A stretch of DNA of 64,000 bases, taken from assembly GCA_022567295.1 (NCBI GenBank), contig JADFHE010000003.1:38721-102720 (forward strand). The letters run 5' to 3'. Source of the DNA: Pseudomonadota bacterium. GTDB taxonomy: Bacteria > Pseudomonadota > Gammaproteobacteria > Steroidobacterales > Woeseiaceae. Both the position numbers and the translations under genes were made by a program. Below the pieces are notes generated by a model. That model did not search any database. It was not told where the DNA came from and was given only the letters and a program-made list of their open reading frames with translations. Position 1 is the stretch's first letter, and each line of letters opens with the position of its first letter. Shown here one piece after another: positions 1 to 64,000 of the stretch.

Positions 1-284
1 CGCAGTTGACGTATCCCGCCTGTTCTCCGACAACGTCGTGGCCGGACCTGATTCCGTCCAATAACCGGCCGAAAGCTGGCTTGTCAAGACGTAACTTTAT
101 TGATCGATCGAATGATCGCTTATCGCAGAAAGCAGACATTCCCGGTCCCTTGAAAAATACTCACTATTGCGCAACCGATTTTCGCCTGAGCAGGCGTCTC
201 AAGAGTAGACACATGCGAAGCAGGTTGCGCAGCCGTTTGGCTATGTTTCCACACTTGCCGACATGTGATCAGGAGGAACGAGAC

Positions 285-1139
285 ATGAAACAAAAACATC
301 TTATGTCAAATACGCTTCTGGGAGCAGCCGCTGCTGTTGCCATGGGTATATGCACTGCGGTCGCCACAGCAGACGAACCATGCAGCGATTTAGAAGAATG
401 CAGGGTGTTCATCGAGATCAACGCGAGTGATGGAGACATCGGGTTCCATGTATTGCTCGATGCGGAGGGCTGGGAGCAAGCCCGGATCATCGACCCCGAT
501 AATAAGCAAATCTTTCACGAACAGGCCCATGGTGCTCTGAAAGATCAGAAGCTCACGGAGAATTTCTTCGAAAGCGCCGAGCCCTTTTGCGAGGACTCTC
601 TTAAGGAAGAAGAAGACGACGAAGTGGTGACACTGCCTGAGTTCCTGGCTCGGTTCCCGGTGGGTCCTTACGAGTTTAGAAACAAGCTCGAGGGCGGCGA
701 GGAGTTAGCCGGCATCACGATGTTCACTCACCGGATCCCTGCGGCCCCCGCTGAAGTGGATTTCGACGGTAAAGAAATTTCATGGGAGTACGGTGACGAC
801 CTCGGCGAATGCACGACCTTCCCTGCCGGATTCATGCTCGCTGATGAGTTAGACATTGTCGGCTACGAGGTGGTGCTGGAACCGGACGACGATGCGTTAG
901 GCAGCTTCAAGTTCACTGTCCAGGTCCCGAGCACCGTTAACAGCGTTACTGTGCCGGCCGAATACCTCGCATCACTCGGTGAAAATACGCTGCTGAAGGT
1001 CGAGGTGGGGGCTATCGAGCGCCGGCTTTTCCTGGTTGACGACATGATGCTCGAGTCCTTCGGCAACACGACATTCACCGAAGAAGATGGGTTCTGCAAT
1101 AACAAAAACCAAAGCAAATGCCCTGACCCTGAGGATTGA
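285..1139 (+). CDS. Secreted acidic protein of unknown function
   Basis: I do not recognise the family. The track ORF opens at base 6, but the ATG at 285 has a strong AGGAGG ribosome binding site about 8 bases upstream and begins a clear signal peptide (Met-Lys-Gln-Lys, then an Ala/Val-rich core ending near ATADE), so I start there, giving 284 aa. The mature protein is rich in Asp and Glu and has several cysteines (one pair near its N-terminus, single ones mid-chain, a CNN...KCP tail) that could form disulfides in the periplasm. The C-terminal part has alternating hydrophobic strands and a Leu-Gly-Glu-Asn-Thr turn reminiscent of fibronectin-III or Ig-like domains; this is a weak impression. 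It stands alone, convergent with murU. The 284 bases upstream show nothing else I can support. Confidence 0.75.
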   Translation: MKQKHLMSNTLLGAAAAVAMGICTAVATADEPCSDLEECRVFIEINASDGDIGFHVLLDAEGWEQARIIDPDNKQIFHEQAHGALKDQKLTENFFESAEPFCEDSLKEEEDDEVVTLPEFLARFPVGPYEFRNKLEGGEELAGITMFTHRIPAAPAEVDFDGKEISWEYGDDLGECTTFPAGFMLADELDIVGYEVVLEPDDDALGSFKFTVQVPSTVNSVTVPAEYLASLGENTLLKVEVGAIERRLFLVDDMMLESFGNTTFTEEDGFCNNKNQSKCPDPED

Positions 1140-1309
1140 CGACAAGACAGAAAGATAGGAACCAGCGCACCGCATCTGATGCAGAAGACCCGCCCAAGTG
1201 GGCCTTCAATTCGGTATCATCCTGATCGATTGAACGACGGCTTCTGGTCGCAGGCGGTGCGACCTGGCGCACCCAAAGAGCATAAACCGGCAAGCTACAT
1301 GCCCTCGGA

Positions 1310-1960
1310 CTACTCGTTCAGGGCAGCTAGGCGCTCAGCTGTGCCAACGTCGGCCCAAAGGCCTTTGTAGATTGAACCTTGCAAGCGCCCATCGTCCGCT
1401 GCCTCTCGCAGCATGGGCACGATCGAGAATCGCCCTGCCTCGCAGTCTTTAAAGAACTCGGGCCGGTAAACCGCGACCCCGCTGAACGTTAGAGACGGCG
1501 CATCGCCATTTCGGACCAGCCCTTCGTCGAGATCGAAATCTCCGCCATGATGATAGTCCGGCGTCGGCACAAGGACGAGATGACCCATGTGATCATCGGA
1601 CAGCGTGATGTCGGGTACCGGCATGTCGGTAAAAACATCGGCATTCACAACGAGGAACGGCTCATCACCCAGCATCGGCAACGCACGATGAATCCCGCCA
1701 CCGGTTTCAAGCACGTTGTCGCCTTCAGGGCTGAACTGTACGTTCACGCCGTACTTCGACCCACCCGTGATACGCGCCTCTATTTGTTCGCCGAGCCAGC
1801 CTAAATTGATTACGACATCGCTGATTCCGGCATCGCGAATGTTTTCGAGATGCCGTTCAAGCAAGCTTTGCCCGCGAACCTCGAGCAACGACTTTGGCGT
1901 CGTATCGGTTAGCGGTCGTAATCGCTCACCGCGCCCGGCCGCCAGGATCATCGCTATCAT
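1310..1960 (-). CDS. murU: N-acetylmuramate alpha-1-phosphate uridylyltransferase (MurU)
   Basis: This sugar-nucleotide pyrophosphorylase joins UMP to MurNAc-1-phosphate to give UDP-MurNAc in the anabolic peptidoglycan-recycling bypass. The N-terminus carries the nucleotidyltransferase signature AAGRGERLRPLT, followed by PKSLLEV; the ETGGGI segment and the NADVFTD metal/nucleotide site are in the expected order. At 216 aa it has the short MurU length rather than that of RmlA or GlmU. Its ATG overlaps the stop codon of the upstream kinase gene (ATGA), so the two are translationally coupled. The kinase neighbour is what separates MurU from similar mannose-1-phosphate guanylyltransferases. Start and family are secure; substrate is inferred from context. 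Confidence 0.88.
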   Translation of the reverse strand: MIAMILAAGRGERLRPLTDTTPKSLLEVRGQSLLERHLENIRDAGISDVVINLGWLGEQIEARITGGSKYGVNVQFSPEGDNVLETGGGIHRALPMLGDEPFLVVNADVFTDMPVPDITLSDDHMGHLVLVPTPDYHHGGDFDLDEGLVRNGDAPSLTFSGVAVYRPEFFKDCEAGRFSIVPMLREAADDGRLQGSIYKGLWADVGTAERLAALNE

Positions 1961-3033
1961 GTGGCGCTACCCCATGCCGGCAGCACTTGTTCGTCGATCA
2001 GCTGGATAAGGAACTCAAGTTCTTCGTAACGTGAACCGAGTTCCACAATGTAACCGAGCGTGCGAGGTACATCATCGACGTAACGGGTCTTTCCATCGCG
2101 ATGGTTCAGGCGACAGAAAATACCGGCGGCCTTCAATTGGCGCTGTACGCCCATCAATTCGAAATAACGGCAAAATTGCTGTTCGTTGACTTGTTCGCGC
2201 GTCGCGGCGCTGAGCTTACGATAGTAACTGAGAGCCCACTGCCGCACCTGATCGGCCGGCCAGCGTATGTAGCAGTCTTTTAGGAGCGATACCAGATCGT
2301 AGGTCAGCGGTCCTTCGACAGCATCCTGAAAATCCAGGATGCCTGGATTTCCTTCGTCCAGGACCATGAGGTTGCGGGAATGATAGTCGCGATGTACGAA
2401 CACTTGTGGTTGGTTCCCTGCGTTCTCAACCAGTACGTCGCAACACGCTTGCCAGTTCTGTTCGGCAGCGTCATCCAGATCCAGCTGCAGATGAGTGTCG
2501 CACAACCAGTCTCGAAACAAGGACAGCTCGAACCGCAACAACGCCTCGTCGTATGCAGGCAATGCCGACTGATATGCCTCGCCGCGTCGCTGCATGACTA
2601 ACAACGCATCGATTGCATCGACGTAGAGCGATTCGGCCGTACCGGGGTCACTCTGGAGTCTGGCGAGATATTGCTCGCTACCCAGATCCGACAACAACAG
2701 GAAGCCGTTGTCGAGATCGGCCTCGATGATGCGCGGCGCGCTGACTTGCATCGCTTCAAGAAAGCCCGCAATTTTAACGAATGGCAGACAGTCTTCCTGT
2801 GGTGGCGGAGCGTCCATCGCGATGAAACTTTCGGCCCCCTTTTGCAATCGAAAGTAGCGTCGGAAACTCGCATCGTCGGATGCGGGCACGAGTTCACAAC
2901 CGGCAACCGCGTCTATGCCGTTTATCCAGCGGCTTAGCGCGACCAGGCGAGGGTCGTCTACAGAGTCGGTTTGGCTGATCGTAAGTTCTCCGTAACGCGT
3001 TGAAGCACCTAGAAAACTATGCGAAGGTAACAA
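1957..3033 (-). CDS. amgK: Anomeric MurNAc/GlcNAc kinase (AmgK)
   Basis: Aminoglycoside-phosphotransferase-fold kinase that phosphorylates MurNAc or GlcNAc at the anomeric position, supplying MurU in peptidoglycan recycling. The catalytic segment FVHRDYHSRNLM (the Brenner loop) is followed by the metal-binding GILDFQDAVEGP, both diagnostic of this fold. The C-terminal half is helical. It overlaps murU by four bases. The track start at 3033 is a TTG only 10 bases from the divergent lptD start, so one or both N-termini may lie further in; residues before about Asp-Pro-Arg-Leu look poorly conserved. Divergence from lptD is a common arrangement for this pair. Confidence 0.85.
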   Translation of the reverse strand: MLPSHSFLGASTRYGELTISQTDSVDDPRLVALSRWINGIDAVAGCELVPASDDASFRRYFRLQKGAESFIAMDAPPPQEDCLPFVKIAGFLEAMQVSAPRIIEADLDNGFLLLSDLGSEQYLARLQSDPGTAESLYVDAIDALLVMQRRGEAYQSALPAYDEALLRFELSLFRDWLCDTHLQLDLDDAAEQNWQACCDVLVENAGNQPQVFVHRDYHSRNLMVLDEGNPGILDFQDAVEGPLTYDLVSLLKDCYIRWPADQVRQWALSYYRKLSAATREQVNEQQFCRYFELMGVQRQLKAAGIFCRLNHRDGKTRYVDDVPRTLGYIVELGSRYEELEFLIQLIDEQVLPAWGSAT

Positions 3034-3043
3034 ATAAGAATGC

Positions 3044-5290
3044 TTGATAACATCCCGTCCTCAATGGCTTCGGCCGAAATCTAACCCGAACAGTAACTTG
3101 TCCTCAAAACCACTGATTTCAGCGTGTCTGCTGCTGGCTGCATTGAACGCCACCGCCGACGAGCCGCTATCGTGCCGAACGTCACTCGCCGGGCCGCTTG
3201 CAGCCAATCCGTTCCTGCCAGCTACGGCCCTGGGCAGCCCCGATACGATTCAGCTTGAGGCGGGCAAATTCGAAGCACAAATCGGCGATCTGCCGACTGC
3301 GGTTATGTCGGGGGGCGTGTTATTGCGGCGCGATGACAAGCTCGTGGCCGCCGAAAGTGCGCGCTATGACCCCGTAAGCAAGGCACTGCATCTCGAAGGC
3401 GGCGTCCGCTACGAAGATCCCGGTACACAAATTCTGAGTCGTTCGGCCGAGTTCGGTTACGTGTCGGGCCGGATCCGTTTCGAGGGGGCCGAGTTTTCTC
3501 TGGGTAGTAGCAATTCGCGCGGCGCAGCTGATGTCATCGAAATCAATCAGGACGGTAAACTGACTTTTGAAGGGGTGGAATACACCACCTGCCCGCCCGG
3601 TTCCGAAGACTGGTTGATGCAAGGCCGCTCCATTGAGCTCGATACGCGAAAGGGTGTTGGTACCGCCAGGGGAATGAAGCTGAAGTTCAAGGGCATACCG
3701 ATTCTCTACGCACCGTATTTATCGTTTCCGATCGGCGACGCCCGTAAGTCAGGCGTGCTGACACCAGAAATTGGCAGCTCAGGTCGGAGTGGCAATGAAC
3801 TCCGCGTGCCCTGGTACTGGAACATTGCGCCCAACTACGATGCGACGATTACACCACGGCTACTGACCAGTCGCGGTTTGCAAATCGCGACCGAGTTTCG
3901 CTATCTGACGGAACGTAGCGAGGGCCTGGTGGTGGTTGATTATCTTCCCGACGATGACATCATCGATGCAGCACGGCATCAGATTCGATTCGAACATCGA
4001 ACTTGGTTCGGCAACGGTTGGCGTAACCAAATTAGCCTGCGGGATGTGTCGGACAGCCAGTATTACGAAGATTTGGGCGGCAGCCTCAGCATCTCAAGTA
4101 TTACGCACCTGAACCGTAGCCTGCGATTCGATTACTACTCCGATAACTTCTCGGTGATGGGGCAATTGCAGGATTACCAGACCATTGACGACGCGATATT
4201 GGATTTTGATGAGCCCTATCGACGTATTCCGCAGATCCTCGTCAACGGCCGCTGGACAACACCATTCGGCCTGCGATTCGGCATTAACGGCGAGATTGTT
4301 AACTTTGACCGGGATGTCGGCGTTACGGGTTGGAGAATAAATGCCTCGCCAAAACTGGACCTGCCTGTATCGAAGCCGGGTTGGTTCATCAATCCGGCGA
4401 TTGCATTTGATTACACGCGCTATGACCTCAAAGACAGGCTGCCGGGCGAGCCGACTGATCCAACGCGCTCGGTGCCGATTGCAAGTCTCGATACCGGCTT
4501 GATTCTTGAGCGCACCATGAATAATTCGAATCGTATTCAAACGATAGAGCCACGACTCTTGTACGTCCATATTCCTCAGCGCGATCAGGACGGCTTGCCC
4601 GTTTTCGATACGATCGCGCCAGATATCAACCTCGTACAGCTGTATCGAAAAAATCGTTACCTCGGAATCGACCGAATCGGCGACACAGATCACATCAGTG
4701 CGGGTATTACGACTCGAATTCTGGATACATCGACAGGTCGTGAACTGTTATCGGCGACCATCGGGCAGACACGCTACTTCAGCGATCGCACCGTCGCATT
4801 ACCCGGCGCACCGATGACCTCAACAGAGACGTCAGATTACATCGCACAACTTCGCTTTCTGCTGTTCAAGAACGTCGACTTCGACTTCGGTCATCAGTGG
4901 GGTTCGGATACAACAAAATCCGAAGCTCGAATACAATATCGACCGGCAACAAACAAAGTTTTGAACCTGGCGTATCGATTCCGTCGCAACTCGCTCGAAC
5001 AAGGCGACCTTTCGTGGTCCTGGCCACTGTCAACGCGCTGGAACTTCGTTGGCCGTTACAACTATTCAATTCGCGATGAAGAAGTACTCGAGCAGTTTTT
5101 TGGCCTCGAGTATGAGAGCTGCTGCTGGGGTTTGCGGCTGGTTTCACGCCGCTATATCTCAAAACGTGACGGAACTCGTGATTCATCGTTCGGTCTGCAA
5201 CTGGTATTGAAAGGGATGATGAGTGTTGGCACGGCAGCCGACAGACTCCTCGAACGTGGTATTCTTGGCTATTCTGCAGATCTCCGGTAG
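3044..5290 (+). CDS. lptD: LPS-assembly outer-membrane protein LptD
   Basis: LptD forms the outer-membrane barrel that, with the lipoprotein LptE (encoded at the other end of this window), inserts lipopolysaccharide into the outer leaflet. The N-terminus has a signal peptide (hydrophobic ACLLLAALN, cleavage near ATA-D). It is followed by an OstA/LptA-like jellyroll around residues 60-190 and a long beta-barrel rich in Arg and aromatic strands. Cysteines that could form the usual interdomain disulfides are visible: one just after the signal peptide (LSC) and a vicinal pair near residues 693-694 (ESCCWG). At 748 aa it matches the family. The TTG at 3044 is the track start; a TTG near 3098 would give a more compact signal peptide. 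It heads the lptD-surA-pdxA-rsmA-apaG-apaH run. Confidence 0.95.
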   Translation: MITSRPQWLRPKSNPNSNLSSKPLISACLLLAALNATADEPLSCRTSLAGPLAANPFLPATALGSPDTIQLEAGKFEAQIGDLPTAVMSGGVLLRRDDKLVAAESARYDPVSKALHLEGGVRYEDPGTQILSRSAEFGYVSGRIRFEGAEFSLGSSNSRGAADVIEINQDGKLTFEGVEYTTCPPGSEDWLMQGRSIELDTRKGVGTARGMKLKFKGIPILYAPYLSFPIGDARKSGVLTPEIGSSGRSGNELRVPWYWNIAPNYDATITPRLLTSRGLQIATEFRYLTERSEGLVVVDYLPDDDIIDAARHQIRFEHRTWFGNGWRNQISLRDVSDSQYYEDLGGSLSISSITHLNRSLRFDYYSDNFSVMGQLQDYQTIDDAILDFDEPYRRIPQILVNGRWTTPFGLRFGINGEIVNFDRDVGVTGWRINASPKLDLPVSKPGWFINPAIAFDYTRYDLKDRLPGEPTDPTRSVPIASLDTGLILERTMNNSNRIQTIEPRLLYVHIPQRDQDGLPVFDTIAPDINLVQLYRKNRYLGIDRIGDTDHISAGITTRILDTSTGRELLSATIGQTRYFSDRTVALPGAPMTSTETSDYIAQLRFLLFKNVDFDFGHQWGSDTTKSEARIQYRPATNKVLNLAYRFRRNSLEQGDLSWSWPLSTRWNFVGRYNYSIRDEEVLEQFFGLEYESCCWGLRLVSRRYISKRDGTRDSSFGLQLVLKGMMSVGTAADRLLERGILGYSADLR

Positions 5291-5295
5291 TTAGT

Positions 5296-6600
5296 GTGTT
5301 AAAAATCCATTACTTATGCGCAGTCGTCGCATTGGTTGCTGCGCCCATTGTTATCGCTGACGAGCCCTCCGAGCCCGGTGAGTTTCTTGACGGAATCGCC
5401 GCTATTGTCAATGAAGGCGTCGTTCTCAAGAGCCAATTCGACAAACAGTTGGCGCTCATTAAACAACGCGCTGCTGAGCAGAATATGCAGTTGCCGCCCG
5501 ACGATGTCCTTCATGAGCAAATACTTGAGCGACTGATCGTCACCGAAATTCAAATGCAGCGGGCGGACCGAATCGGCCTCTCACAGCAGATTTCCGACCA
5601 GGTCGTGAATAGCGCTATCCAACGATTGGCAGACCAAGGCAACCTGCGCTTCGAAGACATACCGGCTATGCTGGCGGAAGATGGCATCGACTACGCCGAG
5701 TTCCGTGAAGGCCTGCGCGAAGAACTGACGCTAAATGAACTGAAGGGCATCGAGGTAACGCGCAACATCCGGGTCTCGGAGCGCGAGATCGAGCAATGCA
5801 TCATCGATCTCGAAAACAACGTCGTCGTCAATTCCGACTGGGAGCTGTCACACATTCTGCTTACGATCGGTGAGTCCGCAAGCTCTGAGGAGGTCGCGGC
5901 GGTTGAGGTGTTGGCCGATGAGATTTACGCCCGCTTGCAGGACAACGCAGACTTCCGCGAACTCGCGGCGCGTTACTCTGAAGGACCAACAGCGCTCGAA
6001 GGCGGCTCGCTGGGTTGGTTGGCAGGCCAACAGATCCCGTCGATATTTACAGACGTGTTACAGGACATGAAGACTGACGATATCACCAAACCGTTCAGAT
6101 CTACGAGCAGTGTTCACATCGTCAAAGTCGATAACCTTCGCAGCGCTGTAGAACGCAGCGAAATTAATCAAGTAAAGATCCGACATATTTTGATCTCGCC
6201 GAACGAAATCATTGACGACGCAACGGCAAAGCAACGCCTTGAAGGCGTGCTCGAAAAGATTCTCGCAGGCGAAGCTTTCGAGGAGCAGGCAAAATTGCTA
6301 TCCGATGATCCAGGATCTGCGAATCTTGGTGGTGATCTGGGCTGGTCCGAGACCAGCGGTTTCGCTCCGGAGTTTCGGGCCGTCGCCGACGCAGCCGAGA
6401 TCGGTGTCATCAGCGCGCCGTTCCGAACCCAGTTCGGATGGCATATCCTCGAAGTCCTGGAGCGCCGGGTCTTCGACAATACTGATGAGATCAAGGAACG
6501 CAACTGCGTCGTGCGAATACGTAACAGCAAGCAGGAAGAAGAAACCCTGCTTTGGCTGCAGCGTATGCGCGACGAGGCCTTCGTTGACTCACGCATTTAG
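5296..6600 (+). CDS. surA: Periplasmic chaperone and peptidyl-prolyl isomerase SurA
   Basis: SurA escorts unfolded outer-membrane proteins, LptD among them, to the BAM complex. The 434-aa ORF opens with a GTG five bases after lptD and has a signal peptide (VALVAAPIVIADE). The N-terminal chaperone region contains the conserved LDGIAAIVNEGVV segment. Two parvulin (PpiC) domains follow, roughly residues 175-275 (starting ELSHILL) and 285-390 (starting IRHILI), each with the GGSLGW or GGDLGW turn. The C-terminal helix completes the chaperone module. Its stop codon overlaps the pdxA start by one base. Regulation is presumably shared with lptD. Confidence 0.96.
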   Translation: MLKIHYLCAVVALVAAPIVIADEPSEPGEFLDGIAAIVNEGVVLKSQFDKQLALIKQRAAEQNMQLPPDDVLHEQILERLIVTEIQMQRADRIGLSQQISDQVVNSAIQRLADQGNLRFEDIPAMLAEDGIDYAEFREGLREELTLNELKGIEVTRNIRVSEREIEQCIIDLENNVVVNSDWELSHILLTIGESASSEEVAAVEVLADEIYARLQDNADFRELAARYSEGPTALEGGSLGWLAGQQIPSIFTDVLQDMKTDDITKPFRSTSSVHIVKVDNLRSAVERSEINQVKIRHILISPNEIIDDATAKQRLEGVLEKILAGEAFEEQAKLLSDDPGSANLGGDLGWSETSGFAPEFRAVADAAEIGVISAPFRTQFGWHILEVLERRVFDNTDEIKERNCVVRIRNSKQEEETLLWLQRMRDEAFVDSRI

Positions 6601-7502
6601 TGGCGCTCGGTAAACCACTCGTAGTTACTGCTGGAGAGCCGGCCGGTATTGGCCCAGAGCTCTGCTCTGCGCTTGCGGATTCAAGTTTCGCAGCAGACGT
6701 AATAGTCATTGGCGATGCGTCAATACTCGACGATCGCCTGCGGGTGATCGACACGCCATTTCCAGCACCTGTCGTCCACGGGCAACCCGATCCAGAGAAT
6801 GCCAGAACGTTACTCGATGGGCTGACAAAGGCTGCCGAAGGCTGCCTTGATGGTCGCTATTCCGGCCTCGTTACTTGCCCCATAGCAAAATGGGTCGTCG
6901 CCGATTCCGGCGTTCCGTTCACGGGTCACACCGAATTTCTGGCGGATCTGACCGGTGCTGAATCGCCCGTCATGCTGCTCGTCGCTGGCGATATGAGAGT
7001 CGCGCTCGCCAGTACGCACCTGCCGTTGCGTGAGGTACCCGACTTCATCACAGCAGATCGGCTCACGCGGGTACTCAAGGTATTGCACGCTGATCTGCAA
7101 TCAAAATTCGGTATCGATTCCCCTGAAATCATCGTTTGCGGCCTCAATCCTCATGCGGGTGAAGGCGGATTGCTTGGCTCCGAGGACAGGTCCGTCATAG
7201 CCCCTGTTATCGATGATCTAACGCGCCAGGGACTGAACCTGCGCGGACCCGTGCCGGCGGATACAGCGTTTACGCCGGCCTCGAGGGACTGCGATGCCAT
7301 CCTGGCGATGTACCACGACCAAGGTCTGCCGGTACTTAAATTCGCCGCATTTGGCCACGCTGTGAATGTCACTTTGGGTCTGCCGATCATCCGTACGTCA
7401 GTCGATCACGGCACCGCATTCGATCTCGCCGGTACCGGAAAAGCTGACCCGGGAAGCCTGCTAGCTGCTGTCGAGCTGGCACTAACCCTGGCATCCCGTT
7501 GA
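6600..7502 (+). CDS. pdxA: 4-hydroxythreonine-4-phosphate dehydrogenase
   Basis: PdxA oxidises 4-phosphohydroxy-L-threonine in the DXP-dependent pyridoxal phosphate pathway. The N-terminus GEPAGIGPE is the family signature. The metal-binding and active-site histidines sit in FTGHTEFLAD, MYHDQGLPVLKF and VDHGTAFDLAG. Length 300 aa is slightly shorter than the E. coli enzyme. The GTG start shares a base with the surA stop and the TGA stop overlaps the rsmA ATG, so the gene is embedded in a tightly coupled operon. Confidence 0.95.
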   Translation: MALGKPLVVTAGEPAGIGPELCSALADSSFAADVIVIGDASILDDRLRVIDTPFPAPVVHGQPDPENARTLLDGLTKAAEGCLDGRYSGLVTCPIAKWVVADSGVPFTGHTEFLADLTGAESPVMLLVAGDMRVALASTHLPLREVPDFITADRLTRVLKVLHADLQSKFGIDSPEIIVCGLNPHAGEGGLLGSEDRSVIAPVIDDLTRQGLNLRGPVPADTAFTPASRDCDAILAMYHDQGLPVLKFAAFGHAVNVTLGLPIIRTSVDHGTAFDLAGTGKADPGSLLAAVELALTLASR

Positions 7503-8284
7503 TGCCCGGCCATCGCTCTCGGAAACGTTTTGGTCAGCACTTTCTGACAGATCCGGGCATAGTCGACGCGATTCTGCGCTCGGTGCACGCTACAAAAGAC
7601 GACGTTGTCGTAGAGATCGGACCGGGACAGGGCGCAATAACCGCGTCACTCGCAGCGCATGCCGGTCAGTTGCACGCTGTCGAGCTTGATCGCGATCTGG
7701 TCGCCAGACTTCGCCGCCAATACGACGGCCAGCCCAACGTAACAATCCACGAGGCCGACGCTCTGGCGTTCGATTATTCGACCTTGGGCGACAGACTGCG
7801 AATCGTCGGCAACCTTCCCTACAACATTTCCACACCGTTGTTGTTTCATCTGCTCAACTATCGCGAGCGCATAGTCGACATGCACTTCATGTTGCAGAAG
7901 GAAGTTGTCGACCGCATGGCGGCAGGTCCGGGTAGCAAGGCGTACGGGCGGCTAGGCATCATGCTCGGTTGCCATCTGAAGATCGAATTATTGTTCGATG
8001 TCGATCGAACTGCCTTTCAACCGCCACCTGCAGTCATGTCCTCGGTAGTACGTCTCGATCCTCTGCCACCGGGTACATTCGACATTCAGGACGAGGCAAT
8101 GCTGTCAAGACTGGTTACGAGCGCCTTCATGAAGCGCCGGAAAACGATGCGCAATGCTTTAAAGGACCATGTGGATGTTGCAGATCTCGAGGCTGTCGGC
8201 ATAGACCCGGGTTTGCGGCCCGAACAGATCAGCATCGCGAAATACGTGGAACTCAGCAACCATCTCGCGCGTACGTTACGTTAG
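7502..8284 (+). CDS. rsmA: 16S rRNA dimethyladenosine transferase RsmA (KsgA)
   Basis: RsmA dimethylates two adjacent adenosines near the 3' end of 16S rRNA (A1518 and A1519 in E. coli) late in 30S assembly. The SAM-binding motif EIGPGQGAIT, the acidic VELDRDL loop and the catalytic motif NLPYNIST are all present, followed by the C-terminal helical domain. The track places the start at a TTG at 7499, but the adjacent ATG at 7502, overlapping the pdxA TGA, is the more natural start. Length 260 aa is typical. Confidence 0.96.
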   Translation: MPGHRSRKRFGQHFLTDPGIVDAILRSVHATKDDVVVEIGPGQGAITASLAAHAGQLHAVELDRDLVARLRRQYDGQPNVTIHEADALAFDYSTLGDRLRIVGNLPYNISTPLLFHLLNYRERIVDMHFMLQKEVVDRMAAGPGSKAYGRLGIMLGCHLKIELLFDVDRTAFQPPPAVMSSVVRLDPLPPGTFDIQDEAMLSRLVTSAFMKRRKTMRNALKDHVDVADLEAVGIDPGLRPEQISIAKYVELSNHLARTLR

Positions 8285-8290
8285 AATATC

Positions 8291-8674
8291 GTGATGAACG
8301 ACAAGCACTGCGATATTCGCATACAAGTCGCAACCCGTTACATTGATGATCAGTCGGATCCCGATATCAATCGATACGTGTTTGCTTACACGATTACGAT
8401 ATCGAACAGCGGTGATGTCGCGGCGCGGCTAATAAGCCGCCACTGGATTATCACTGATGCGAACGGCAAAGTGCAGGAGGTCAACGGAGACGGCGTCGTT
8501 GGCGAACAACCGCATCTCAATCCCGGCGAAGTGTTTCGCTACACCAGCGGCGCGGTGCTCGAAACACCGCTCGGCGCAATGCAGGGCCTTTATCGAATGG
8601 AGGCTGACAACGGCATTGGATTCGATGCGCCGATCGAGCCGTTCACGCTCGTAGTTCCCGGATTGCTGAACTAG
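8291..8674 (+). CDS. apaG: ApaG domain protein
   Basis: A small single-domain protein with a fibronectin-III-like ApaG fold, historically linked to Co2+/Mg2+ handling but without a settled biochemical role. The strands containing YTITISNSGD, ARLISRHWIITD, GEQPHLNPGE and FRYTSG are the family signature. Length is about 127 aa. The start is either the GTG at 8291 or the ATG at 8294; they are adjacent and in frame. It lies six bases after rsmA and nine before apaH, the usual arrangement in gammaproteobacteria. Confidence 0.93.
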   Translation: MMNDKHCDIRIQVATRYIDDQSDPDINRYVFAYTITISNSGDVAARLISRHWIITDANGKVQEVNGDGVVGEQPHLNPGEVFRYTSGAVLETPLGAMQGLYRMEADNGIGFDAPIEPFTLVVPGLLN

Positions 8675-8683
8675 GCGAACAGC

Positions 8684-9502
8684 ATGGCCGTATACGCAAT
8701 CGGCGATTTGCAGGGCTGTTACGATCCGTTCCGCCGACTCCTCGATGAACTCCACTTCGATGCCGCCAACGACACGCTCTGGCTGACCGGTGACCTCGTC
8801 AGTCGGGGACCTAAATCTCTGAAAACATTGCGGTTTGTAAAAAACCTGGGGGACTCCGCGATCACGGTGCTGGGCAACCACGATCTGCACCTCTTGGCAC
8901 TCTGGGCCGGTGCTGTTCGCCGTGGGAAGCGCTTCAGATCCCTCGACAAGCTACTCGACGCACCTGACGCTGATGATCTTTGTGACTGGCTGAGACGACG
9001 ACCGCTGGCGCACTACAATGAAAGATTGGGCACATTACTGGTCCACGCCGGTACGCATCCTTCCTGGGGTACGAGAAAAACACTCGCCCGTGCTGCCGAA
9101 GTCGAGATTGAACTTCGTCACGATAATTATGAAACGCTGCTCGGCAAGATGTACGGCAATAGGCCAAATAGCTGGTCTGGCAAATTGACAGGTTACAAAC
9201 GACTGCGATTCATTATCAATTGCCTGACGCGTCTGCGAATGATTACGACCGGCAATAAACTGAATTTTTCGCATAACGGATCTCCGTGGCCTGCTCGCAA
9301 GAACTTACTGCCGTGGTACACGGCTGCTGAACGGGCGACGGCAGACACGCGCGTTGTATTCGGTCACTGGTCGCAACTCGGACTGATCGTGTTACCTAAT
9401 CTCATCAGTCTCGACACGGGTTGTGTCTGGGGCCGGCAACTGACCGCCGTCAGACTCGATAAGCGCATACCGCGAGTTATCCAGGTACGAGGCCAGGACT
9501 GA
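8684..9502 (+). CDS. apaH: Diadenosine tetraphosphatase (symmetrical)
   Basis: ApaH hydrolyses Ap4A symmetrically to two ADP and removes Np4N-type caps from RNA. The metallophosphatase motifs are in order: IGDLQGCYD (the family GD.QGC), LTGDLVSRGP, VLGNHDLHLL, LLVHAG, and the late FGHWS plus SLDTGCVWGRQL. Length 272 aa fits. It is the last gene of the lptD operon and ends 12 bases before the folA stop, so the two operons converge with no visible intrinsic terminator between them. Confidence 0.95.
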   Translation: MAVYAIGDLQGCYDPFRRLLDELHFDAANDTLWLTGDLVSRGPKSLKTLRFVKNLGDSAITVLGNHDLHLLALWAGAVRRGKRFRSLDKLLDAPDADDLCDWLRRRPLAHYNERLGTLLVHAGTHPSWGTRKTLARAAEVEIELRHDNYETLLGKMYGNRPNSWSGKLTGYKRLRFIINCLTRLRMITTGNKLNFSHNGSPWPARKNLLPWYTAAERATADTRVVFGHWSQLGLIVLPNLISLDTGCVWGRQLTAVRLDKRIPRVIQVRGQD

Positions 9503-9514
9503 CGGACACAACAA

Positions 9515-10006
9515 TCAGGAGCGGTTCCTGCGTTCGTATGTCATGAATTCGAAGGCAAACTCATTATCATCGCTCGACTCATTTACGTCGCACGAAACCA
9601 GCGTCCAGTCGTCGTCATCGATCTCAGGAAAAAATGCGTCCCCTGCAATCTCGGCATGTACTCGGGTTAAGTGCAAACGCCCGGCCTCGGGCAGAAACAA
9701 GGCGTAGATATCGCTGCCACCGATAATCATGATTTCCTTCGCGTCGCCAGCTATTTCCAATGCGGCCGCAGGAGACGTAACAACGTCGCAGCCTGCCGCT
9801 GCATATCCGCTTCGACGTGTAATGACGATGTTCTGTCGGCCCGGCAAAGGACGGCCAATGGATTCCCAGGTCAGGCGTCCCATGACGACAGGCTTGCCCA
9901 TGGTCAACCATTTGAAGCGTTTCAGGTCGTCGGAGAGGCGCCAGGGCAACGCGCCCTGCACGCCGATGACGTTATTCGTCGATGCCGCGACAATAATGCT
10001 GATCAT
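9515..10006 (-). CDS. folA: Dihydrofolate reductase
   Basis: Reduces dihydrofolate to tetrahydrofolate with NADPH. The N-terminal motif GVQGALPWRLSDDLKRFK contains the substrate-binding acidic residue, and VVMGRLTWESIGRPLPGRQNIVITR is the cofactor segment. IIGGSDIYALFLPEA completes the nucleotide site. The length of 163 aa is standard. It lies directly downstream of thyA, its metabolic partner, which produces dihydrofolate; the pair follows lgt in a three-gene minus-strand run. Confidence 0.95.
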   Translation of the reverse strand: MISIIVAASTNNVIGVQGALPWRLSDDLKRFKWLTMGKPVVMGRLTWESIGRPLPGRQNIVITRRSGYAAAGCDVVTSPAAALEIAGDAKEIMIIGGSDIYALFLPEAGRLHLTRVHAEIAGDAFFPEIDDDDWTLVSCDVNESSDDNEFAFEFMTYERRNRS

Positions 10007-10017
10007 GATATTCCCAG

Positions 10018-10812
10018 CTAGACCGCGATGGCGGCCTTGATGTGCGGATGCGACTCGTAATTAAGAATTTCGAAATCCTCATAGCGATAGTCAAAGATAC
10101 TATCTGGCCGGCGCTTGATCGCGAGACGCGGCAACGGGAGCGGCTTGCGGCTCAACTGCTCGTCGGCCTGCTCGAGGTGATTGGAGTACAAATGGCAGTC
10201 ACCTCCCGTCCAGACGAAATCGCCGACCGCGAGGTCCGCCTGTTGCGCCAGCATGTGTGTTAGTAACGCATACGACGCAATGTTGAACGGCACGCCCAGA
10301 AAAATATCGCAGCTTCGTTGGTACAGCTGGCAGGAGAGTTTACCGTCGGCGACATAGAACTGGAACAGGCAGTGACACGGCGGCAGCGCCATGTTTTCGA
10401 TCTCGGCGACGTTCCAGGCACTCAACAAAATGCGCCGGGAGTCCGGTGTCTCGCGAAGCTGCTTCATGATCTGGGATATCTGGTCGACGCTGCCCCCCTC
10501 CGGCGTTGGCCAACTGCGCCACTGCACGCCATACACCGGTCCGAGGTCGCCATTTTCGTCGGCCCAGTCGTCCCAGATCGAAACACCGTTCTCCTGCAGA
10601 TAACGGATGTTGCTGTCACCGCTAAGGAACCAAAGCAGTTCATGGATGATCGAGCGCAGGTGAAGTTTTTTTGTCGTAATGAGCGGGAACCCCTCGCTCA
10701 GATCAAAACGCATCTGGTAACCGAACACGCTGACGGTTCCCGTGCCGGTGCGATCACTCTTGACCGTGCCGTTGTCCCGAACATGCCGCATGAGATCAAG
10801 GTACTGCTTCAT
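10018..10812 (-). CDS. thyA: Thymidylate synthase
   Basis: Methylates dUMP to dTMP with methylene-tetrahydrofolate. The catalytic cysteine is in [12 protein letters not shown]; the dUMP-binding [18 protein letters not shown] and the C-terminal [10 protein letters not shown] are present. The track ORF starts at 10863 inside lgt, but the conserved N-terminus [11 protein letters not shown] begins at the ATG at 10812, immediately beyond the lgt stop, giving 264 aa as in E. coli. Overlap geometry indicates co-translation with lgt. Confidence 0.96.
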
Positions 10813-10813
10813 C

Positions 10814-11605
10814 TCACGACCTTGCCGCCGTCGAAAAATCCCATCGATACGAAACGACAACAAGCATCAATCCCGCAAGAATCATCGGCGCACTGAGTAT
10901 CTGCCCCATCGTGACCCAGCCCAACGCCAGGTAATCCAGATGGTCATCGGGGACGCGATAGAACTCGACGAAGAAACGGAAAATCCCGTAGAACAGCAGG
11001 AACATTCCGGATACAGCGAGGTAAGGGCGCGGTTTCGATGAGTAGATCCACAGGATAAGGAACAGAACGAATCCTTCCAGAATTGCCTCGTACAGCTGCG
11101 ACGCATGAACAGAAACGCCGTTGACAACGAACGCCCACGCCACCTCGGTTTCCTTGCCCCAGAGCTCACCGTTGATGAAGTTGCCGATACGGCCAAAACC
11201 CAATCCTAACGGTACAATTGGCGCAACGAAATCGGTCAAGCTCCAGATCGAGCGACCGAGTCTGCGGCCGTACAACCACATAGCGATCATCACACCCGCG
11301 AGCCCGCCATGAAACGACATTCCACCCTGTGTGATCTTCAAAAGATAAAAAGGATCGCTCGTGAATTGATCCCAGCCATAAACAAGTGCGTAGCCGACTC
11401 GGCCACCCACGATCACGCCGAGCATGCCGTAAAACATGAGATCGTCGACCTGCTCCGAATTGACCGGCGAATCGCTGCGAGCGCAGCGGCGTTTCGCGAG
11501 CCACCAGGCCAGCAAGAAAGCGATAACATACATCAATCCGTACCAGCGCACTTTGAGCGGTCCGAGGGCAAAAATAATCGGATCAATCTCGGGATATGTC
11601 AGCAT
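10814..11605 (-). CDS. lgt: Prolipoprotein diacylglyceryl transferase
   Basis: Inner-membrane enzyme that attaches diacylglycerol from phosphatidylglycerol to the lipobox cysteine of lipoproteins. The sequence shows about seven hydrophobic segments. The Lgt signature [17 protein letters not shown] contains the phosphatidylglycerol-contacting residues, and GGMSFHGGL is also conserved. Length 263 aa is slightly short of the E. coli protein but complete. It is the first gene of lgt-thyA-folA and is divergent from the DUF255 gene. Confidence 0.95.
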
Positions 11606-11692
11606 GAAATCCTGCCAGTCATCGACTTAAGACGCGTATCATAATCAGTTTCATGTGTGCGTCAAAGCAGGCGTCACCGCAGGAACTCGCAA

Positions 11693-13732
11693 ATGCCAAA
11701 TCGCCTCGCCGGGGAATCCAGCCCCTACCTGCAACAGCACGCCGACAATCCCGTCGACTGGTATCCGTGGGGCGATGAGGCTTTCGAGGAGGCCCGGAAG
11801 ACCGGCAGACCAGTGCTCCTGTCAGTTGGCTACTCCGCGTGTCACTGGTGCCATGTCATGGCGCACGAGTCATTCGAGGACGATGCAATAGCCGATGTCA
11901 TGAATCGCCTGTTCGTGAACATCAAAGTCGACCGCGAAGAGCGGCCGGACGTCGACAAGATCTATCAGACGGCACATCAGCTGCTGACGCAGCGCGGCGG
12001 CGGCTGGCCACTGACGATGTTCCTGGACGGTGATAATCAACGGCCGTTCTTCGGTGGCACTTACTTTCCCAATGTGCCTCGACACGGCATGCCGGCATTT
12101 GCGGACATTCTGCAAAAAGTTGCGACCTACTACACCGAGCAGCGCGACGAAATTCGCACGCAGAGCGATCAATTACTTAATGTTTTCAAAAAGTTAGACC
12201 CTTCTGCGAGCAACAATGACGGTGCATTGACCGCCACGCCGTTACAACGGGCGCGCGATACATTCGCGCAGACGTTCGACAGGGACTATGGCGGCTTCGG
12301 GTCGGCGCCGAAATTTCCACACGCTACAACAATCGACCGCATGCTGCGGCATTGGCACTCAAGTGCCACTGGGGCCGAACCTGATCTCGATGCGCTGCTC
12401 ATGTCGACACTGACCTTAACGCGCATGGCCGACGGCGGAATTTTTGACCACGTTGGCGGCGGATTTTGCCGCTATTCCGTCGATCGTTACTGGCAGATTC
12501 CCCACTTCGAGAAAATGCTGTACGACAACGGACCGCTGCTGGCGATGTATGCGCAAGCCGCGCTTGTGAGCGGTGAGAAGCTGTTCATCGATACGGCCAA
12601 CGCTACCGCAGACTGGATTCTCGCCGACATGCGTGCCGACAACGGTGGTTTTTTCTCGACACGTGACGCGGATTCTGAGGGCGAAGAAGGGTTGTATTAC
12701 TTGTGGACACCAGAGCAGGTACAGAAATTACTCGGTGACGACTATGACGTATTCGCGCAGCGATTTGGACTGAATCAGGATGCAAATTTTGAGGGCCAGT
12801 GGCACCTTACCGCCCGCGAGCCTGTCGCGGATGACGACGCGCACGCATTGATTGAACGCGCCAAGAAGAAACTGCTGAGTGAGCGAATGACGCGCGTAGC
12901 ACCGGGACGCGACGAGAAGCAGCTAACATCCTGGAACGCACTCGCCATCCGTGGGCTTGCGATTGCGGGACGCTCTCTGAATCGTCCGGAATTGACTGAC
13001 GCAGCGACTAACGCAGCCGATTTTATTATGAAAAACCTGATGCAGAACGGCCGTCTGCTAGCAAGCTACAAAGATGGCACGGCCAGGTTTCCGGCATATC
13101 TCGACGACCATGCGTTTCTGCTCGATGCCCTGCTCGAGTTGCTGCAATCGAACTGGAACACGAAGCATCTCGAGTTTGCGGTGCAACTCGCCGACCTGAT
13201 GCTCGAGCACTTCGAGGATAAAGAACAAGGCGCGTTCTTCTTTACCGCCAACGATCACGAGACACTGATACACAGGCCGAAGTCGCTGACCGATGAGGCT
13301 GTACCGTCGGGCAATGGTATCGCCGCATTCGCGCTGCAACGCCTGGGATTCTTGCTCGGAGAAGCCCGCTATCTGGGCGCCGCAGAACGAACATTGCGAG
13401 GTTCGTGGCACTCGATCACCGAGTATCCGCACGGGCATGTCAGTCTGCTGACGGCACTCGAAGAGTATCTGGCGCACCCTGAAGTCATCGTTATCCGGGG
13501 CGAAACCGAGGAGATTGAACGGTGGCGTGATGCAGCCGCAAGACTCTATGCCCCGGCACGGATGGTGTTCGCGATCGAGTCAAGGGAAAAAAACCTGCCG
13601 GGTGTCTTGGCGGACCGAACAGCGGTCGATGGAGAAACGATTGCCTATAAGTGTGTCGGCACGCATTGCGAGATGCCCGTGACAACCTGGCAGGCATTGG
13701 CCGAACAACTTGACACAGCGGACGGCCACTAG
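11693..13732 (+). CDS. Thioredoxin-domain (DUF255, YyaL/SPATA20-like) protein
   Basis: Conserved two-part protein of uncertain function, related to bacterial YyaL and animal SPATA20. The N-terminal ~170 residues form a DUF255 thioredoxin-like domain starting [21 protein letters not shown]. It has a CHWC active-site-like motif ([10 protein letters not shown]), followed by the conserved ESFED and [11 protein letters not shown]. The C-terminal part looks like an (alpha/alpha)6 barrel of the N-acylglucosamine 2-epimerase type ([39 protein letters not shown]). I start at the ATG at 11693 with an AGGA site upstream, not the track start at 11657, giving 679 aa. It stands alone, divergent from lgt. 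A role in redox or sugar metabolism has been proposed for the family but not settled. Confidence 0.88.
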
Positions 13733-13798
13733 AACGCGTACAGGGGCTTCTGAGTCATTCAATCATCGCGGGCATTTGCAAACTACGCCTTTTTATCC

Positions 13799-14050
13799 TT
13801 ATGGATAAGCGCTTAGTACGTCACCCGTTACTGCTACGACACCTGAAGCGTTTGGATCTTTGAACACTATGGGCAGTGATTCAATCTGCAGACCGGAATT
13901 TTTTTGCACGGCGGGTTTTCGGTCTGTATAAACTCATTCGCCGTCTTCGCCCGGCTATTTGTACATCGTGTCCGCATAGGAAATGCCGGCGCACATAAGC
14001 ACCAGCAACGGTAGGACTACAGGAAAGAATTGCGCCGGCTTACGAGCCAA
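13799..14050 (-). pseudogene. DUF4124-like secreted protein gene broken by two in-frame stops
   Basis: Not in the ORF track. Read on the minus strand from a TTG overlapping the end of the protease gene, one continuous frame of 84 codons contains a signal-peptide-like N-terminus (Met-Ala-Arg-Lys, then FFPVVLPLLVLMCAG, then SYADTMYK). A TAG follows at 13957-13955, then PGEDGE, then a TGA at 13936-13934, then VYTDRKPAV and about 35 more residues to a TAA. The pattern Ala-Asp-x-x-Tyr-Lys ... Asp-Gly-Glu-x-Val-Tyr-Thr-Asp is the DUF4124 signature seen at the N-terminus of small secreted gammaproteobacterial proteins. The most economical reading is a recently inactivated gene with two nonsense mutations (for example CAG to TAG and CGA or TGG to TGA) and no frameshift. 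The family match is by eye. Confidence 0.62.
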
Positions 14051-16838
14051 ATTCCGTTCGCCTCCAGCCATCCTTGCCACGGCGAATTTCATACGCTGGC
14101 CAGTACTCATTGTCCAGTTTCAACGTAATGACTTCGGCTGTTCCATTCCAGGTCACGGTCTTCAGACGCACCGATTCACGGTCCTCGATATCTTTTACGG
14201 CATCAATAAACGCCTGTAGATTCGGTATTGTCGTTCCATTGACTTCGACTACCCTTCGGCCAGCCCACAGACCGTATCGCGTTGCTGGAGAACCGTAGTT
14301 GAAATACGCTACGTAGACGCCGTCAGTCGCGATGCCGCGCTGCGCCGCCATCGCGCGATGCGGGTCTTGCAACAACGCGCCTGCCCATGACACGGCTCGT
14401 TCGATTCCGCGTCCGCTTAAGGCAACCGTCTTAATGGTTAGTTCCTGTACCTCGTCATTGCGCCAGACAGTGACAACCACTTCGGATTTCTGTACAGCCT
14501 TTTCCAGCGCTCTGTATGACGTCACAATTCGACCGTCAATCGCAAGCACCATATCGCCATTTTTAAGCAGCTGCGCTGCCGGTGTGTTCGCGACCAATCG
14601 GATTACGCTCAGCGCCCGTCGGTGCGTTGGATTATTATCTGCAAGCCGCGCAATCCATTCTTCGTCAACGCCCATCTTGCGAGCAGCAAATAGTGGCGCG
14701 TAAACGAATTCTGCTTCGAGTGAGTAAAAAGGCTTGCCTTCGCGAACGATGTCGATGAACTGCTCAATAACTTCACTGCCCACGCCGCGATTCAACTGTG
14801 ACGCATCTCCGCTGCTGTGCAGAACAAAGCTCGACCAACTTGCGGTAACACGGCCCTTTTTGTCGACCAGCACGCCATCATAATCGGTCGGCGCTGTTAC
14901 CAGATCGATACCCTCTATGTTCGAGTCGCGAAAGCGCAGTGTTCTGGACAGCGGCAGTAACAACGGATCGACCGAGGAGACGGTGCTGTGCTGATGCACC
15001 AACTGATGATCGGCTTTGATGCCGACCACCCAAACATCGTCACCAGGTTTTAGCGGCGTCGAATTAAATTGTGCGGTTTTGACCGGTGTGTCGCCGATAC
15101 TCTTCGGATCGTAGGATACGATTGCGAAATTGTGCAGCGGATGCAGCTGCTCGATCTTGCCTTTCACCTCAAGCGATCCGGCAAACGTTATTTTCACGTC
15201 ACCGATGGCAATAGGGACCGTATTTCGATCAACGAGAACGTAACCGCGCTCTTTGTCGACAATAAGGCCGGTACCATAGTAATGACGATCCGCAACACCG
15301 GATAAGGTGTACGGTAAATCGAACGTTACGACGACCAGCGAGGGCGCAATTTCCCTGACGCGCGGGTCATCGTAGTCTGTTAGTTTCGTACTGCCGATTT
15401 CTGCTGGCTTCGGCGCCGGTCCATCCGCCAGCGAGCGGCACGGCCATGAACCCGTCGTATCGTCACGAGCGCATCGTCTGACCGGAAACCAGACACGATC
15501 CATCTCCAGCAGTCGAACGACAGAATTCTGCGGATTCTCCATATTGACGTAGCGAACCTTGGCACGTTCGCCGTCGGCAAGCTGATCCAGCGCGGCTTCG
15601 AAATCATCGAGATCGGAAATGGGTTCACCATCCATCTCCACAATTACGGCGCCACGCGGAATGGCTGCTTTCGACAGCAGGTACCCTGGGTTCGCAACGT
15701 AGACACCTTTCGGTTGCCGGTTGTAGTGACGCGCTTGCTGATAAGACAGCGTGTTAACTATCCCGTCGCCAATCTCCAGATACTCGTCCGGTGTAATCGC
15801 GTGCAAGTCCTCAACCGCAATCTTGTGAATGATCGACCGGCCACCGCGCTCAACTTCGATTTCAATTTCTTTTCCAACAAGGTTATCGAGTATCGCTTCG
15901 AGTGGCACGAATTCGGTCACCAGCTCGCCGTCAATTCTGATGAGGATGTCGCCCGACGCCAGTTTTCCCGCCGCCGGCGAATTTGGAATAACCTGGTCAA
16001 CGGTCAACATGCCCGTCTGCTCGGGATTCTTGGATCGTGCCAACCGTTCGGACTCCGCCGTTAACCCGAGTCTTTTCAATTCGTCGTATGCTTTATGATG
16101 GAAAATCGTCTGCAGCGTGCCCCGCGAAACCGGCCTGCCGGCACGCAACTCCTTAAGCGCACGATCGATACGGTCGAGCGGCAAGAAAAAACTGCTCGCG
16201 GCAGAACTGTTTGCGCCGGCATTCAACGCGACCACTTCGCCATCTATGTTTACAACAGGAGATCCAGACGAACCGCCGGATGTGCTTGACGCTGCCTGAT
16301 AGTAGAACGTATTGAAGTCGTTGTATTTTCCGCGTCCGTATTCGGGGGCCTTGCGATCCAGTCGCGCGATAGTGCCTGCGAGAATCGACAGCTGTTCACC
16401 GGCATCATTGCCAATGACGCGAATCTCTTTCCCAACACCTGCACCTGTCGGCACCAGCGGCAATTCCACGGGTTCAAGGTAGTGCAGGTCAGCCGGGTCA
16501 TAGCGGAAAAACCCGAAGTCGTGCACAGGGTCACGATAAATCGGCGTTAACCGAACTTCCTCATTGTTGCGGAATATAGCCTCAGCAATTACCGGGCCCG
16601 GCGTAACAACATGCCGGTTGGTCAGAATAATGCCACGTTCGGCATCGACGACGAATCCAGTTGCCTGAGTCGAAGAGTTCCACTCCGTATCGAATGCGCG
16701 CGTACTGTCCACACGGATAGAGACCACACCGGACGATATACGCTCAAGTGTTTCAGTCCACGCCGTGTCCTCGGCGGCTGTCGCCACCGTGCCTGCATGC
16801 AGCAACGCGATTGTCGCCAGAATCCTGACCTTTGCCAT
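14040..16838 (-). CDS. Periplasmic HtrA-like serine protease with tandem trypsin and PDZ modules (Nma111-like)
   Basis: 932-aa secreted protein with a signal peptide (ATIALLHAGTVATAAED). The first trypsin-like domain (about residues 35-230) has an intact triad: His76 in LTNRHVV, Asp107 in VHDFGF and Ser191 in TSGGSSGSPVV. PDZ domains follow (about 275-345, with SPAAGKLASGDILIRIDGELV, and about 360-450). A second trypsin-like domain (about 490-715) has lost the triad: the His position reads DRNTVP, the Asp position HNFAIV, and no GxSG serine is present. Two further PDZ-like repeats end the protein. This active-plus-degenerate double layout is the one of yeast Nma111p and its bacterial relatives rather than DegP. 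Single gene; the broken DUF4124 frame overlaps its 3' end. Substrate unknown. Confidence 0.85.
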   Translation of the reverse strand: MAKVRILATIALLHAGTVATAAEDTAWTETLERISSGVVSIRVDSTRAFDTEWNSSTQATGFVVDAERGIILTNRHVVTPGPVIAEAIFRNNEEVRLTPIYRDPVHDFGFFRYDPADLHYLEPVELPLVPTGAGVGKEIRVIGNDAGEQLSILAGTIARLDRKAPEYGRGKYNDFNTFYYQAASSTSGGSSGSPVVNIDGEVVALNAGANSSAASSFFLPLDRIDRALKELRAGRPVSRGTLQTIFHHKAYDELKRLGLTAESERLARSKNPEQTGMLTVDQVIPNSPAAGKLASGDILIRIDGELVTEFVPLEAILDNLVGKEIEIEVERGGRSIIHKIAVEDLHAITPDEYLEIGDGIVNTLSYQQARHYNRQPKGVYVANPGYLLSKAAIPRGAVIVEMDGEPISDLDDFEAALDQLADGERAKVRYVNMENPQNSVVRLLEMDRVWFPVRRCARDDTTGSWPCRSLADGPAPKPAEIGSTKLTDYDDPRVREIAPSLVVVTFDLPYTLSGVADRHYYGTGLIVDKERGYVLVDRNTVPIAIGDVKITFAGSLEVKGKIEQLHPLHNFAIVSYDPKSIGDTPVKTAQFNSTPLKPGDDVWVVGIKADHQLVHQHSTVSSVDPLLLPLSRTLRFRDSNIEGIDLVTAPTDYDGVLVDKKGRVTASWSSFVLHSSGDASQLNRGVGSEVIEQFIDIVREGKPFYSLEAEFVYAPLFAARKMGVDEEWIARLADNNPTHRRALSVIRLVANTPAAQLLKNGDMVLAIDGRIVTSYRALEKAVQKSEVVVTVWRNDEVQELTIKTVALSGRGIERAVSWAGALLQDPHRAMAAQRGIATDGVYVAYFNYGSPATRYGLWAGRRVVEVNGTTIPNLQAFIDAVKDIEDRESVRLKTVTWNGTAEVITLKLDNEYWPAYEIRRGKDGWRRTEFGS

Positions 16839-16963
16839 AGCCTTCCAAAAAAATAAACGGGTCGATAACCGGGCCTTACGCCCAACAGTACTGATCTCGA
16901 CTGCCTGGGTGGGCAGCGGTTCCCTATTTCAACAAAAACAGCGACTAAGCGCGACCACCAAGA

Positions 16964-18478
16964 TCACGTTTCGTCAGGTCGATAGGCCAGATCCAGCTGC
17001 CGCGCAGCTTTGACGTCATCGAGGCGACGGACCGGCATCCCGTACGGCGCGCCCTTGAAATCGACGCCTTCTTCCTTCGCCGCAGTGGCGATCTCGATCA
17101 TGGCTGTGACGAAGTTATCCAGCGTTTCCTTGCTCTCAGTCTCGGTCGGCTCGATAAGCAGGCATTCTGGCACGAGTAACGGGAAATAGGTCGTCGGCGC
17201 ATGGTAGTTTTTGTCGAGCAACGCCTTGGCGATATCCATGGCGGTCAGGTTCACCGACTTGGCTTCGCGCTTCAATGTTACGATGAATTCATGACTTGCG
17301 CGCCGGGTTGGGAACGCGAGCTCGAAGCCTGCCGCCTGCAATCGCGCGGCCAGATAATTTGCATTCAAGGTTGCGTACTCGGAGACGCGCCGCATGCCGG
17401 CCCGGCCAAGCATGCGCATATAGACATAGGCGCGCAGCAAAACGCCGGAATTACCCATAAAACCCGACAGCCGACCGATGCTTTGCGGAAAGTCTTCTTC
17501 GACCAGCCAGTCGTATTGGGGTGCCACGTGCCCTTGGGGTGCCACGTGCCCTTGGGGTGCAGCATCGCTTTTGCCAACAATCGGAATCGGCATGAACGGC
17601 AACAATCGATCGTTGACGCCCACCGCACCCGACCCGGGACCACCTCCACCATGCGGCGTCGAAAATGTCTTGTGCAGATTCATGTGAATGACATCGAACT
17701 TCATATCACCCGGCCGAACTTTTCCGAGAATAGCGTTCAGATTAGCGCCGTCGTAATACAGCAGCCCGCCAGCATCGTGAACAAGATCGGCAACCTCCTT
17801 GATACGGCGTTCGAACACTCCCAAAGTCGACGGATTCGTCAACATGATGCCGGCCGTTTTCGGACCAACCGCCGATTTGAGTGCATTGAAGTCGATATCG
17901 CCTTCCGGTCCTGTCGGCACTTCCCTGACAACGCAAGCGCACATTGTCGCTGTGGCCGGATTGGTTCCGTGCGCCGCGTCGGGACAGATGATTTCGATGC
18001 GCTCATGATCGCCGCGCGCTTCATGGTACGCCTTGATCATCGCAACACCAGCGAGCTCGCCTTGAGCACCTGCCATTGGCGTCAGTGATACACCCTTCAT
18101 GCCCGTAACGTCTTTTAGCATTTCTTGCAGCTCGTACATGCAACTCAGGAAACCCTGTCCATGACTGACAGGTCCCAACGGGTGGCGTCCGGCAAATTCC
18201 GGCAACATAGCCAGAGCATTGCATGCGCGCGGGTTGTATTTCATCGTGCATGAGCCCAATGGGTAGAACTGCGTATCAATCGAAAAATTCATCTGCGACA
18301 GACGCGTGAAATGCCGCACAGTCTGCAATTCAGATGCTTCCGGCAAGCGTGGCTTGTCGGTGCGCAGCATCGACTTTGGTATCGCGGACGGCGAAACTTC
18401 CGCGGGCGCCTGCGCGAACGCACGGCGACCCGTGCGTGACTTATCAAATATCAGATCGCCGCCGGTCAGATTAATCAT
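16964..18478 (-). CDS. gcvPB: Glycine dehydrogenase (decarboxylating) subunit 2
   Basis: One half of the split P-protein of the glycine cleavage system; with GcvPA it decarboxylates glycine on pyridoxal phosphate and passes the aminomethyl group to lipoyl-GcvH. The PLP lysine is Lys270 in [32 protein letters not shown] near the N-terminus and [11 protein letters not shown] are further signatures. Residues about 306-321 contain a repetitive insert (APQGHV units) encoded by an 18-bp tandem repeat where relatives have a short acidic loop. Its ATG overlaps the 3' end of tpx by 8 bases. It is the last gene of the riboswitch-controlled operon. Length 504 aa. Confidence 0.95.
17516..17560 (-). repeat. 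In-frame 18-bp tandem repeat within gcvPB
   Basis: The unit ttggggtgccacgtgccc occurs twice in perfect succession followed by half a third copy. On the coding strand it encodes Gly-His-Val-Ala-Pro-Gln repeats. Because the unit is a multiple of three, gain or loss keeps the gcvPB frame. The position corresponds to a surface loop before the conserved FPQSIGR segment, so length changes could be tolerated. Confidence 0.9.
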
Positions 18479-18986
18479 CTATTTCAATTCCAAGCGCGCG
18501 GAATGCCGCGCGATAATCCGGTTCTCTGGTGATGTCTTCAATGTGCTCCTGGTGCACAATCGTATTGTTCTCATCCAGGACAACGACAGCCCGGGAAAAC
18601 ATGCCGGCGAGTGGACCGTCGATGATCTGCACACCGTAATTTTCGCCGAATCCAGCGTGGCGAATCGCCGACAGGCCAATGACGTTGCTGAGCTCATGCT
18701 CTTCCTGAAAACGTTTGTGAGCGAATGGCAGATCGTACGACACCATCAGCATAGCCACGTCTTCAACTTCTCCCGCCAGGCGATCAAATTCGACGACCGA
18801 CTTCGCACACACGTCGGTATCGATGCTAATGAAAATATTTAAGACTTTTCGCACACCCATCCAGTTCGCAAACGATACATTTTGCAAATCCGTATTGACG
18901 AGTGAAACGTCCGGGGCTCGACTGCCTACGGCTGGCAATTCGCCGTGTATGCGATAGCTGGTATTGTTGTGTTTAATTTTAGCCAC
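18471..18986 (-). CDS. tpx: Thiol peroxidase (Tpx-like peroxiredoxin) lacking a resolving cysteine
   Basis: Tpx-family peroxiredoxin, expected to reduce lipid and alkyl hydroperoxides. The peroxidatic Cys60 lies in SIDTDVC with the catalytic Thr three residues before it, and the conserved Arg is in [19 protein letters not shown] and [12 protein letters not shown] are Tpx signatures. The position of the E. coli resolving cysteine (Cys95, KRFC) is Gln94 (KRFQ), and Cys60 is the only cysteine in the 171-aa protein. It therefore cannot form the usual intramolecular disulfide and would need an external thiol. It sits between gcvPA (11-base gap) and gcvPB (8-base overlap), inside the glycine cleavage operon. 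The family is secure; the mechanism is inference. Confidence 0.88.
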
Positions 18987-18997
18987 TTGCTTTCCTG

Positions 18998-20365
18998 TTA
19001 CCCGCTCTTAACGTTGCTGGCGGCCATGACGTCCGCAAAGGCCGCTATGTATGTCTCGATGTCCTGTGCAGTTTTCGTTTCCGTAACGCAGACCAGCAGC
19101 GCATCCGCACCTGCGTACGACGTCAGGTCAAATCCGCCGAGAATGTCTCGCTCAGCCAGCCTATCCAGCAACGGCGCAACGGGTCGATCCAGTTTTAACG
19201 CGACTTCGTGAAAGAACGGTCCGTCAAAGAGTCGTTCGACTCCGTTGATCGAGCACAATCCGTCCACGAGTGCTGTCGTATTAGCGTGCGACGCATTCGC
19301 GATACTGACGAGACCCTCGTAGCCCAGCAGAGACATATAAATCGTAGCTGCGGTGACCATGAGGCCCTGATTGGTGCAGATGTTCGAGGTTGCTTTGGAG
19401 CGACGAATATGCTGTTCGCGTGCCTGCAATGTCAGAACGAAACCGGGCTTCCCGTCAAGATCAGTTGTACGTCCGACAATCCGGCCCGGCATCTGACGAA
19501 CGTGTTTTTGTTTGCACGTCATGAAGCCAAAGTACGGCCCACCCGATGACAACGGGACTCCCAGCGGCTGCCCTTCACCGCAGGCGATGTCAGCACCCTG
19601 TTCGCCCCACTGCCCCGGGGGCTTGAGTAGTGCCAGCGAAATTGGGTTGACGACAGCCAGGACGAGAGCACCCTGAGCGTGTGCCCAGTTGGTCAGCCGG
19701 TCTACATCATCCAGCGTTCCGGCAAAAGACGGCTGTTGCAGCACTACAGCGACGGGTTCACGGCCGTCGGACAATTGCTCAAAGTTAATGTTGCCGCTCA
19801 TAGAATCCCGCGGCAGGCGCTCGAACGTCAGCCCCTGGGCTCCGCATATAGCGGCTGCTACTTGCTCGTAAACCGGATTTACGCCGGGCGCCAGCAATAT
19901 GCGACCTGTCTTCACTCGCCGATTGCTGCGAACGGCCATCAACGACGCTTCAGCGAGCGCCGACGCACCATCATATAACGAGGCATTGCTGACAGCGAGC
20001 CCGGTCAGCTCCGTCATCATCGTCTGGTATTCGTATATCGTCTGCAGCGTGCCTTGACTGGCCTCGGCCTGATACGGCGTATACGCGCTGTAGAACTCGC
20101 CGCGTGTGGAAATGTCCCAGACTGCTGTCGGTATGTGATGCTCGTAAGCACCGGCGCCAATAAAGCACATCGGCGTACCGTCCAATTTCGCGCGCTCGCG
20201 CATCAATCTCGAGATTTCCATCTCGCTCAAAGCGTCGGGCACATGGTGCAAATGCTCGATCATCAGTTCCGCAGGAATCTCGTCAAACAGATCGGCAATG
20301 GAGTCGGCCCCGATTGTCTTGAGCATCTCCTGCGTGTCTTTCTCGGTATGAGGTATGAAAGGCAT
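18998..20365 (-). CDS. gcvPA: Glycine dehydrogenase (decarboxylating) subunit 1
   Basis: Partner subunit of GcvPB in the two-gene form of the glycine decarboxylase. Typical features are [13 protein letters not shown] at the N-terminus, the [12 protein letters not shown] segment, [37 protein letters not shown], and a C-terminal GGFDL turn. Length 455 aa fits the split form. It follows gcvH by eight bases. A split P-protein is common in Xanthomonadales-like and many deep gammaproteobacteria, whereas E. coli has a single fused gcvP. Confidence 0.95.
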
Positions 20366-20373
20366 TGCTCTTG

Positions 20374-20769
20374 TCAGTCGTCCAGGTTGTCGATAAATTC
20401 TTGATATTCGTCCGGTGACATCAACGCACTTTCGTCTATTCCGCCGGCCGGTCGCATGCGAACAATCCAGCCATCCCCGTACGCGTCCGAGTTAATATTC
20501 TCCGGATCATCGGCCAGAACTTCGTTCACGGCAACGATATTGCCACCCATCGGTGCATACACGTCGGAAGCCGCTTTTACAGACTCGACCACGGCCATCT
20601 CGCCGCCTTCCTCGATGTCCTGCCCGACTTCTGGTAGCTCGACGTAGACCAGATCGCCCAACGCGCCCTGCGCGTGGTCGGTAATCCCAATCGTAACTGA
20701 GCCATCTTCCTCTCGCCGCAACCACTCGTGGTCTTTTGTGAACAGAAGATCTCCAGGTAATTCATTCAT
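20374..20769 (-). CDS. gcvH: Glycine cleavage system H protein
   Basis: Lipoyl carrier that shuttles the aminomethyl intermediate among P, T and L proteins. The lipoylated lysine is Lys65 in [14 protein letters not shown], the universal H-protein signature. FTKDHEWLR at the N-terminus and the GDGWIVRM strand near the end are also conserved. Length 131 aa. Its start overlaps the gcvT stop by eight bases, so it is coupled to gcvT. Confidence 0.96.
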
Positions 20770-21871
20770 CGTGCTTCTCCCATAAGTTTATTCGAATCTG
20801 TCCGTTGCGTACAAATGGCGTCTTAACGACGCGTACGTTCAGGAGTTTGCCTCTGACGTCGACCACTGCGCGGTCATAATCGCCGGATGGCACTCGCGCC
20901 AGTGCAATTGATTTGCCAATAGTCGGCGAGTAACCGCCGCTCGTGATGACACCCTCACCGACTCCCTCGACGATGACTTTCTGCTGGTTCCTGAGCACAC
21001 CACGGTCTTCCAGCAGCAGACCGACGAAGCGCTGTACACCCGCGGAGTTCCGAAGCGCGGCAAGCGCTGTGCGGCCGATGAAGTCGCGATTCTCAGGCTC
21101 CCATGCGACGGTCCAGTTGAGTCCGGCCTCAAGGGGCGAGATGGTTTCGTCCATGTCGGTGCCGTACAGGTTCATCGCAGCTTCCAGGCGCAATGTGTCA
21201 CGAGCGCCCAGTCCACACGGTGCTACGCCGGCGGCGAGCAAGCGGTCCCATACGACCGGCGCTTCGGCGGCAGGCATGCAGATTTCCCAGCCGTCCTCAC
21301 CGGTGTAACCCGTACGTGCAACGAACATGTCGCCCGCCCGCAGGCCATTGAACGGTTTTAACGCCAGCGCCGCTTTGCGATATTCGGCACCAATACACGG
21401 TGCCGCAAGTTCTCTTGCATTGGGTCCCTGTACAGCAACCATGGCCAGTTCGGCGCGCTCGGCAACGGCAACATAGTAAGGGCCAGCCTGATTACGAATC
21501 CAGGCCAGATCTTTGTCGCGGGTGGCAGCATTGACGATCAGCCGGTAGTCGGTGTCGGACATGAAGTAGATGATCAGGTCATCGATCACGCCACCGTCGG
21601 TATTCAGCATGCAGGTGTAAAGCGCCTTGCCGTACTCCTTTAGCTTGGCGACGTCGTTCGCCACCAGGTATTGCAGAAATTCAGTGGCACGCTCGCCGGA
21701 CAGATCGACGATTGTCATATGGGATACATCGAACACGCCCGCGTATCGCCGTACGGCGTGATGCTCCTCTTTTTGTGAGCCGTAGTGCAGCGGCATATCC
21801 CAGCCGCCGAAATCGACAATGCGAGCACCGGCCTCGTGATGTTTGTTGAACAACGGCGTTTTGGATCCCAT
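20762..21871 (-). CDS. gcvT: Aminomethyltransferase (glycine cleavage T protein)
   Basis: Transfers the methylene group from lipoyl-GcvH to tetrahydrofolate and releases ammonia. The N-terminal [25 protein letters not shown], the catalytic-region HMTIVDLSG, and [10 protein letters not shown] with LEAAMNLYG are clear. The track ORF runs through the riboswitch to 22135; the true start is the ATG at 21871, just downstream of the riboswitch terminator and preceded by AAGAGC. This gives 369 aa. It heads gcvT-gcvH-gcvPA-tpx-gcvPB. The L protein is not in this window. Confidence 0.95.
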
Positions 21872-21896
21872 TAGCTCTTGTATCTCTATGCAACAA

Positions 21897-21930
21897 TTAA
21901 AAAGAGTGGCAGGCGCATCCGGCCTGCCAC
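21897..21930 (-). terminator. Intrinsic terminator of the glycine riboswitch
   Basis: Reading the minus strand, GTGGCAGGC and GCCTGCCAC form a nine-base-pair perfect stem around a seven-base loop, followed at once by a T-rich run (TCTTTTTAA). It lies between the second aptamer and the gcvT ATG, about 25 bases before it, the right place for riboswitch-controlled premature termination. Confidence 0.85.
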
Positions 21931-21931
21931 C

Positions 21932-22112
21932 CCTCTGTCCTTGGTTACCTGAGAGATCAATGACCATGTCCTGCGAGACTGGGTCACATACCCCTTCGGT
22001 GGGCCGTTTCGGCCGCTCTCCAGAGCTAATCAGCGTACTCAGTCCTTCTGCCTGAGCGTTTCCGGGCGTGTTGCGCCTTCGGCGCCCCGATTGAACGGGG
22101 TCTCTTCTGGGC
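21932..22112 (-). promoter_or_regulatory. Tandem glycine riboswitch (two aptamers)
   Basis: On the minus strand upstream of gcvT two glycine-aptamer cores follow each other. The first has GCGCCGAAGGCGCAAC and then CGCTCAGGCAGAAGGACTGAG. The second has CTCTGGAGAGCGG, ACCGAAGGGG and then TCTCTCAGGTAACCAAGGACAGAG. These are the diagnostic CCGAAGG and CTCAGG...AAGGACAGAG elements of the class, and the short linker is typical of the cooperative tandem form. The second aptamer has an extended helix (AGTCTCGCAGGACATGG region). With the adjacent terminator it should turn the gcv operon on when glycine is plentiful; the direction of control is inferred from gcvT family members. Confidence 0.95.
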
Positions 22113-22214
22113 ACGCTATGGATTAGTGCGCGCAATCATAGCCAAGTGCGTCCGCGGTTGCCAGCAGCCTATAGGCAAGTAACAATTGCAGGCAATCGAA
22201 TCCGGGACTTACGA

Positions 22215-23960
22215 ATGAAGACCACAAAAATCGTGCTGACGACGCTGCTCGTATCCATGTCCAGCGCATGCTACGCGAATGCCAGCAGCGAATTTACGAC
22301 ACTATTGGATGAACACTGGGAGTGGCAACTCGCAGCCTCACCGACGATGGCGTCCCAACTGGGCGATCGGCGCTACAACGATCAGTGGCCCGATCAGAAT
22401 TTGCAGGCCATCGAGCAACGCCATGACGACATCCGGGAATTTCTGCGGCGAGCGTACGCTATTGACCGCAAAGATCTCTCAATCGACAACCAGCTGAACT
22501 ACGAACTCTTTAGGCGCCAGCTCGAGGACACAGTTGACGCGTATCAATTCAATAACCACTTGATGCCGTTCTCTCATCGTGGCGGTGTGCAGAATCTCGA
22601 CAACCTGACGAATAGTCTGCGCCTTACAACGGTAGAAGATTTTGAAGACTGGCTGGCACGGATCTCAAAAATCGATGACGTTATCGAACAAACCATCGCG
22701 CTGGCAGAGAAAGGTCGAAAGTCCGGCTACATGGCGCCAAAGATTCTGATGCAGCGCATTCCGAATCAGCTCTCACGGCAGGTCGTCGAAATCGCCACTG
22801 CAAGTCCGTTGTTCATGGCATTCGAAAATATGCCGGATTCCATTTCGGCTGCAGATCGTGAGCGTCTGCGCGCAGACGCGATGGAAATTATCGAGGACAA
22901 AGTGTTGCCGGCGTATCGCAAACTGGATCGCTATTTCAATAAAAAATATCTGCCGGCCGCCCGTGAAAGTGTTGGTTTGTCCGCGCTGCCAAACGGCACG
23001 GCTGCGTACGAATACCTCGTGCGCTCGTTTACTACGACGCGGATGACGCCCGACGACATTCATCGCCTTGGGCTCGAGGAGGTCAAACGCATCCGCGATG
23101 AGATGGCGAAAGTCATTGAAGAAGTCGGATTCGAGGGTAGCTTTCAGGATTTTCTCGTTTTCCTGCGCACTGATCCGCAGTTCTACTACGACACTCCGGA
23201 AGCGCTCTATGAAGCCTATCTTGCAACCAGCAAGCGCATCGATCCTGAGCTCGTGAATCTCTTTGCGACGCTGCCGCGCATGCCTTATGGAGTGAAACCC
23301 ATTCCCGACTCCATCGCAGCGGACACTACGACGGCATATTATTCACGACCGGCGGCCGATGGCAGTCGTGCCGGTATCTACTGGGTAAATCTGTATCGCC
23401 CTGACGTGCGCCCGAAATACGAAATCGAAGTCCTGAGCGTGCATGAAGCGATGCCCGGTCATCATTTACAGATCGCACTGCAACAGGAACTCGGTGACGT
23501 GCCGGATTTTCGTCGCTTTCTCGGTTTCACAGCCTTTGTCGAGGGCTGGGGATTGTACAGCGAGCGGCTGGGTTATGAACTGGGTCTCTATAAAGATCCT
23601 TACTCGCGCTTCGGGCAGCTCACTTACGACATGTGGCGCGCCGTTCGTCTCGTCGTTGACACGGGACTGCATTACAAAGGCTGGACACGGCAGCAGGCGA
23701 TTGATTTCTTCAAGGACAACGCCGCCAAAACCGAACATGACATCATCAATGAGATCGATCGTTACATTGGCAATCCAGGACAGGCCCTGGCGTACAAGAT
23801 CGGGCAACTCAAAATGTTGATGTTGCGAGAACGCGCGGAGCGCCGGCTTGGTGAGAAATTCGATGTCCGGGCGTTCCACGATCAGCTTCTCGGCGCCGGT
23901 GCATTACCGCTAGATCTACTCGAGCAGCGCATGGACGAATGGTTGGCAGACCAACCCTAA
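22215..23960 (+). CDS. Secreted DUF885 zinc-peptidase-like protein
   Basis: DUF885 proteins resemble M32-type zinc carboxypeptidases and are often exported. The start at ATG 22215 (not the track start at 22146) gives 581 aa with a signal peptide (VLTTLLVSMSSACYA); the Cys in SSACYA might be a lipobox, but Tyr after Cys and the late position make ordinary signal peptidase cleavage equally likely. The metal motif HEAMPGHHLQ, around residue 410, is the DUF885 version of HExxH with the extra histidine. Downstream FVEGWGLYSERLGYELG carries the likely third ligand glutamate. GQALAYKIGQLKM near the C-terminus is also typical. It is divergent from gcvT, and its stop overlaps the convergent VOC gene. 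Confidence 0.9.
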   Translation: MKTTKIVLTTLLVSMSSACYANASSEFTTLLDEHWEWQLAASPTMASQLGDRRYNDQWPDQNLQAIEQRHDDIREFLRRAYAIDRKDLSIDNQLNYELFRRQLEDTVDAYQFNNHLMPFSHRGGVQNLDNLTNSLRLTTVEDFEDWLARISKIDDVIEQTIALAEKGRKSGYMAPKILMQRIPNQLSRQVVEIATASPLFMAFENMPDSISAADRERLRADAMEIIEDKVLPAYRKLDRYFNKKYLPAARESVGLSALPNGTAAYEYLVRSFTTTRMTPDDIHRLGLEEVKRIRDEMAKVIEEVGFEGSFQDFLVFLRTDPQFYYDTPEALYEAYLATSKRIDPELVNLFATLPRMPYGVKPIPDSIAADTTTAYYSRPAADGSRAGIYWVNLYRPDVRPKYEIEVLSVHEAMPGHHLQIALQQELGDVPDFRRFLGFTAFVEGWGLYSERLGYELGLYKDPYSRFGQLTYDMWRAVRLVVDTGLHYKGWTRQQAIDFFKDNAAKTEHDIINEIDRYIGNPGQALAYKIGQLKMLMLRERAERRLGEKFDVRAFHDQLLGAGALPLDLLEQRMDEWLADQP

Positions 23961-24382
23961 TCCGGCATTTCGTAGTCGTTTCGCTCTTTCGGATCGTCCG
24001 ACAAATATTGCACGAACTCCCAGTCGTTGCCGTCCGCATCGTAAAAATAAACGCGCTTGCGGTGTGGATGATTGTTCGGATAGGTCGAATCCCTGAACCC
24101 TGCCGCTGAGAGCCTGGCACGCACTGCATCCACGTCGTCAACCTCGTAACCGAGATGGTTGATGCCGGGCTTGCCTGCATAGGGCACCCACTTCTCTGTG
24201 GGCTCATTGGTTGACTCGTTCAAAGCAATATAGGTGTCATCGGTTCCGATGTGCATCCAGCGTTGACCTTCGTTGTGCCCCTCGCGCCGAATTTGAAACT
24301 CGGGCAAAGCGGCAATCAGAAAGCGAACCGTGTCGTCAATATTGCGAACATTCATATTCGCGTGCTCGAGTCGAATAGTCAT
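23957..24382 (-). CDS. VOC-family (glyoxalase/bleomycin-resistance fold) protein
   Basis: Small metalloenzyme-fold protein of 141 aa with the two beta-alpha-beta-beta-beta repeats of the vicinal oxygen chelate family. Likely metal-ligand positions are His in LEHANMNVRN, His in INHLGYEVDDV and the Glu in NDWEFVQYL; the motif YFYDADGNDWEF is characteristic of glyoxalase-I-like proteins. The real substrate cannot be told. An AAGGAG site precedes the ATG. It converges on the DUF885 gene with overlapping stop codons and is divergent from the XRE-cupin regulator, which may control it. Confidence 0.82.
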   Translation of the reverse strand: MTIRLEHANMNVRNIDDTVRFLIAALPEFQIRREGHNEGQRWMHIGTDDTYIALNESTNEPTEKWVPYAGKPGINHLGYEVDDVDAVRARLSAAGFRDSTYPNNHPHRKRVYFYDADGNDWEFVQYLSDDPKERNDYEMPD

Positions 24383-24440
24383 AGCGGTCTCCTTGTGCTG
24401 TCCGGCAGTCTGATCCCCACTAGACAGTAAAACAACGGAA

Positions 24441-24469
24441 TTGCTATTTTAGTAGCCAATTGATATTTT
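24441..24469 (+). promoter_or_regulatory. Predicted promoter and dyad operator of the XRE-cupin gene
   Basis: TTGCTA, a 17-base spacer and TATTTT form a sigma70-like promoter. The predicted start lies at or next to the ATG at 24476 and there is no Shine-Dalgarno site, so the transcript may be leaderless. Within the promoter, TTGCTA...TAGCCAA forms an imperfect dyad that could be an operator for the adjacent regulator. Confidence 0.45.
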
Positions 24470-24475
24470 GCCAGC

Positions 24476-25024
24476 ATGACTGATATCAAACGAAACCTTG
24501 CCAACAATATCCGCCGGCTACGCGAGTCGCGCAATATGTCTCAACAGCAGATCGCGAAGCTCTCAGGAATTCCACGGCCGACCTGGGCGAGCCTCGAAAC
24601 TGGCACAGCAAATCCGACGCTGACGGTGCTCAACAAAGCTGCCAGCGCTTTGAATGTTTCGATCGAGGAGTTGGTCGGTTCACCACGCAGTGAGTTTGAA
24701 TTTATTCCGGCCAAAAAGGTACGTGAGCGCAGACGTCAGGATGCTAAATTGCGACCGCTGGTCCCCGTGGCGCTACCGGGCCTGGAAATATCCCGGACCG
24801 AGCTAGCGCCCGGTGGGCGCATGGTTGGAGTGCCGCACACGACCGGCACGCGCGAATATCTGACCTGCGAGCGCGGCCAGGTCGAACTCATCGCGGGTGG
24901 TGAGCATCACTTGCTCAACGCAGGCGACATGCTGGTATTTCGCGGCGACCAGCCGCACTCGTATCGGAACCCGGACCCAAAGCGCAAATCGATATCGATA
25001 TCCGTCGTTTGCTTCGCCAGCTGA
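24476..25024 (+). CDS. XRE-family regulator with C-terminal cupin domain
   Basis: 182-aa transcription factor. Residues about 8-62 form a lambda-repressor-like HTH (IRRLRESRNMSQQQIAKLSGIPRPTWASLETG). The C-terminal half is a single cupin barrel (ELAPGGRMVGVPHT ... REYLTCERGQVELI ... LLNAGDMLVFRGDQPHSY) that would sense a small ligand. Relatives control amino-acid, polyamine or detoxification genes. It is divergent from the VOC gene, the obvious candidate target, and the shared intergenic region contains a dyad. The ligand is unknown. Confidence 0.88.
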   Translation: MTDIKRNLANNIRRLRESRNMSQQQIAKLSGIPRPTWASLETGTANPTLTVLNKAASALNVSIEELVGSPRSEFEFIPAKKVRERRRQDAKLRPLVPVALPGLEISRTELAPGGRMVGVPHTTGTREYLTCERGQVELIAGGEHHLLNAGDMLVFRGDQPHSYRNPDPKRKSISISVVCFAS

Positions 25025-25063
25025 AGCCTCTGCCGGGGATTCGTTGCAGTCCTGCTTCGCTCA

Positions 25064-26014
25064 TCAAGCCGGGAATTCCTGCCTCGCTATAGCCGCGCGC
25101 ATTTCGGGCGTCGCCGACGAATCATAGATTTCATCGATACGTCTAACGCGATTCGAAAGTCCCGCACAGTTCGCGATTTGAATATTCAGTCCCGGGCGCG
25201 CATTCATTTCGAGAATGAGGGGACCGCGATCATTGTCGATGACCATGTCCACGCCGAGATAACCCAGCCCCGTCACGTCATAACCTCGAGCGGACGATTC
25301 CAGAATGAAATCCCAGTGCGGGATTTGGAGGTCAGCCACCAGCGCGCCGGTATCAGGATGTTCCTCTACCACCACGTCGTCCAGAACTCCGTTAAGTGTC
25401 TTGCCGGTGGAGATATCCACGCCTACACCGACGGCACCTTGATGCAGATTCGCCTTCCCGTCTGAAGCACGTGTCGGCAAGCGCACCATCGCCATCGCCG
25501 GGTAGCCACGGTACACAACGACGCGGATATCCGGCACGCCCTGATAGCTGACCTCGGCAAACGTCGGATCAAAGCGTACGCAATACTCGATCAACGCCTT
25601 GTCACGGTTACCGCTCAGACTGTACTGGCCACCGACGATGTTTGAAATGTGGTGCAGAATCTCACCTTCCGAAATCAGCATGCCGTTGCTGAGACGAAAA
25701 CTGTCCCGCTTGTGCTGGTTGCGCCCGATCACGACCAGAATGCCGTCACCGCCGCTGCCTCGCGCAGGCTTAATGACGAAGCTGCTTCGATCACCAACCA
25801 TGGCCGCAAAGTTTCTAGCCTCTGCCTGATGCGCTATTACACCGTACAGATCCGGCACAGCCATGCCCGCCGCGAGGGCGAGCTCTTTAGTGAGCACTTT
25901 ATCGTCGACCCTCGGAAACAAACGGCGCGGATTGAGCCGCATGATAAAATCAGTATTGCGCTCGTTGAGCCCGAGGACTCCGATAGCTCGCAGTTTTTTC
26001 GCCGCCAAGACCAT
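25064..26014 (-). CDS. Alpha-L-glutamate ligase-like ATP-grasp protein
   Basis: RimK-related ATP-grasp enzyme of 316 aa. The ATP-grasp elements are visible: FVIKPARGSGGDGILVV (nucleotide lysine and glycine loop), GGQYSLSG, RVVVYRGYPAMAMVRLP and the metal-binding LEMNARPGLNIQIAN. The N-terminus NERNTDFIMRLNPRRLFPRVDDKVLTK is typical of the RimK-related subgroup annotated alpha-L-glutamate ligase-like. It should form an amide bond between an amino group and a carboxylate, substrate unknown. It shares a base with the end of the upstream membrane protein gene, a pairing that recurs in proteobacteria. Confidence 0.85.
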   Translation of the reverse strand: MVLAAKKLRAIGVLGLNERNTDFIMRLNPRRLFPRVDDKVLTKELALAAGMAVPDLYGVIAHQAEARNFAAMVGDRSSFVIKPARGSGGDGILVVIGRNQHKRDSFRLSNGMLISEGEILHHISNIVGGQYSLSGNRDKALIEYCVRFDPTFAEVSYQGVPDIRVVVYRGYPAMAMVRLPTRASDGKANLHQGAVGVGVDISTGKTLNGVLDDVVVEEHPDTGALVADLQIPHWDFILESSARGYDVTGLGYLGVDMVIDNDRGPLILEMNARPGLNIQIANCAGLSNRVRRIDEIYDSSATPEMRAAIARQEFPA

Positions 26015-27534
26015 CAGCCGCGCGCGAGCTCTTTAAAGCGCCGCAGCTCGGTCAGGCGATAACCTGTGTATCGACCCATAAGTATGACGCTTGCCAGAAT
26101 GATCAGCAGCAACTCAGGGAATGTAAAGATTAAGTGTTCAAGCCATGTCATACCCATGAAAGTATAAGCCGCGACGGCGACGACCAGGCTACCGAGCCCG
26201 CCACGGATCGCATCGGCCGGGCCGCGTTCCTCCCATACCACTGACATGCGCTCGATCGTCATCGCGATAATGACCATAGGAAACAGCGCGACAGACAGAC
26301 CGGTTTCCATACCCATGCGATGTGACGTCATACTGATAAACAGCATCAGCATAACGACGACAATAAGAACCGCACTCAGTCGTGGCACCAGTAACAATCG
26401 CAATCGATCCAACAGGAAGCGGATCGTCAGACCCAGCGTCACAAGCAATGTAAACAAAATCAGGCCCCAAAAAAGCTTGGTTTCGCGAAACGCGAGTGCA
26501 ATTAGTACGGGCATGAAAGTACCGAAGGCGTCGATGCCGACAATATTGCGCATGATCACCATGATCAACGCACCAATCGGAATCATCAACAACACTCCGT
26601 ATACCGCCTGCGTTCGAATCGGCAGGCTGTACAGGGAAAAGTCGACGGCGCTGGCACCGCGCTGAGCAACTTGCCTCTCTGCGATCGCCACAGCATCCAC
26701 GTGATTTTCCTGAATTGCAAACTCAACCTGAATTTTGCTGCCGCCCTCGATACTCACGAGCGGCTCGTTGCCACGCCACCACACCAGGAATCGATCGGGC
26801 AAATTTTCTTCGCCGGTCGCCGGATTGAAATACAGCCAGCGATCACCGTCGTGCACTTCGAGCCAGGACACCAGCGTTGCGCTGCGCTGACGGCCCGCCA
26901 GTGGAAATCCGTGCACAATTCGAGCGGGTATGCGTGCAGACGCCAACAACATTGTGACAACGTCGACGAAGTCAGAATCCATGGAAACATCGGAAAGCAG
27001 TAACTCGACGTTCGGATCTGGAGAAGGGTCGTTCATTCGGCGCAGCAATTCGGTAGTAAATGAAGCCGTGTCTGCAGAGTGATCATTGACGTCATCGACG
27101 AGCACTTCGACAGCGGTGTTCATAGGCTCATTGATTACCGGCAGCGGCGGAAACGGCGGCGTCGTATCCGACTCGTCGACACTATCGTCTTCGTAAACGG
27201 ATATACGGTAGTAAATCCTCTGCTCGCCATCGGCGCGTCGAATGGCCCATTGTGCTTCGCGACCGCCACTGCCGTAGTTCAGACTAAAGCCGTAACCGCG
27301 TGACACGGAGTTCTCATTGAGCATTCGAAATCCCGGCGTCAAAGTCGGTACGTGTAACTGCACTTTAATTGATCCCGGACCGCTGTCGAAACTGATGGCG
27401 GACTCGATCGTCCACACAGGCTTTTCCTGATCCTCGGTCAACGGAAATCCCAGTACCTGCCATTTATAGAAAAAGACAGACAACCCAATGACCGACAGCA
27501 ATGCCGCCAAACCATATACGTAACCGTGCTTCAT
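26014..27534 (-). CDS. Inactive-transglutaminase 7-TM membrane protein (UUP1 family)
   Basis: 506-aa inner-membrane protein. An N-terminal anchor (GLAALLSVIGLSVFFYKW) is followed by a periplasmic region of about 280 residues with a transglutaminase-like fold. In that region the catalytic cysteine is not evident (LLASARIPARIVHGFPLAGRQRSATLVSWLEVHDGDRWLYFNP). About seven hydrophobic helices then run to the C-terminus. The family is known as inactive transglutaminase fused to seven TM helices. It is encoded directly upstream of the ATP-grasp ligase with which it is regularly paired. Relatives often have a retropepsin-like protease neighbour; none is visible here. The function is not established. 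Confidence 0.85.
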   Translation of the reverse strand: MKHGYVYGLAALLSVIGLSVFFYKWQVLGFPLTEDQEKPVWTIESAISFDSGPGSIKVQLHVPTLTPGFRMLNENSVSRGYGFSLNYGSGGREAQWAIRRADGEQRIYYRISVYEDDSVDESDTTPPFPPLPVINEPMNTAVEVLVDDVNDHSADTASFTTELLRRMNDPSPDPNVELLLSDVSMDSDFVDVVTMLLASARIPARIVHGFPLAGRQRSATLVSWLEVHDGDRWLYFNPATGEENLPDRFLVWWRGNEPLVSIEGGSKIQVEFAIQENHVDAVAIAERQVAQRGASAVDFSLYSLPIRTQAVYGVLLMIPIGALIMVIMRNIVGIDAFGTFMPVLIALAFRETKLFWGLILFTLLVTLGLTIRFLLDRLRLLLVPRLSAVLIVVVMLMLFISMTSHRMGMETGLSVALFPMVIIAMTIERMSVVWEERGPADAIRGGLGSLVVAVAAYTFMGMTWLEHLIFTFPELLLIILASVILMGRYTGYRLTELRRFKELARG

Positions 27535-27550
27535 TGTCCCCTCGTAGGCG

Positions 27551-28705
27551 TTAGTTGACGCCCAGCGCGACCTTAACGGCGCGTTCTCTGATCGGCCCGC
27601 TACGATTGAAGAACCACATGCCCACCGATCTTATTCTTTCCACAACCGTGGAGTCTGTCGCAAACAGGCGGTTGAGGCCAGTCATGAAGTGCAACATTGT
27701 TAAATTGGCGCCCTTGCGCGCGCGCTCATAGCGGCGCAGGACAGGCCTGTCTCCAGGGTGCAGCCCGGCGCCAATCGCCGCATCAATTACGCGCGCAAGT
27801 TCACCCGCATCCTGCAACCCAAGGTTCGCGCCCTGCCCGGCTAATGGATGAATCGAATGTGCAGCATCCCCTATCAATGCCAAACCCGGTTGCACATAAT
27901 CCCTGGCATGCTGCGCACAAAGCGGAAACGCGCCTTTCGGACCTGCGACCGTCAATTCACCAAGAACCCCATCGGACGCGTCGCTCAACATGCGACCCAG
28001 TGCCTCGTCTGACGCGTCCAATGCCATTTCTGCAATATCAGGCGTCGTCGACCAGACGACAGAAATGCGACCATCCGCCAGTGGCAACATACCGAGTGGT
28101 CCATCGCGCAAGAATCTCTGCCACGCCGTCGCATTGTGCTCGCGTTGCGTTTCCAGATGCGTGACCAGGGCCATCTGCCGGTACGGCCATCGGTGCGTCC
28201 TGATGCCTGCCAGCTCACGTACGAAAGAACGAGCACCATCAGCACCGATAACCAGATCTGCTGCCGGCAGGACCTCGATCTGCGTCTCGAATCGCAATGC
28301 AACAGTCGTTTTATCCAGCACCTCCAATAAGGCGTGCTGCAACAGCACGTTTTCGACAATGAAACCCAACTGCGGTACCGCGAATTCGGCTGCATTGAAG
28401 CGCAATGCAGATCCGCTGTCAGGCGTATCATTTTCATCCCACACGGTCATGCACTGGTACGGTGAAACGCGCGCATCTTCTACGCCCGTCCATGCGCCGA
28501 CCGAATCCAGTAGCGCAGCGGAGCCGTTGGCAATAGCCGATACGCGAAGTGAAACGTCATCGTCAGCAGAAAAGACGGGGCGCTTTGCCGCGTCGATCAC
28601 GGTGATGTCCAGAGCGTCAGATTGATGCCCTTCAGCCAGCAAGGCCGCAAGCGTCAGCCCGGTAATTCCACCGCCGACGATGATGATTTTGAAGCGCGCC
28701 TTCAT
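27551..28705 (-). CDS. ubiI: FAD-dependent ubiquinone-ring hydroxylase, UbiI type
   Basis: Flavoprotein monooxygenase of the UbiH/UbiF/COQ6 family acting on the aromatic ring of ubiquinone precursors. The FAD dinucleotide fold is IIIVGGGITGLTLA; the middle motif is GADGARSFVRELAGI, and the second FAD motif is GDAAHSIHPLAGQGANLGLQDAGEL. That last version is the UbiI/UbiF-type wording, whereas the neighbouring gene has the UbiH wording. The order pepP-ubiH-ubiI is as in E. coli. Its start overlaps the ubiH stop by four bases. Which carbon (C5) it hydroxylates is inferred from synteny. Confidence 0.85.
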   Translation of the reverse strand: MKARFKIIIVGGGITGLTLAALLAEGHQSDALDITVIDAAKRPVFSADDDVSLRVSAIANGSAALLDSVGAWTGVEDARVSPYQCMTVWDENDTPDSGSALRFNAAEFAVPQLGFIVENVLLQHALLEVLDKTTVALRFETQIEVLPAADLVIGADGARSFVRELAGIRTHRWPYRQMALVTHLETQREHNATAWQRFLRDGPLGMLPLADGRISVVWSTTPDIAEMALDASDEALGRMLSDASDGVLGELTVAGPKGAFPLCAQHARDYVQPGLALIGDAAHSIHPLAGQGANLGLQDAGELARVIDAAIGAGLHPGDRPVLRRYERARKGANLTMLHFMTGLNRLFATDSTVVERIRSVGMWFFNRSGPIRERAVKVALGVN

Positions 28706-29934
28706 CGGATCGGCATACCACGTGACAAGCGAGGTAACTCACCGGCGAGACCCATCGTATGCTTTGCAAATAGCGAGCGAACTCCGGGTATCAAGTCGAA
28801 ACCGAGCATGCCGATATTTCGCAGCGTCCGTAAACCCGGGCGTGTACTACCGAACAGACGCACGAGATTGTCCGTGAAGTGCACCAGCTTTTTCTGATCC
28901 GAACGACGCCACCTTGCGTACCGGTCCAGCAATTGCGAAGCACCCGGATCTAATTCGTCCGACTGTCCATCAGCAATGCAGTCGCACAGTGCGGCTACAT
29001 CACGCATACCGAGGTTGAAACCCTGGGCCGAAACAGGATGTAGGCCGTGGGCCGAATTACCGATCAACACACTTCGAGTTGCCGTCATTCGCACCGCTTT
29101 GCTTAATACCAACGGATACGCAACTCGTTGACCAACACGAGAAAATTTCCCCAGACGAAAACCGAACTCCTGCTGAATCTCAGCCAGAAATTCGTCGTCA
29201 TCCAGTCCAAGGACCCGGTCTGCGTCGTCCTCTGAAACAGTCCAGACAAATGCTGCGCGATCATCAGCAATCGGCAGAATCGCCAATGGACCCTGCGGGG
29301 TAAAGCGCTCGTATGCACGATGATCCAGATTCTTCTCGGGCAGGAGATTGCCAATGACCGCGCACTGTCCATACTCGCGGCGCTGCGCCGATATGCCCAT
29401 CATCTCGCGAACTGCAGAATTTGCTCCATCCGCTGCGACCAGCAGTTTACACGTTAGCGTTTGTTTGCCATCGCCGGACTTAAGTGTCGCGGCTGCCTGG
29501 TCGGGTCCCAGCTCGATCGCCTCAATACGCGCGGGGCAAAACACATTTACGCCGACGACAGCATCGAGCTTCGATTGCAGCACCTCGCCCAGTACGCGAT
29601 TGATAACGACGTAGCCGAGCGCATCGATTCCCTGTTCTTCAGCGTCGATATGAGAGAAACCGAAACGACCTTTGTCGGAAATATGAATTGCCCTGATCGG
29701 CGTCGAAGCAGCGACGACTTCATTCCAAATGCCCATCGCTTCAAACATGCGTTGCGTGCTTCTCGACAATGTCGTCGACCGATCATCAAAACTGGGCTGC
29801 AGTCTCTGCTTGCGAGCAACGGCCTCAACAACGGCAATTTGCAGTCCGAGCGGTACCAGCGCAAGCGCGAGGCTCGTTCCAATCATTCCGCCACCGGCGA
29901 TGACGATATCGTAAGTGTCTTTCTTAGATTTCAT
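28702..29934 (-). CDS. ubiH: 2-octaprenyl-6-methoxyphenol hydroxylase UbiH
   Basis: Second paralogous flavin hydroxylase of ubiquinone synthesis, expected to act at ring C1. The FAD site is IVIAGGGMIGTSLALAL; GADGANSAVREMMGI-like (ADGANSAVREMMG) and GNSAHGLHPVSAQGFNLGMRDVAAL follow, the latter matching UbiH. It lies between pepP (three-base gap) and ubiI, the conserved gammaproteobacterial order. Length 410 aa. With Coq7 at 36.5 kb all three ring hydroxylases are in this window. Confidence 0.88.
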   Translation of the reverse strand: MKSKKDTYDIVIAGGGMIGTSLALALVPLGLQIAVVEAVARKQRLQPSFDDRSTTLSRSTQRMFEAMGIWNEVVAASTPIRAIHISDKGRFGFSHIDAEEQGIDALGYVVINRVLGEVLQSKLDAVVGVNVFCPARIEAIELGPDQAAATLKSGDGKQTLTCKLLVAADGANSAVREMMGISAQRREYGQCAVIGNLLPEKNLDHRAYERFTPQGPLAILPIADDRAAFVWTVSEDDADRVLGLDDDEFLAEIQQEFGFRLGKFSRVGQRVAYPLVLSKAVRMTATRSVLIGNSAHGLHPVSAQGFNLGMRDVAALCDCIADGQSDELDPGASQLLDRYARWRRSDQKKLVHFTDNLVRLFGSTRPGLRTLRNIGMLGFDLIPGVRSLFAKHTMGLAGELPRLSRGMPIR

Positions 29935-29937
29935 TGT

Positions 29938-31248
29938 TTATGTGGACGTGCTGCCCATTAAGGCCTCAATATCATCGGGGTCCCTCACCAGCCCTTTGCT
30001 CAGTACGTCCGGCCCGTTATTTGTCACAGCAACATCGTCTTCAATGCGAATTCCGATGTTGCGAAACTTTTTCGGAACCTTGCGATTGTTGTTGATGTAG
30101 ATACCGGGCTCCACGGTCGTTACCATCCCCGTTTCGAGCATGCGCCACTCGTCACCCACTTTATAATCACCAACGTCATGCACATCCATGCCAATCCAGT
30201 GCCCAGTACGGTGCATGTAGAACTGCTGATAAGCACCATCCCTGATCAGCTTTGGCAGTGAGCCGTCGAGCAAACCGAGATTTTTGAGGCCCTTGGTAAT
30301 GACTCTGACCGCTGCGTCGTGCGGCTCATTCCAGTGATTGCCGACGACAGTCTTGTCAATCGCTGCCTGCTGCGCCTCAAGCACGATCTCGTATACCGCG
30401 CGTTGTTCGGAAGTGAAGCGCCCATTGATCGGAAATGTGCGCGTGATGTCAGAGGCGTAGTAATCAAACTCACAACCCGCATCGATCAACAGCAGGTCGC
30501 CATCCTTCAGTTCGGCATTATTTTCGACGTAGTGCAGGATGCAGGCGTTCGCGCCCCCGCCAACGATCGGGCTGTAGGAAACCCAGGCATCGTTGTGGCG
30601 AAACTCATGACGAAACTCAGCCTCAACCTCATATTCGTACATGCCCGGGCGCGTGATTCTCATCGCTCGCTTGTGCGCCTCGACGGCTACTTTGGCCGAC
30701 TTGCGCATCGCCGATAATTCGCCACGACTCTTGTACAGCCGCATGTCGTGCAACAAATGATCGAGTGCCACAAACTCCTGCGGGGTGTGGACACCGTGTG
30801 ACAATTTCGAGCGTAGCGTATTGATCCACTCAGCTATGCGGGCATCAAACTCTGAGTACATACCCATCGTGTAATAAACCCGACTGCAGGACTCCATGAT
30901 CCCAGGCAGGATGTCGTCGAGATCGTCAATCGGAAACGCGTCGTCCGCGCCATAGTTTTCTACTGCGCCCGCCTGGCCGGCGCGCAGACCGTCCCACAGC
31001 TCCCTTTTTGGGTCTTTTTCGCGACAGAACAGCAAGTATTCACCGTTCGCCCGTCCGGGTACCAGCACCGCTACTGCCTCAGGTTCCGCGAAACCGGTCA
31101 GATAGTAGAAATCGCTGTCCTGACGGAAACGATACTCAACGTCTCGGCTGCGCGTTCTGACCGGAGCAGAAGGCAAAATCACGATGCCGCCCGGACCGAC
31201 CATACGCATCAGCTGCCTACGCCGCTTTTCGAATTCCCTGCTATTCAT
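29938..31248 (-). CDS. pepP: Xaa-Pro aminopeptidase P
   Basis: Dinuclear-metal 'pita-bread' aminopeptidase that removes an N-terminal residue preceding proline. The metal ligands are visible in order: LLIDAGCEFDYYASDITRTF (two Asp), HRTGHWIGMDVHD (His), TTVEPGIYI (Glu) and GIRIEDDVAV (Glu). The N-terminal creatinase-like domain starts RRRQLMRMVGPGGIVILPSAP. Length 436 aa matches E. coli PepP. Its ATG overlaps the final TGA of the ygfB remnant, keeping the ancestral ygfB-pepP coupling. Confidence 0.94.
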   Translation of the reverse strand: MNSREFEKRRRQLMRMVGPGGIVILPSAPVRTRSRDVEYRFRQDSDFYYLTGFAEPEAVAVLVPGRANGEYLLFCREKDPKRELWDGLRAGQAGAVENYGADDAFPIDDLDDILPGIMESCSRVYYTMGMYSEFDARIAEWINTLRSKLSHGVHTPQEFVALDHLLHDMRLYKSRGELSAMRKSAKVAVEAHKRAMRITRPGMYEYEVEAEFRHEFRHNDAWVSYSPIVGGGANACILHYVENNAELKDGDLLLIDAGCEFDYYASDITRTFPINGRFTSEQRAVYEIVLEAQQAAIDKTVVGNHWNEPHDAAVRVITKGLKNLGLLDGSLPKLIRDGAYQQFYMHRTGHWIGMDVHDVGDYKVGDEWRMLETGMVTTVEPGIYINNNRKVPKKFRNIGIRIEDDVAVTNNGPDVLSKGLVRDPDDIEALMGSTST

Positions 31249-31507
31249 TGGGCTTCACTGTCAATATTTCGAATGCCAGCCAACTCCTCGCAGCACAGCC
31301 GCGCCGCCACCCGCAGGTATTCGATGAGCTCGGCATATGCCGAGTCATCTTCCTCCGCGTTTGATTCGTCGTCCAGTCCGGCGCCGCTGGCACGCCCACG
31401 ATCGCGAGCCTTCCCGTCAATAATCCTTGCGTTTGCGCAGCGTCCCAATTTGCGCCGCACTGTTTAAGGGCGTCTTCGAAAATATCGTGCCCGACCATTT
31501 CATCCAT
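31245..31507 (-). pseudogene. ygfB: Decayed ygfB (UPF0149) remnant
   Basis: Two short frames cover this region. The first, from an ATG at 31507, reads like a UPF0149 N-terminus (FEDALKQCGANWDAAQTQGLLTGRL). The second, in another frame, ends with the UPF0149 C-terminal helix (EDDSAYAELIEYLRVAARLC) and a TGA overlapping the pepP ATG. UPF0149 proteins are normally about 180-190 aa with a long middle domain; here the whole region is 88 codons. The gene has therefore lost its middle and has a frameshift near the Trp-Thr-Thr / Leu-Asp-Asp junction. The position directly upstream of pepP is the conserved place for ygfB, which supports the identification. A sequencing error could explain the frameshift but not the missing middle. 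Confidence 0.72.
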
Positions 31508-31635
31508 CCGGATGCCAACCTTGTCAATTCCACCAATCTCTTATGATCCCACGGACCGCCCAATCTGACCACGTCAGCATGACCCATCCTCAAGCGGCGA
31601 TTGATTCTGACCTAAGGCCTGACTATATTGAACGT

Positions 31636-31866
31636 ATGGGAGAGAACATCAACACGACTTTCGAACACGAATTAAAGCGACTTGAGAAGCGTGTCGACGC
31701 ACTCGTGCGCGTTTGCGATAAGTTACAGGACGAGAACCGCTCGCTCAAACAACGTCAGGATATGCTGACTTCGGATCGTGCCAGCTTGCTGCAGAAGAAC
31801 GAACAGGTGCGTGCGCGCGTTGAGGCGATGGTTGGCCGACTAAAAACGATGGAGCAAGGCTCTTAA
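31636..31866 (+). CDS. Small coiled-coil protein (TIGR02449 family)
   Basis: The track ORF begins at 31543, but the conserved part starts at the ATG at 31636, giving 76 aa. It is a single heptad-patterned coiled coil (ELKRLEKRVDALVRVCDKLQDENRSLKQRQ). Proteins of this family usually lie just upstream of zapA, as here (22 bases), and may take part in division-ring assembly in a ZapB-like way; that function is inference from position and shape. Confidence 0.8.
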   Translation: MGENINTTFEHELKRLEKRVDALVRVCDKLQDENRSLKQRQDMLTSDRASLLQKNEQVRARVEAMVGRLKTMEQGS

Positions 31867-31888
31867 TTTTAGGGCAGGAGTACTTTGA

Positions 31889-32203
31889 ATGACCGAACAA
31901 ACCGCCCAGGTAAGTGTCAGAATCCTGGACAAGGAATACCAGGTAGCCTGCCCCGCCGACGAGCGGACGAACTTGCTCGATTCCGCCGAGATACTCAACG
32001 CGAAAATGCGTGAGATTCGCGACACAGGCAGAATCGTCGGCCTGGACCGCATCGCTGTTATGGCGGCGCTGAACATGGCAAATGACCTGCTTAATGCCAA
32101 CGCGCGAGATCAAGAACTTGAAGGCGGTATTAGCGACCGCCTGAAACTTATTTCCGATCGCGTTGACCACGTACTGGGTGACTCGCAGCAGCTCGATCTC
32201 TGA
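31889..32203 (+). CDS. zapA: Cell division protein ZapA
   Basis: ZapA bundles FtsZ filaments at midcell. The 104-aa protein has the N-terminal beta-hairpin (VSVRILDKEYQVACPADER) and helices LLDSAEILNAKMREIRD and DRIAVMAALNMANDLL, followed by a C-terminal coiled coil. A GCAGGAG site lies about 8 bases before the ATG. It is followed by 6S RNA and ygfA, the classic gammaproteobacterial order. Confidence 0.93.
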   Translation: MTEQTAQVSVRILDKEYQVACPADERTNLLDSAEILNAKMREIRDTGRIVGLDRIAVMAALNMANDLLNANARDQELEGGISDRLKLISDRVDHVLGDSQQLDL

Positions 32204-32240
32204 TCGGCGCGCGGGTCGCAATGCACGATAAAATCAGATT

Positions 32241-32430
32241 GGCGTCTCCTGCAGTGTTCGATACTGACCTGGATACCTCCCGACCCTAAATTTTCACCTC
32301 GGGGTCGCTGTCTGTCGGCTGCATATGAGCAAGACCGTTTCGACGGTGAGCCTGTTACAGCCACGGCTGACCCCACCTGTTGCTCCGGTTCGAGAGCGAA
32401 GGTTTGTGACGGCACAGGCGGGAGGCGCCT
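32241..32430 (+). ncRNA. ssrS: 6S RNA (SsrS)
   Basis: The 245 bases between zapA and ygfA are the conserved site of 6S RNA. A closing stem is visible between GGCGTCTCCTGC at the 5' end and GCGGGAGGCGCC near the 3' end. The central region contains the typical GGGTTACAGCC-like element (gcctgttacagccacgg) and an interior that can form the large open bubble mimicking an open promoter. A TAAAAT -10 box at 32229-32234 lies about 7 bases upstream of the predicted 5' end. 6S RNA binds sigma70-RNA polymerase in stationary phase. Ends are approximate. Confidence 0.85.
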
Positions 32431-32463
32431 CCTTCTCAAAGCATTCTATTGTTGATCAACGTG

Positions 32464-33018
32464 ATGCATGAACTTCGCACGAAGGCATTACGCGCACGAC
32501 GCGAAATGACCGTCGACAATCGCGCTGCCGCCTCCGAAATAATATGTAATAAAGTGACGCGTTCACGGCTTTTTGCATCTGCATCCTTGCTTGCTTGTTA
32601 CTTGCCCATGAGTGATGAAGTGGATACATGGACTATCATCGAACGCGGCTGGCGCGCAAACAAGCGCATTTTCGTGCCCATAACGCGCAACAACGGCAAA
32701 ATGTTTTTTCGCGAGATTCGACCAGATACGACGTTGCTTCGAAACCGCATGTCGATCTGGGAACCCGATTCAGGTGAAATAATCTCACCCCGCGAGCTGC
32801 AATTGGTTATCGCACCAACCGTGGTTTTTGATGCTTCCAATCATCGAATCGGCATGGGCGGCGGCTATTATGATCGCTGTTTTTCCTTTCTTAAACACAG
32901 GAAGCGATGGTTCAAACCAAAACTGTTAGGCATTGCGTTCGAATGCCAGAGAGTCGAGAAAATATCGCCAAATACTTGGGATGTACGGCTTTATCGTACC
33001 TATAGCGAAGCGAACTAA
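32464..33018 (+). CDS. 5-formyltetrahydrofolate cyclo-ligase
   Basis: Converts 5-formyl-THF to methenyl-THF with ATP, recycling folate that accumulates through side reactions of serine/glycine metabolism; E. coli names are ygfA or fau. The signature FDASNHRIGMGGGYYDR is present, together with ALRARREMT at the N-terminus and ACYLPMSDEVDT. The track begins at a TTG at 32449; I prefer the ATG at 32464, giving 184 aa. Its place behind 6S RNA is conserved. It complements the glycine cleavage, thyA and folA genes elsewhere in the window. Confidence 0.92.
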   Translation: MHELRTKALRARREMTVDNRAAASEIICNKVTRSRLFASASLLACYLPMSDEVDTWTIIERGWRANKRIFVPITRNNGKMFFREIRPDTTLLRNRMSIWEPDSGEIISPRELQLVIAPTVVFDASNHRIGMGGGYYDRCFSFLKHRKRWFKPKLLGIAFECQRVEKISPNTWDVRLYRTYSEAN

Positions 33019-33238
33019 TACTTTACTTTCCCGTAAGAATCCGCATTCTTCGACGCCAGGCAGCAATCCGTCCACTCAGTAACGTTTAAGTATTATTTTT
33101 CCCCGCAGATTGCGATAAATCTGTCGTGAATCATCGCAGATGAAGTCAGTTTTTTCTTTGTTTGCTCGAAAATACTTTTTCACATCGTGGCACTCATATC
33201 ACTGAGCGTTTTTTGATAACTATCTGTACGCGAGTAGC

Positions 33239-33268
33239 TTGCTGGATTTTTCGGTCTTGTTGTATATA
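33239..33268 (+). promoter_or_regulatory. Predicted promoter of the histone-like gene
   Basis: TTGCTG, an 18-base spacer and TATATA (or overlapping TATACT) precede the lysine-rich gene, with an initiation point near 33275. The whole stretch 33019-33300 is unusually AT-rich for the window and contains no ORF; apart from this promoter I see no other defined element in it. Confidence 0.5.
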
Positions 33269-33300
33269 CTCAACGCCGGGTACCCGACACGGAGAAAAGT

Positions 33301-33648
33301 ATGGCTACCAAAAAGAAGTCTCGTAAAAAAGCTTCGAAGCGGAAAGTCGCTAAGAAGCGGAAAGTAACCGCGAGAAGAAAGTCAGCGCCGAAAAAGCGCC
33401 GAGTAACGAAAAGGAAAAAAACCGCTAGGAAGAAAAAGCGGGTTGTGAAGAAAAAGGCCAAGAAAAAGGCCAAAAAGAAAGTAGCGAAACGTAAGACTAA
33501 GAAGAAGGCGAAGCGTAAAGCCAAGAAGAAAGGGAAGCGTAAAGCCAAGAAGAAGGCGAAACGCAAAGCCAAAAAGAAAAAGGCGAAGAGGAAAGCTAAG
33601 AAGCGGAAAGCCAAGAAGAAAAAGGCGACCCGCAGAAGGAAACGGTAG
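33301..33648 (+). CDS. Lysine/arginine-rich histone-H1-like protein
   Basis: 115-aa protein in which 79 residues (about 69 percent) are Lys or Arg. The rest is mostly Ala, with some Thr, Ser and Val and no acidic residue. The sequence is built from imperfect KKAK, KRKAKKK and KKKAKRK repeats, as in bacterial histone-H1-like nucleoid proteins and the tails of AlgP-like proteins. A GGAG site sits six bases before the ATG, a promoter lies upstream and a strong terminator follows, so it is a free-standing transcription unit. It should bind DNA or RNA electrostatically and be largely disordered. The poly-lysine repeats make the antisense Phe-rich ORF an artefact. A specific role is unknown. Confidence 0.85.
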   Translation: MATKKKSRKKASKRKVAKKRKVTARRKSAPKKRRVTKRKKTARKKKRVVKKKAKKKAKKKVAKRKTKKKAKRKAKKKGKRKAKKKAKRKAKKKKAKRKAKKRKAKKKKATRRRKR

Positions 33649-33689
33649 CTGACCGATCGCTTGGGAAGAGCCTTCTTCCAGAGCAGAGC

Positions 33690-33717
33690 AAAAGAGCCCG
33701 CACATGCGGGCTCTTTT
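33690..33717 (+). terminator. Strong intrinsic terminator after the histone-like gene
   Basis: AAAAGAGCCCGC and GCGGGCTCTTTT form a perfect 12-base-pair stem with a four-base loop (acat) and a T run. The symmetric A and T runs would let it act in both directions, insulating the histone-like gene from rpiA. Confidence 0.93.
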
Positions 33718-33749
33718 CATTTACCCCGAAATCTCTATAGTACGCAGCT

Positions 33750-34409
33750 ATGGAAGCATCGGACAAAAAACGTAACGCAGCCAAAGCGGCGCTTGAGTTT
33801 ATCCAACCCGGCATGATACTCGGTGTTGGCACGGGCTCCACGGTCGATTTCCTGATCGAAATGCTACCCGTTATTCGCGACAAAATCGATCGCGTGGTAT
33901 CCAGTTCCAAGGCATCAACGAAGTTACTCGAAGAACACGGTTTCGAGGTTGCAACTCTGAATGAAGTTGGCGACTACGACATTTACGTCGATGGAGCTGA
34001 TGAAAGTAACAAGCGCTTGCAGTTAATTAAAGGCGGCGGCGGCGCTTTGACTCGCGAGAAAATTCTGGCTGCCGCTGCACGTCGCTTCATCTGCATTGTC
34101 GACGACTCTAAACTGGTCGGCATGCTCGGCAAATTTCCATTGCCGATTGAGGTATTGCCGATGGCCCAGGAAATGGTTTCGAGACGTTTGGTGAAAATGC
34201 GCGGTCAGCCGGTTTGGCGGGAAGGGTTTATTACCGACAACGGCAATCACATTCTTGATGTCCACGACCTGCAAATTACTAATCCGCTCGAGATGGAAGC
34301 CCGGATAAATCGTATCCCTGGTGTAGTAACGGTTGGAATATTTGCCGAAAGAACGGCCGACATTCTGCTCATAGGCGAAGATAGTGGCGTTCGTGAGATG
34401 CGCGTCTAG
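33750..34409 (+). CDS. rpiA: Ribose-5-phosphate isomerase A
   Basis: Interconverts ribose-5-phosphate and ribulose-5-phosphate. Motifs in order: AALEFIQPGMILGVGTGSTVDFLI, VSSSKASTKLLEEHG, DIYVDGADESNKRLQLIKGGGGALTREKI (catalytic Asp and Glu-Lys region) and the C-terminal GIFAERTADILLIG. Length 219 aa is standard. It is a single gene after the terminator; rpe, the neighbouring pentose-phosphate step, lies 3.6 kb away. Confidence 0.96.
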   Translation: MEASDKKRNAAKAALEFIQPGMILGVGTGSTVDFLIEMLPVIRDKIDRVVSSSKASTKLLEEHGFEVATLNEVGDYDIYVDGADESNKRLQLIKGGGGALTREKILAAAARRFICIVDDSKLVGMLGKFPLPIEVLPMAQEMVSRRLVKMRGQPVWREGFITDNGNHILDVHDLQITNPLEMEARINRIPGVVTVGIFAERTADILLIGEDSGVREMRV

Positions 34410-34552
34410 GCCCTAAGATTGTGGGTGGAACCACCAATTGTTGCTATATATCCGCCCAAACGGAACGTTATGTTCCAATTATGCAAACGAAATCATAGTT
34501 AGGCTGCGGCGGATGCATCGTCGTATCTTGACAGCCCCTATGCACCAGATAT

Positions 34553-34626
34553 TGGCTGGGGGAGAGGGATTCGAACCCCCGTTGGCGGAGTCAGAGTCCG
34601 CAGTCCTACCACTAGACGATCCCCCA
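34553..34626 (-). tRNA. tRNA-Gln (anticodon CTG)
   Basis: On the minus strand TGGGGGA pairs with TCCCCCA in the acceptor stem, followed by the encoded GCCA end. The D arm has TCTAGTGGTAGGA; the anticodon loop is CTCTGAC, read as CTG; the T arm is CGGGGGTTCGAATCCCTC-like. Length is 74 bases including the encoded CCA. It lies just downstream of rpsI on the same strand. Confidence 0.95.
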
Positions 34627-34652
34627 AAAAGAATCGGCCACAACTGTCGCAA

Positions 34653-35048
34653 TTAGCGTTTCGAGAACTGCGTCGCACGACGTGCTTTTCGCAGACCGAC
34701 TTTCTTGCGCTCAACTTCACGCGCGTCGCGGGTAACGAAACCAGCTTTTCGCAGCGGCGGGCGTAATGATTCGTCGTATTGCATCAGGGCGCGTGTCAGG
34801 CCGTGGCGAATCGCGCCAGCCTGGCCCGTTGTGCCACCACCTTTAACCGTAACCCTGATGTCGAATTTCTCGCCAAGTTGCGTCAATTCCAGAGGCTGGC
34901 GAACAATCATCTGTGCCGTCTTACGACCAAAGAAAACGTCCAGCGGACGATCGTTAACCGTGATATTGCCACCGCCCGGTCTCAGAAATACTCGAGCTGT
35001 TGATGTCTTGCGACGTCCGGTGCCGTAGAAAAAGGTATCACTCATCAT
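34653..35048 (-). CDS. rpsI: 30S ribosomal protein S9
   Basis: Small-subunit protein whose C-terminal tail reaches the P site. Conserved [17 protein letters not shown] at the N-terminus, [19 protein letters not shown] in the middle and the basic [17 protein letters not shown] tail identify it. Length 131 aa. It follows rplM by 27 bases, as is near-universal in bacteria. Confidence 0.98.
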
Positions 35049-35075
35049 CTTGTCTCAGTGCCAAAGGCCAGAACC

Positions 35076-35510
35076 TTAGGCGTTAACTTCCAAAGGAATC
35101 GGTTGTTGCGCGGCGTGGTTATGCTCAGGGCCCGCATATACTCTCAGTTTGCCAAACATCTGGCGTCCCAGCGGTCCGCGCGGCAACATGCCCTTAACGG
35201 CCTTCTCAATGACACGCTCGGGAGCTTTGTCAAGCAGTTTTTCCAGCGAGATAGATTTCAAGTTGCCGATGAAGCCCGTGTGATGGTAGTAGATCTTGTT
35301 CTGCATTTTGTTTCCGGTCACACGAATCTTCTCCGCATTGACGACAACAATGTAGTCACCTGTATCAACGTGCGGAGTGTATTCCGGCTTGTGCTTGCCA
35401 CGCAAACGACGCGCGATTTCAGTCGACAGGCGACCGAGAGTCTTACCTGTTGCATCAACCACGTACCAGTCGCGGCGTACGTCTGCCGGCTTTGCAGAAA
35501 ACGTGTTCAT
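35076..35510 (-). CDS. rplM: 50S ribosomal protein L13
   Basis: Early-assembly large-subunit protein. Conserved [51 protein letters not shown] and [19 protein letters not shown] are clear. The track ORF starts at 35552, but the conserved N-terminus begins at the ATG at 35510, giving 144 aa. It heads the rplM-rpsI operon behind a good promoter with a leader of about 120 bases, which may carry autogenous control as in E. coli. Confidence 0.97.
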
Positions 35511-35638
35511 AATATTTCGGTATCCGTCGGGAATGCTCTTGTCAATCGTCACTTTGGGGGACGGGTCTAGCTAATACGCTTGCCCAGCTTGCCGTCCGCG
35601 CACAACTCAACGTTCCCCGGAGTGGCGAAAGGCGCAAA

Positions 35639-35667
35639 ATTTTACTTGAGCCCTCGCCCCATTGCAA
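35639..35667 (-). promoter_or_regulatory. Predicted sigma70 promoter of rplM-rpsI
   Basis: On the minus strand TTGCAA, a 17-base spacer and TAAAAT give a near-ideal promoter. The predicted start near 35632 leaves an untranslated leader of about 120 bases before the rplM ATG at 35510. A TTGACA at the 3' end of this leader lacks a usable start-site position and is probably fortuitous. Confidence 0.6.
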
Positions 35668-35736
35668 ACAATCAGGAGATTTATTTTTCTATATATATAT
35701 CAATAATTTACAGGACACTAAATGACCCTAAGCAGG

Positions 35737-36459
35737 TCAAAAAGCGTACTCGAGCGATAAAGCCGTGTACCTGTCCGATTTTTCCGTCAATGGCGGCACA
35801 TCCGAGTTGTGCTTAATCGTGTACGACGCCACCAATGCAAGGTCGCCGAGCAGCCTCACCGAGACCGCTGTTACAGACTCCGAGTACGTGTTTTCTTCGC
35901 CCACCTCAGCGATCAGTTCCTGGCGAAATTCGGCCATCTCACTAAACCGCCACTTATAATAAGCGCCACCGCGAAAAATGGTCTCATTCTCCTCGGTTCC
36001 GAACTGCAATTCAGATTGCCGCGCACCGACACCCAGCTCCAGATTGAGTGTGTGCTTGTCATTGTCTATCAAGTGGCGACCGTAACCCAATGTCTGTGAA
36101 AATTGCGTCGCATAAGCACCAAAACTATCCCGGCGCCAGTGCAGACGGCCAAACAGGAAATCATGATCGGTCAGCCTGCGCTCACTTTTCCAGCCCAGCT
36201 CGTAGGCTTCTGCTGATGTCATCTGGTCTTCCGAGGCTTTGATCGCGGACGCATCGACCCTGTGTGTCCAGTCGCCCGAGGTGTAACCGACCTCGAAACC
36301 AGTGTTCAGCGTAGAATTCTCGGTATTTCCCGACGTCGCCAGATAACCCAGGACCGCCTTTCCAGACCACGGGCTCTGTTCCTCGCTCTCATCTGCAAAC
36401 AATGAAAGCGGCAATAACAGCGTCACCAGAACCAATGACAGTCCCCTCTGCATTCCCAA
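35737..36459 (-). CDS. DUF481 outer-membrane beta-barrel protein
   Basis: 240-aa exported protein: signal peptide RGLSLVLVTLLLPLSLFADE, then about twelve amphipathic strands rich in aromatic residues, ending in YTALSLEYAF with a C-terminal Phe as is usual for BAM substrates. The segment SGKAVLGYLATSGNTENSTLNTGFEVGYTSGDWTHRVDASA is the DUF481 (YdiY-like) signature. The role of the family is unknown; some members respond to salt or acid. It is a single gene divergent from coq7. Confidence 0.87.
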   Translation of the reverse strand: MGMQRGLSLVLVTLLLPLSLFADESEEQSPWSGKAVLGYLATSGNTENSTLNTGFEVGYTSGDWTHRVDASAIKASEDQMTSAEAYELGWKSERRLTDHDFLFGRLHWRRDSFGAYATQFSQTLGYGRHLIDNDKHTLNLELGVGARQSELQFGTEENETIFRGGAYYKWRFSEMAEFRQELIAEVGEENTYSESVTAVSVRLLGDLALVASYTIKHNSDVPPLTEKSDRYTALSLEYAF

Positions 36460-36541
36460 TATCCCCTAATAGGTCCTAGCCCCATGAAAAATGGTCGCGA
36501 AGTATACCGCCAGAGCCCGGGGCAGCGCTATAATTCGATTC

Positions 36542-37189
36542 ATGCTCGATCGACAGCTGACGCCTCTCGACAAACTGTTTGCCAGTGCCACCAAGGCGCT
36601 GCGCACAGTTCTCACTCCAGCGAACCGGCAGGCGGCCCGCAGCTATCCTGCAGCGGCGGTAGAGGAGGCCGACCTCGACAGCAAACAGAAAGCCCATGCG
36701 GCGGGCCTTATGCGTGTCAATCACGCTGGAGAAGTTGCTGCCCAGGCACTTTATCAGGGGCACGCGACCGTCGCGCGAAACAAGGATATTGAGGAACAGA
36801 TGCAGCGTGCGGCCGACGAGGAGTTCGATCACCTCGCCTGGTGCGAGCAGCGCATGCAGGAACTTGGGTCTAAACCGAGCCGGCTGAGTCCGCTGTGGTA
36901 CGCGGGCGCGTACACGATCGGCGCTGCGAGCGGCGTCCTTGGTGACAAGTGGAGCTTGGGTTTCATTGCAGAGACGGAAAAACAGGTGTGTGCACATCTC
37001 GAAAGTCACCTGGACCGGCTGCCCGAGAACGACGCGAAAAGTCGCGCCATCGTCAAGCAAATGCGCGATGAAGAGAAAGTGCACGGCAAAGACGCGATCG
37101 ATGCCGGTGCCGCTGAGTTGCCACGTCCGATAGTGCAGCTAATGCGAGCGACCGCGAAAGTAATGACGAAAACGGCGTATTGGTTTTAG
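36542..37189 (+). CDS. coq7: Coq7-type diiron demethoxyubiquinone hydroxylase
   Basis: Performs the C6 hydroxylation of ubiquinone synthesis (2-polyprenyl-3-methyl-6-methoxy-1,4-benzoquinone monooxygenase), replacing the flavin enzyme UbiF. The ferritin-like diiron ligands are visible: NHAGEVAAQ (Glu), ADEEFDHLAWC (Glu and His), IAETEKQV (Glu) and RDEEKVHG (Glu and His). The track ORF extends upstream to 36491; the ATG at 36542 fits the family N-terminus LDRQLTPLDKL and gives 215 aa. It is followed by crp, on the same strand but 73 bases away. Confidence 0.94.
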   Translation: MLDRQLTPLDKLFASATKALRTVLTPANRQAARSYPAAAVEEADLDSKQKAHAAGLMRVNHAGEVAAQALYQGHATVARNKDIEEQMQRAADEEFDHLAWCEQRMQELGSKPSRLSPLWYAGAYTIGAASGVLGDKWSLGFIAETEKQVCAHLESHLDRLPENDAKSRAIVKQMRDEEKVHGKDAIDAGAAELPRPIVQLMRATAKVMTKTAYWF

Positions 37190-37262
37190 AAACACGGACT
37201 TAGCTTGCCCTCAGGGGCATTCTGTATTAAAAGTGGTCCGCAACTTGGGCGAGGAATAAGTA

Positions 37263-37916
37263 ATGCAGACAACAGCCAAAAATCTGAGCGATGTACCGGC
37301 TATCAACCGATTCTTGAGTTACTGTCGTGTACGAACTGTGCCGTCGAAGACCGTAATGATTCACGCCGGCGATTTGCCGGATGTTTTGTATTACATCGTC
37401 GATGGCTCGGTTGAAGTCATGATCGAGGACGAAGACGGCAATGAGATGGTGCTGGCGTACCTGAACAAAGGACAGTTCTTCGGTGAGATGGGCCTTTTCT
37501 ACGAGCAACCGACTCGTAGCGCGTGGGTGCGTACTCGTACCGAGTGCGAAATCGCCGAAATGACATATCCCCGCTTCCGACAGATCGCCAGCGAAAGTCC
37601 CGGGCTTGTATTTGAACTCGCCACACAGTTGGCGACGCGCCTCGACCGGACCAACCGCAAGTTGGGTGACTTGGCATTTGTGGACGTCACAGGCCGGGTC
37701 GCTCACGCCATCATGGATCTTTGCAACGAACCCGATGCGATGACGCATCCGGATGGCATGCAAATTAAGGTCAGCCGCCAGGAACTCAGCCGCCTCGTCG
37801 GCTGCTCGAGAGAAATGGCAGGCCGCGTCCTCAAGGTCCTTGAGGAACAGGGGCTGGTGTCTGCCAGCGGCAAGACGATTGTGGTCTACGGCGCGCGACC
37901 AAACCGAAACCTGTAG
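37263..37916 (+). CDS. crp: cAMP-responsive global regulator CRP (Vfr/Clp-like)
   Basis: 217-aa CRP/FNR-superfamily regulator. The cyclic-nucleotide domain has GQFFGEMGLFYEQPTRSAWVR, keeping the phosphate-binding Glu, Arg85 and Ser86 of CRP. The C-helix reads DRTNRKLGDLAFVDVTGR, so the E. coli Thr127-Ser128 pair becomes Thr-Asn, which may alter ligand affinity. The HTH recognition helix GCSREMAGRVLKVLEEQGL keeps Arg, Glu and Arg that contact TGTGA. DAMTHPDGMQIKVSRQEL is shared with Vfr and Clp. A TGTGA-N6-TCACT site at 47.3 kb is a likely target in this window. Its stop codon forms part of the left REP. Confidence 0.94.
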   Translation: MQTTAKNLSDVPAINRFLSYCRVRTVPSKTVMIHAGDLPDVLYYIVDGSVEVMIEDEDGNEMVLAYLNKGQFFGEMGLFYEQPTRSAWVRTRTECEIAEMTYPRFRQIASESPGLVFELATQLATRLDRTNRKLGDLAFVDVTGRVAHAIMDLCNEPDAMTHPDGMQIKVSRQELSRLVGCSREMAGRVLKVLEEQGLVSASGKTIVVYGARPNRNL

Positions 37917-38036
37917 GAGCGGCCCCTGCACCCACAAGGGCATAAAGCCGCGAAGCGCAGCGGCAGCCGAAGGCTGCAAAAAGATTCAGTTCATGACACA
38001 AGCCGGATATAGGTCGCGCGCAGGGCGCGCTCCTAC
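37913..38036. repeat. REP doublet (REPIN-like) between crp and rpe
   Basis: Two inverted GTAGGAGC-headed palindromic units face each other. The left runs GTAGGAGCGGCCCCTG... with a GCGGC/GCCGC stem; the right, read on the minus strand, runs GTAGGAGCGCGCCCTGCGCGCGAC with a GCGCGC stem. A GTAG head followed by a GC-rich palindrome is the signature of REPs mobilised by RAYT transposases. The TAG inside each GTAG is the stop codon of the flanking gene, crp on the left and rpe on the right. Between them lies a further GCAGCC/GGCTGC hairpin. Confidence 0.8.
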
Positions 38037-38710
38037 GGTAGGTTCCTTGCGATTTCGGCCTTCATTGCCGTGATAGTGGCGGCGTAGTCGTCACTGCCGA
38101 AGATTGCAGATCCAGCCACAAACGTATCAGCGCCAGCCGCTGCGATCTCGCCAATGTTGTCGACCTTCACACCGCCATCAATTTCCAAACGAATTTCCTG
38201 GCCGCTGGCCTCAATCATCTGCCGCGCCTGGCGTAGCTTGGTCAACGCTGATGGAATAAATTTCTGGCCGCCGAACCCCGGGTTCACTGACATAAGTAAG
38301 ACCATGTCGACTTTGTCGATGACATGCGTAAGCCAGTCCATCGGCGTCGCAGGATTAAAAACCAGACCGGCTTTGCAACCCTGTTCGCGGATCAAGCCCA
38401 GCGATCGATGAACATGGCGGCTCGCTTCCGGGTGAAAAGTAATGTAGCTCGCGCCCGCTTTCGCAAAATCCGGAATAATGCCGTCAACCGGCTCGACCAT
38501 CAGATGCACATCGATAGGCGCCTCGATGCCATACGTACGCAACGCGTCGCAGATCATCGGTCCTATCGTTAGATTCGGTACGAAATGATTATCCATGACG
38601 TCGAAATGCACGATATCGGCCCCGGCGTCTAGCACGGCCTGAACGTCATCGCCCAGGCGAGCGAAATCAGCAGAAAGAATTGAAGGTGCGATTAATGGTG
38701 TCACTGTCAT
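38033..38710 (-). CDS. rpe: Ribulose-phosphate 3-epimerase
   Basis: TIM-barrel metalloenzyme interconverting ribulose-5- and xylulose-5-phosphate. Motifs: [35 protein letters not shown] (metal His and Asp), [22 protein letters not shown] and [12 protein letters not shown]. Length 225 aa. Its stop codon lies in the right-hand REP. It converges on crp and is separated from djlA by about 50 bases. Confidence 0.96.
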
Positions 38711-38758
38711 TCCCCGGTTTTTTCTGAACTGTACAACACGTCCCGGCGGATCGACACC

Positions 38759-39554
38759 TCAACGTATCGAACGACGAGCTTTGAGCATTTCGTATGCCCT
38801 TCGTACCTCACGAGTTCTCCGTTCCGCTTCAGCGATCACGTCCGCTCCCGGATTACTTCCCGAAATTTTGTCCGGGTGATTTTTGTTCATGAGCCGCCGG
38901 TATGCCTTCTTCACCTCATCGTTACTGGCGTCCGGTGACACACCCAGCGCCGCATACGCTTCCCGTACCCGAATCGCATCGGCATCGCCGGCCGGCGATC
39001 GTTTGAAACCCTTTTGCGCCCGAATCATCGCTTCAAGTTGCGCCAGTTCCACACGGCCGATCTCGAGTTCTGTGCAGATCTTCCAGATCAGCGCACGTTC
39101 CTGTTTCTTCAACTTGTCTTTCGCCAGCACAACTTCGAGCAACAGGCGTACGAACGTACGGCGATCTGATGCGCTGCGGGCACTGACGCGCCGGACCTCT
39201 CGCATTCTCTGTACCAATTGAAAGCCCGGCTGTTTTCCCGCATCGAACCAGCCGATCGCACGCCGTACTTGGGCGGGATTCAAACTAAGGCGATGCATCA
39301 CCATACGCGCAGCACGTATCTCATCCTCGCTGACGCGTCCGTCGATCTTCGCAAGGTGGCCCATCGCTTGAAACAGCGCACTCGCAAAATCCTCGGATAC
39401 TCGAGGGAGATCGGCGCCCTGCTGTTGGAAGCGGCGATAGCGATCAGCGAAACCGAGATCGAACTGGTGACCAAGAATAAATCCCGCGACGGCGATCCAC
39501 GCGTTCCGCATTGCGAGCCCGGCCAGGGTGCCGATGATCTTGCCCCAATACAAT
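38759..39554 (-). CDS. djlA: Membrane-anchored DnaJ co-chaperone DjlA
   Basis: Type III membrane J-protein that stimulates DnaK. The N-terminal anchor [31 protein letters not shown] matches DjlA. A TerB-like helical domain follows ([24 protein letters not shown]), and the C-terminal J domain ([32 protein letters not shown]) carries the HPD motif. The track ORF extends to 39763 across the divergent purC start. E. coli DjlA begins right at the anchor, so I use the TTG at 39554 with a GGAA site six bases upstream, giving about 264 aa; an ATG at 39658 is the alternative. Confidence 0.85.
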
Positions 39555-39664
39555 CCAGATTCCAGCCGTTCTGCCCAGAGAAGAACTGCAATCCTAACTG
39601 GTGTCGGCAACCATTCCCATTGTCGACGCTTGCCTGTCCCGGCTGGAACGGCGATCATCGCAGC

Positions 39665-40555
39665 ATGAGGTTTGGGGACGTATTGTTTGAGACTTCGGTA
39701 CCTGGCTTGCCATTGATTGGCCGCGGCAAGGTCAGGGACATTTACAGCGTAGATGACAAGCATTTATTAATCGTTACGACAGACCGCCTGTCCGCTTACG
39801 ATGTTGTCTTGCCGGACCCGGTCCCCGGCAAAGGCGAAGTTCTTACCAAGATTTCGCTATTTTGGTTTCGAATGATGGCCGACATCATCGACAACCAACT
39901 CACTGACATGACCGTAGACGATGTTATCGACGACGCGAATCTATGCGATTTGCTTCGCGATCAGTCGCTGGTCGTAAAACGGCTTAAGCCGCTGCCCATC
40001 GAGGCCGTCGTGCGCGGTTATCTGAGCGGTTCTGGTTGGCGGGATTATCTTGATTCAGGCCAGGTCTGTGGTCTGGACCTGCCCAAGGGACTGCAACAAG
40101 CTGAAAAATTGCCGCGAACATTGTTTACACCGGCAAGCAAGGCCGCTGCCGGGGGTCATGACGAAAACATCCGCTTTGAACAGGTAGTCGAACTGATCGG
40201 CGAAAACCTGGCGAATCGCGTTCGGGATGTCTCGATAGAAATCTACGAACGTGCGGCGGCCTATGCACTCGAACGCGGCATTATCATAGCCGATACCAAA
40301 TTTGAATTCGGCCTCGATGACGAAGGTCGTCTGCACTTTATCGACGAGGCGCTAACTCCGGACTCGTCACGATTCTGGCCTGTCGATGACTACAGGGTGG
40401 GCACGAGCCCACCGAGTTTCGATAAACAGTTTGTGCGCGACTATCTCGATACCCTGGACTGGGACAGGACGTCCCCAGGACCCGAACTACCCGTGGAAAT
40501 CCTCGAACAAACTGCAAAGAAGTACGCCGAAGCCCTTACCAGGATGACGCGGTAA
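39665..40555 (+). CDS. purC: Phosphoribosylaminoimidazole-succinocarboxamide synthase
   Basis: SAICAR synthetase of de novo purine synthesis, joining aspartate to CAIR. Conserved [60 protein letters not shown] and [27 protein letters not shown] are clear. The track ORF starts far upstream, inside djlA; the ATG at 39665 fits the family and gives 296 aa, the longer form related to the yeast enzyme. purE and purK lie 3 kb downstream on the same strand. Confidence 0.95.
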
Positions 40556-40562
40556 CCAGTGC

Positions 40563-41885
40563 ATGATTCAAACACTTAGAAACTGGATTGAAGCACTGAT
40601 CTGGGGCGACATGCTGCGCGCCTATGGTCTGCCGGGTCGCATCGTGATGATGGTCTTGCGCAACGCTTATGCGGTACTTCGCGATATCGTGTCGGGGCAA
40701 CTGACATTGCGCGCTATGAGTCTCGTCTATACGACGTTGTTATCCATCGTGCCATTGATCGCTTTTAGTTTTTCGGTGTTGAAGGGCCTTGGCGTCCACA
40801 AGGAACTGGAGACGAAGCTCTACGCAATCCTTGAACCATTAGGCGTCAAGGGCGTAGAGATCACGGACCAGGTCATGCACGTCGTGCACAACGTCAACGG
40901 CAGCGTACTCGGTGGTATCGGTCTCGCATTTTTCATCTACACGGCGGTTTCAATGGTGCAGAAAATCGAGGAGGCCTTTAACTATGTCTGGTACGTTACC
41001 AAGCCGCGCAATTTCGCGAAACGACTAACGGAATACATGCTGGTTCTGTTGATTGGACCCGTCGTTATCGTGATTGCACTGGGCGCTATCGCATCGGTCG
41101 GTAACGAAACCATAGTGCAGTGGTTTGCACAGAACTCCATCTTCGGCCCGATATTTTCGGCCACCAGCAAGTTAACACCTTACTTGCTCATTGCCGGAAT
41201 GTTTACCTTCCTGTACTCGTATATGCCGAACACCAAAGTCAGATTGAGTTCTGCGCTCGTCGGCGGCATTGCAGGCGGTTTCATGTGGGCAACGCTCGGT
41301 ATGATTTTTGCCGCTTTTTTGGTTAATTCGGCGCGAACTCAGGCAATTTACGCCGGTTTTGCTATCGCGATCACCACATTGATCTGGCTGTACCTCAACT
41401 GGCTCATTCTCTTAATTGGCTCGCAGATTGCATTTTACTTTCAGAATCCGGCGTATCTGCGCATCGGACGACGTGAACCGCGCCTGTCGAATGCCATGCG
41501 TGAACGCGTTGCGCTGAACATCATGTACCTGGTCGGTGGAGAGTTTCGAAACCCGGCACTCGGCGTCAATTTGCGCAGCCTGAGTCGCGCCCTGCGGATC
41601 CCGTCGATCACGCTCGCACCGATTGCAGCTGATCTCGAAGCCACTGGAATATTGACGACCAACGAGAAAGAAGAGTTGCTGCCTGGTCGCGAAATGTCGC
41701 GCATCACACTCGACGACATTCTGGCGGTCGTCCGTCGTGACGGCGAGACCGGATCGCACCGCGATCCAAAGTGGGATGAACCGATTGAAACTCTGGGCGA
41801 GCGCCTCGACGATGCGATCGCTGACACGCTTTCGGGCAAAACATTGTCGGACCTCCTGGATCAATCCGAGGACCGGCGTCAATAG
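40563..41885 (+). CDS. YihY/BrkB-family inner-membrane protein
   Basis: 440-aa protein with about six hydrophobic helices in the first 300 residues. The family signature is LTLRAMSLVYTTLLSIVPLIAFSFSVLKG at the start and FNYVWYVTKPRNFAKRLTEYMLVLLIGP in the middle; the later STLIWLYLNWLILLIGSQIAFYFQNP (LIWLYLNWLILLIGSQI) is also typical. A C-terminal cytosolic domain of about 120 residues resembles a winged helix (LSRALRIPSITLAPIAADLEATGIL). The family was once called ribonuclease BN by mistake; its transport function is not known. It starts seven bases after purC. Confidence 0.88.
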   Translation: MIQTLRNWIEALIWGDMLRAYGLPGRIVMMVLRNAYAVLRDIVSGQLTLRAMSLVYTTLLSIVPLIAFSFSVLKGLGVHKELETKLYAILEPLGVKGVEITDQVMHVVHNVNGSVLGGIGLAFFIYTAVSMVQKIEEAFNYVWYVTKPRNFAKRLTEYMLVLLIGPVVIVIALGAIASVGNETIVQWFAQNSIFGPIFSATSKLTPYLLIAGMFTFLYSYMPNTKVRLSSALVGGIAGGFMWATLGMIFAAFLVNSARTQAIYAGFAIAITTLIWLYLNWLILLIGSQIAFYFQNPAYLRIGRREPRLSNAMRERVALNIMYLVGGEFRNPALGVNLRSLSRALRIPSITLAPIAADLEATGILTTNEKEELLPGREMSRITLDDILAVVRRDGETGSHRDPKWDEPIETLGERLDDAIADTLSGKTLSDLLDQSEDRRQ

Positions 41886-41892
41886 TCATTGG

Positions 41893-43239
41893 CTACGCGC
41901 CGGCTATCGTCATTTCCTCTATCAGAATGGAACCGCAGCGCATGCCACTACGCAAATCCTGGTCATTACCGATGACCACGATGCGCCGATAGAGATTCTT
42001 CAGATTGCCCGCAATGGTCACTTCGTGCACGGCATGCTGAATTTCTCCGTTCTTCACCCAATGACCAACGGCACCGCGCGAGTAGTCCCCTGTGACAGGA
42101 TTCACGCCCTGCCCAATTAATTCCTCGACTATAAATCCAGTCCCCATCTCAACGACGAGTTGTGCCTGGTCGGTATCGCTGCCTGGAACGAGCAAGTTTT
42201 GTGCACCACCCGCATTCGCTGTTGTCTCGAGCCCCAGGCGGCGAGCAGAATAACTACTGAGCACATAACTCCGCAACACGCCGTCCGTGAAGATATCCCG
42301 ATCAGAGGTTGCGACGCCTTCACTATCGTATGCGCGGCTAGCCATGCCCTGCGCAATATGTGGCCGCTGCTGAATCTGCACAAAGTCAGGAAAAATTTGT
42401 TCGCCCACGGCATCGAGCAAAAAGGATGAGCGTCGATATTGCGAGCCACCGGAAATTGCACTAATCGCATGCCCGATAAATCCTCGTGCAAGCTCCGGGA
42501 TATACAACACGGGCACATTCGTCGTCCTGATCTTCCGCGCGCCAAGTCGGCCGACCGCTTTCTGCGCCGCTCTTTTGCCAACCGACGCCGCATCGTCGAG
42601 CGCTCCAGGAACACGCGACGAGGTGTAATGATAGTCGCGCTGCATGCTACCGTCCGCCTCCGCAAGAACAACACAGGTGACGCTGTGACTGGTCTTGGAA
42701 TAGCTGGCAATGAAACCGTGTGTGTTGCCGTAGGCGCGCGTTCCGCGGTTGGTTGCAACGGTTCCGCCCTCGGAATTACTGATGCGCTTGTCGTATGCCA
42801 GCGCTGCGCTCTCGGTCTCGATCGCAAGGGAGATCGCCTGCTCGGCATCGATTTCCCAAGGGTGATCGAGATCAAGGTCAATCAGGTTTGTCGCCATGCG
42901 CTCGGCATCCGCCAGTCCTGAATGCGGATCCTTAGCCGTAAGCGTCGCAAATGAACACGCTTTGGCAACGGCTTCACGAATGGCCGCGGGTGAAATGTCG
43001 GATGTATTCGCATTACCCTTGCAGCAATCCTTGTACACCGTGATACCGATCCCACGATCATTCGTGAACTCCAGGCTCTCAACGTCACCGAGTCGTGCCG
43101 TTGCAGACAGCCCGTTATCCTGACTCGCGGCCACTTCGGCCTGATCAACACCCAGATTGCGCGCCTCCTCCAACGCCAGAGCAACAAGGTTCTCCAGATC
43201 TTCCCTGCCCAGCGACTCGCGCTTTGCTATTTCTGACAT
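41893..43239 (-). CDS. pmbA: PmbA/TldE subunit of the TldD/TldE metalloprotease
   Basis: Partner of TldD in the heterodimeric zinc protease that trims peptides such as microcin precursors and CcdA. TldE lacks the zinc motif, and none is seen here. The family segments DNGLSATARLGDVESLEFTNDRGIGITVYKD, ATSDRDIFTDGVLRSYVLSSYSARRLG and FIVEELIGQGVNPVTGDYSRGAVGHWVKNGEI are conserved. I start at the ATG at 43239, 105 bases inside the track ORF, giving 448 aa. TldD is encoded 4 kb away at 47.3-48.8 kb. It is divergent from the short darP. Confidence 0.93.
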   Translation of the reverse strand: MSEIAKRESLGREDLENLVALALEEARNLGVDQAEVAASQDNGLSATARLGDVESLEFTNDRGIGITVYKDCCKGNANTSDISPAAIREAVAKACSFATLTAKDPHSGLADAERMATNLIDLDLDHPWEIDAEQAISLAIETESAALAYDKRISNSEGGTVATNRGTRAYGNTHGFIASYSKTSHSVTCVVLAEADGSMQRDYHYTSSRVPGALDDAASVGKRAAQKAVGRLGARKIRTTNVPVLYIPELARGFIGHAISAISGGSQYRRSSFLLDAVGEQIFPDFVQIQQRPHIAQGMASRAYDSEGVATSDRDIFTDGVLRSYVLSSYSARRLGLETTANAGGAQNLLVPGSDTDQAQLVVEMGTGFIVEELIGQGVNPVTGDYSRGAVGHWVKNGEIQHAVHEVTIAGNLKNLYRRIVVIGNDQDLRSGMRCGSILIEEMTIAGA

Positions 43240-43313
43240 CGTTCGAACATTCCTTACGCGTGGTAGACTCCCGCCGCTGATCGGTGGACTGACCGCGGGG
43301 AGTACTGTAACCA

Positions 43314-43574
43314 GTGACTGAAACAAAGCCCAGCAAAAGCGCACGAAAACGCGAGTATCTGGCGCTGCAGAAATTGGGAGAAGAGCTCATCACGCTCAAA
43401 CAGTCCGATCTCTACAGCCTGCCCCTTGACGATGACCTTCGACTGGCCGTTACGGAGGCGCGCCAGATCAAAGCGCGCGGTGCGTTACGCCGCCAAAAAC
43501 AATACATCGGAAAACTGATGCGCCATATTGATCCGGAACCGCTGCGCTCTGAACTTGCGAAGCTACGTCATTAA
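43314..43574 (+). CDS. Half-length DarP/YjgA (DUF615) protein
   Basis: DarP (YjgA) is a ribosome-associated factor for late 50S maturation, normally about 170-185 aa. This ORF encodes only 86 aa. It has the N-terminal family region (SARKREYLALQKLGEELITLKQSDLYSLPLDDDLRLAVTEAR) and ARGALRRQKQYIGKLMRHIDPEPL, then stops after ELAKLRH. The C-terminal helical domain is missing, and only 21 bases separate the stop from purE, so no frameshifted remainder exists. It is either a C-terminally truncated relic or a genuine short form. The divergence from pmbA preserves the conserved yjgA-pmbA neighbourhood. Confidence 0.78.
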   Translation: MTETKPSKSARKREYLALQKLGEELITLKQSDLYSLPLDDDLRLAVTEARQIKARGALRRQKQYIGKLMRHIDPEPLRSELAKLRH

Positions 43575-43595
43575 CTAAAATGATAGTATTTCCCG

Positions 43596-44081
43596 ATGAA
43601 TATTGATGTCGGCATTATCATGGGTTCCCGTTCAGACTGGGAAACGATGCAGCACGCGAGCAGAACGCTAACCGAGCTCGGCGTGAGTTTTGAGGTGAAA
43701 GTTGTTTCTGCGCATCGCACCCCCGATTTGTTATTCGAATACGCGGATACCGCTGTCGCGCGCGGCTTAAAAGTCATTATTGCCGGTGCCGGCGGCGCCG
43801 CGCACTTGCCCGGCATGACGGCAGCCAAGACGCGCTTGCCAGTCCTCGGAGTCCCCATGCAGTCCGACGCACTGAACGGCATGGACTCGTTGCTCTCCAT
43901 CGCTCAAATGCCGGCAGGAATTCCCGTTGGCAGCATGGCGATTGGCCGTGCGGGTGCCGTCAATGCGGCTCTGCTCGCCGCCGCCATCCTCGCCAACAAT
44001 GATGCAGCAGTGGCCTCAGCACTGGAGGACTTCCGCACGAACCAGACCGACGAGGTTCTGGGCGACAGCGACCCCTCTTAG
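43596..44081 (+). CDS. purE: N5-carboxyaminoimidazole ribonucleotide mutase
   Basis: Converts N5-CAIR to CAIR in de novo purine synthesis. The class I signature [16 protein letters not shown] is at the N-terminus, with the catalytic VVSAHRTPD and the phosphate-binding [44 protein letters not shown] follows. Length 161 aa. Its stop codon is the first base run of the inverted-repeat element that separates it from purK. Confidence 0.95.
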
Positions 44082-44344
44082 TGGTCCAACGCGTGACTGG
44101 TAATGAGTTCAGCGAGTTGTGAAGTGGTCGAGCACTAGGCGCACCTCGCAGGTAATGGCAAGCTCTTGCCAAAAGGTGCAACGACGCGGGCGACCGCTTC
44201 ACAGCTCGCCCGAAGGGAGCACCCCAGGTTATCTAATACGGCGTTACAGTCCTTGCAAAGGACTCGCCATTCACTTCGGACTGCGCCTTGCCTGGGATCA
44301 CCTGGGGTGCTCTGAACACATCAACATTTACACGTTGAACCACT
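44080..44344. repeat. Composite inverted-repeat element between purE and purK
   Basis: The ends are imperfect inverted repeats: AGTGGTCCAACGCGTG on the left and, read on the minus strand, AGTGGTTCAACGTG on the right. Inside, GAGCACCCCAGGT (44217-44229) and ACCTGGGGTGCTC (44300-44312) form a perfect 13-base inverted repeat. Two related units face each other: the left contains GGCGCACCT ... AATGGCAAG ... AGGTGCAACG, and the right, on the minus strand, GGCGCAGTCC ... AATGGCGAG ... GGACTGTAACG. Both fold to the same hairpin although the stem bases differ (GCACCT/AGGTGC versus CAGTCC/GGACTG). That points to conserved structure. purE and purK usually overlap or nearly touch, so this is an insertion. 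Confidence 0.75.
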
Positions 44345-44348
44345 GACG

Positions 44349-45425
44349 ATGCGCATCGGAATTATTGGCGCCGGGCAGCTCGGCCAGATGCTTGGATTCG
44401 CGGCGCGTAGTCTGGACGTTGACGTGCGATTCGTCGATCCCTCCGACCATCCTCCTGCCGCCGTTTGCGGCAAGGTGATTCAAAGCGCCTTTGACGATGC
44501 GGTCGCGCTCATGGCGCTTGCTGATACCTGTAACGTCATCACGTACGAGTTCGAAAATATTCCGGTGTCTGCGCTGCAGCATATTGAAGGAATCGTGCCG
44601 ATCTACCCGCCACTATCCGCGCTGCGGCACTCGCAGGATCGTTATGACGAGAAACGATTGTTCGATGAGCTCGACATTCCGCTCGCCGGATATTACGCCC
44701 TCGATACTCGCGAAGACCTGCACGCTGCGGCCAAAATCCTCGGGCTGCCGATGGTTATCAAGACGCGGCGATTCGGCTATGACGGCAAAGGCCAGGTCGT
44801 TAGCAGAACGGCCGTCGATCTCGACAAGGCCTGGGTCGAACTTGGCGATCAGGCGCTCATTGCCGAACAGCTGATTCCCTTCGACTATGAAATTTCTTGC
44901 ATCGGCGTTCGCAATGTCGACGGCGACATCGCCATTTATCCGCTTAGTCGCAATGTTCATGTCGACGGTATATTGCGAACGTCTCGGTCACCTCTCGATC
45001 GACCCAAACTTGCAAAAATGGCATCCGACTACGTATGCAGCCTGCTCAATCACCTCGATTATGTGGGGGTACTGGCATTGGAGCTGTTCGTCGTCGGCGA
45101 CAAGTTAATCGCTAACGAATTTGCACCACGCGTGCACAACTCGGGTCACTGGACTATCGAAGGATCGGAAACCAGTCAGTTCGAGAACCATCTGCGCGCC
45201 ATCATGAGCCAGCCGTTGGGGTCGATAGCGAGCCGCGGCCACGCCGGCATGGTCAATCTGATCGGTGAGATTTCGGCGGCGACTCGCGCGCTTACGGTCG
45301 GCGAATTGCACGATTATGGTAAGGTGCCCCGCCCTGGCCGCAAACTTGGCCATGTAACCGTCGTCGGAAATACTGCCGAACAGCGCGACGCCCTTATCGA
45401 CATAATCAACAAGACTGTGATGTAG
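44349..45425 (+). CDS. purK: N5-carboxyaminoimidazole ribonucleotide synthase
   Basis: ATP-grasp enzyme that carboxylates AIR with bicarbonate, feeding PurE. The N-terminus IGIIGAGQLGQMLGFAARSLD is diagnostic, followed by ITYEFENIPVSAL. The ATP-grasp region has VIKTRRFGYDGKGQVV and the substrate/metal segment NEFAPRVHNSGHWTIEG. Length 358 aa. It follows the inverted-repeat element by a few bases, with the ATG at 44349 preceded by cactgacg and no strong Shine-Dalgarno site. Confidence 0.95.
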   Translation: MRIGIIGAGQLGQMLGFAARSLDVDVRFVDPSDHPPAAVCGKVIQSAFDDAVALMALADTCNVITYEFENIPVSALQHIEGIVPIYPPLSALRHSQDRYDEKRLFDELDIPLAGYYALDTREDLHAAAKILGLPMVIKTRRFGYDGKGQVVSRTAVDLDKAWVELGDQALIAEQLIPFDYEISCIGVRNVDGDIAIYPLSRNVHVDGILRTSRSPLDRPKLAKMASDYVCSLLNHLDYVGVLALELFVVGDKLIANEFAPRVHNSGHWTIEGSETSQFENHLRAIMSQPLGSIASRGHAGMVNLIGEISAATRALTVGELHDYGKVPRPGRKLGHVTVVGNTAEQRDALIDIINKTVM

Positions 45426-45492
45426 TCCACCCGACACGTTGAGAACACGGCGTATCCCGTGCCGTGAAAAAACAGGTAAACTTGTTCCAGCC

Positions 45493-46746
45493 ATGTCTTA
45501 TCTGAAACACTTCAGACTATCGGAGCAGCCGTTTCGGCTGACGCCCGACCCTGAATTCCTTTACTGGAGCAAGCAGCACTCACGTGCAAAGGCCTATATG
45601 GAATCGACCATCTGGCTTGCGGATGGTTTCGTTGTCATCACCGGTGAAATCGGTTCAGGAAAAACCACGCTGCTGCAGTCATTTTTGTCAGAGTTAGGCG
45701 ATGACGTGGTGCACGCTGTCGTGTCGCAGACACAACTGACGCCAACGCAATTTCTGCAGGCCGTGCTAACCGAGTTCGGCTTCAAGCCGTTTAAAAAGCG
45801 CAAAGTTGAACTGCTGGACATGCTCAATATGTTCCTGATCGAACAGTATTCGAGCGGCAAAAAAGTCGTACTGATCATCGATGAAGCCCAGAACCTGACG
45901 AAGAAAGTGCTTGAAGAGATTCGCCTGCTCTCGGGAATTGAAACACACAAGGAAAAGGTGCTGCGCATCATTTTGGCCGGGCAGCCAGAACTCAAAGACA
46001 CGCTGGACCTGGCCAGCATGAAACAGCTGATGCAGCGCGTTCGATTGCGCTTTCACATCGGCCCGCTTGATCGCCGCGAGATGCGAGAATACGTCGAGCG
46101 GAGGTTATCTATCGCAGGGCGAAAGAAAGCGGACCTGTTTTCCGATGACAGCTTTGACGTTTTGTATCGATTCTCAGGCGGTGTGCCGCGCCTGATCAAT
46201 ACGCTGTGCGACACTGCGTTGCTGTGCGCATTCGCGGATGATAAGAAGGTCGTAGACGCTGACGATGTCAGCACGGCGGCCGAAGAGTTGAACTGGCCGG
46301 AACACGAGTCTAATACGGGTGTTTTCGATCAACTTCGGCGACGGCAAGCAGATCGCCATTCCGACTCCGATTTGCACATTTCTCGAATCGAAGTTCGCAC
46401 GGACAATGCGATTGTTGACGTTCTCACGTTCCCGCTGGGACGCGTAATCGTCGGCCGTTCACCGGACAATGAAATCTACATCCAGAGCAAGTTTGTCAGT
46501 CGCCATCATGCACAGCTAATCAGTGACGAAAGCGGCTGCGTCATTGAAGATCTGAACAGCACCAACGGCGTTTTCCTCGGCGATAAGCAGATCAAGAAAT
46601 ACCGCCTTTGTGATGGCGACATAATCTCGATCGGCGTACATGAACTCGTCTATCACGACCTGCGCGATGCACAGGAATTCGACGGCCGCGAAACGATTGC
46701 GGAAGACGAAACAGGTAATCAGGGATCGGTCGTTAACGAAAAGTAG
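45493..46746 (+). CDS. ExeA-like AAA+ ATPase with C-terminal FHA domain
   Basis: 417-aa protein. The N-terminus YLKHFRLSEQPFRLTPDPEFLYWS is the ExeA/GspA signature. Walker A is GEIGSGKT (about 51-58) and Walker B is LIIDEAQ (about 128-134), within an AAA_22-type ATPase that has the sensor GQPEL and a C-terminal lid (SGGVPRLINTLCDTALLCAF). Residues about 300-395 form an FHA domain (VIVGRSPDNEIYI ... VSRHHAQLI ... DLNSTNGVFLGDKQI), the phosphothreonine-binding fold. I use the ATG at 45493. No ExeB or type II secretion gene is nearby. FHA replaces the peptidoglycan-binding domain of classical ExeA, suggesting control by a Ser/Thr kinase rather than wall anchoring; that is inference. Confidence 0.88.
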   Translation: MSYLKHFRLSEQPFRLTPDPEFLYWSKQHSRAKAYMESTIWLADGFVVITGEIGSGKTTLLQSFLSELGDDVVHAVVSQTQLTPTQFLQAVLTEFGFKPFKKRKVELLDMLNMFLIEQYSSGKKVVLIIDEAQNLTKKVLEEIRLLSGIETHKEKVLRIILAGQPELKDTLDLASMKQLMQRVRLRFHIGPLDRREMREYVERRLSIAGRKKADLFSDDSFDVLYRFSGGVPRLINTLCDTALLCAFADDKKVVDADDVSTAAEELNWPEHESNTGVFDQLRRRQADRHSDSDLHISRIEVRTDNAIVDVLTFPLGRVIVGRSPDNEIYIQSKFVSRHHAQLISDESGCVIEDLNSTNGVFLGDKQIKKYRLCDGDIISIGVHELVYHDLRDAQEFDGRETIAEDETGNQGSVVNEK

Positions 46747-46750
46747 GTGT

Positions 46751-46969
46751 TTAGTAATCCTGTCGCTGACCGACACGACGATCCGTAACCCGGTGGTCGC
46801 GGCGCTTCAGGAAAACCACCATTCCGGCCACCAGGCAGATGAGCCCAACGACGAAACAAATCGTCGGCCAGTGCCAGTGATTGACGTACATGGAAGCGCC
46901 CAGGCAGGTGGCTCCTACCAGCAGGTAAAAGTACGGTAAACTTTCGTAGATTGGCTTCGAGACCCACAT
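46751..46969 (-). CDS. Small two-helix membrane protein
   Basis: 72-aa protein of unknown family. Two hydrophobic segments are clear (YFYLLVGATCLGASMYV and ICFVVGLICLVAGMVVFL), separated by NHWHWPT. They are followed by a strongly charged tail (KRRDHRVTDRRVGQRQDY) that would face the cytoplasm by the positive-inside rule. The overlapping frame on the same strand (46719-46967) has no such organisation. It converges on the ExeA-FHA gene, four bases from its stop. Confidence 0.68.
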   Translation of the reverse strand: MWVSKPIYESLPYFYLLVGATCLGASMYVNHWHWPTICFVVGLICLVAGMVVFLKRRDHRVTDRRVGQRQDY

Positions 46970-47048
46970 ATTGGCGTCGTTATCATCCCCGGGGTCAATT
47001 CATTTTCCATAGCGGGGAGCCGTTGTCCAGTGGAAATCGAACTTTCTG

Positions 47049-47219
47049 TCAGGATTCCCCTGCGCTAAACAGCCCCATAATCCTGGAAAGTATTGATTCA
47101 GACAGGCCATCGACAGAGAGATCAGGCTCGATTTCGCCCATGTCGCCGCTTAAATTTTGCACGAATTGCTGGGAATTAGCGTCCGTATCCTGCTCTGTTA
47201 TTGTATTTTCGAATGCCAT
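47049..47219 (-). CDS. 56-codon acidic small protein, not in the ORF track
   Basis: The sequence starts MAFENTITEQDTDA and ends RIMGLFSAGES, then TGA. It has 56 aa, is acidic (about eleven Asp or Glu against one Arg) and ends in a short amphipathic or hydrophobic helix (ESILSRIMGLF). A very strong AAGGAGG site lies nine bases before the ATG, stronger than almost any other in the window. Upstream are a -35/-10 pair (TTGAAC, 18 bases, TTATGG) and an excellent CRP-like site. I do not recognise the protein. Its acidic body with a small C-terminal helix would suit a regulatory small protein, a chaperone-bound effector or a peptide precursor, but nothing here decides. Confidence 0.65.
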   Translation of the reverse strand: MAFENTITEQDTDANSQQFVQNLSGDMGEIEPDLSVDGLSESILSRIMGLFSAGES

Positions 47220-47241
47220 TGCAAACTGCCTCCTTGCGATA

Positions 47242-47271
47242 CCATAAAAGGTAACGCAGCACTATGTTCAA
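47242..47271 (-). promoter_or_regulatory. Predicted promoter of the small acidic protein
   Basis: On the minus strand TTGAAC (47271-47266), an 18-base spacer and TTATGG (47247-47242) form a moderate sigma70 promoter immediately downstream of the CRP-like site. Predicted transcription would start near 47235, only about 15 bases before the ATG. Confidence 0.45.
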
Positions 47272-47293
47272 TGGAGTGAGCTGTCTCACATTG
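47272..47293 (-). promoter_or_regulatory. CRP/Vfr binding site
   Basis: Minus strand AATGTGAGACAGCTCACTCC matches the TGTGA-N6-TCACA consensus at nine of ten core positions and closely resembles the E. coli lac CRP site. The centre lies roughly 46 bases upstream of the predicted start of the small acidic ORF, near a class II activating position. The recognition residues of the CRP encoded at 37.3 kb are conserved, so binding is plausible. Confidence 0.65.
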
Positions 47294-47340
47294 TGCGCTG
47301 TGAAACGCGTGATTTTCGGCTTATGTAAAAGTGCCCCCGC

Positions 47341-48789
47341 CTAACCTGTGCCGCCGACCGTAATCTCATCGATCTTCAATGTCGGTTGACCCACGCCGAC
47401 AGGCACCGATTGCCCTTCCTTGCCACACGTGCCAACTCCCGAATCCAGTTCGAGGTCGTTACCAACCATCGAAATTTTGCTGAGCGCTTCGGGCCCGTCG
47501 CCAATGAGCATCGCGCCCTTGACTGGCGCGGTCACCTTGCCCTTCTCGATCAGGTACGCCTCGCTCGCCGAAAACACGAACTTGCCAGACGTGATGTCAA
47601 CCTGACCCCCGCCGAAGTTCGGCGCATAAATACCCTTGTCCACCGACGCGATAATCTCCTCCGGATCGTGTGGGCCGGCAAGCATGTAGGTGTTTGTCAT
47701 GCGCGGCATCGGGACGTGTGCAAACGATTCCCGGCGGCCGTTCCCAGTTGATTTGACGCCCATCAGGCGAGCGTTGAGCTTGTCCTGCATATAGCCCTTG
47801 AGCACGCCATTCTCTACCAGTACTGAATACTGGCCCGGCGTTCCCTCATCATCGACCGTAAGTGAACCGCGACGGTCGGCAATGGTTCCATCATCAACGA
47901 TGGTGCACAACGAAGACGCGACCTTTTGACCCAACCTGCCGCAGAACGCCGACGTGCCCTTGCGGTTAAAGTCACCTTCCAGTCCGTGACCAACGGCCTC
48001 GTGGAGCAATATCCCCGGCCAGCCAGGTCCCAACACGATCGGCATCGTACCGGCCGGCGCAGCCCGCGCGTCAAATTGCACAACGGCCTGGCGAACCGCT
48101 TCACGCGCGAAATCCATCGCGATGTCGCCGTCCAGGAAATAGTTCAGGTCCGTGCGTGCACCACCCCCCGCGTAGCCCTGCTCTCGCCGCCCGCCCTGTT
48201 CAAGTATCACACTGACATTCAGGCGCACGAGCGGCCGCACATCGGCCGCTATCGTACCGTCGGAAGCAAGCACCAGAATCAGGTCCTGACTACTCGCAAG
48301 ACTAACGATAACCTGCGTGACGCGCGGGTCCATGGCGCGGGTCGCCGCATCGATTTCGCTGAGCAATGCGGTCTTTTGTGTGTCGTCTATACTGGTCGTT
48401 GGATCATGCGCCGAGTACAACGGCGCGACATGACTGCGACTCCAGGCCTGCACACTTCTGTCCTGTCCCTGGCGCGCAATGGCCCGCGCCGCGCTCGCTG
48501 CTCGTTCGAGCGCCGGCATCACGAGCTCATCTGAATACGCAAAACCGGTTTTCTCGCCACTGGTTGCGCGTACGCCCACGCCCTGATCGAGACTGAAACT
48601 GCCGTCGCGGATGATGCCGTCCTCAAGCGTCCAACTCTCGTGGCGACTGACTTGAAAATACAGGTCGGCGTAGTCCACGCCGCCCTTCATCATGCGGCCA
48701 AGCGTGCTACTGAGATTGCGCTCATCAAGCCCGGCAGGCTCAAGCATGCGGGACATTAATGCATCAATGGTATTATCGTTCAAATTCAA
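47341..48789 (-). CDS. tldD: Zinc metalloprotease TldD
   Basis: Catalytic subunit of the TldD/TldE protease. The zinc motif HEAVGHGLE (HExxxH form) lies in [22 protein letters not shown]. The N-terminal [39 protein letters not shown] and the C-terminal [45 protein letters not shown] are conserved. Length 482 aa. It is the last gene of the run maf-rng-yhdP-nit-tldD. Its partner PmbA lies 4 kb away beyond purE, purK and other genes. Confidence 0.95.
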
Positions 48790-48801
48790 GTTCCGTAACG
48801 G

Positions 48802-49614
48802 TCATAACCGTCGGTTCGCGAGCGCCGGGAACTCACTGCGTATCTTTATCGGCAACTCCGGATCAATATCCGCCACCACATGGCAGTTGCCGTCGGCCAC
48901 TTCGGCCAGAATACTGCCCCAAGGGTCGATAATCAGTGAATGCCCGTACGTCGATCGACGATCAGGGTGTTCCCCATATTGCCCGGGTGCGATCACATAC
49001 GCCAGATTTTCGATAGCGCGAGCACGCAGCAGCGCATGCCAGTGAACTTCCCCGGTCGTCGCAGTAAATGCCGCCGGCACAGTGAATACCGTCGCTCCAG
49101 CATCGACAAGTTGTCGAAACAGCTCCGGAAACCGCACGTCGTAACAGATCGTCAGCCCGATGCGACCGCAGGGCGTGTCCACAGTAACGACTTCGTCGCC
49201 CGGATACATTGACCGTGACTCGCGATACGACTCTTGCTGATCGACCAAATCAACGTCGAATAAATGGATTTTTCGATAAACCGTTCGTGCGTTGCCGCCC
49301 GCGTCATACACAGGGCACGCACCGTACACGCGATTGGCCTCTATCTCCGGCGACACCAACGGCATACTGCCCGCAACTATCCACAGACCGAGCCGCTGCG
49401 ATACCTCAGACAAAAACGTCTGTATGGGCCCTTCTCCGGGCTCCTCCGCGACTTTCGCCTTGTCCCTGCCCCGTTCACCCATCAAGGCGAAATTCTCCGG
49501 CAGAACGGCCAATACGCAGCCATCGTCCGCCGCATCGCGCAGCAGCCTCCCCGCCAGTTGCAGATTTGCGGCCACATCGGAACCGCTGTTCATCTGAATA
49601 GCTGCTACCCGCAT
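48802..49614 (-). CDS. Nitrilase-superfamily amidase (Nit1-like)
   Basis: Carbon-nitrogen hydrolase of 270 aa, probably a deaminated-glutathione amidase. The Glu-Lys-Cys triad can be placed: Glu in LAVLPENFALMG, Lys in YRKIHLFDVD and Cys in GLTICYDVRFPELFR. Small Nit1-like enzymes located between yhdP and tldD are common in gammaproteobacteria. It starts with the ATG at 49614, ten bases after yhdP. The exact substrate is inferred. Confidence 0.88.
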   Translation of the reverse strand: MRVAAIQMNSGSDVAANLQLAGRLLRDAADDGCVLAVLPENFALMGERGRDKAKVAEEPGEGPIQTFLSEVSQRLGLWIVAGSMPLVSPEIEANRVYGACPVYDAGGNARTVYRKIHLFDVDLVDQQESYRESRSMYPGDEVVTVDTPCGRIGLTICYDVRFPELFRQLVDAGATVFTVPAAFTATTGEVHWHALLRARAIENLAYVIAPGQYGEHPDRRSTYGHSLIIDPWGSILAEVADGNCHVVADIDPELPIKIRSEFPALANRRL

Positions 49615-49623
49615 CAGAGTCCC

Positions 49624-52600
49624 CTACTCTCCCTCAACCAAACAACCAGCGAGTTCGCCACTGGCGACGAAAGCGTCTGAATCCACCGCGTCGACGGACG
49701 GCTCATCCCACGAACCGCTGATACCGTAATAGACCTGCCCCACCTCCTGCAGTGGTTTATTGAAAATTAGCGAAAAGATCAGCAGGGCGGCTGCAACCTG
49801 GGGACCAGCAACAACTGCGCCGACGATCGGCAGCGTATTGCCGACATTCGCAGATACAATCGCCGTCTGATTGTACGTACGGTTGGCTAGATCTGCCTCA
49901 CCAACGATACCGATGTCGGCCGCCGGACCTTCCAGCGACAGATCGCAAGTGAGCGTCTTGCCGTCATCAATTTTGAAGGTTCCGGCGATCTTGTCGAAGC
50001 CGAATCCCTTCCTAAACACATCGCGAAAATCGAATGACAGCCGGCGCGGCAGTGCGGTGATACTCATCAGTCCGAACACACGGCCTGCGCCGGGCTCCAC
50101 TTCCTCCAGCTGACCATTCCCGAATCGTACTTCGACCTCGCCATCCAGCACGTCGAAGAAATCCGCGCGCGGGCCGCCCGACCAGTTCAGGTCAAAGACA
50201 ATGCTCATATCATTGCTAACGATACCTGGCTGATAATTCAGTCGTGTCATTGTCTCTTCGACGTCGGTGCTGGTCAGCGTGGCAGCGATAAAACTGTGGC
50301 TGCCAAGCGGATCCGTATCATCTGACATCCAGCGACCTGTACCAACAATCTCATAGGTTGCGTCCTTGCTCGAAATATTGACAGCCCGGAGTCCGTTCTC
50401 GGTTTTCTCGAGCGTCGCGGTCACAGCGCCAAGATAACGATCGCCGAACGCGAATTCCGCCGCCTGCAATTGAATCGGCGGTAGATTGCGCGGATCGATT
50501 TCTGACACAGAGGATTCTTCGGCCTCATCGCCGGGCAGACGCAGCTTCTCCATCTCCAGCACCATGGCGCGATGTCCACCAAAGTCATACGGAACGAATA
50601 CCGATCCAACGATATCGTCACCGTCGAACTGCACCAACCAGTCGCGCGCACTGCGATCAACTCTTACTCGATGACCTTGCAGATGCTGTCCAAGGATATA
50701 CAAGTCATCGACAATCAAATCGATAGAGCGGATGCGATCCGCGGCGCCCACGTTCTTTTCGCCGCTGCGCGACAGGCTGAGCCAATCCTGCAGACGCACG
50801 ACACCCGTGGTGCCGCGAATATGCAGGCCGCGTGTATCCGCTGCTTCCATGACCTCGCCACCCAGGGTGACGACGCCGCGATCGAAGTCCCAGCTTCCTT
50901 CGGGGCGGTTGAACGCAAGTTGCCAGGAGACAAGGTCTGCGGCAGATCCTGCAGTCTCGATAATGTCACCGCCCGGCATGAAACGAATATCGCCGGACAC
51001 GTGCAGAATTGACTCCGCAGGTTTTGCTACGGGCTCTGGCAGGTCGAATGCCAGACCTTCCAGATCGCTTTCGATCAGAATCGTCAGCGGCAATGGTATT
51101 TCCGCGTTGCCGTCTGGAAAAAGAATACGGGCCTCATACTGCGTCGCACCGCTGACCATGCCCTCCAGCGGCAGGCTGAAATCATTGACGATCGCATCAC
51201 CCGTGACCGTACCTTCGACGATCGCTATCACGGAGAACCGCGGATCTTCAGTACGGCGCAGCGAAATACTGACGTCCTGACCGAGAAAACGGCCACCGAG
51301 TCCCTCGCTGGAGATCCGTTCACGCTCGATCGTAACCTCACCCATCAGTTCTGTGATGGGCGGGTCGAGTCCCGCAATGGCCAGTGTGCCGTTGTTGCTG
51401 CGCACGCGCGCAATGAATTCAAATTCCTGAACTCTTTCTATTTTTAACGGGATCGTCAAGTCGAATATAAATGACGCATCGCCTGATACGGATATGCGAT
51501 CGAGCTGCCCACCAAACACATCGGCGATCGGGCTCCGCATCGAGAAGTCTCGAATCGCCTCCAGGGTACTGGCCGAAAAAGACTTGATGCTCAGAACAGG
51601 ATCACGCAAATCCGGAATATCGATGTTCGCGTTGACGACCGGAATTCCAGCGCTGACCGAGCGATTCTCTGTCGTATAGAGACGTGAATTGTCGAGTACG
51701 ATATCCATATCCGACTGTTCCGTCGCAGGCCACAGTCTGTGGTACTTGAATGTCATGTTGCGAACAGACGCTTCCATCAGCAACCGTCCCTCACCGCCAT
51801 CGAACGGAAACTTGTCGATGGGACCATTGAGTGACATCGTGCCGCGTGGGATTGAGCCGCTAACCAGCGCCATCTGAAACCATTCATACAATCTCGGCGA
51901 CAAACCTTTTTTCGGAATGTAGCGTTTTGCCTCGGCAAGGTCCGAAATACTCCAGGTACTCGCCAGATCGATTTCGGGCGATGCACCATCCTTGTTGAGA
52001 ACCAGCTGTATGTTGCTTTGACTGTAGAAAAATTCGTTTTGAATAACGATGCTGTCGGAAAGGATTGTCGTTCGGTTATTACTATTTCGCCAGATAACCG
52101 TACCGTCGGCGAAATCAATTTTTATCGCTTCGGGGAGGTAATCGGGAACTCGCACCTCCAGGTCCCCTGAACTGATTTCCAGCAGCCCACCCGAACGGTT
52201 CGCTCGCACGAGTCCCGAGAATCCGCGTACGCCGGGTCGCCCAGGAGCATCCAGAAATCCCACCCGATCGAATTCCGCCGATATATTGAATCGCGGCTCA
52301 TTGCTGTCGATTTCCGATACCGTCGCGACGAGGTTACGAACGATGCCCGACGGCGCGAAGCTCGCGAGAGCCACGCGCTGTTCCTTTTCGAGCCACGGCT
52401 CAAGCACGGCCACGTCATCGAGATTGAGATACGAGGCTCGTGTATCGAGCATGACAATGCTGCCATCTCTATCGACACTCGCTTCGACCCTCAGTGTCGA
52501 TTCCTGCCACTCATGATCTTGAAACGCGAGGACAAATTCGTGGGCGGCGACCAGCCAGCCGCTGTCGGATATATCAACCTCCACACGGCCTCTGACGTCG

Positions 52601-53460
52601 AAGTGGTCTTCACTCCCCAAAGCGACATCCATGAATTCAAGTTCTGCGGTGGCATTCGTTACGTGGTGATTGGAGAACGCTAACGCCAGTTCCATGTCAC
52701 CGATTCCCGACTGAAATCGCTTCTCCGTGCGGAAAAGGCTCGACCAGCCAGGGAGACTGATGTTGTCTGCCTCGACAACAAAGTCCCAGCCGCGCTCCGC
52801 GACGGGAACAGTCAGCACTTGAATAGCCGACACACTCAGCTCTCGTCCGAGCTCATTGGGCAAGTCAATATCAGCGTCTATCGCGATTCGTTTTTGGTCA
52901 ACGCTTACGCGAACGCGAGGAAGCGTGAAAATGTGCGGGCGTTTGTCCCCAGGCTGAATGAATCGCAATTCAATGTCTTCGCCGATCACCTCGATGTTGA
53001 CCGCCGCCCGATTCGACCCGCCGGCAAAGGAGCCGAGCAGATCATCGGCGCGGATGCCCTGAATGTGGTAGCTGTCGTCGCCGATGCGGCGAATATCGAT
53101 GCTCGTATCACGAATGACCACCCGGTCCACAATCAAGGTCCGGTCAAACAGCAACCGCATGAGTCCGATACCGATTCGCACTTCCTCAGCGGCGATAATT
53201 CGGACATCGTCGCCTTCACGAACAAGCTCGGCGTCATAGAACTCAAGTTCGGGGCCGCTCAGGCCCCAGCGGGCATCCATACCGGAAAACTCGACCTGCA
53301 TTCCGATCGCCGTGCTCGCCCACCCCTTAATTTCATCCTGATACTCCGGGAGCCGCGGCAGGAACAGTCGAAACAACCCTACGGCAATAGCTAACAGAAT
53401 CACTATGCCTGCCAACGAATAGGCAAGAAAACTGATCAGGCGACGGACAATGCTGTTCAT
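49624..53460 (-). CDS. yhdP: YhdP-family AsmA-like phospholipid-transport protein
   Basis: Very large periplasm-spanning protein of 1278 aa. An N-terminal inner-membrane anchor (RLISFLAYSLAGIVILLAIAVGLFRLFLP) is followed by the family motif LPEYQDEIKGWASTAIGMQVEFSGMDARWG and a long repetitive beta-groove with DUF3971 and AsmA_2-like regions. The C-terminal part contains GGPRADFFDVLDGEVEVRFGNGQLEEVEPGAGRVFGLMSI, the conserved AsmA_2 segment, and a hydrophobic end (VVAGPQVAAALLIFSLIF). YhdP with TamB and YdbH moves phospholipids to the outer membrane. The track starts at a GTG at 53478; the ATG at 53460 with a GGAG site is my choice. Directly follows rng. Confidence 0.93.
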   Translation of the reverse strand: MNSIVRRLISFLAYSLAGIVILLAIAVGLFRLFLPRLPEYQDEIKGWASTAIGMQVEFSGMDARWGLSGPELEFYDAELVREGDDVRIIAAEEVRIGIGLMRLLFDRTLIVDRVVIRDTSIDIRRIGDDSYHIQGIRADDLLGSFAGGSNRAAVNIEVIGEDIELRFIQPGDKRPHIFTLPRVRVSVDQKRIAIDADIDLPNELGRELSVSAIQVLTVPVAERGWDFVVEADNISLPGWSSLFRTEKRFQSGIGDMELALAFSNHHVTNATAELEFMDVALGSEDHFDVRGRVEVDISDSGWLVAAHEFVLAFQDHEWQESTLRVEASVDRDGSIVMLDTRASYLNLDDVAVLEPWLEKEQRVALASFAPSGIVRNLVATVSEIDSNEPRFNISAEFDRVGFLDAPGRPGVRGFSGLVRANRSGGLLEISSGDLEVRVPDYLPEAIKIDFADGTVIWRNSNNRTTILSDSIVIQNEFFYSQSNIQLVLNKDGASPEIDLASTWSISDLAEAKRYIPKKGLSPRLYEWFQMALVSGSIPRGTMSLNGPIDKFPFDGGEGRLLMEASVRNMTFKYHRLWPATEQSDMDIVLDNSRLYTTENRSVSAGIPVVNANIDIPDLRDPVLSIKSFSASTLEAIRDFSMRSPIADVFGGQLDRISVSGDASFIFDLTIPLKIERVQEFEFIARVRSNNGTLAIAGLDPPITELMGEVTIERERISSEGLGGRFLGQDVSISLRRTEDPRFSVIAIVEGTVTGDAIVNDFSLPLEGMVSGATQYEARILFPDGNAEIPLPLTILIESDLEGLAFDLPEPVAKPAESILHVSGDIRFMPGGDIIETAGSAADLVSWQLAFNRPEGSWDFDRGVVTLGGEVMEAADTRGLHIRGTTGVVRLQDWLSLSRSGEKNVGAADRIRSIDLIVDDLYILGQHLQGHRVRVDRSARDWLVQFDGDDIVGSVFVPYDFGGHRAMVLEMEKLRLPGDEAEESSVSEIDPRNLPPIQLQAAEFAFGDRYLGAVTATLEKTENGLRAVNISSKDATYEIVGTGRWMSDDTDPLGSHSFIAATLTSTDVEETMTRLNYQPGIVSNDMSIVFDLNWSGGPRADFFDVLDGEVEVRFGNGQLEEVEPGAGRVFGLMSITALPRRLSFDFRDVFRKGFGFDKIAGTFKIDDGKTLTCDLSLEGPAADIGIVGEADLANRTYNQTAIVSANVGNTLPIVGAVVAGPQVAAALLIFSLIFNKPLQEVGQVYYGISGSWDEPSVDAVDSDAFVASGELAGCLVEGE

Positions 53461-53479
53461 GATGGCCGGTGACTCCACT

Positions 53480-54958
53480 TCACATCAGCACAACGTCGAA
53501 CTGATCCTGAAGGTACAGCGACTCCGTTTGCAGGCGAATTGACTTGCCCGTTTGTTCTTGCAGCTCGGCCAGGCTGCGTGCCTGCTCATCCAACAGCAAC
53601 TCGATAACGTCCTGGTGCGCGAGGACCAGTGCCTCTTCAAATTCAAATTGTCGCGACTGGCGAATGATTTCGCGGAAGACTTCGAAGCACACGGTCTCTG
53701 CCGTCATGACAAAGCCGCGCCCGTTACAGCCCGGGCAATCTTCGCCCAGAACGTGTTGCAGACTCTCGCGTGTTCGTTTGCGCGTCATTTCGACCAGTCC
53801 CAGTGACGACACCGGCATGATCTGGTGGCGGGCGTGATCACGTGACAGAGATTTTTCCAGTACCTGCAGTAACTTGTCGCGATGATTCAACTCCTCCATG
53901 TCGATGAAATCGATAATGATAATGCCACCAAGATTACGCAGCCGAAGCTGCCTGGCTATTGCAACTGCTGCCTCAAGGTTGGTTCGATAGATGGTTTCTT
54001 CGAGATTCCGGTGCCCGACGTAACCGCCCGTATTCACATCGACCGTCGTCATGGCCTCGGTTTGATCGAAAATTATGTAACCACCTGATTTCAAAGGAAT
54101 ACTTCGGTCCATTGATTTGCGTATTTCGTCTTCGATACCGTGCAGATCGAATATCGGGCGACGGCACTTGTAATGTTCCAGCATCGGTTCAGCATCCGGA
54201 AGGTAGGTACTTGTGAATTCCCGCATAGCCCTGAAATCAGGCTCGGAATCAACAAGAATTCGTTCCACATCCGTCGTCACCAGATCGCGAAGTACGCGCA
54301 ATGGCAACGAAAGATCCTCGTGAACCAGTGTTTTTACATCAGCGACCCTGCACCGCTGCTGAACAACATCCCACAACTTGAGCGTATACCGGAGATCCGC
54401 TGAGATGGCATCCGCCGAGGTTCCCTCGGCGACCGTCCTGACGATCGCGCCGCATTCCAGCCCGTGCTCCCTGAGTAGACCATCAACCATAGTGCGGAGT
54501 CGTTCACGTTCCTCGTCGTCTTCAATGCGTGCGGATATGCCGACTGCCCCTCCGCGCGGCAACAGCACCAGGTGCCGAGAGGGTAACGTGACATAGGTCG
54601 AAAGCCGCGCGCCCTTGTTGCCGAGCGGGTCTTTGACCACCTGCACCATGATGTCATCACCCTCGCGAATGAGATCTTTAATGTTGGGTACTTCACCGCT
54701 GTTCTCAGAACTTAATGGTGATGCGATATCGGACGCGTGCAGAAAGGCAGTTCTTTCGAGCCCAATATCAATAAATGCCGCCTGCATGCCAGGTAGAACC
54801 CGGCAAACCCGACCCTTGTAAATATTGCTTGTCAGGCCGCGCCGCGCCGCCCGCTCAATGTGAACCTCCTGCAACACACCGTTCTCAAGCAGTGCGGCGC
54901 GCACTTCGCTGGGCGTAACGTTGACCAGGATTTCTTCTTTCGGCGATTCGTCGGTCAT
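53480..54958 (-). CDS. rng: Ribonuclease G
   Basis: Endoribonuclease of the RNase E/G family that matures 16S rRNA 5' ends and other RNAs. An S1 domain lies near the N-terminus (RGLTSNIYKGRVCRVLPGMQAAFIDIGLERTAFLHASDI). The catalytic region has TVDVNTGGYVGHRNLEETIYRTNLEAAVAIARQLRLRNLGGIIIIDFIDM with the Mg2+ aspartates. The zinc-link motif CPGCNGRG joins subunits. At 492 aa it lacks the long RNase E scaffold. Its ATG overlaps the maf stop. Confidence 0.96.
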   Translation of the reverse strand: MTDESPKEEILVNVTPSEVRAALLENGVLQEVHIERAARRGLTSNIYKGRVCRVLPGMQAAFIDIGLERTAFLHASDIASPLSSENSGEVPNIKDLIREGDDIMVQVVKDPLGNKGARLSTYVTLPSRHLVLLPRGGAVGISARIEDDEERERLRTMVDGLLREHGLECGAIVRTVAEGTSADAISADLRYTLKLWDVVQQRCRVADVKTLVHEDLSLPLRVLRDLVTTDVERILVDSEPDFRAMREFTSTYLPDAEPMLEHYKCRRPIFDLHGIEDEIRKSMDRSIPLKSGGYIIFDQTEAMTTVDVNTGGYVGHRNLEETIYRTNLEAAVAIARQLRLRNLGGIIIIDFIDMEELNHRDKLLQVLEKSLSRDHARHQIMPVSSLGLVEMTRKRTRESLQHVLGEDCPGCNGRGFVMTAETVCFEVFREIIRQSRQFEFEEALVLAHQDVIELLLDEQARSLAELQEQTGKSIRLQTESLYLQDQFDVVLM

Positions 54959-55542
54959 TTCTTATTCACAAGTACGTCGATTCCGGCCGCCTGCAACAAC
55001 TCAACCGTCTCAAAAACCGGCAGCCCTACGACTCCGGAATAGCTACCATTGATGCCTTCAACAAACAGGCCACCCAACCCTTGAATGGCGTAAGCGCCAG
55101 CCTTGTCACAGGGCTCTCCACTTTGCCAGTATAAAAAGGCTTCGTCCCGACAAATTTCGCGAAACTGAACTTCAGTCGACGAAAACGCGGCACGAACACC
55201 GTTGGGAGTCCGTAATGCGATGCCTGTCAGTACCCTGTGGTTCCTACCGGACAGAGTCATTAGCATTTCCACGGCATCGTCGGCATCGCGTGGCTTTCCC
55301 AACACACGCTCAGCCAATACGACCGCCGTATCCGCGCCCAGAATCAATTGACCGTCCCTGGCGATCGCCGCTTCGGCCTTGGCTGCAGCCAGCCTTAGCA
55401 CCATCTGTTGCGGCGACTCCCCATCGAGCCGCCTTTCGTCGATCGCAGCGCCCTCGGCCGTAAATTCAAGGCCCAGGGAGAGCAGGATTTCCTGGCGTCT
55501 AGGCGACGATGAAGCCAGATGCAATAACGGCAAAGAACTCAT
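54955..55542 (-). CDS. Maf-family nucleoside triphosphate pyrophosphatase
   Basis: Hydrolyses modified or non-canonical nucleotides (dTTP/UTP or m7GTP types) to monophosphates. The signature LASSSPRRQEILLSLGLEF begins the protein, followed by DERRLDGESPQQMVLRLAAAKA, GADTAVVLAERVLGKPRDADDAVEML and AYAIQGLGGLFVEGINGSYSGVVGLPV. Length 195 aa. The wording ERRLDGESP and GKAGAY-like (DKAGAYAIQG) fits the YhdE subgroup, which in gammaproteobacteria also sits beside rng. Overlaps rng by four bases. Confidence 0.92.
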   Translation of the reverse strand: MSSLPLLHLASSSPRRQEILLSLGLEFTAEGAAIDERRLDGESPQQMVLRLAAAKAEAAIARDGQLILGADTAVVLAERVLGKPRDADDAVEMLMTLSGRNHRVLTGIALRTPNGVRAAFSSTEVQFREICRDEAFLYWQSGEPCDKAGAYAIQGLGGLFVEGINGSYSGVVGLPVFETVELLQAAGIDVLVNKK

Positions 55543-55551
55543 AGCGGTTTC

Positions 55552-56022
55552 TCAATCGCGGTGATACGGATGCCCGGTCTGCAATGACCATGCCCGATAG
55601 AGCTGCTCCACTAGCAACGCGCGAGCCAATCCGTGCGGTAACGTTAACTGGGACAGCGACCACAGTTGGTCTGCGCGTAGCCGAACGGCTTCAGATACTC
55701 CATCCGGGCCGCCAATGATGAAGCAGAGGTTCCGCCCGTCTGACTGCCAGTCCGACATTCGCGATGCCAGCGATCTGCTGGTTTGCTGTTCGCCGCGCTC
55801 GTCCAACAACACGACCTGCTCGGTCGGGTTAAGCTTGGCGAGAATGTGCTCTCCCTCCGTTTCCATCGCCTGACGCGATTTGTCATTCTTGTTGCGGCGC
55901 ACTGTGGGGATTGTATCAAGGCGAAATTTCCACTCGCGCGGAAAACGCTCAGTATACGTGCCGAAAGCGTCCTCGACCCAAGACGGTTGGCGATCGCCAA
56001 CGGCTAAAAGACGAATATGCAC
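55552..56022 (-). CDS. rlmH: 23S rRNA pseudouridine-1915 N3-methyltransferase
   Basis: SPOUT-class methyltransferase acting on the assembled 70S ribosome at the decoding centre. The C-terminal trefoil-knot motifs CFIIGGPDGVSEAVRLRADQLWSLSQLTLPHGLARALLVEQLYRAWSLQTGHPYHR are clear, including the terminal His-Pro-Tyr-His. The N-terminus IRLLAVGDRQPSWVEDAF is also conserved. Length 156 aa. It lies four bases after rsfS, its usual neighbour. Confidence 0.96.
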   Translation of the reverse strand: MHIRLLAVGDRQPSWVEDAFGTYTERFPREWKFRLDTIPTVRRNKNDKSRQAMETEGEHILAKLNPTEQVVLLDERGEQQTSRSLASRMSDWQSDGRNLCFIIGGPDGVSEAVRLRADQLWSLSQLTLPHGLARALLVEQLYRAWSLQTGHPYHRD

Positions 56023-56025
56023 GAC

Positions 56026-56379
56026 CTACCCGTCGGTCGCCACAGCGTCTCCGGACGGTGCAATCGACCAGAGTTTCTCCAGATTGTAGAACTCACGTAC
56101 TTTGGGCAGCATCACATGGACCAATGCATCCTGCAGATCCAGTAACACCCACTCGCAACCGCTCTCTCCTTCAATGCCAGTCGGACGATTGCCGGCTGCC
56201 TTGGCTTTTTCGGCAACATTGTCGACCAGCGCCTTAACATGCCGGCCAGACGTACCACTCGCCACGATCATCCAGTCGGTCACCGTCGTCATATCGCGAA
56301 CATCGAGCCTGACGATATCCAGCGCTTTGATGTCCTGCAACGCCTCAACGACGAGGTCGCTCAATTCTTCGCTATTCAT
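56026..56379 (-). CDS. rsfS: Ribosomal silencing factor RsfS
   Basis: Binds L14 and blocks subunit joining during starvation. Conserved LVVEALQDIKALDIVRLDVRDMTTVTDWMIVASGTSGRHVKALVDNV and ESGCEWVLLDLQDALVHVMLPKVREFYNLEKLW identify it. I take the ATG at 56379, which has a GAGG site seven bases upstream inside the nadD 3' end; the track ATG at 56385 is two codons earlier. About 117 aa. Confidence 0.95.
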   Translation of the reverse strand: MNSEELSDLVVEALQDIKALDIVRLDVRDMTTVTDWMIVASGTSGRHVKALVDNVAEKAKAAGNRPTGIEGESGCEWVLLDLQDALVHVMLPKVREFYNLEKLWSIAPSGDAVATDG

Positions 56380-57019
56380 GCACATACCTCATATAAACTC
56401 CAGTCTCCTCTATGACTTCTCTCACAGCATCCGGCATCAGGAAGCGCGGATCGCGTCCTGCCGCAACCAGATCCCGGATCTCGGATGACGCGATTTCAAG
56501 TTGCGTCACCGCATGAATGTGTATTCGTCCATGCGTGGCCGCATGCAGGTCATCGACCCGATGGGTACCGTGTTCAGTAATCAGTTCGCCCAGCGGACCG
56601 ATATCCGGCGCCCTCCAGCCCGGCCGATGTGCGACAACAATATGGGCAACATCGAGAATTTCATCCCAACGGTGCCACTTATGCAGCCCGAGAAACGCAT
56701 CCATGCCCAGGATCAGACCCAGCGACTGATCTGGAAATTCCTCACGCAACCCGATTAATGTGTCGATCGAGTAAGACGGCCCGTCACGGCGTAGCTCCCG
56801 ATCGTCGCTGAAAAAACCGTCCTGTCCGGCAATCGCGACGTGAACCATTTGAAATCGCAACTCAGCGTCGGCAATCGTTGTGCCCCGATGCGGTGGATCG
56901 CCGCATGGGATAAAGCGAACCTCGTGAAAGCGCAGTGCCTGCAACATTTCGAACGCCGTTCGCAGGTGGCCATAATGAATCGGGTCAAATGTACCGCCAA
57001 AAGCGCCAATCAGTTTCAT
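56372..57019 (-). CDS. nadD: Nicotinate-nucleotide adenylyltransferase
   Basis: Adenylates nicotinate mononucleotide in NAD synthesis. The nucleotidyltransferase motif GAFGGTFDPIHYGHLRTAFEM contains the HxGH signature. RFIPCGDPPHRG, LILGMDAFLGLHKWHRWDEILDVAHIVVAHRPGW and the later SSEIRDLVAAGRDPRFLMPDAVREVIEE are typical. The ATG at 57019 overlaps the holA stop; the track ORF extends 39 bases further. Length 215 aa. Confidence 0.95.
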   Translation of the reverse strand: MKLIGAFGGTFDPIHYGHLRTAFEMLQALRFHEVRFIPCGDPPHRGTTIADAELRFQMVHVAIAGQDGFFSDDRELRRDGPSYSIDTLIGLREEFPDQSLGLILGMDAFLGLHKWHRWDEILDVAHIVVAHRPGWRAPDIGPLGELITEHGTHRVDDLHAATHGRIHIHAVTQLEIASSEIRDLVAAGRDPRFLMPDAVREVIEETGVYMRYVHE

Positions 57020-58017
57020 TGCGACAGGCACACGACGACATCGGTCGCCATTCGCCATGGGTTGCCTTCGCGTTGTCCTTTGGCCGCAGCGTCGGCGCGA
57101 CCGGTCGCTTTTAGCAGCTTGTGAAAGTCACCGTGCTGATGCCGGCCGATACAGCTGCGGACCAGACCTTGCCGGTTGCGCCAAACACCGGATTTTTGCA
57201 TCGCACCACCGAGATCGCCGCCCTGCCGAATGACGTCGTCCAGTGTTGCCAGCGTGCGCAACTCACGAGTCAATGCCCACATCACGATGACGGGCTCCAC
57301 GCCTTCGGCACGCAGTCCACCCAGAATTTTTACACAACGATGGGTGTCACCGGCAAGCGCCGCATCAGTCAGCTTGTAAACATCGTATCGACTACTGTTT
57401 GCCACCGCGTCGTTAACGGCCTCGGCACTGACCTTTCCCTCGCCGAGTATTAATCGCAGTTTTTCGATTTCCTGTTGGGCCGCGAGCAGATTGCCTTCGA
57501 CCCGATCTGCGATCAAAGCTGCCGCATCATGATCGGGCTGCAATCCGGCGGCACGCATTCTGCTGGCTACCCAGCCCGGAAGTTCACGTACACCGATCGG
57601 CCAGACCGGCAGTGACACTCCTTTCTTGTCGATAGTCTTCGCCCACTTCGATGCGCCGCTGCTTTTGTCGAGTTTGGGGCCGATTACGATGACTAGCAGC
57701 TCCGGCCCGGACTGCCCCACCAGATCAATAATCGCCTGACTGCCTGCCGTACCGGGTTTGCCGGTCGGCAGCCGCAATTCGATGATGCGCTGCTCGGCAA
57801 ACAACGACAGATTGCCGGTCGACGCCAGCAGCCCATGCCAGTCAAATCCTGCCGTCGCCGTGTGCCGCTCGCGAGACGTGAAACCGCGCGCGCGCGCCGT
57901 TTCACGGATAGTGTCCAGTGCCTCGTCAACAAGCAGGTGCTCGTCACCAGTAACAAGGTAACAAGGAGCGAGCGTTTTCAGGAGATGCGAGGAAAGCTGA
58001 TTAGCCTGGATCTTCAA
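57016..58017 (-). CDS. holA: DNA polymerase III subunit delta
   Basis: Clamp-loader subunit that opens the beta ring. The N-terminal region ANQLSSHLLKTLAPCYLVTGDEHLLVDEALDTIRETA is the family signature; LLIVIVIGPKLDKSS-like (LLVIVIGPKLDKSSGASKWAK) and GNLLAAQQEIEKLRLI follow, then the C-terminal collar helix region. Length 333 aa. Its start overlaps the Trm112 gene stop. In E. coli lptE directly precedes holA; here about 5.2 kb of other genes intervene. Confidence 0.92.
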   Translation of the reverse strand: MKIQANQLSSHLLKTLAPCYLVTGDEHLLVDEALDTIRETARARGFTSRERHTATAGFDWHGLLASTGNLSLFAEQRIIELRLPTGKPGTAGSQAIIDLVGQSGPELLVIVIGPKLDKSSGASKWAKTIDKKGVSLPVWPIGVRELPGWVASRMRAAGLQPDHDAAALIADRVEGNLLAAQQEIEKLRLILGEGKVSAEAVNDAVANSSRYDVYKLTDAALAGDTHRCVKILGGLRAEGVEPVIVMWALTRELRTLATLDDVIRQGGDLGGAMQKSGVWRNRQGLVRSCIGRHQHGDFHKLLKATGRADAAAKGQREGNPWRMATDVVVCLSQ

Positions 58018-58268
58018 GCAAGCTGCTCCATGCTTATCGATTCGTCTTCGAGCAGGACGGGAATACCATCATCGACAGGGTAAATGCGTTTGCCGTCGTC
58101 GGTAATCAGCGCCTCGGTCAGCGCGGCGGCGACGGTTGAACCCCCGTGATTAACGAGCTTACCAGCGTCGATTGCCGCGTTGACGCGGGCCAGTTTTTCT
58201 TTTTTTAGCACCGACAGGCCCTTGTGGGAAACCGGGCATCGCAGAATCGTCAGTAAGCGCTTGTCCAT
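58014..58268 (-). CDS. Trm112-like small protein (YcaR family)
   Basis: 84-aa single-domain protein. The opening LLTILRCPVSHKGLSVL corresponds to the CPxCxGxL zinc-ribbon start of Trm112/YcaR proteins, but the second cysteine is Ser, and no other Cys is present, so it probably does not bind zinc. The C-terminal KRIYPVDDGIPVLLEDES is well conserved. The start at 58268 is preferred over the track TTG at 58289. It overlaps holA by four bases. Function in bacteria unsettled; relatives activate methyltransferases. Confidence 0.82.
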   Translation of the reverse strand: MDKRLLTILRCPVSHKGLSVLKKEKLARVNAAIDAGKLVNHGGSTVAAALTEALITDDGKRIYPVDDGIPVLLEDESISMEQLA

Positions 58269-58285
58269 GCGCCCATTGTAGCGCT

Positions 58286-59320
58286 TCAATAGCGCTTCAG
58301 CACGGCTGCAAGCTCAATATTGCCGCTGCTTTGTGCCGCCGCAATCGCCGCTGGCACATCTTCGATGTGCGGCCTGAAACTCTCGTCGAGCAAGCGGCAA
58401 CGCATAATGACTTTGAGGGCCAGAATCGTCTCGCCATGCTGCAACATGTCGTGAATATAGTGCTGCGCGAAGAACAGCGCGTGCGTGTTGTTTTCCCAAC
58501 GCATCATGCGATCGAAAAACCACGCCCAGGCCGCTGCCGCATCCGCTTCCTGCCCGATCCAATCGATGATGTGTTTGAAACCGCCCTGTCTATTGCCCCG
58601 GCTGACAAACCCGTATGCATGCGTCAAGACGTCGGTACGGGCTTTTTCCAGATCGCCCGCTATCTCGTCGCCGCCAGGTTGCAGCGAATCGGGGATGCTG
58701 ATGTCCTCCATCAAACGGTACGGCTCAATCAGGCTACCGACAAGAGAAAAAAATGACACTAACAAAAACATTTGCACCAGGTTGGCGATCATCCATGCCA
58801 GCGACTGCGCCTGAATACTGAGCCAGCCCGCAATGACCATATAGGCCGTGGCGATCCAGAACGTTGCCTTGCACTTTTGCAACAACCGGCTGATCGCGAC
58901 CGGACTGAGGCTTTGCAGCGGTGAATGCGTGATCGCGAGAATCGCAAGAGATGCTGGCAGGACGATTCCGGCCAGCAGCAAAACCAGCCATCCAGCCCGT
59001 ACGCCAAAGTTTTGGCTCACCGACGATACGGCCCATCCGGCGAGGATGAACAACGGCACCGGAAACAATGTCCACGCGTTACCTAGCCAGTTGAAAAACT
59101 CAGCGTCCAGCGCCGGCGGTTCCCGTCCTAGCGCGCGCGCCTCGAGAACGATCATTTGCAGACGAAACACGGCTGGCACGACAAGAAACATAAGAAACAG
59201 GCCAAGCACGCCACCCCAGCGCGCAAAAGACATCAGCAACCAGAGGAGTAGCACTGGCAATACGACACTGGCATGCGTTATCGGATAGACGATAGCTCGG
59301 GCAACGTCAATCGGCTTCAT
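58286..59320 (-). CDS. Multi-pass membrane protein of unknown function
   Basis: 344 aa from the ATG at 59320. I do not recognise the family. The first ~200 residues contain five to six hydrophobic helices ([95 protein letters not shown]). The C-terminal ~130 residues are soluble and helical, rich in Ala, His and Trp, in a TPR-like pattern ([43 protein letters not shown]). It overlaps yidD by 14 bases and precedes the Trm112-like gene. The position among yidD, sufE and holA suggests only co-expression. Confidence 0.78.
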
Positions 59321-59573
59321 TCTTGTCCGTATTGGAATCGGGCACCGGATCGTATCCCGATCCACCCCAGGGGTGGCAACGGCCGATACGATTTGCCGCC
59401 AGCGAGATTCCTCTCAGGAGCCCATGTTCTTGCAACGCTTCAATCGCATAGCTTGAACAGGTGGGATCGAATCGACAGCTGGGTCCAAGCCATGGAGAAA
59501 CTGCCAGCCGGTAAATCCGTAACAGTTGGATGAGCGGCCACGCGAACATATTTTTGCTCACGGCACTGGCCAT
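59307..59573 (-). CDS. yidD: Membrane protein insertion efficiency factor YidD
   Basis: Small amphipathic inner-membrane-associated protein thought to help YidC/Sec insertion. Signature [37 protein letters not shown] and [15 protein letters not shown] is complete. The track ORF extends 57 bases too far; the ATG at 59573 overlaps the sufE stop (ATGA). Length 88 aa. In most genomes yidD sits between rnpA and yidC; its location beside sufE and cysS is unusual. Confidence 0.94.
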
Positions 59574-59998
59574 CAGGAAGCCTCCAGGGCTTCTGACGCA
59601 AATCGCCGGATCGCCTTGAGCATTGACCACAATCCATTGCTGCGCGTTGGGCTCAGGTGGCTTTCGAGCTGCAAAGCGGCAACAAAATCCGGTGGCGTAT
59701 CGAGTATATCTTGCGGTTTTCGCCCACTATATATTCTTAGCAGCAAAGCGATCAGGCCGGAAACAATGGCAGCATCGCTGATTGCCCGAAACTGCAGCCG
59801 GCCATCTTTTTGATCAGCGACAAACCACACCTGCGACTGACAGCCACGAATGCGGTTGTCTTCGGTCTGCAGTGTCTCCGGAAATTTGGGCAGGCGGCGA
59901 CCCAGGTCAATCAGATATTGGTAGCGGTCCATCCAGTCTTCAAACATTTCGAAGTCCCCGATGAGTTCCTGCTGCGCCGCCTGTATCTCGTTGCTCAC
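59573..59998 (-). CDS. sufE: Cysteine desulfuration protein SufE
   Basis: Accepts persulfide sulfur from a cysteine desulfurase for Fe-S cluster assembly. The family region [40 protein letters not shown] carries the acceptor Cys in [30 protein letters not shown] follows. The track ATG at 60016 lies inside cysS; the GTG at 59998 overlaps the cysS TGA and has a GGAG site six bases upstream, so I prefer it (141 aa). No sufS or isc genes are in the window. Confidence 0.92.
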
Positions 59999-61377
59999 TG
60001 ACGACTCCGGCGCCACGTCGTACCGTCGCGGCCATCCTGAATCGTAATCCCGGCGTCGACAAGTTGATCGCGGAAAGCATCGGCTGCCGTATAATCGCCA
60101 GCAGCTTTCGCCGCGGTGCGTTTTTCGATCAGCACTTCGATTTCTTCGGCAGGCAAATCACCCTCTACATGCCCGGCAAACCATGCGTCCGGATCAGTGC
60201 CCAATAGACCCAGTAACTCGCCGCACGCGTACATCTGGGCCGCCAGCTCGGACTTCGTCTTTGCGTCACTCGCTTTGTTGAGACTGCGGGCAAGTCCGAA
60301 AAATTCCGCCATGGCTTTCGGCGTGTTGAGATCGTCTTCAAGTGCTGCCAGCAGTGTTTGCGAAACCTCTGCGGCCGCGCGAGCATCGTCGGACACGTCA
60401 ATACCCTGCACAGCACCGTACAGCCGGTCCAGCATGCGTCTTGCGGACTCAATCGTTTCTGCGGACCAGTCGAGTGGTTGTCGGTAATGAGCACCCAGGA
60501 GTGCGAGTCGAATGACTTCCCCTGGAACCGTTTTGATCAGGTCATGCACGAGCAGCACATTGCCCAGCGATTTGGACATCTTGGTGTGGTCCATGCTGAG
60601 AAAGCCGTTGTGCAGCCAATAGCGCACGAACGGCGCACCGCCATGCGCGCTGCAGCTCTGCGCCATCTCATTTTCATGATGCGGAAACACAAGATCTTGC
60701 CCGCCGGCATGAATATCAATCGTATCACCGAGATGTTTTTCAGCCATCGCAGAACACTCAATGTGCCAGCCCGGCCGGCCACGACCCCACGGGGACTCCC
60801 AGCCAGGCAGTTCAGGTGTTGATGGTTTCCACAACACGAAATCGTGTGCCGCTTTTTTGTAGGGAGCGACCTCGACCCGGGCGCCAGCGATCATCTCCCG
60901 CAGATTGCGCTTTGAAAGCGCACCGTAATTGTCTTTTGATGACACGTCGAACAGTACATGACCTTCAGCCTCGTACGCGAATCCATTCGCAATCAATATC
61001 TCGATCATCGCGATCATTTCAGCGATGTGCTGAGTTGCGCGTGGCTCTATGTCGGGTGGGCGGACACCGAGCGCACCCATGTCGTCGTTGTACGCCGTGA
61101 TGAAATGCGCCGTGATCTCGTCGATAGGCTTGCCAGTCTCAACAGACGCCGCATTTATCTTGTCATCAACGTCCGTGATATTGCGCGCGAATGTCAGCTT
61201 GTAGGTGCGCCGCAGTAACCTTGCCAGCAGGTCGAATACGACCGCCGGTCGCGCGTTGCCTACGTGAGCGTAGTTGTAAACGGTCGGCCCGCACAGATAC
61301 ATCGTCACCTCGCCTTCGATCAGGGGCTCGAACGGTACTTTCTTGCCGCGAAGTGTGTCGTGTAGCTGTATGGTCAT
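59995..61377 (-). CDS. cysS: Cysteinyl-tRNA synthetase
   Basis: Class I synthetase charging tRNA-Cys. The zinc-binding [23 protein letters not shown] contains the HIGH-equivalent. [15 protein letters not shown], the zinc-binding [20 protein letters not shown] and the KMSKS loop ([11 protein letters not shown]) are all present. Length 460 aa. It is the first gene of the minus-strand run cysS-sufE-yidD-...-tldD and is divergent from hisI. Cysteine-charging next to SufE puts two cysteine-using functions together. Confidence 0.97.
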
Positions 61378-61483
61378 GAATTAGCGGCTCGGCCGATCAA
61401 AGGACGCAATCATAGCAACATTGCTGCCAGCCGCTACGCCCGGTATTCTTCCGGCCCCAGAATCATTACAGCAAGGAATCACA

Positions 61484-61981
61484 ATGCCTGTCGCGTCTGT
61501 CAGATTTCGAGCCCGCAAATCAATCGAGCAGGTTGAGGAAGGCAGCGAACTTGCGCCCAAGTTCGACGATCGCGGACTGATCACCGTCGTAACAACCGAT
61601 GTCAACAGCGGCGAACTGCTCATGCAGGGGTGCATGAACGCTGAGGCCCTGCAGCTCACGATTGCAACGGGTGAGGCACATTACTATAGCCGCAGTCGCC
61701 AGGCTCTCTGGCACAAAGGCGCCACGAGCGGCCTGGTGCAATCGGTTCGGGAACTGTTGATCGACGATGATCAGGACTGCATCTGGCTACGGGTCGATGT
61801 CACAGGCGGCGCCAGCTGTCACGTCGGCTACCGCAGCTGCTTCTATCGTAAGATCCCGGTAGGCAACGACTTCGCGAGCAAGCAACAGCAAGGACATGTG
61901 GAACTTGAATGGACGGACACCGAGAAGGTCTTCGATCCCGACGAAGTTTACGGCGACATGCCGAACCCAACCGTCCTCTGA
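61484..61981 (+). CDS. hisI: Phosphoribosyl-AMP cyclohydrolase
   Basis: Third step of histidine synthesis, hydrolysing PR-AMP. Conserved [57 protein letters not shown]. The zinc cysteines are in [27 protein letters not shown]. There is no fused HisE (pyrophosphohydrolase) domain, and the rest of the his operon is absent, so it is a solitary single-domain HisI. The ATG at 61484 with an AAGGA site is preferred to the track start at 61421, giving 165 aa. Confidence 0.93.
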
Positions 61982-62040
61982 TTGCGGGCCATGTCAGACG
62001 CCATTGGCAGAGTGGTCGTCGGCCAACCCGCATTGCATGG

Positions 62041-62739
62041 TCAGAACCGGCCTTCAGCGTCATGCCGCCGTTTATCTCGCAGACGTCGCGCTGCCGGCTG
62101 CGGTTCCGCCATCGCAATCGCCCGCGCCTGATACGCGTACTCGATCGTGCCGATCAACCACAGGAAATACCCGATCAGCTCGATGAATTCCTCGACGGCG
62201 AGCGTGACGATGCGTGTGTAATCCTCACCGAGTATCGACATCCACAACGGCTCGTGGCCAACCAACCGCACGAACGCAAACAGGATAACGGCACCCGAAA
62301 ACAACAGGGTAAGGCCCGGTGATGGCCAGATTCGGGCAAGCGCAATCTGTAGACGTTTGCGGCTCCTGTACGTATAGGCAATCACCAGCGACCCAATTAC
62401 GACAATGATCACCTGCCACAGATTGTCGATAATGAATCGATCCAGAAAGTAGTCCAACTCTCGAATCAGAAACGCCAGTGCCATGCCGCCGAACGGAATC
62501 GCAATCGGTCGCTGCATCGGGCAATAGCGGGCCACCCACCACATGATGACGCCGCAGACGCCGAGAATGATGGCCTGGATAATCTCAACCGGAGAGAATT
62601 CGCTGGTGCCATACTGATCCGTTTCACTGACCATGATGTGGAGCTTGAGGCTGCCCGGAGCTACAAGTTCCATTTGTGTCAGCGCCCACGTCACAAACGC
62701 GATAGCAATGAAATACAACAGGTAGCGTAACCAGGGCAT
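62041..62739 (-). CDS. Six-helix membrane protein of unknown function
   Basis: 232 aa; I do not recognise the family. Hydrophobic segments: an N-terminal helix (RYLLYFIAIAFVTWALTQM), then VEIIQAIILGVCGVIMWWVA, IAIPFGGMALAFLIREL, LWQVIIVVIGSLVIAYTY, LTLLFSGAVILFAFVRLV and VEEFIELIGYFLWLIGTIEYAY. Charged residues lie inside or beside helices (RELDYFLDRF, EEFIEL), which suggests a functional centre in the membrane. The C-terminal tail is basic. It follows the HExxH gene by 24 bases on the same strand and converges on hisI. Confidence 0.78.
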   Translation of the reverse strand: MPWLRYLLYFIAIAFVTWALTQMELVAPGSLKLHIMVSETDQYGTSEFSPVEIIQAIILGVCGVIMWWVARYCPMQRPIAIPFGGMALAFLIRELDYFLDRFIIDNLWQVIIVVIGSLVIAYTYRSRKRLQIALARIWPSPGLTLLFSGAVILFAFVRLVGHEPLWMSILGEDYTRIVTLAVEEFIELIGYFLWLIGTIEYAYQARAIAMAEPQPAARRLRDKRRHDAEGRF

Positions 62740-62763
62740 GCCAAACTATACACTGCAACCGAT

Positions 62764-63246
62764 TTATTGACGTAATCTGTTGGTCGGTATACCGGCGTGC
62801 GTCAGAAGCCCATGATTCATAAGAAACTCCGCCGCATCCCCGGCATCGTTTTGAAACCAGTCTTTGGTATTGCCAAGGCGAAAGCTGTAGCCCCAGGCAT
62901 CCATGTCGAGCATCAGTTGATCCCGCCCGACGCCGTCGAGCTGATCCGCCAATAGAACCTGCAGATAACAGACGGCAGATTCCTCAAGATCGTCGCCGCC
63001 GGCATCGCGCTCAAGGCCGGCACGTCGACGTTCCGTCATGCAGATGAGGTGGCAGAATTCATGTAGCAGGGAGTGCATCGGTGTGTCTTCGCGAACGTAA
63101 ACGGTGCGGCCAACAATGCCCGCTTCCGCGTCGCCCCAGAAACTGCCGGTTATCGCACGATCAGTTTCCTGCTGCACCAGCTCGATATCGTAACGCTGTA
63201 GCAGTGAGTCAATTGTTGCACGCGGCACACCGGATACGAGCAACAT
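62764..63246 (-). CDS. HExxH-motif putative zinc metallopeptidase, small
   Basis: 160-aa protein of unrecognised family. His62-Glu63-x-x-His66 (SLLHEFCHLICM) is a gluzincin-like zinc site, and Glu88/Glu89 (DDLEESAVCYLQVLL), 22-23 residues later on the next helix, could supply the third ligand, as in IrrE-like and similar small peptidases. The N-terminus is not a convincing signal peptide, so the protein is probably cytosolic. GVPRATIDSLLQRYDIELVQQ looks like a short regulatory helix. It lies six bases after lptE and 24 before the membrane protein gene, placing a protease-like gene inside the leuS-lptE operon. Confidence 0.75.
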   Translation of the reverse strand: MLLVSGVPRATIDSLLQRYDIELVQQETDRAITGSFWGDAEAGIVGRTVYVREDTPMHSLLHEFCHLICMTERRRAGLERDAGGDDLEESAVCYLQVLLADQLDGVGRDQLMLDMDAWGYSFRLGNTKDWFQNDAGDAAEFLMNHGLLTHAGIPTNRLRQ

Positions 63247-63252
63247 CGAACG

Positions 63253-63741
63253 TCAGAGCGTGGAAATCTGCTTCATGACAATGCGCACGAGGTCCTTGAC
63301 GATCGCATCCCGAAGCAGCTCCTCTTCACTTGCCTTACCCAATACCAACGTCGAGTCGTAGGTATAGTCTCGCGTCAGTGTCAGCGTTTGCTGCGGCAGC
63401 AGGTTGTCGGTTCCCGCCTCGAGACTGTATGCAATCGTATAGAAGACCTCATATTCGGTCGGTACGTTGCGCGCCGAAACGGATAACACCCGCTGCGCGG
63501 TCTCATCAAACGAAAGCGTAAATATCGCAGTCGCCGTAGCGGCACTATCGGCAAATTCGACGCCCGCAGCCCGCAGCTGTGCCTCGAACTCCCTCAGGAA
63601 CAGACTATAGCGGTCACTCGTCGCAATATAGGTTCGCTCCATCCCCGCCGGAGGCGTAAACGCGCCCTGCAATTGAAATCCACACGACGCAGTAACGGCT
63701 GCCGCCAATATCAACAGCACCGTGCGAGCTGGCCTAAACAA
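63253..63741 (-). CDS. lptE: LPS-assembly lipoprotein LptE
   Basis: Outer-membrane lipoprotein plugging the LptD barrel. The N-terminus has a hydrophobic stretch and a lipobox-like VTASC followed by GFQLQGAFTPP, the usual LptE opening. The C-terminal TRDYTYDSTLVLGKASEEELLRDAIVKDLVRIVMKQI is the family's most conserved part. The track starts at a TTG overlapping leuS by eight bases; a GTG at 63720 is the alternative. About 162 aa. It follows leuS as in E. coli, but holA does not follow directly. Confidence 0.9.
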   Translation of the reverse strand: MFRPARTVLLILAAAVTASCGFQLQGAFTPPAGMERTYIATSDRYSLFLREFEAQLRAAGVEFADSAATATAIFTLSFDETAQRVLSVSARNVPTEYEVFYTIAYSLEAGTDNLLPQQTLTLTRDYTYDSTLVLGKASEEELLRDAIVKDLVRIVMKQISTL

Positions 63742-64000
63742 CGATGTTTACCAATCGACCAGGCACAATAATCACCCTGCGAACCTTTCTGCCATCGACA
63801 AAACGTTGCACGTTGTCGTCAGCGAGTGCCTGGCGTTCGATCGCATCATTCGGCGCATCGTTCGCGACCAAAATTCGTGCCCGAAGCTTGCCATTAACTT
63901 GTACCACCATCTCAATAGTGTCGCGCTCCAGCGCGCTATCATCAACTACAGGCCAGTGATGATCGATTAACGCGTCGTCGTGACCGAGCTCTTGCCACAG
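63734..64000 (-). CDS. leuS: Leucyl-tRNA synthetase, C-terminal end (partial)
   Basis: The gene runs off the right edge; about 88 C-terminal residues are visible. The reading LWQELGHDDALIDHHWPVVD then EMVVQVNGKLRARI and the ending VRRVIIVPGRLVNIVV are the anticodon-binding and C-terminal domains of LeuRS. It is not well represented in the ORF track because the true frame has no start inside the window. Order leuS-lptE is conserved in gammaproteobacteria. Confidence 0.95.
   Translation of the reverse strand: MWQELGHDDALIDHHWPVVDDSALERDTIEMVVQVNGKLRARILVANDAPNDAIERQALADDNVQRFVDGRKVRRVIIVPGRLVNIVV

Follow-up and report, generated by a model that had tools for sequence, protein, structure and literature searches.

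The locus studied here is a pair of minus-strand genes in a 64,000-nt stretch of DNA (the window) from a metagenome-assembled genome (MAG) of the Woeseiaceae, and on homology it is identified as rloB and rloC, counterparts of the genes of the same name in the rloABC operon of Pseudomonas aeruginosa. The first gene, rloB (26014..27534), encodes a 506-aa protein with a transmembrane (TM) helix, a periplasmic inactive transglutaminase-like domain and a seven-helix (7TM) membrane domain (PF14400, PF14402), and the second, rloC (25064..26014), encodes a 316-aa ATP-grasp alpha-L-glutamate ligase-like protein of the RimK fold (TIGR02291, PF14397). The first-pass annotation had described an ATP-grasp ligase and an inactive-transglutaminase membrane protein whose genes share a base. 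Both points hold: the family assignments are backed by Pfam and TIGRFAM scores far above chance, and the genes overlap by exactly one base, the A of TGA/ATG in ggcTGATGgtc. Its description of the pair as having no known function is outdated, as genetic work on rloABC exists for P. aeruginosa (PMC12239564).

The pair closes a run of genes on the same strand that begins with a pepP-like Xaa-Pro aminopeptidase (29938..31248, minus strand; PF00557 and PF05195) and continues with an ubiH-like FAD hydroxylase (28702..29934, minus strand; PF01494, E 2e-33) and a hydroxylase of the UbiH/UbiF/VisC family, ubiI (27551..28705, minus strand; TIGR01988, 371 bits), which ends 16 bp upstream of rloB. Most related genomes keep the order pepP-ubiH-ubiI-rloB-rloC, and gcvTHP flanks the locus at its other end. 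Searches of PHROGs and PADLOC gave no match that would indicate a phage or defence origin, and a scan for promoters and terminators gave counts not above those in shuffled sequence. Positions 22146-23960 of the window encode a DUF885 protein that appears to have a signal peptide; its gene is convergent with rloC and adjoins it in most of the Woeseiaceae loci read. In two genomes only, an ORF of about 1090 aa lies between rloC and the DUF885 gene (L120:1932-5201 and L123:2092-5373). In a 1.5-Mb member of the genus (G004, L227:9554-9873), ubiI and gcvT are adjacent, and the rloBC, XRE-cupin, glyoxalase and DUF885 genes are all missing from the site.

RloC scored 430.5 bits against TIGR02291 ('alpha-L-glutamate ligase-like protein'; cut-off 314.2) and matched PF14397 with an E-value of 1e-87. 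Its AlphaFold2 (AF2) model (pLDDT 93.6) had RimK (5zct, E 1.1e-11) as the best match in the PDB, with ArgX/LysX and cyanophycin synthetase ranking behind; PsnB was also among the similar folds. Residues D256, E269 and N271 of RloC align with D248, E260 and N262 of RimK, the residues that bind Mg-ATP, and none of the 48 homologues differs at these positions. This is best explained by RloC being a catalytically intact RimK-like ligase. The likeness extends to the fold only, and RimK proper was rejected as an identification, the scores being 23 bits for NF007764 (cut-off 331) and 49 bits for TIGR00768 (cut-off 143).

RloB was recovered by both of its Pfam families above the gathering score (PF14400, 165 bits, E 2e-48; PF14402, 341 bits, E 4e-102), and aligned end to end with the NCBI RloB model NF052267 at 498 bits, which is below the narrow, Pseudomonas-type cut-off of 900. 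In the AF2 model (pLDDT 84.5) an N-terminal TM helix is formed by residues 3-28 (27451..27528, minus strand), in agreement with the hydropathy of this segment. It is followed by the transglutaminase-like domain (residues ~37-280; 26695..27426, minus strand), recognized by a Foldseek match to 3isr (E 2e-9), in which the catalytic triad is lost. That is, the window protein contains no cysteine at all, and in the triad columns of close homologues neither the cysteine (0/97) nor the histidine (0/97) was found, so that the domain is, judged from these residues, inactive. The membrane domain (residues ~306-487; 26074..26619, minus strand) is the most conserved part of the protein and carries many invariant charged residues (R329, R372, R385, E428, R429 and E436, with R493, E496 and R499 just behind it). 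This concentration of charged invariant residues suggests that RloB probably does its work through the membrane half and not through the dead enzyme domain. Among solved structures, no relative of RloB was found by sequence, and by fold only the transglutaminase-like domain had counterparts; the 7TM domain showed no counterpart and no likeness to a transporter in the fold search.

A ligase working with a small polytopic membrane subunit suggests a parallel with the poly-gamma-glutamate synthase PgsBC/CapBC. The ligase PgsB, though, has a Mur-type fold, which differs from that of RloC. Homology of the RloB 7TM domain with PgsC/CapC (PF14102) was considered and not adopted. By eye the order of motifs is alike, and the best hhalign comparison gave E 0.034 and a score of 20.9, against scores of up to 16.3 for unrelated membrane profiles and 19.4 for reversed PgsC, and in HMM searches the ranks interleaved with those of the controls; the resemblance is therefore not separated from the controls and is kept as a lead only. 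At L214:4094-7333 and L215:5788-9009 lie genes for proteins of ~1075 aa in which a PgsC-like (PF14102) domain occurs twice in tandem; three more operon genes follow.

The distribution of the two genes was examined in 276 Gammaproteobacteria genomes, a sample made up of genomes at least 90% complete plus that of the window. Those with a full-length RloB and those with an RloC above the cut-off were the same 46 of the 276, and the genes were adjacent in all 46, which means that rloB and rloC do not occur independently. The tight linkage proposed earlier is thereby borne out, and the pattern that had been named as its refutation, independent occurrence of the two genes in most genomes, was contradicted by this analysis.

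In P. aeruginosa the rloABC operon was described in 2025 in mBio (PMC12239564). RloA is a secreted retropepsin that cuts chains of at least eight glutamates, and when all three RloA proteases are lost, growth in low salt suffers, as do antibiotic resistance, biofilm and cell shape. In the rloA triple mutant, removal of either rloB or rloC rescued low-salt growth fully and the other defects partly (PMC12239564). No periplasmic poly-Glu protein was found encoded in the genome, and deletion of rimB showed no genetic interaction with the rloA mutants (PMC12239564). In Shewanella vesiculosa an RloB homologue affects vesicle production (PMC12096838). The window pair resembles this operon in its orthologous RloB and RloC families, the order B-C, the inactive transglutaminase domain and the retained ligase residues, and differs from it in lacking RloA, as do the 73 genomes of the genus described below, and in its position behind pepP-ubiH-ubiI and near gcvTHP. 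The effects on hypo-osmotic tolerance, biofilm and cell shape are published for P. aeruginosa rloABC only (PMC12239564). With the RimBK system the locus shares the ATP-grasp ligase fold, and RimB is a cytosolic cousin of RloA (PMC11957791); it is unlike RimBK in that RloC is not RimK, that RimBK has no RloB, and that rimB-M14-rimK forms a separate operon in this family.

The gene pair as such is already known, and the twist on what was a correct observation is the extent to which the protease is missing. No PF05618 protease was found in the window or in its own genome (a MAG, ~86% complete), and neither RimB nor RimK was seen in that genome. Outside the window's order, PF05618 was present in every RloBC genome of the class sample (43/43). 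Leaving out the window's own genome, a PF05618 gene adjoins rloB in 41 of 45 RloBC genomes, the four exceptions being G207 and G058, from the window's order, G161, and G219, the last with none seen beside rloB. A hydrophobic leader is present in nearly all of the copies read that are linked to rloB, and in most families such an RloA lies upstream of rloB. The window's genus, in which the members with names are Woeseiaceae, was sampled with 73 genomes, of which about half contain PF05618 copies. All 38 hit places were read and all proved to be of the RimB type, which leaves no hidden RloA among the hits in these genomes; with 31 genomes at completeness of at least 90% and contamination of at most 5%, the count for RloA was 0/31. 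These copies bear a GWREW signature, lack a leader (and are predicted to be cytosolic) and typically belong to a rimB-M14-rimK operon. One is split over two contigs, with the signature in one half only, and the copy of G742 looks decayed. In G034, a Woeseiaceae genome, the rimB-M14-rimK operon comes immediately after rloC (L122:7323-9734), and in the other genomes read it is located elsewhere.

In a quick maximum-likelihood tree of RloB, the Woeseiaceae sequences form one clade (support 99) nested within a group that includes RloA-bearing relatives: G038, G039, G040 and G053 keep RloA upstream, and G037, G052 and G058 do not have it. Nesting among RloA-bearing relatives indicates that RloA was lost secondarily, and the simplest reading of this pattern would be a loss in more than one step. 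The absence of the protease partner noted in the first-pass annotation thus extends from the window to its own genome and, as RloA type, to all 73 genomes of the genus, and the 'reduced version' of the system that it suggested is a secondary, lineage-wide condition, not a peculiarity of the window. Woeseiaceae are characteristic bacteria of marine sediments (PMC7082342), and RloA may be dispensable to them owing to steady salinity; this is only a suggestion, because many other marine bacteria keep RloA.

A second group of loci bears on what the pair does. Six genomes (L157-L162) encode divergent homologues, here RloB′ and RloC′, with about 27% and 38% identity, respectively, to the window proteins. 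They share both core families and their order with the window, the RloB′-RloC′ genes being followed by that of a TPR-type protein in all six (an assignment tested with Pfam in L157 and L160 and read in the other four). In L161 (3476-5992) RloB′ and RloC′ are naturally fused in a single 838-aa ORF. The differences are that the Cys-His-Asp triad of RloB′ is intact in 6/6 (SCNGK, SHQWVE or THQWVE, and WVPFD), that no retropepsin is adjacent to RloB′-RloC′ at any of the six loci, and that envelope-type genes are added: besides the TPR gene, a gene for an outer-membrane-barrel-like protein follows it in five of the six (L157-L160 and L162), L161 having no adjacent barrel. The barrel candidate of L160 matched Pfam OMP_b-brl with E 6e-5, below the cut-off, and its counterpart in L157 had no Pfam match. 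Judging from this distribution, it looks as if, in the Rlo branch, a separate retropepsin took over the processing in the periplasm that an active transglutaminase domain had carried out before.

The reading that we prefer, and that we hold to be about evenly balanced between right and wrong, is that the window carries an rloBC locus minus rloA, in which RloC is a glutamate ligase, RloB the membrane partner that hands its product to the periplasm, and trimming by RloA has been dropped. On the cytoplasmic side of the inner membrane, RloC would join glutamates into a free chain or attach them to an acceptor. Its obligate partner would be RloB: RloC would dock on the conserved 7TM domain, which would pass the product on, or present it, to the periplasm, and there the dead transglutaminase domain would hold it; peptide binding by the periplasmic domain fits this arrangement. 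In most relatives the secreted retropepsin RloA would then trim the chain, a step dropped in the Woeseiaceae clade, and in P. aeruginosa without RloA an untrimmed anionic product would be left that is harmful in low salt. The protein identities, the strict pairing, the intact ligase residues, the dead transglutaminase domain and the secondary, lineage-wide loss of RloA are shown by the analysis; the nature of the product, its passage through the membrane and its retention by the transglutaminase domain we infer. In favour of the reading as a whole are the fold of RloC, closest to that of the poly-alpha-L-glutamate synthetase RimK, the invariant residues, the 46/46 pairing, the fusion in L161, the leader of RloA, the lack of an RloA-type gene in the 73 genomes and the tree. 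Rescue of the rloA triple mutant by deletion of rloB or rloC is as predicted for an RloBC product that RloA degrades (PMC12239564), and the continuation of the divergent operon with TPR and barrel-like genes fits an exported product.

Points against this reading are that no solved transporter resembles the 7TM domain and that its suspected link to PgsC did not hold against controls. The substrate modified by RloC could also be a protein or a lipid, RloB acting only as a sensor. In one alternative scheme RloB would be a receptor, not an exporter: its dead transglutaminase domain would respond to a peptide or wall fragment in the periplasm by switching RloC, and RloC would glutamylate a cytosolic target. 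Dead enzyme domains often act as binding domains, RloB keeps the transglutaminase fold despite the loss of the triad, and the known target of RimK, a ribosomal protein, is cytosolic (PMC11957791). Against this scheme, the secreted, poly-Glu-cleaving RloA places the product outside the cytosol, and no genetic interaction is seen between rimB deletion and the rloA mutants (PMC12239564); the TPR and barrel-like genes of the divergent branch also argue against it, and we regard RloB as receptor as somewhat unlikely. Slightly less probable still, in our judgement, is that the product of RloBC is not a glutamate chain but, for instance, contains a different amino acid or is a sugar- or lipid-linked amide. 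The Pfam name of the ligase family PF14397, 'sugar-transfer associated', and the presence of ArgX/LysX, cyanophycin synthetase and PsnB among the similar folds would allow for it, whereas the closest solved structure is RimK and the substrate cut by RloA is poly-Glu (PMC12239564).

The system would not be reduced if another peptidase stood in for RloA. Examples would be the secreted DUF885 protein encoded next to rloC and the product of the RimB operon, and a peptidase unrelated to RloA could also fill the role. The DUF885 gene adjoins rloC in most of the Woeseiaceae loci read, the G004 site lacks both DUF885 and rloBC, and rimB-M14-rimK directly follows rloC in G034. The DUF885 gene, however, is on the opposite strand and its family has no named function, and RimB is predicted to be cytosolic, with its operon located elsewhere in other genomes or undetected, the latter in G021 and G026, both 100% complete, and in the genome of the window. 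Such a replacement appears the least probable of these alternatives, and distinctly unlikely.

A whole family of dominant seafloor bacteria carries RloBC without RloA, a genotype that is harmful to P. aeruginosa in low salt. Since the Woeseiaceae live with that genotype, they offer a natural test of the RloBC product and of the need for RloA. The intact-triad branch with its TPR and barrel-like genes provides a second, independent handle on the product, and could prove more valuable than the lead that started the analysis. A wider generalization, which we put forward tentatively and consider rather doubtful, is that RloBC-type loci represent an unrecognised Gram-negative envelope system that makes and moves a glutamate polymer. 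In its ancestral-looking form, an active transglutaminase would be combined with a TPR scaffold in the periplasm and a barrel in the outer membrane, a second form would use a secreted retropepsin instead of the active transglutaminase, and in the Woeseiaceae form both processing activities would be lost and the product left untrimmed.

More distant RloB-like proteins, with no rloC beside them, were seen at seven further loci (L150-L156). The triad cysteine is lost in those of them that were read in this respect (L151-L153, L155 and L156). A gene of the RloA type lies close to the RloB-like gene in L151-L154 and further off in L155, and L153 also has a RimK nearby.

Follow-up and report, generated by a model that had tools for sequence, protein, structure and literature searches.

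A conserved 56-codon gene of Woeseiaceae with a predicted class II CRP promoter and a product outside the recognised protein families

The gene described here is located in a window of 64,000 nt, i.e. the whole stretch of DNA that was analysed, from a representative of the Woeseiaceae (Gammaproteobacteria; assembly GCA_022567295.1, contig JADFHE010000003.1, positions 38,721–102,720 of the forward strand). It comprises 56 codons at positions 47049–47219 of the minus strand (MAFENTITEQDTDANSQQFVQNLSGDMGEIEPDLSVDGLSESILSRIMGLFSAGES), runs from ATG to TGA and had been missed by the ordinary annotation. The first-pass annotation proposed a 56-codon ORF with a strong Shine-Dalgarno sequence, and both are present: the motif AAGGAGG (47229–47235, minus strand) is located 9 nt 5' of the start codon, and its equivalents in most relatives are of the GGAGG type. 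Further upstream, all on the minus strand, follow a −10-like box TACCTT with a match to TAnnnT (47248–47253), a conserved stretch of the TTCAACAT type that emerged from the upstream alignment (TTGAACATA; 47263–47271), the palindromic CRP site TGTGAGACAGCTCACT (47275–47290) and a near-invariant ACATAA element (TTTACATAAG; 47320–47329). The small gene is flanked upstream by tldD, which encodes a metallopeptidase (47341–48789, minus strand), and downstream by a gene for a 72-aa protein with two TM segments (46751–46969, minus strand), whereas an ExeA-like AAA-FHA protein is encoded convergently on the plus strand. The presumed activator, a cAMP receptor protein (CRP) of 217 aa, is located on the plus strand at 37263–37916.

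Our protein search detected full-length homologues (E≤1.7e-5) in 80 of the 107 Woeseiaceae genomes, and a contig search recovered 42 named loci with a homologue, many of them from this family. The gene order tldD–small gene–two-TM gene–exeA/purK/purE is retained in each gene-carrying Woeseiaceae locus examined, as far as the contig extends; this synteny with tldD probably does not reflect a functional link. Three other families of the order (f3, f6, f10) also contain members, the proteins of which are 21–45% identical to that of the window, and class-wide searches retrieved no convincing member beyond the order. The initial annotation had named conservation of frame and start together with Ka/Ks as a check on the ORF, and both frame and start proved to be conserved. 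The median dN/dS amounts to 0.18 for the unsaturated pairs among 47 distinct coding sequences, while the shifted frames of the same set exhibit non-coding-like pN/pS values of 1.24 and 2.24. The entropies of codon positions one to three (0.55, 0.35 and 1.35) document that the third position varies freely and that the first and second do not. These three measures show a coding sequence under purifying selection, and it is near certain from the comparison of relatives that the ORF at 47049–47219 represents a genuine gene.

The promoter region shows an equally conspicuous conservation. The alignment of upstream regions revealed the motif TGTGAG-N4-CTCACT in nearly all close relatives, and most of them exhibit a full 10/10 match to TGTGA/TCACT, thus corresponding to a TGTGA-N6-TCACA-like site. 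A TAnnnT hexamer starts exactly 37 bases past the first T of TGTGA in all 43 distinct promoters of the family in which a site could be recognised (48 promoters were measured, five of which yielded no site under the pattern applied); the family member G001 harbors a CRP site and lacks the hexamer. With the hexamer taken as a putative −10 at −12 to −7, this offset of 37 bases places the center of the CRP site at −41.5 with respect to the predicted transcript start, and −41.5 is the class II position of CRP (PMC2859248). The TGTGA-N6-TCACT site, which the first reading had placed at a plausible activating distance, is thus conserved and located exactly at −41.5. Both the half-site TGTGA and the offset of 37 bases are retained in f3, f6 and f10 at the low protein identity mentioned above, as exemplified by G108 (TGTGAAGCAGATCACT..TAGTAT), G165, G181, G157 and G198 and by five genomes of f10 that combine TGTGATTYTCCACAC-like sites with TAAC(G/T)T; the −10 offset of the f6 member G228 differs by one. 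The genome from which the window was taken contains 49 matches to TGTGA-N6-TCAC compared with 11 for the reversed control pattern. Among 29 other CRP-like sites of this genome, four have a TAnnnT at +37, compared with 0.17 on average at each of the other offsets, which suggests that CRP uses this position generally. The palindrome, its center at −41.5 and a matching CRP are all present, which makes a class II CRP-dependent promoter near certain as far as it can be read from the DNA, and we infer that CRP binds the site, depends on cAMP and activates rather than represses. The coincidence of the signals had been regarded as unlikely by chance, a view that is strengthened by the retention of frame, ATG, Shine-Dalgarno sequence, CRP site and −10 in the relatives and by the genomic enrichment of the CRP pattern. 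For the gene and its class II CRP promoter taken together, the comparative evidence leaves us with very little doubt.

The CRP homologue (E = 4e-79 to the E. coli-type CRP) is located 9.4 kb from the small gene and retains the recognition-helix residues R-E-x-x-x-R, in agreement with the earlier claim of a CRP with conserved recognition residues about 10 kb away. The presence of a class III nucleotide cyclase domain in the genome makes cAMP plausible. CRP was found in 80 of 80 genomes that carry the small gene, and an intact gene in none of the 14 genomes without detectable CRP, most of which are reduced (1.1–2.0 Mb). Only the C-terminal third of the gene is left in two of these CRP-less reduced genomes (G094, G046), and the promoter is gone. 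Clean loss of the gene has also occurred in several CRP-positive genomes (G056, G069, G070, G023, G026, G030 and others), including the loss of both promoter and gene in G056, and CRP-positive G055 has kept the CRP site, the Shine-Dalgarno sequence and the ATG with only 13 remaining codons. The clean losses in CRP-positive genomes indicate that the small gene is not essential and that CRP works without it. Because genome reduction and the incompleteness of MAGs are confounding factors, the common loss of gene and CRP represents support rather than proof. The small family genomes without detectable CRP (1.1–2.0 Mb) are G012–G020, G046, G072 and G094; the two-TM gene and exeA are also absent from the locus in G015, G016, G018 and G020, where purK directly follows tldD. 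The full-length CRP copies of the family are 94–100% identical, compared with about 65–92% for TldD in the fetched family loci, and the evolution of CRP is accordingly unusually slow.

The ACATAA element is located 23–39 bp upstream of the CRP site. Its spacings group around 36 and 25, which differ by roughly one turn of the helix, as though another protein were obliged to remain on one and the same side of the DNA. The element may represent the site of a second regulator. It is still present in some genomes without the gene, and a genome-wide count (8 versus 12 control matches) revealed no enrichment. Its interpretation as the −35 of another promoter was rejected on inspection, as the window has no −10 at a distance of 17 bp. 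Some relatives have TTATGTC, which is the ACATAA element in reverse, in place of the TTCAACAT-type stretch that separates the CRP site from the −10.

Many relatives exhibit a GC-rich hairpin with a T run after the stop codon (e.g. AAACCCGGCCAATGGCCGGGTTTTT in L010), which is absent from the window and its nearest relatives. The alignment furthermore indicates that the two-TM gene has a promoter of its own, CTGGAC-N17-GAAAAT (47002–47030, minus strand), which is kept in relatives as a CTGGAC-N17-GAGAAT type. Terminator and separate promoter together make the small gene look monocistronic in many relatives. A suspected frameshift in the two-TM gene was rejected, the stretch in question being the conserved promoter of that gene, and so was a functional tie to the ExeA/FHA ATPase, as exeA is retained in several genomes without the small gene.

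The 56-aa protein has no relative in Pfam, NCBIfam or PDB, which is in line with the initial statement that it belongs to no recognisable family. The Pfam family DUF1107 matches no member, no family was found at E≤0.01 in A3, and the searches in A1 yielded only two weak matches of single members to other families. In the protein, a variable linker connects an N-terminal helix with a conserved motif at the C-terminus, (D/F/Y)xVDGhxxShhxRhhxhF. Two AlphaFold runs predicted helices at about 9–27 and 39/43–52/55, both with low confidence (pLDDT 66, pTM about 0.3), and the fold is therefore not established. Conservation among 32 members climbs toward the C-terminus, with T6, D33, V36 and G38 invariant and M1, D37, S42 and R46 nearly invariant. 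The C-terminal helix is predicted to be amphipathic (muH about 0.45–0.58 in most members) and hydrophobic (H about 0.6–0.75), and it is more cationic in distant relatives. The description of the product as acidic holds within the family, where the pI ranges from about 4.05 to 4.7 (window protein: pI 4.05, net charge −10), and fails for the more distant members with a pI of 6.5–9.5. The acidity is therefore incidental, and a reading as DNA mimic was rejected for the same reason; what defines the protein is its C-terminal motif. Together with the conserved class II CRP promoter, these sequence comparisons define what we regard as a new small-protein family that is absent from Pfam and NCBIfam.

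Several alternative explanations have to be weighed. Short ORFs preceded by a Shine-Dalgarno sequence are common, so that a chance ORF with chance motifs might be considered, but the homologues, the dN/dS, the aligned promoters and the exact −10 spacing refute this scenario, whose probability is practically nil. The palindrome could be bound by a different regulator of the CRP/FNR family, given that its position 6 is usually G (TGTGAG...CTCACT) while the consensus is T. However, the lac site itself reads TGTGAG...CTCACT, the recognition residues of CRP are conserved, other TGTGA-N6-TCAC sites of the genome favor an equal spacing to a −10 and the presence of the gene follows that of CRP, which leaves only a slight probability for another regulator. 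The gene could also act mainly at the RNA level, with a CRP-controlled transcript of about 250 nt serving as a base-pairing sRNA and the peptide being secondary. The short CRP-controlled unit, its terminator in many relatives and the precedent of VcdRP of Vibrio cholerae, a CRP-controlled dual RNA (PMC8672173), are compatible with this explanation. Yet amino acids are fixed while third codon positions are free, the protein motif persists at 21–45% identity, the window has no terminator, and Rfam gave no match up to E = 1 across 46700–47450; a main role as RNA is thus highly unlikely.

Two further alternatives concern the peptide itself. TldD and TldE process peptides, and the location directly downstream of tldD in every gene-carrying family locus examined could be explained by a TldD substrate or RiPP-like precursor that functionally belongs with tldD. 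Three f10 genera, however, encode, next to a histidine kinase, a longer protein whose C-terminal motif is similar (L181, L104 and L182, corresponding to G631, G140 and G128), accompanied by a YscW lipoprotein in L181 and L104, and the fetched flanks of these three loci contain no tldD match. The sequence matches of these proteins to the family are weak, and independent support comes from the shared promoter, as GTGA-N6-TCAC with TAnnnT at +37 occurs in two of the three loci; they possibly represent a second branch of the family. Motif proteins apart from tldD argue against a functional tie to TldD, as the linkage expected of a TldD/TldE substrate is not universal. The small gene moreover has its own promoter and, in relatives, its own terminator, tldD remains where the small gene is lost, and conservation is strongest at the C-terminus rather than in a leader, so that we consider a TldD substrate very improbable. 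Less remote, but still unlikely, is a membrane-acting peptide, i.e. an anchor, a small toxin or a bacteriocin-like product, for which the hydrophobic and amphipathic C-terminal helix with its more cationic character in distant relatives could be adduced. Such a role fits poorly with the vertical inheritance of the gene, which occupies one locus throughout the family, with the overall acidic character within it, the lack of an immunity or antitoxin partner nearby and the missing relationship to PDB or Pfam entries.

A real gene that has been kept across families behind a CRP switch is probably the source of a small protein made upon sensing of the carbon supply. The best overall explanation, and a likely one, is in our view that the gene forms a transcription unit of its own, is activated by cAMP-CRP and encodes a small protein of a new family that acts as a regulator or adaptor, whereas the chances of the regulator or adaptor part, taken for itself, lie slightly below even. 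In this scenario CRP would bind the lac-like palindrome, which is centered 41.5 bp upstream of the predicted transcript start and overlaps the −35 region, and would recruit RNA polymerase in the manner of other class II promoters. Translation of the 56 codons would then be driven by a leader of some 22 nt that bears the strong Shine-Dalgarno sequence, and the product would consist of two short helices, of which the N-terminal one is variable and the C-terminal one is conserved, amphipathic and equipped with the motif. This product would work as a carbon-status-responsive small regulator or adaptor, an action that we infer, by analogy with YtfK, to be exerted via the C-terminal helix, which may dock on a conserved partner, either a protein or, less likely, the membrane, comparable to YtfK on SpoT. 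A bolder proposal, which we put forward as tentative and rather doubtful, is that the gene is the founding member of a cAMP-CRP-induced small effector family across this gammaproteobacterial order, whose C-terminal docking motif would bind one conserved target of central physiology, and whose promoters would carry a second regulator, bound to ACATAA at a constant helical phase, allowing a joint readout of CRP and a second signal.

In marine sediments, Woeseiaceae are an abundant group of heterotrophs, and the literature searched contained no report on CRP regulation in this family. The promoter described here provides a concrete, highly conserved CRP target and a usable class II model for the Woeseiaceae, and the gene adds a small-protein family to those covered by Pfam and NCBIfam. 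If the docking motif has one partner, this partner would tie carbon sensing to a defined target. Water-column Woeseiaceae are reported to have smaller genomes (1.7 versus 3.1 Mb; PMC12175321). As reduced genomes lack both the gene and CRP, the loss of cAMP-CRP control may mark the water-column lifestyle, a reading that is drawn from genomes carrying no habitat label.

Among known systems, YtfK (DUF1107) resembles the window protein as a small, cAMP-CRP positively regulated candidate for a carbon-status regulator; its gene is activated by cAMP-CRP and YtfK binds SpoT (PMC8600398), but the two proteins are unrelated in sequence. VcdRP (PMC8672173) and Spot 42 likewise combine a short CRP-controlled transcript with a small ORF, from which the window ORF differs in its strong protein-level selection and the lack of an Rfam match. 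With respect to the promoter, the closest equivalents are E. coli galP1 and the CC(−41.5) class II promoters, which share the TGTGA-N6-TCAC site centered at −41.5 over the −35 region, the TAnnnT −10 and the CRP recognition helix. The 16-bp core of the relative L004, TGTGAGTTAGCTCACT, is identical to the E. coli lac CRP site, from which the window differs at two positions; the lac site, however, is of class I at −61.5, in contrast to the class II site at −41.5 of the window family. Compared with the standard description of class II promoters, this family adds the near-invariant ACATAA 23–39 bp upstream and the TTCAACAT stretch between the CRP site and the −10.
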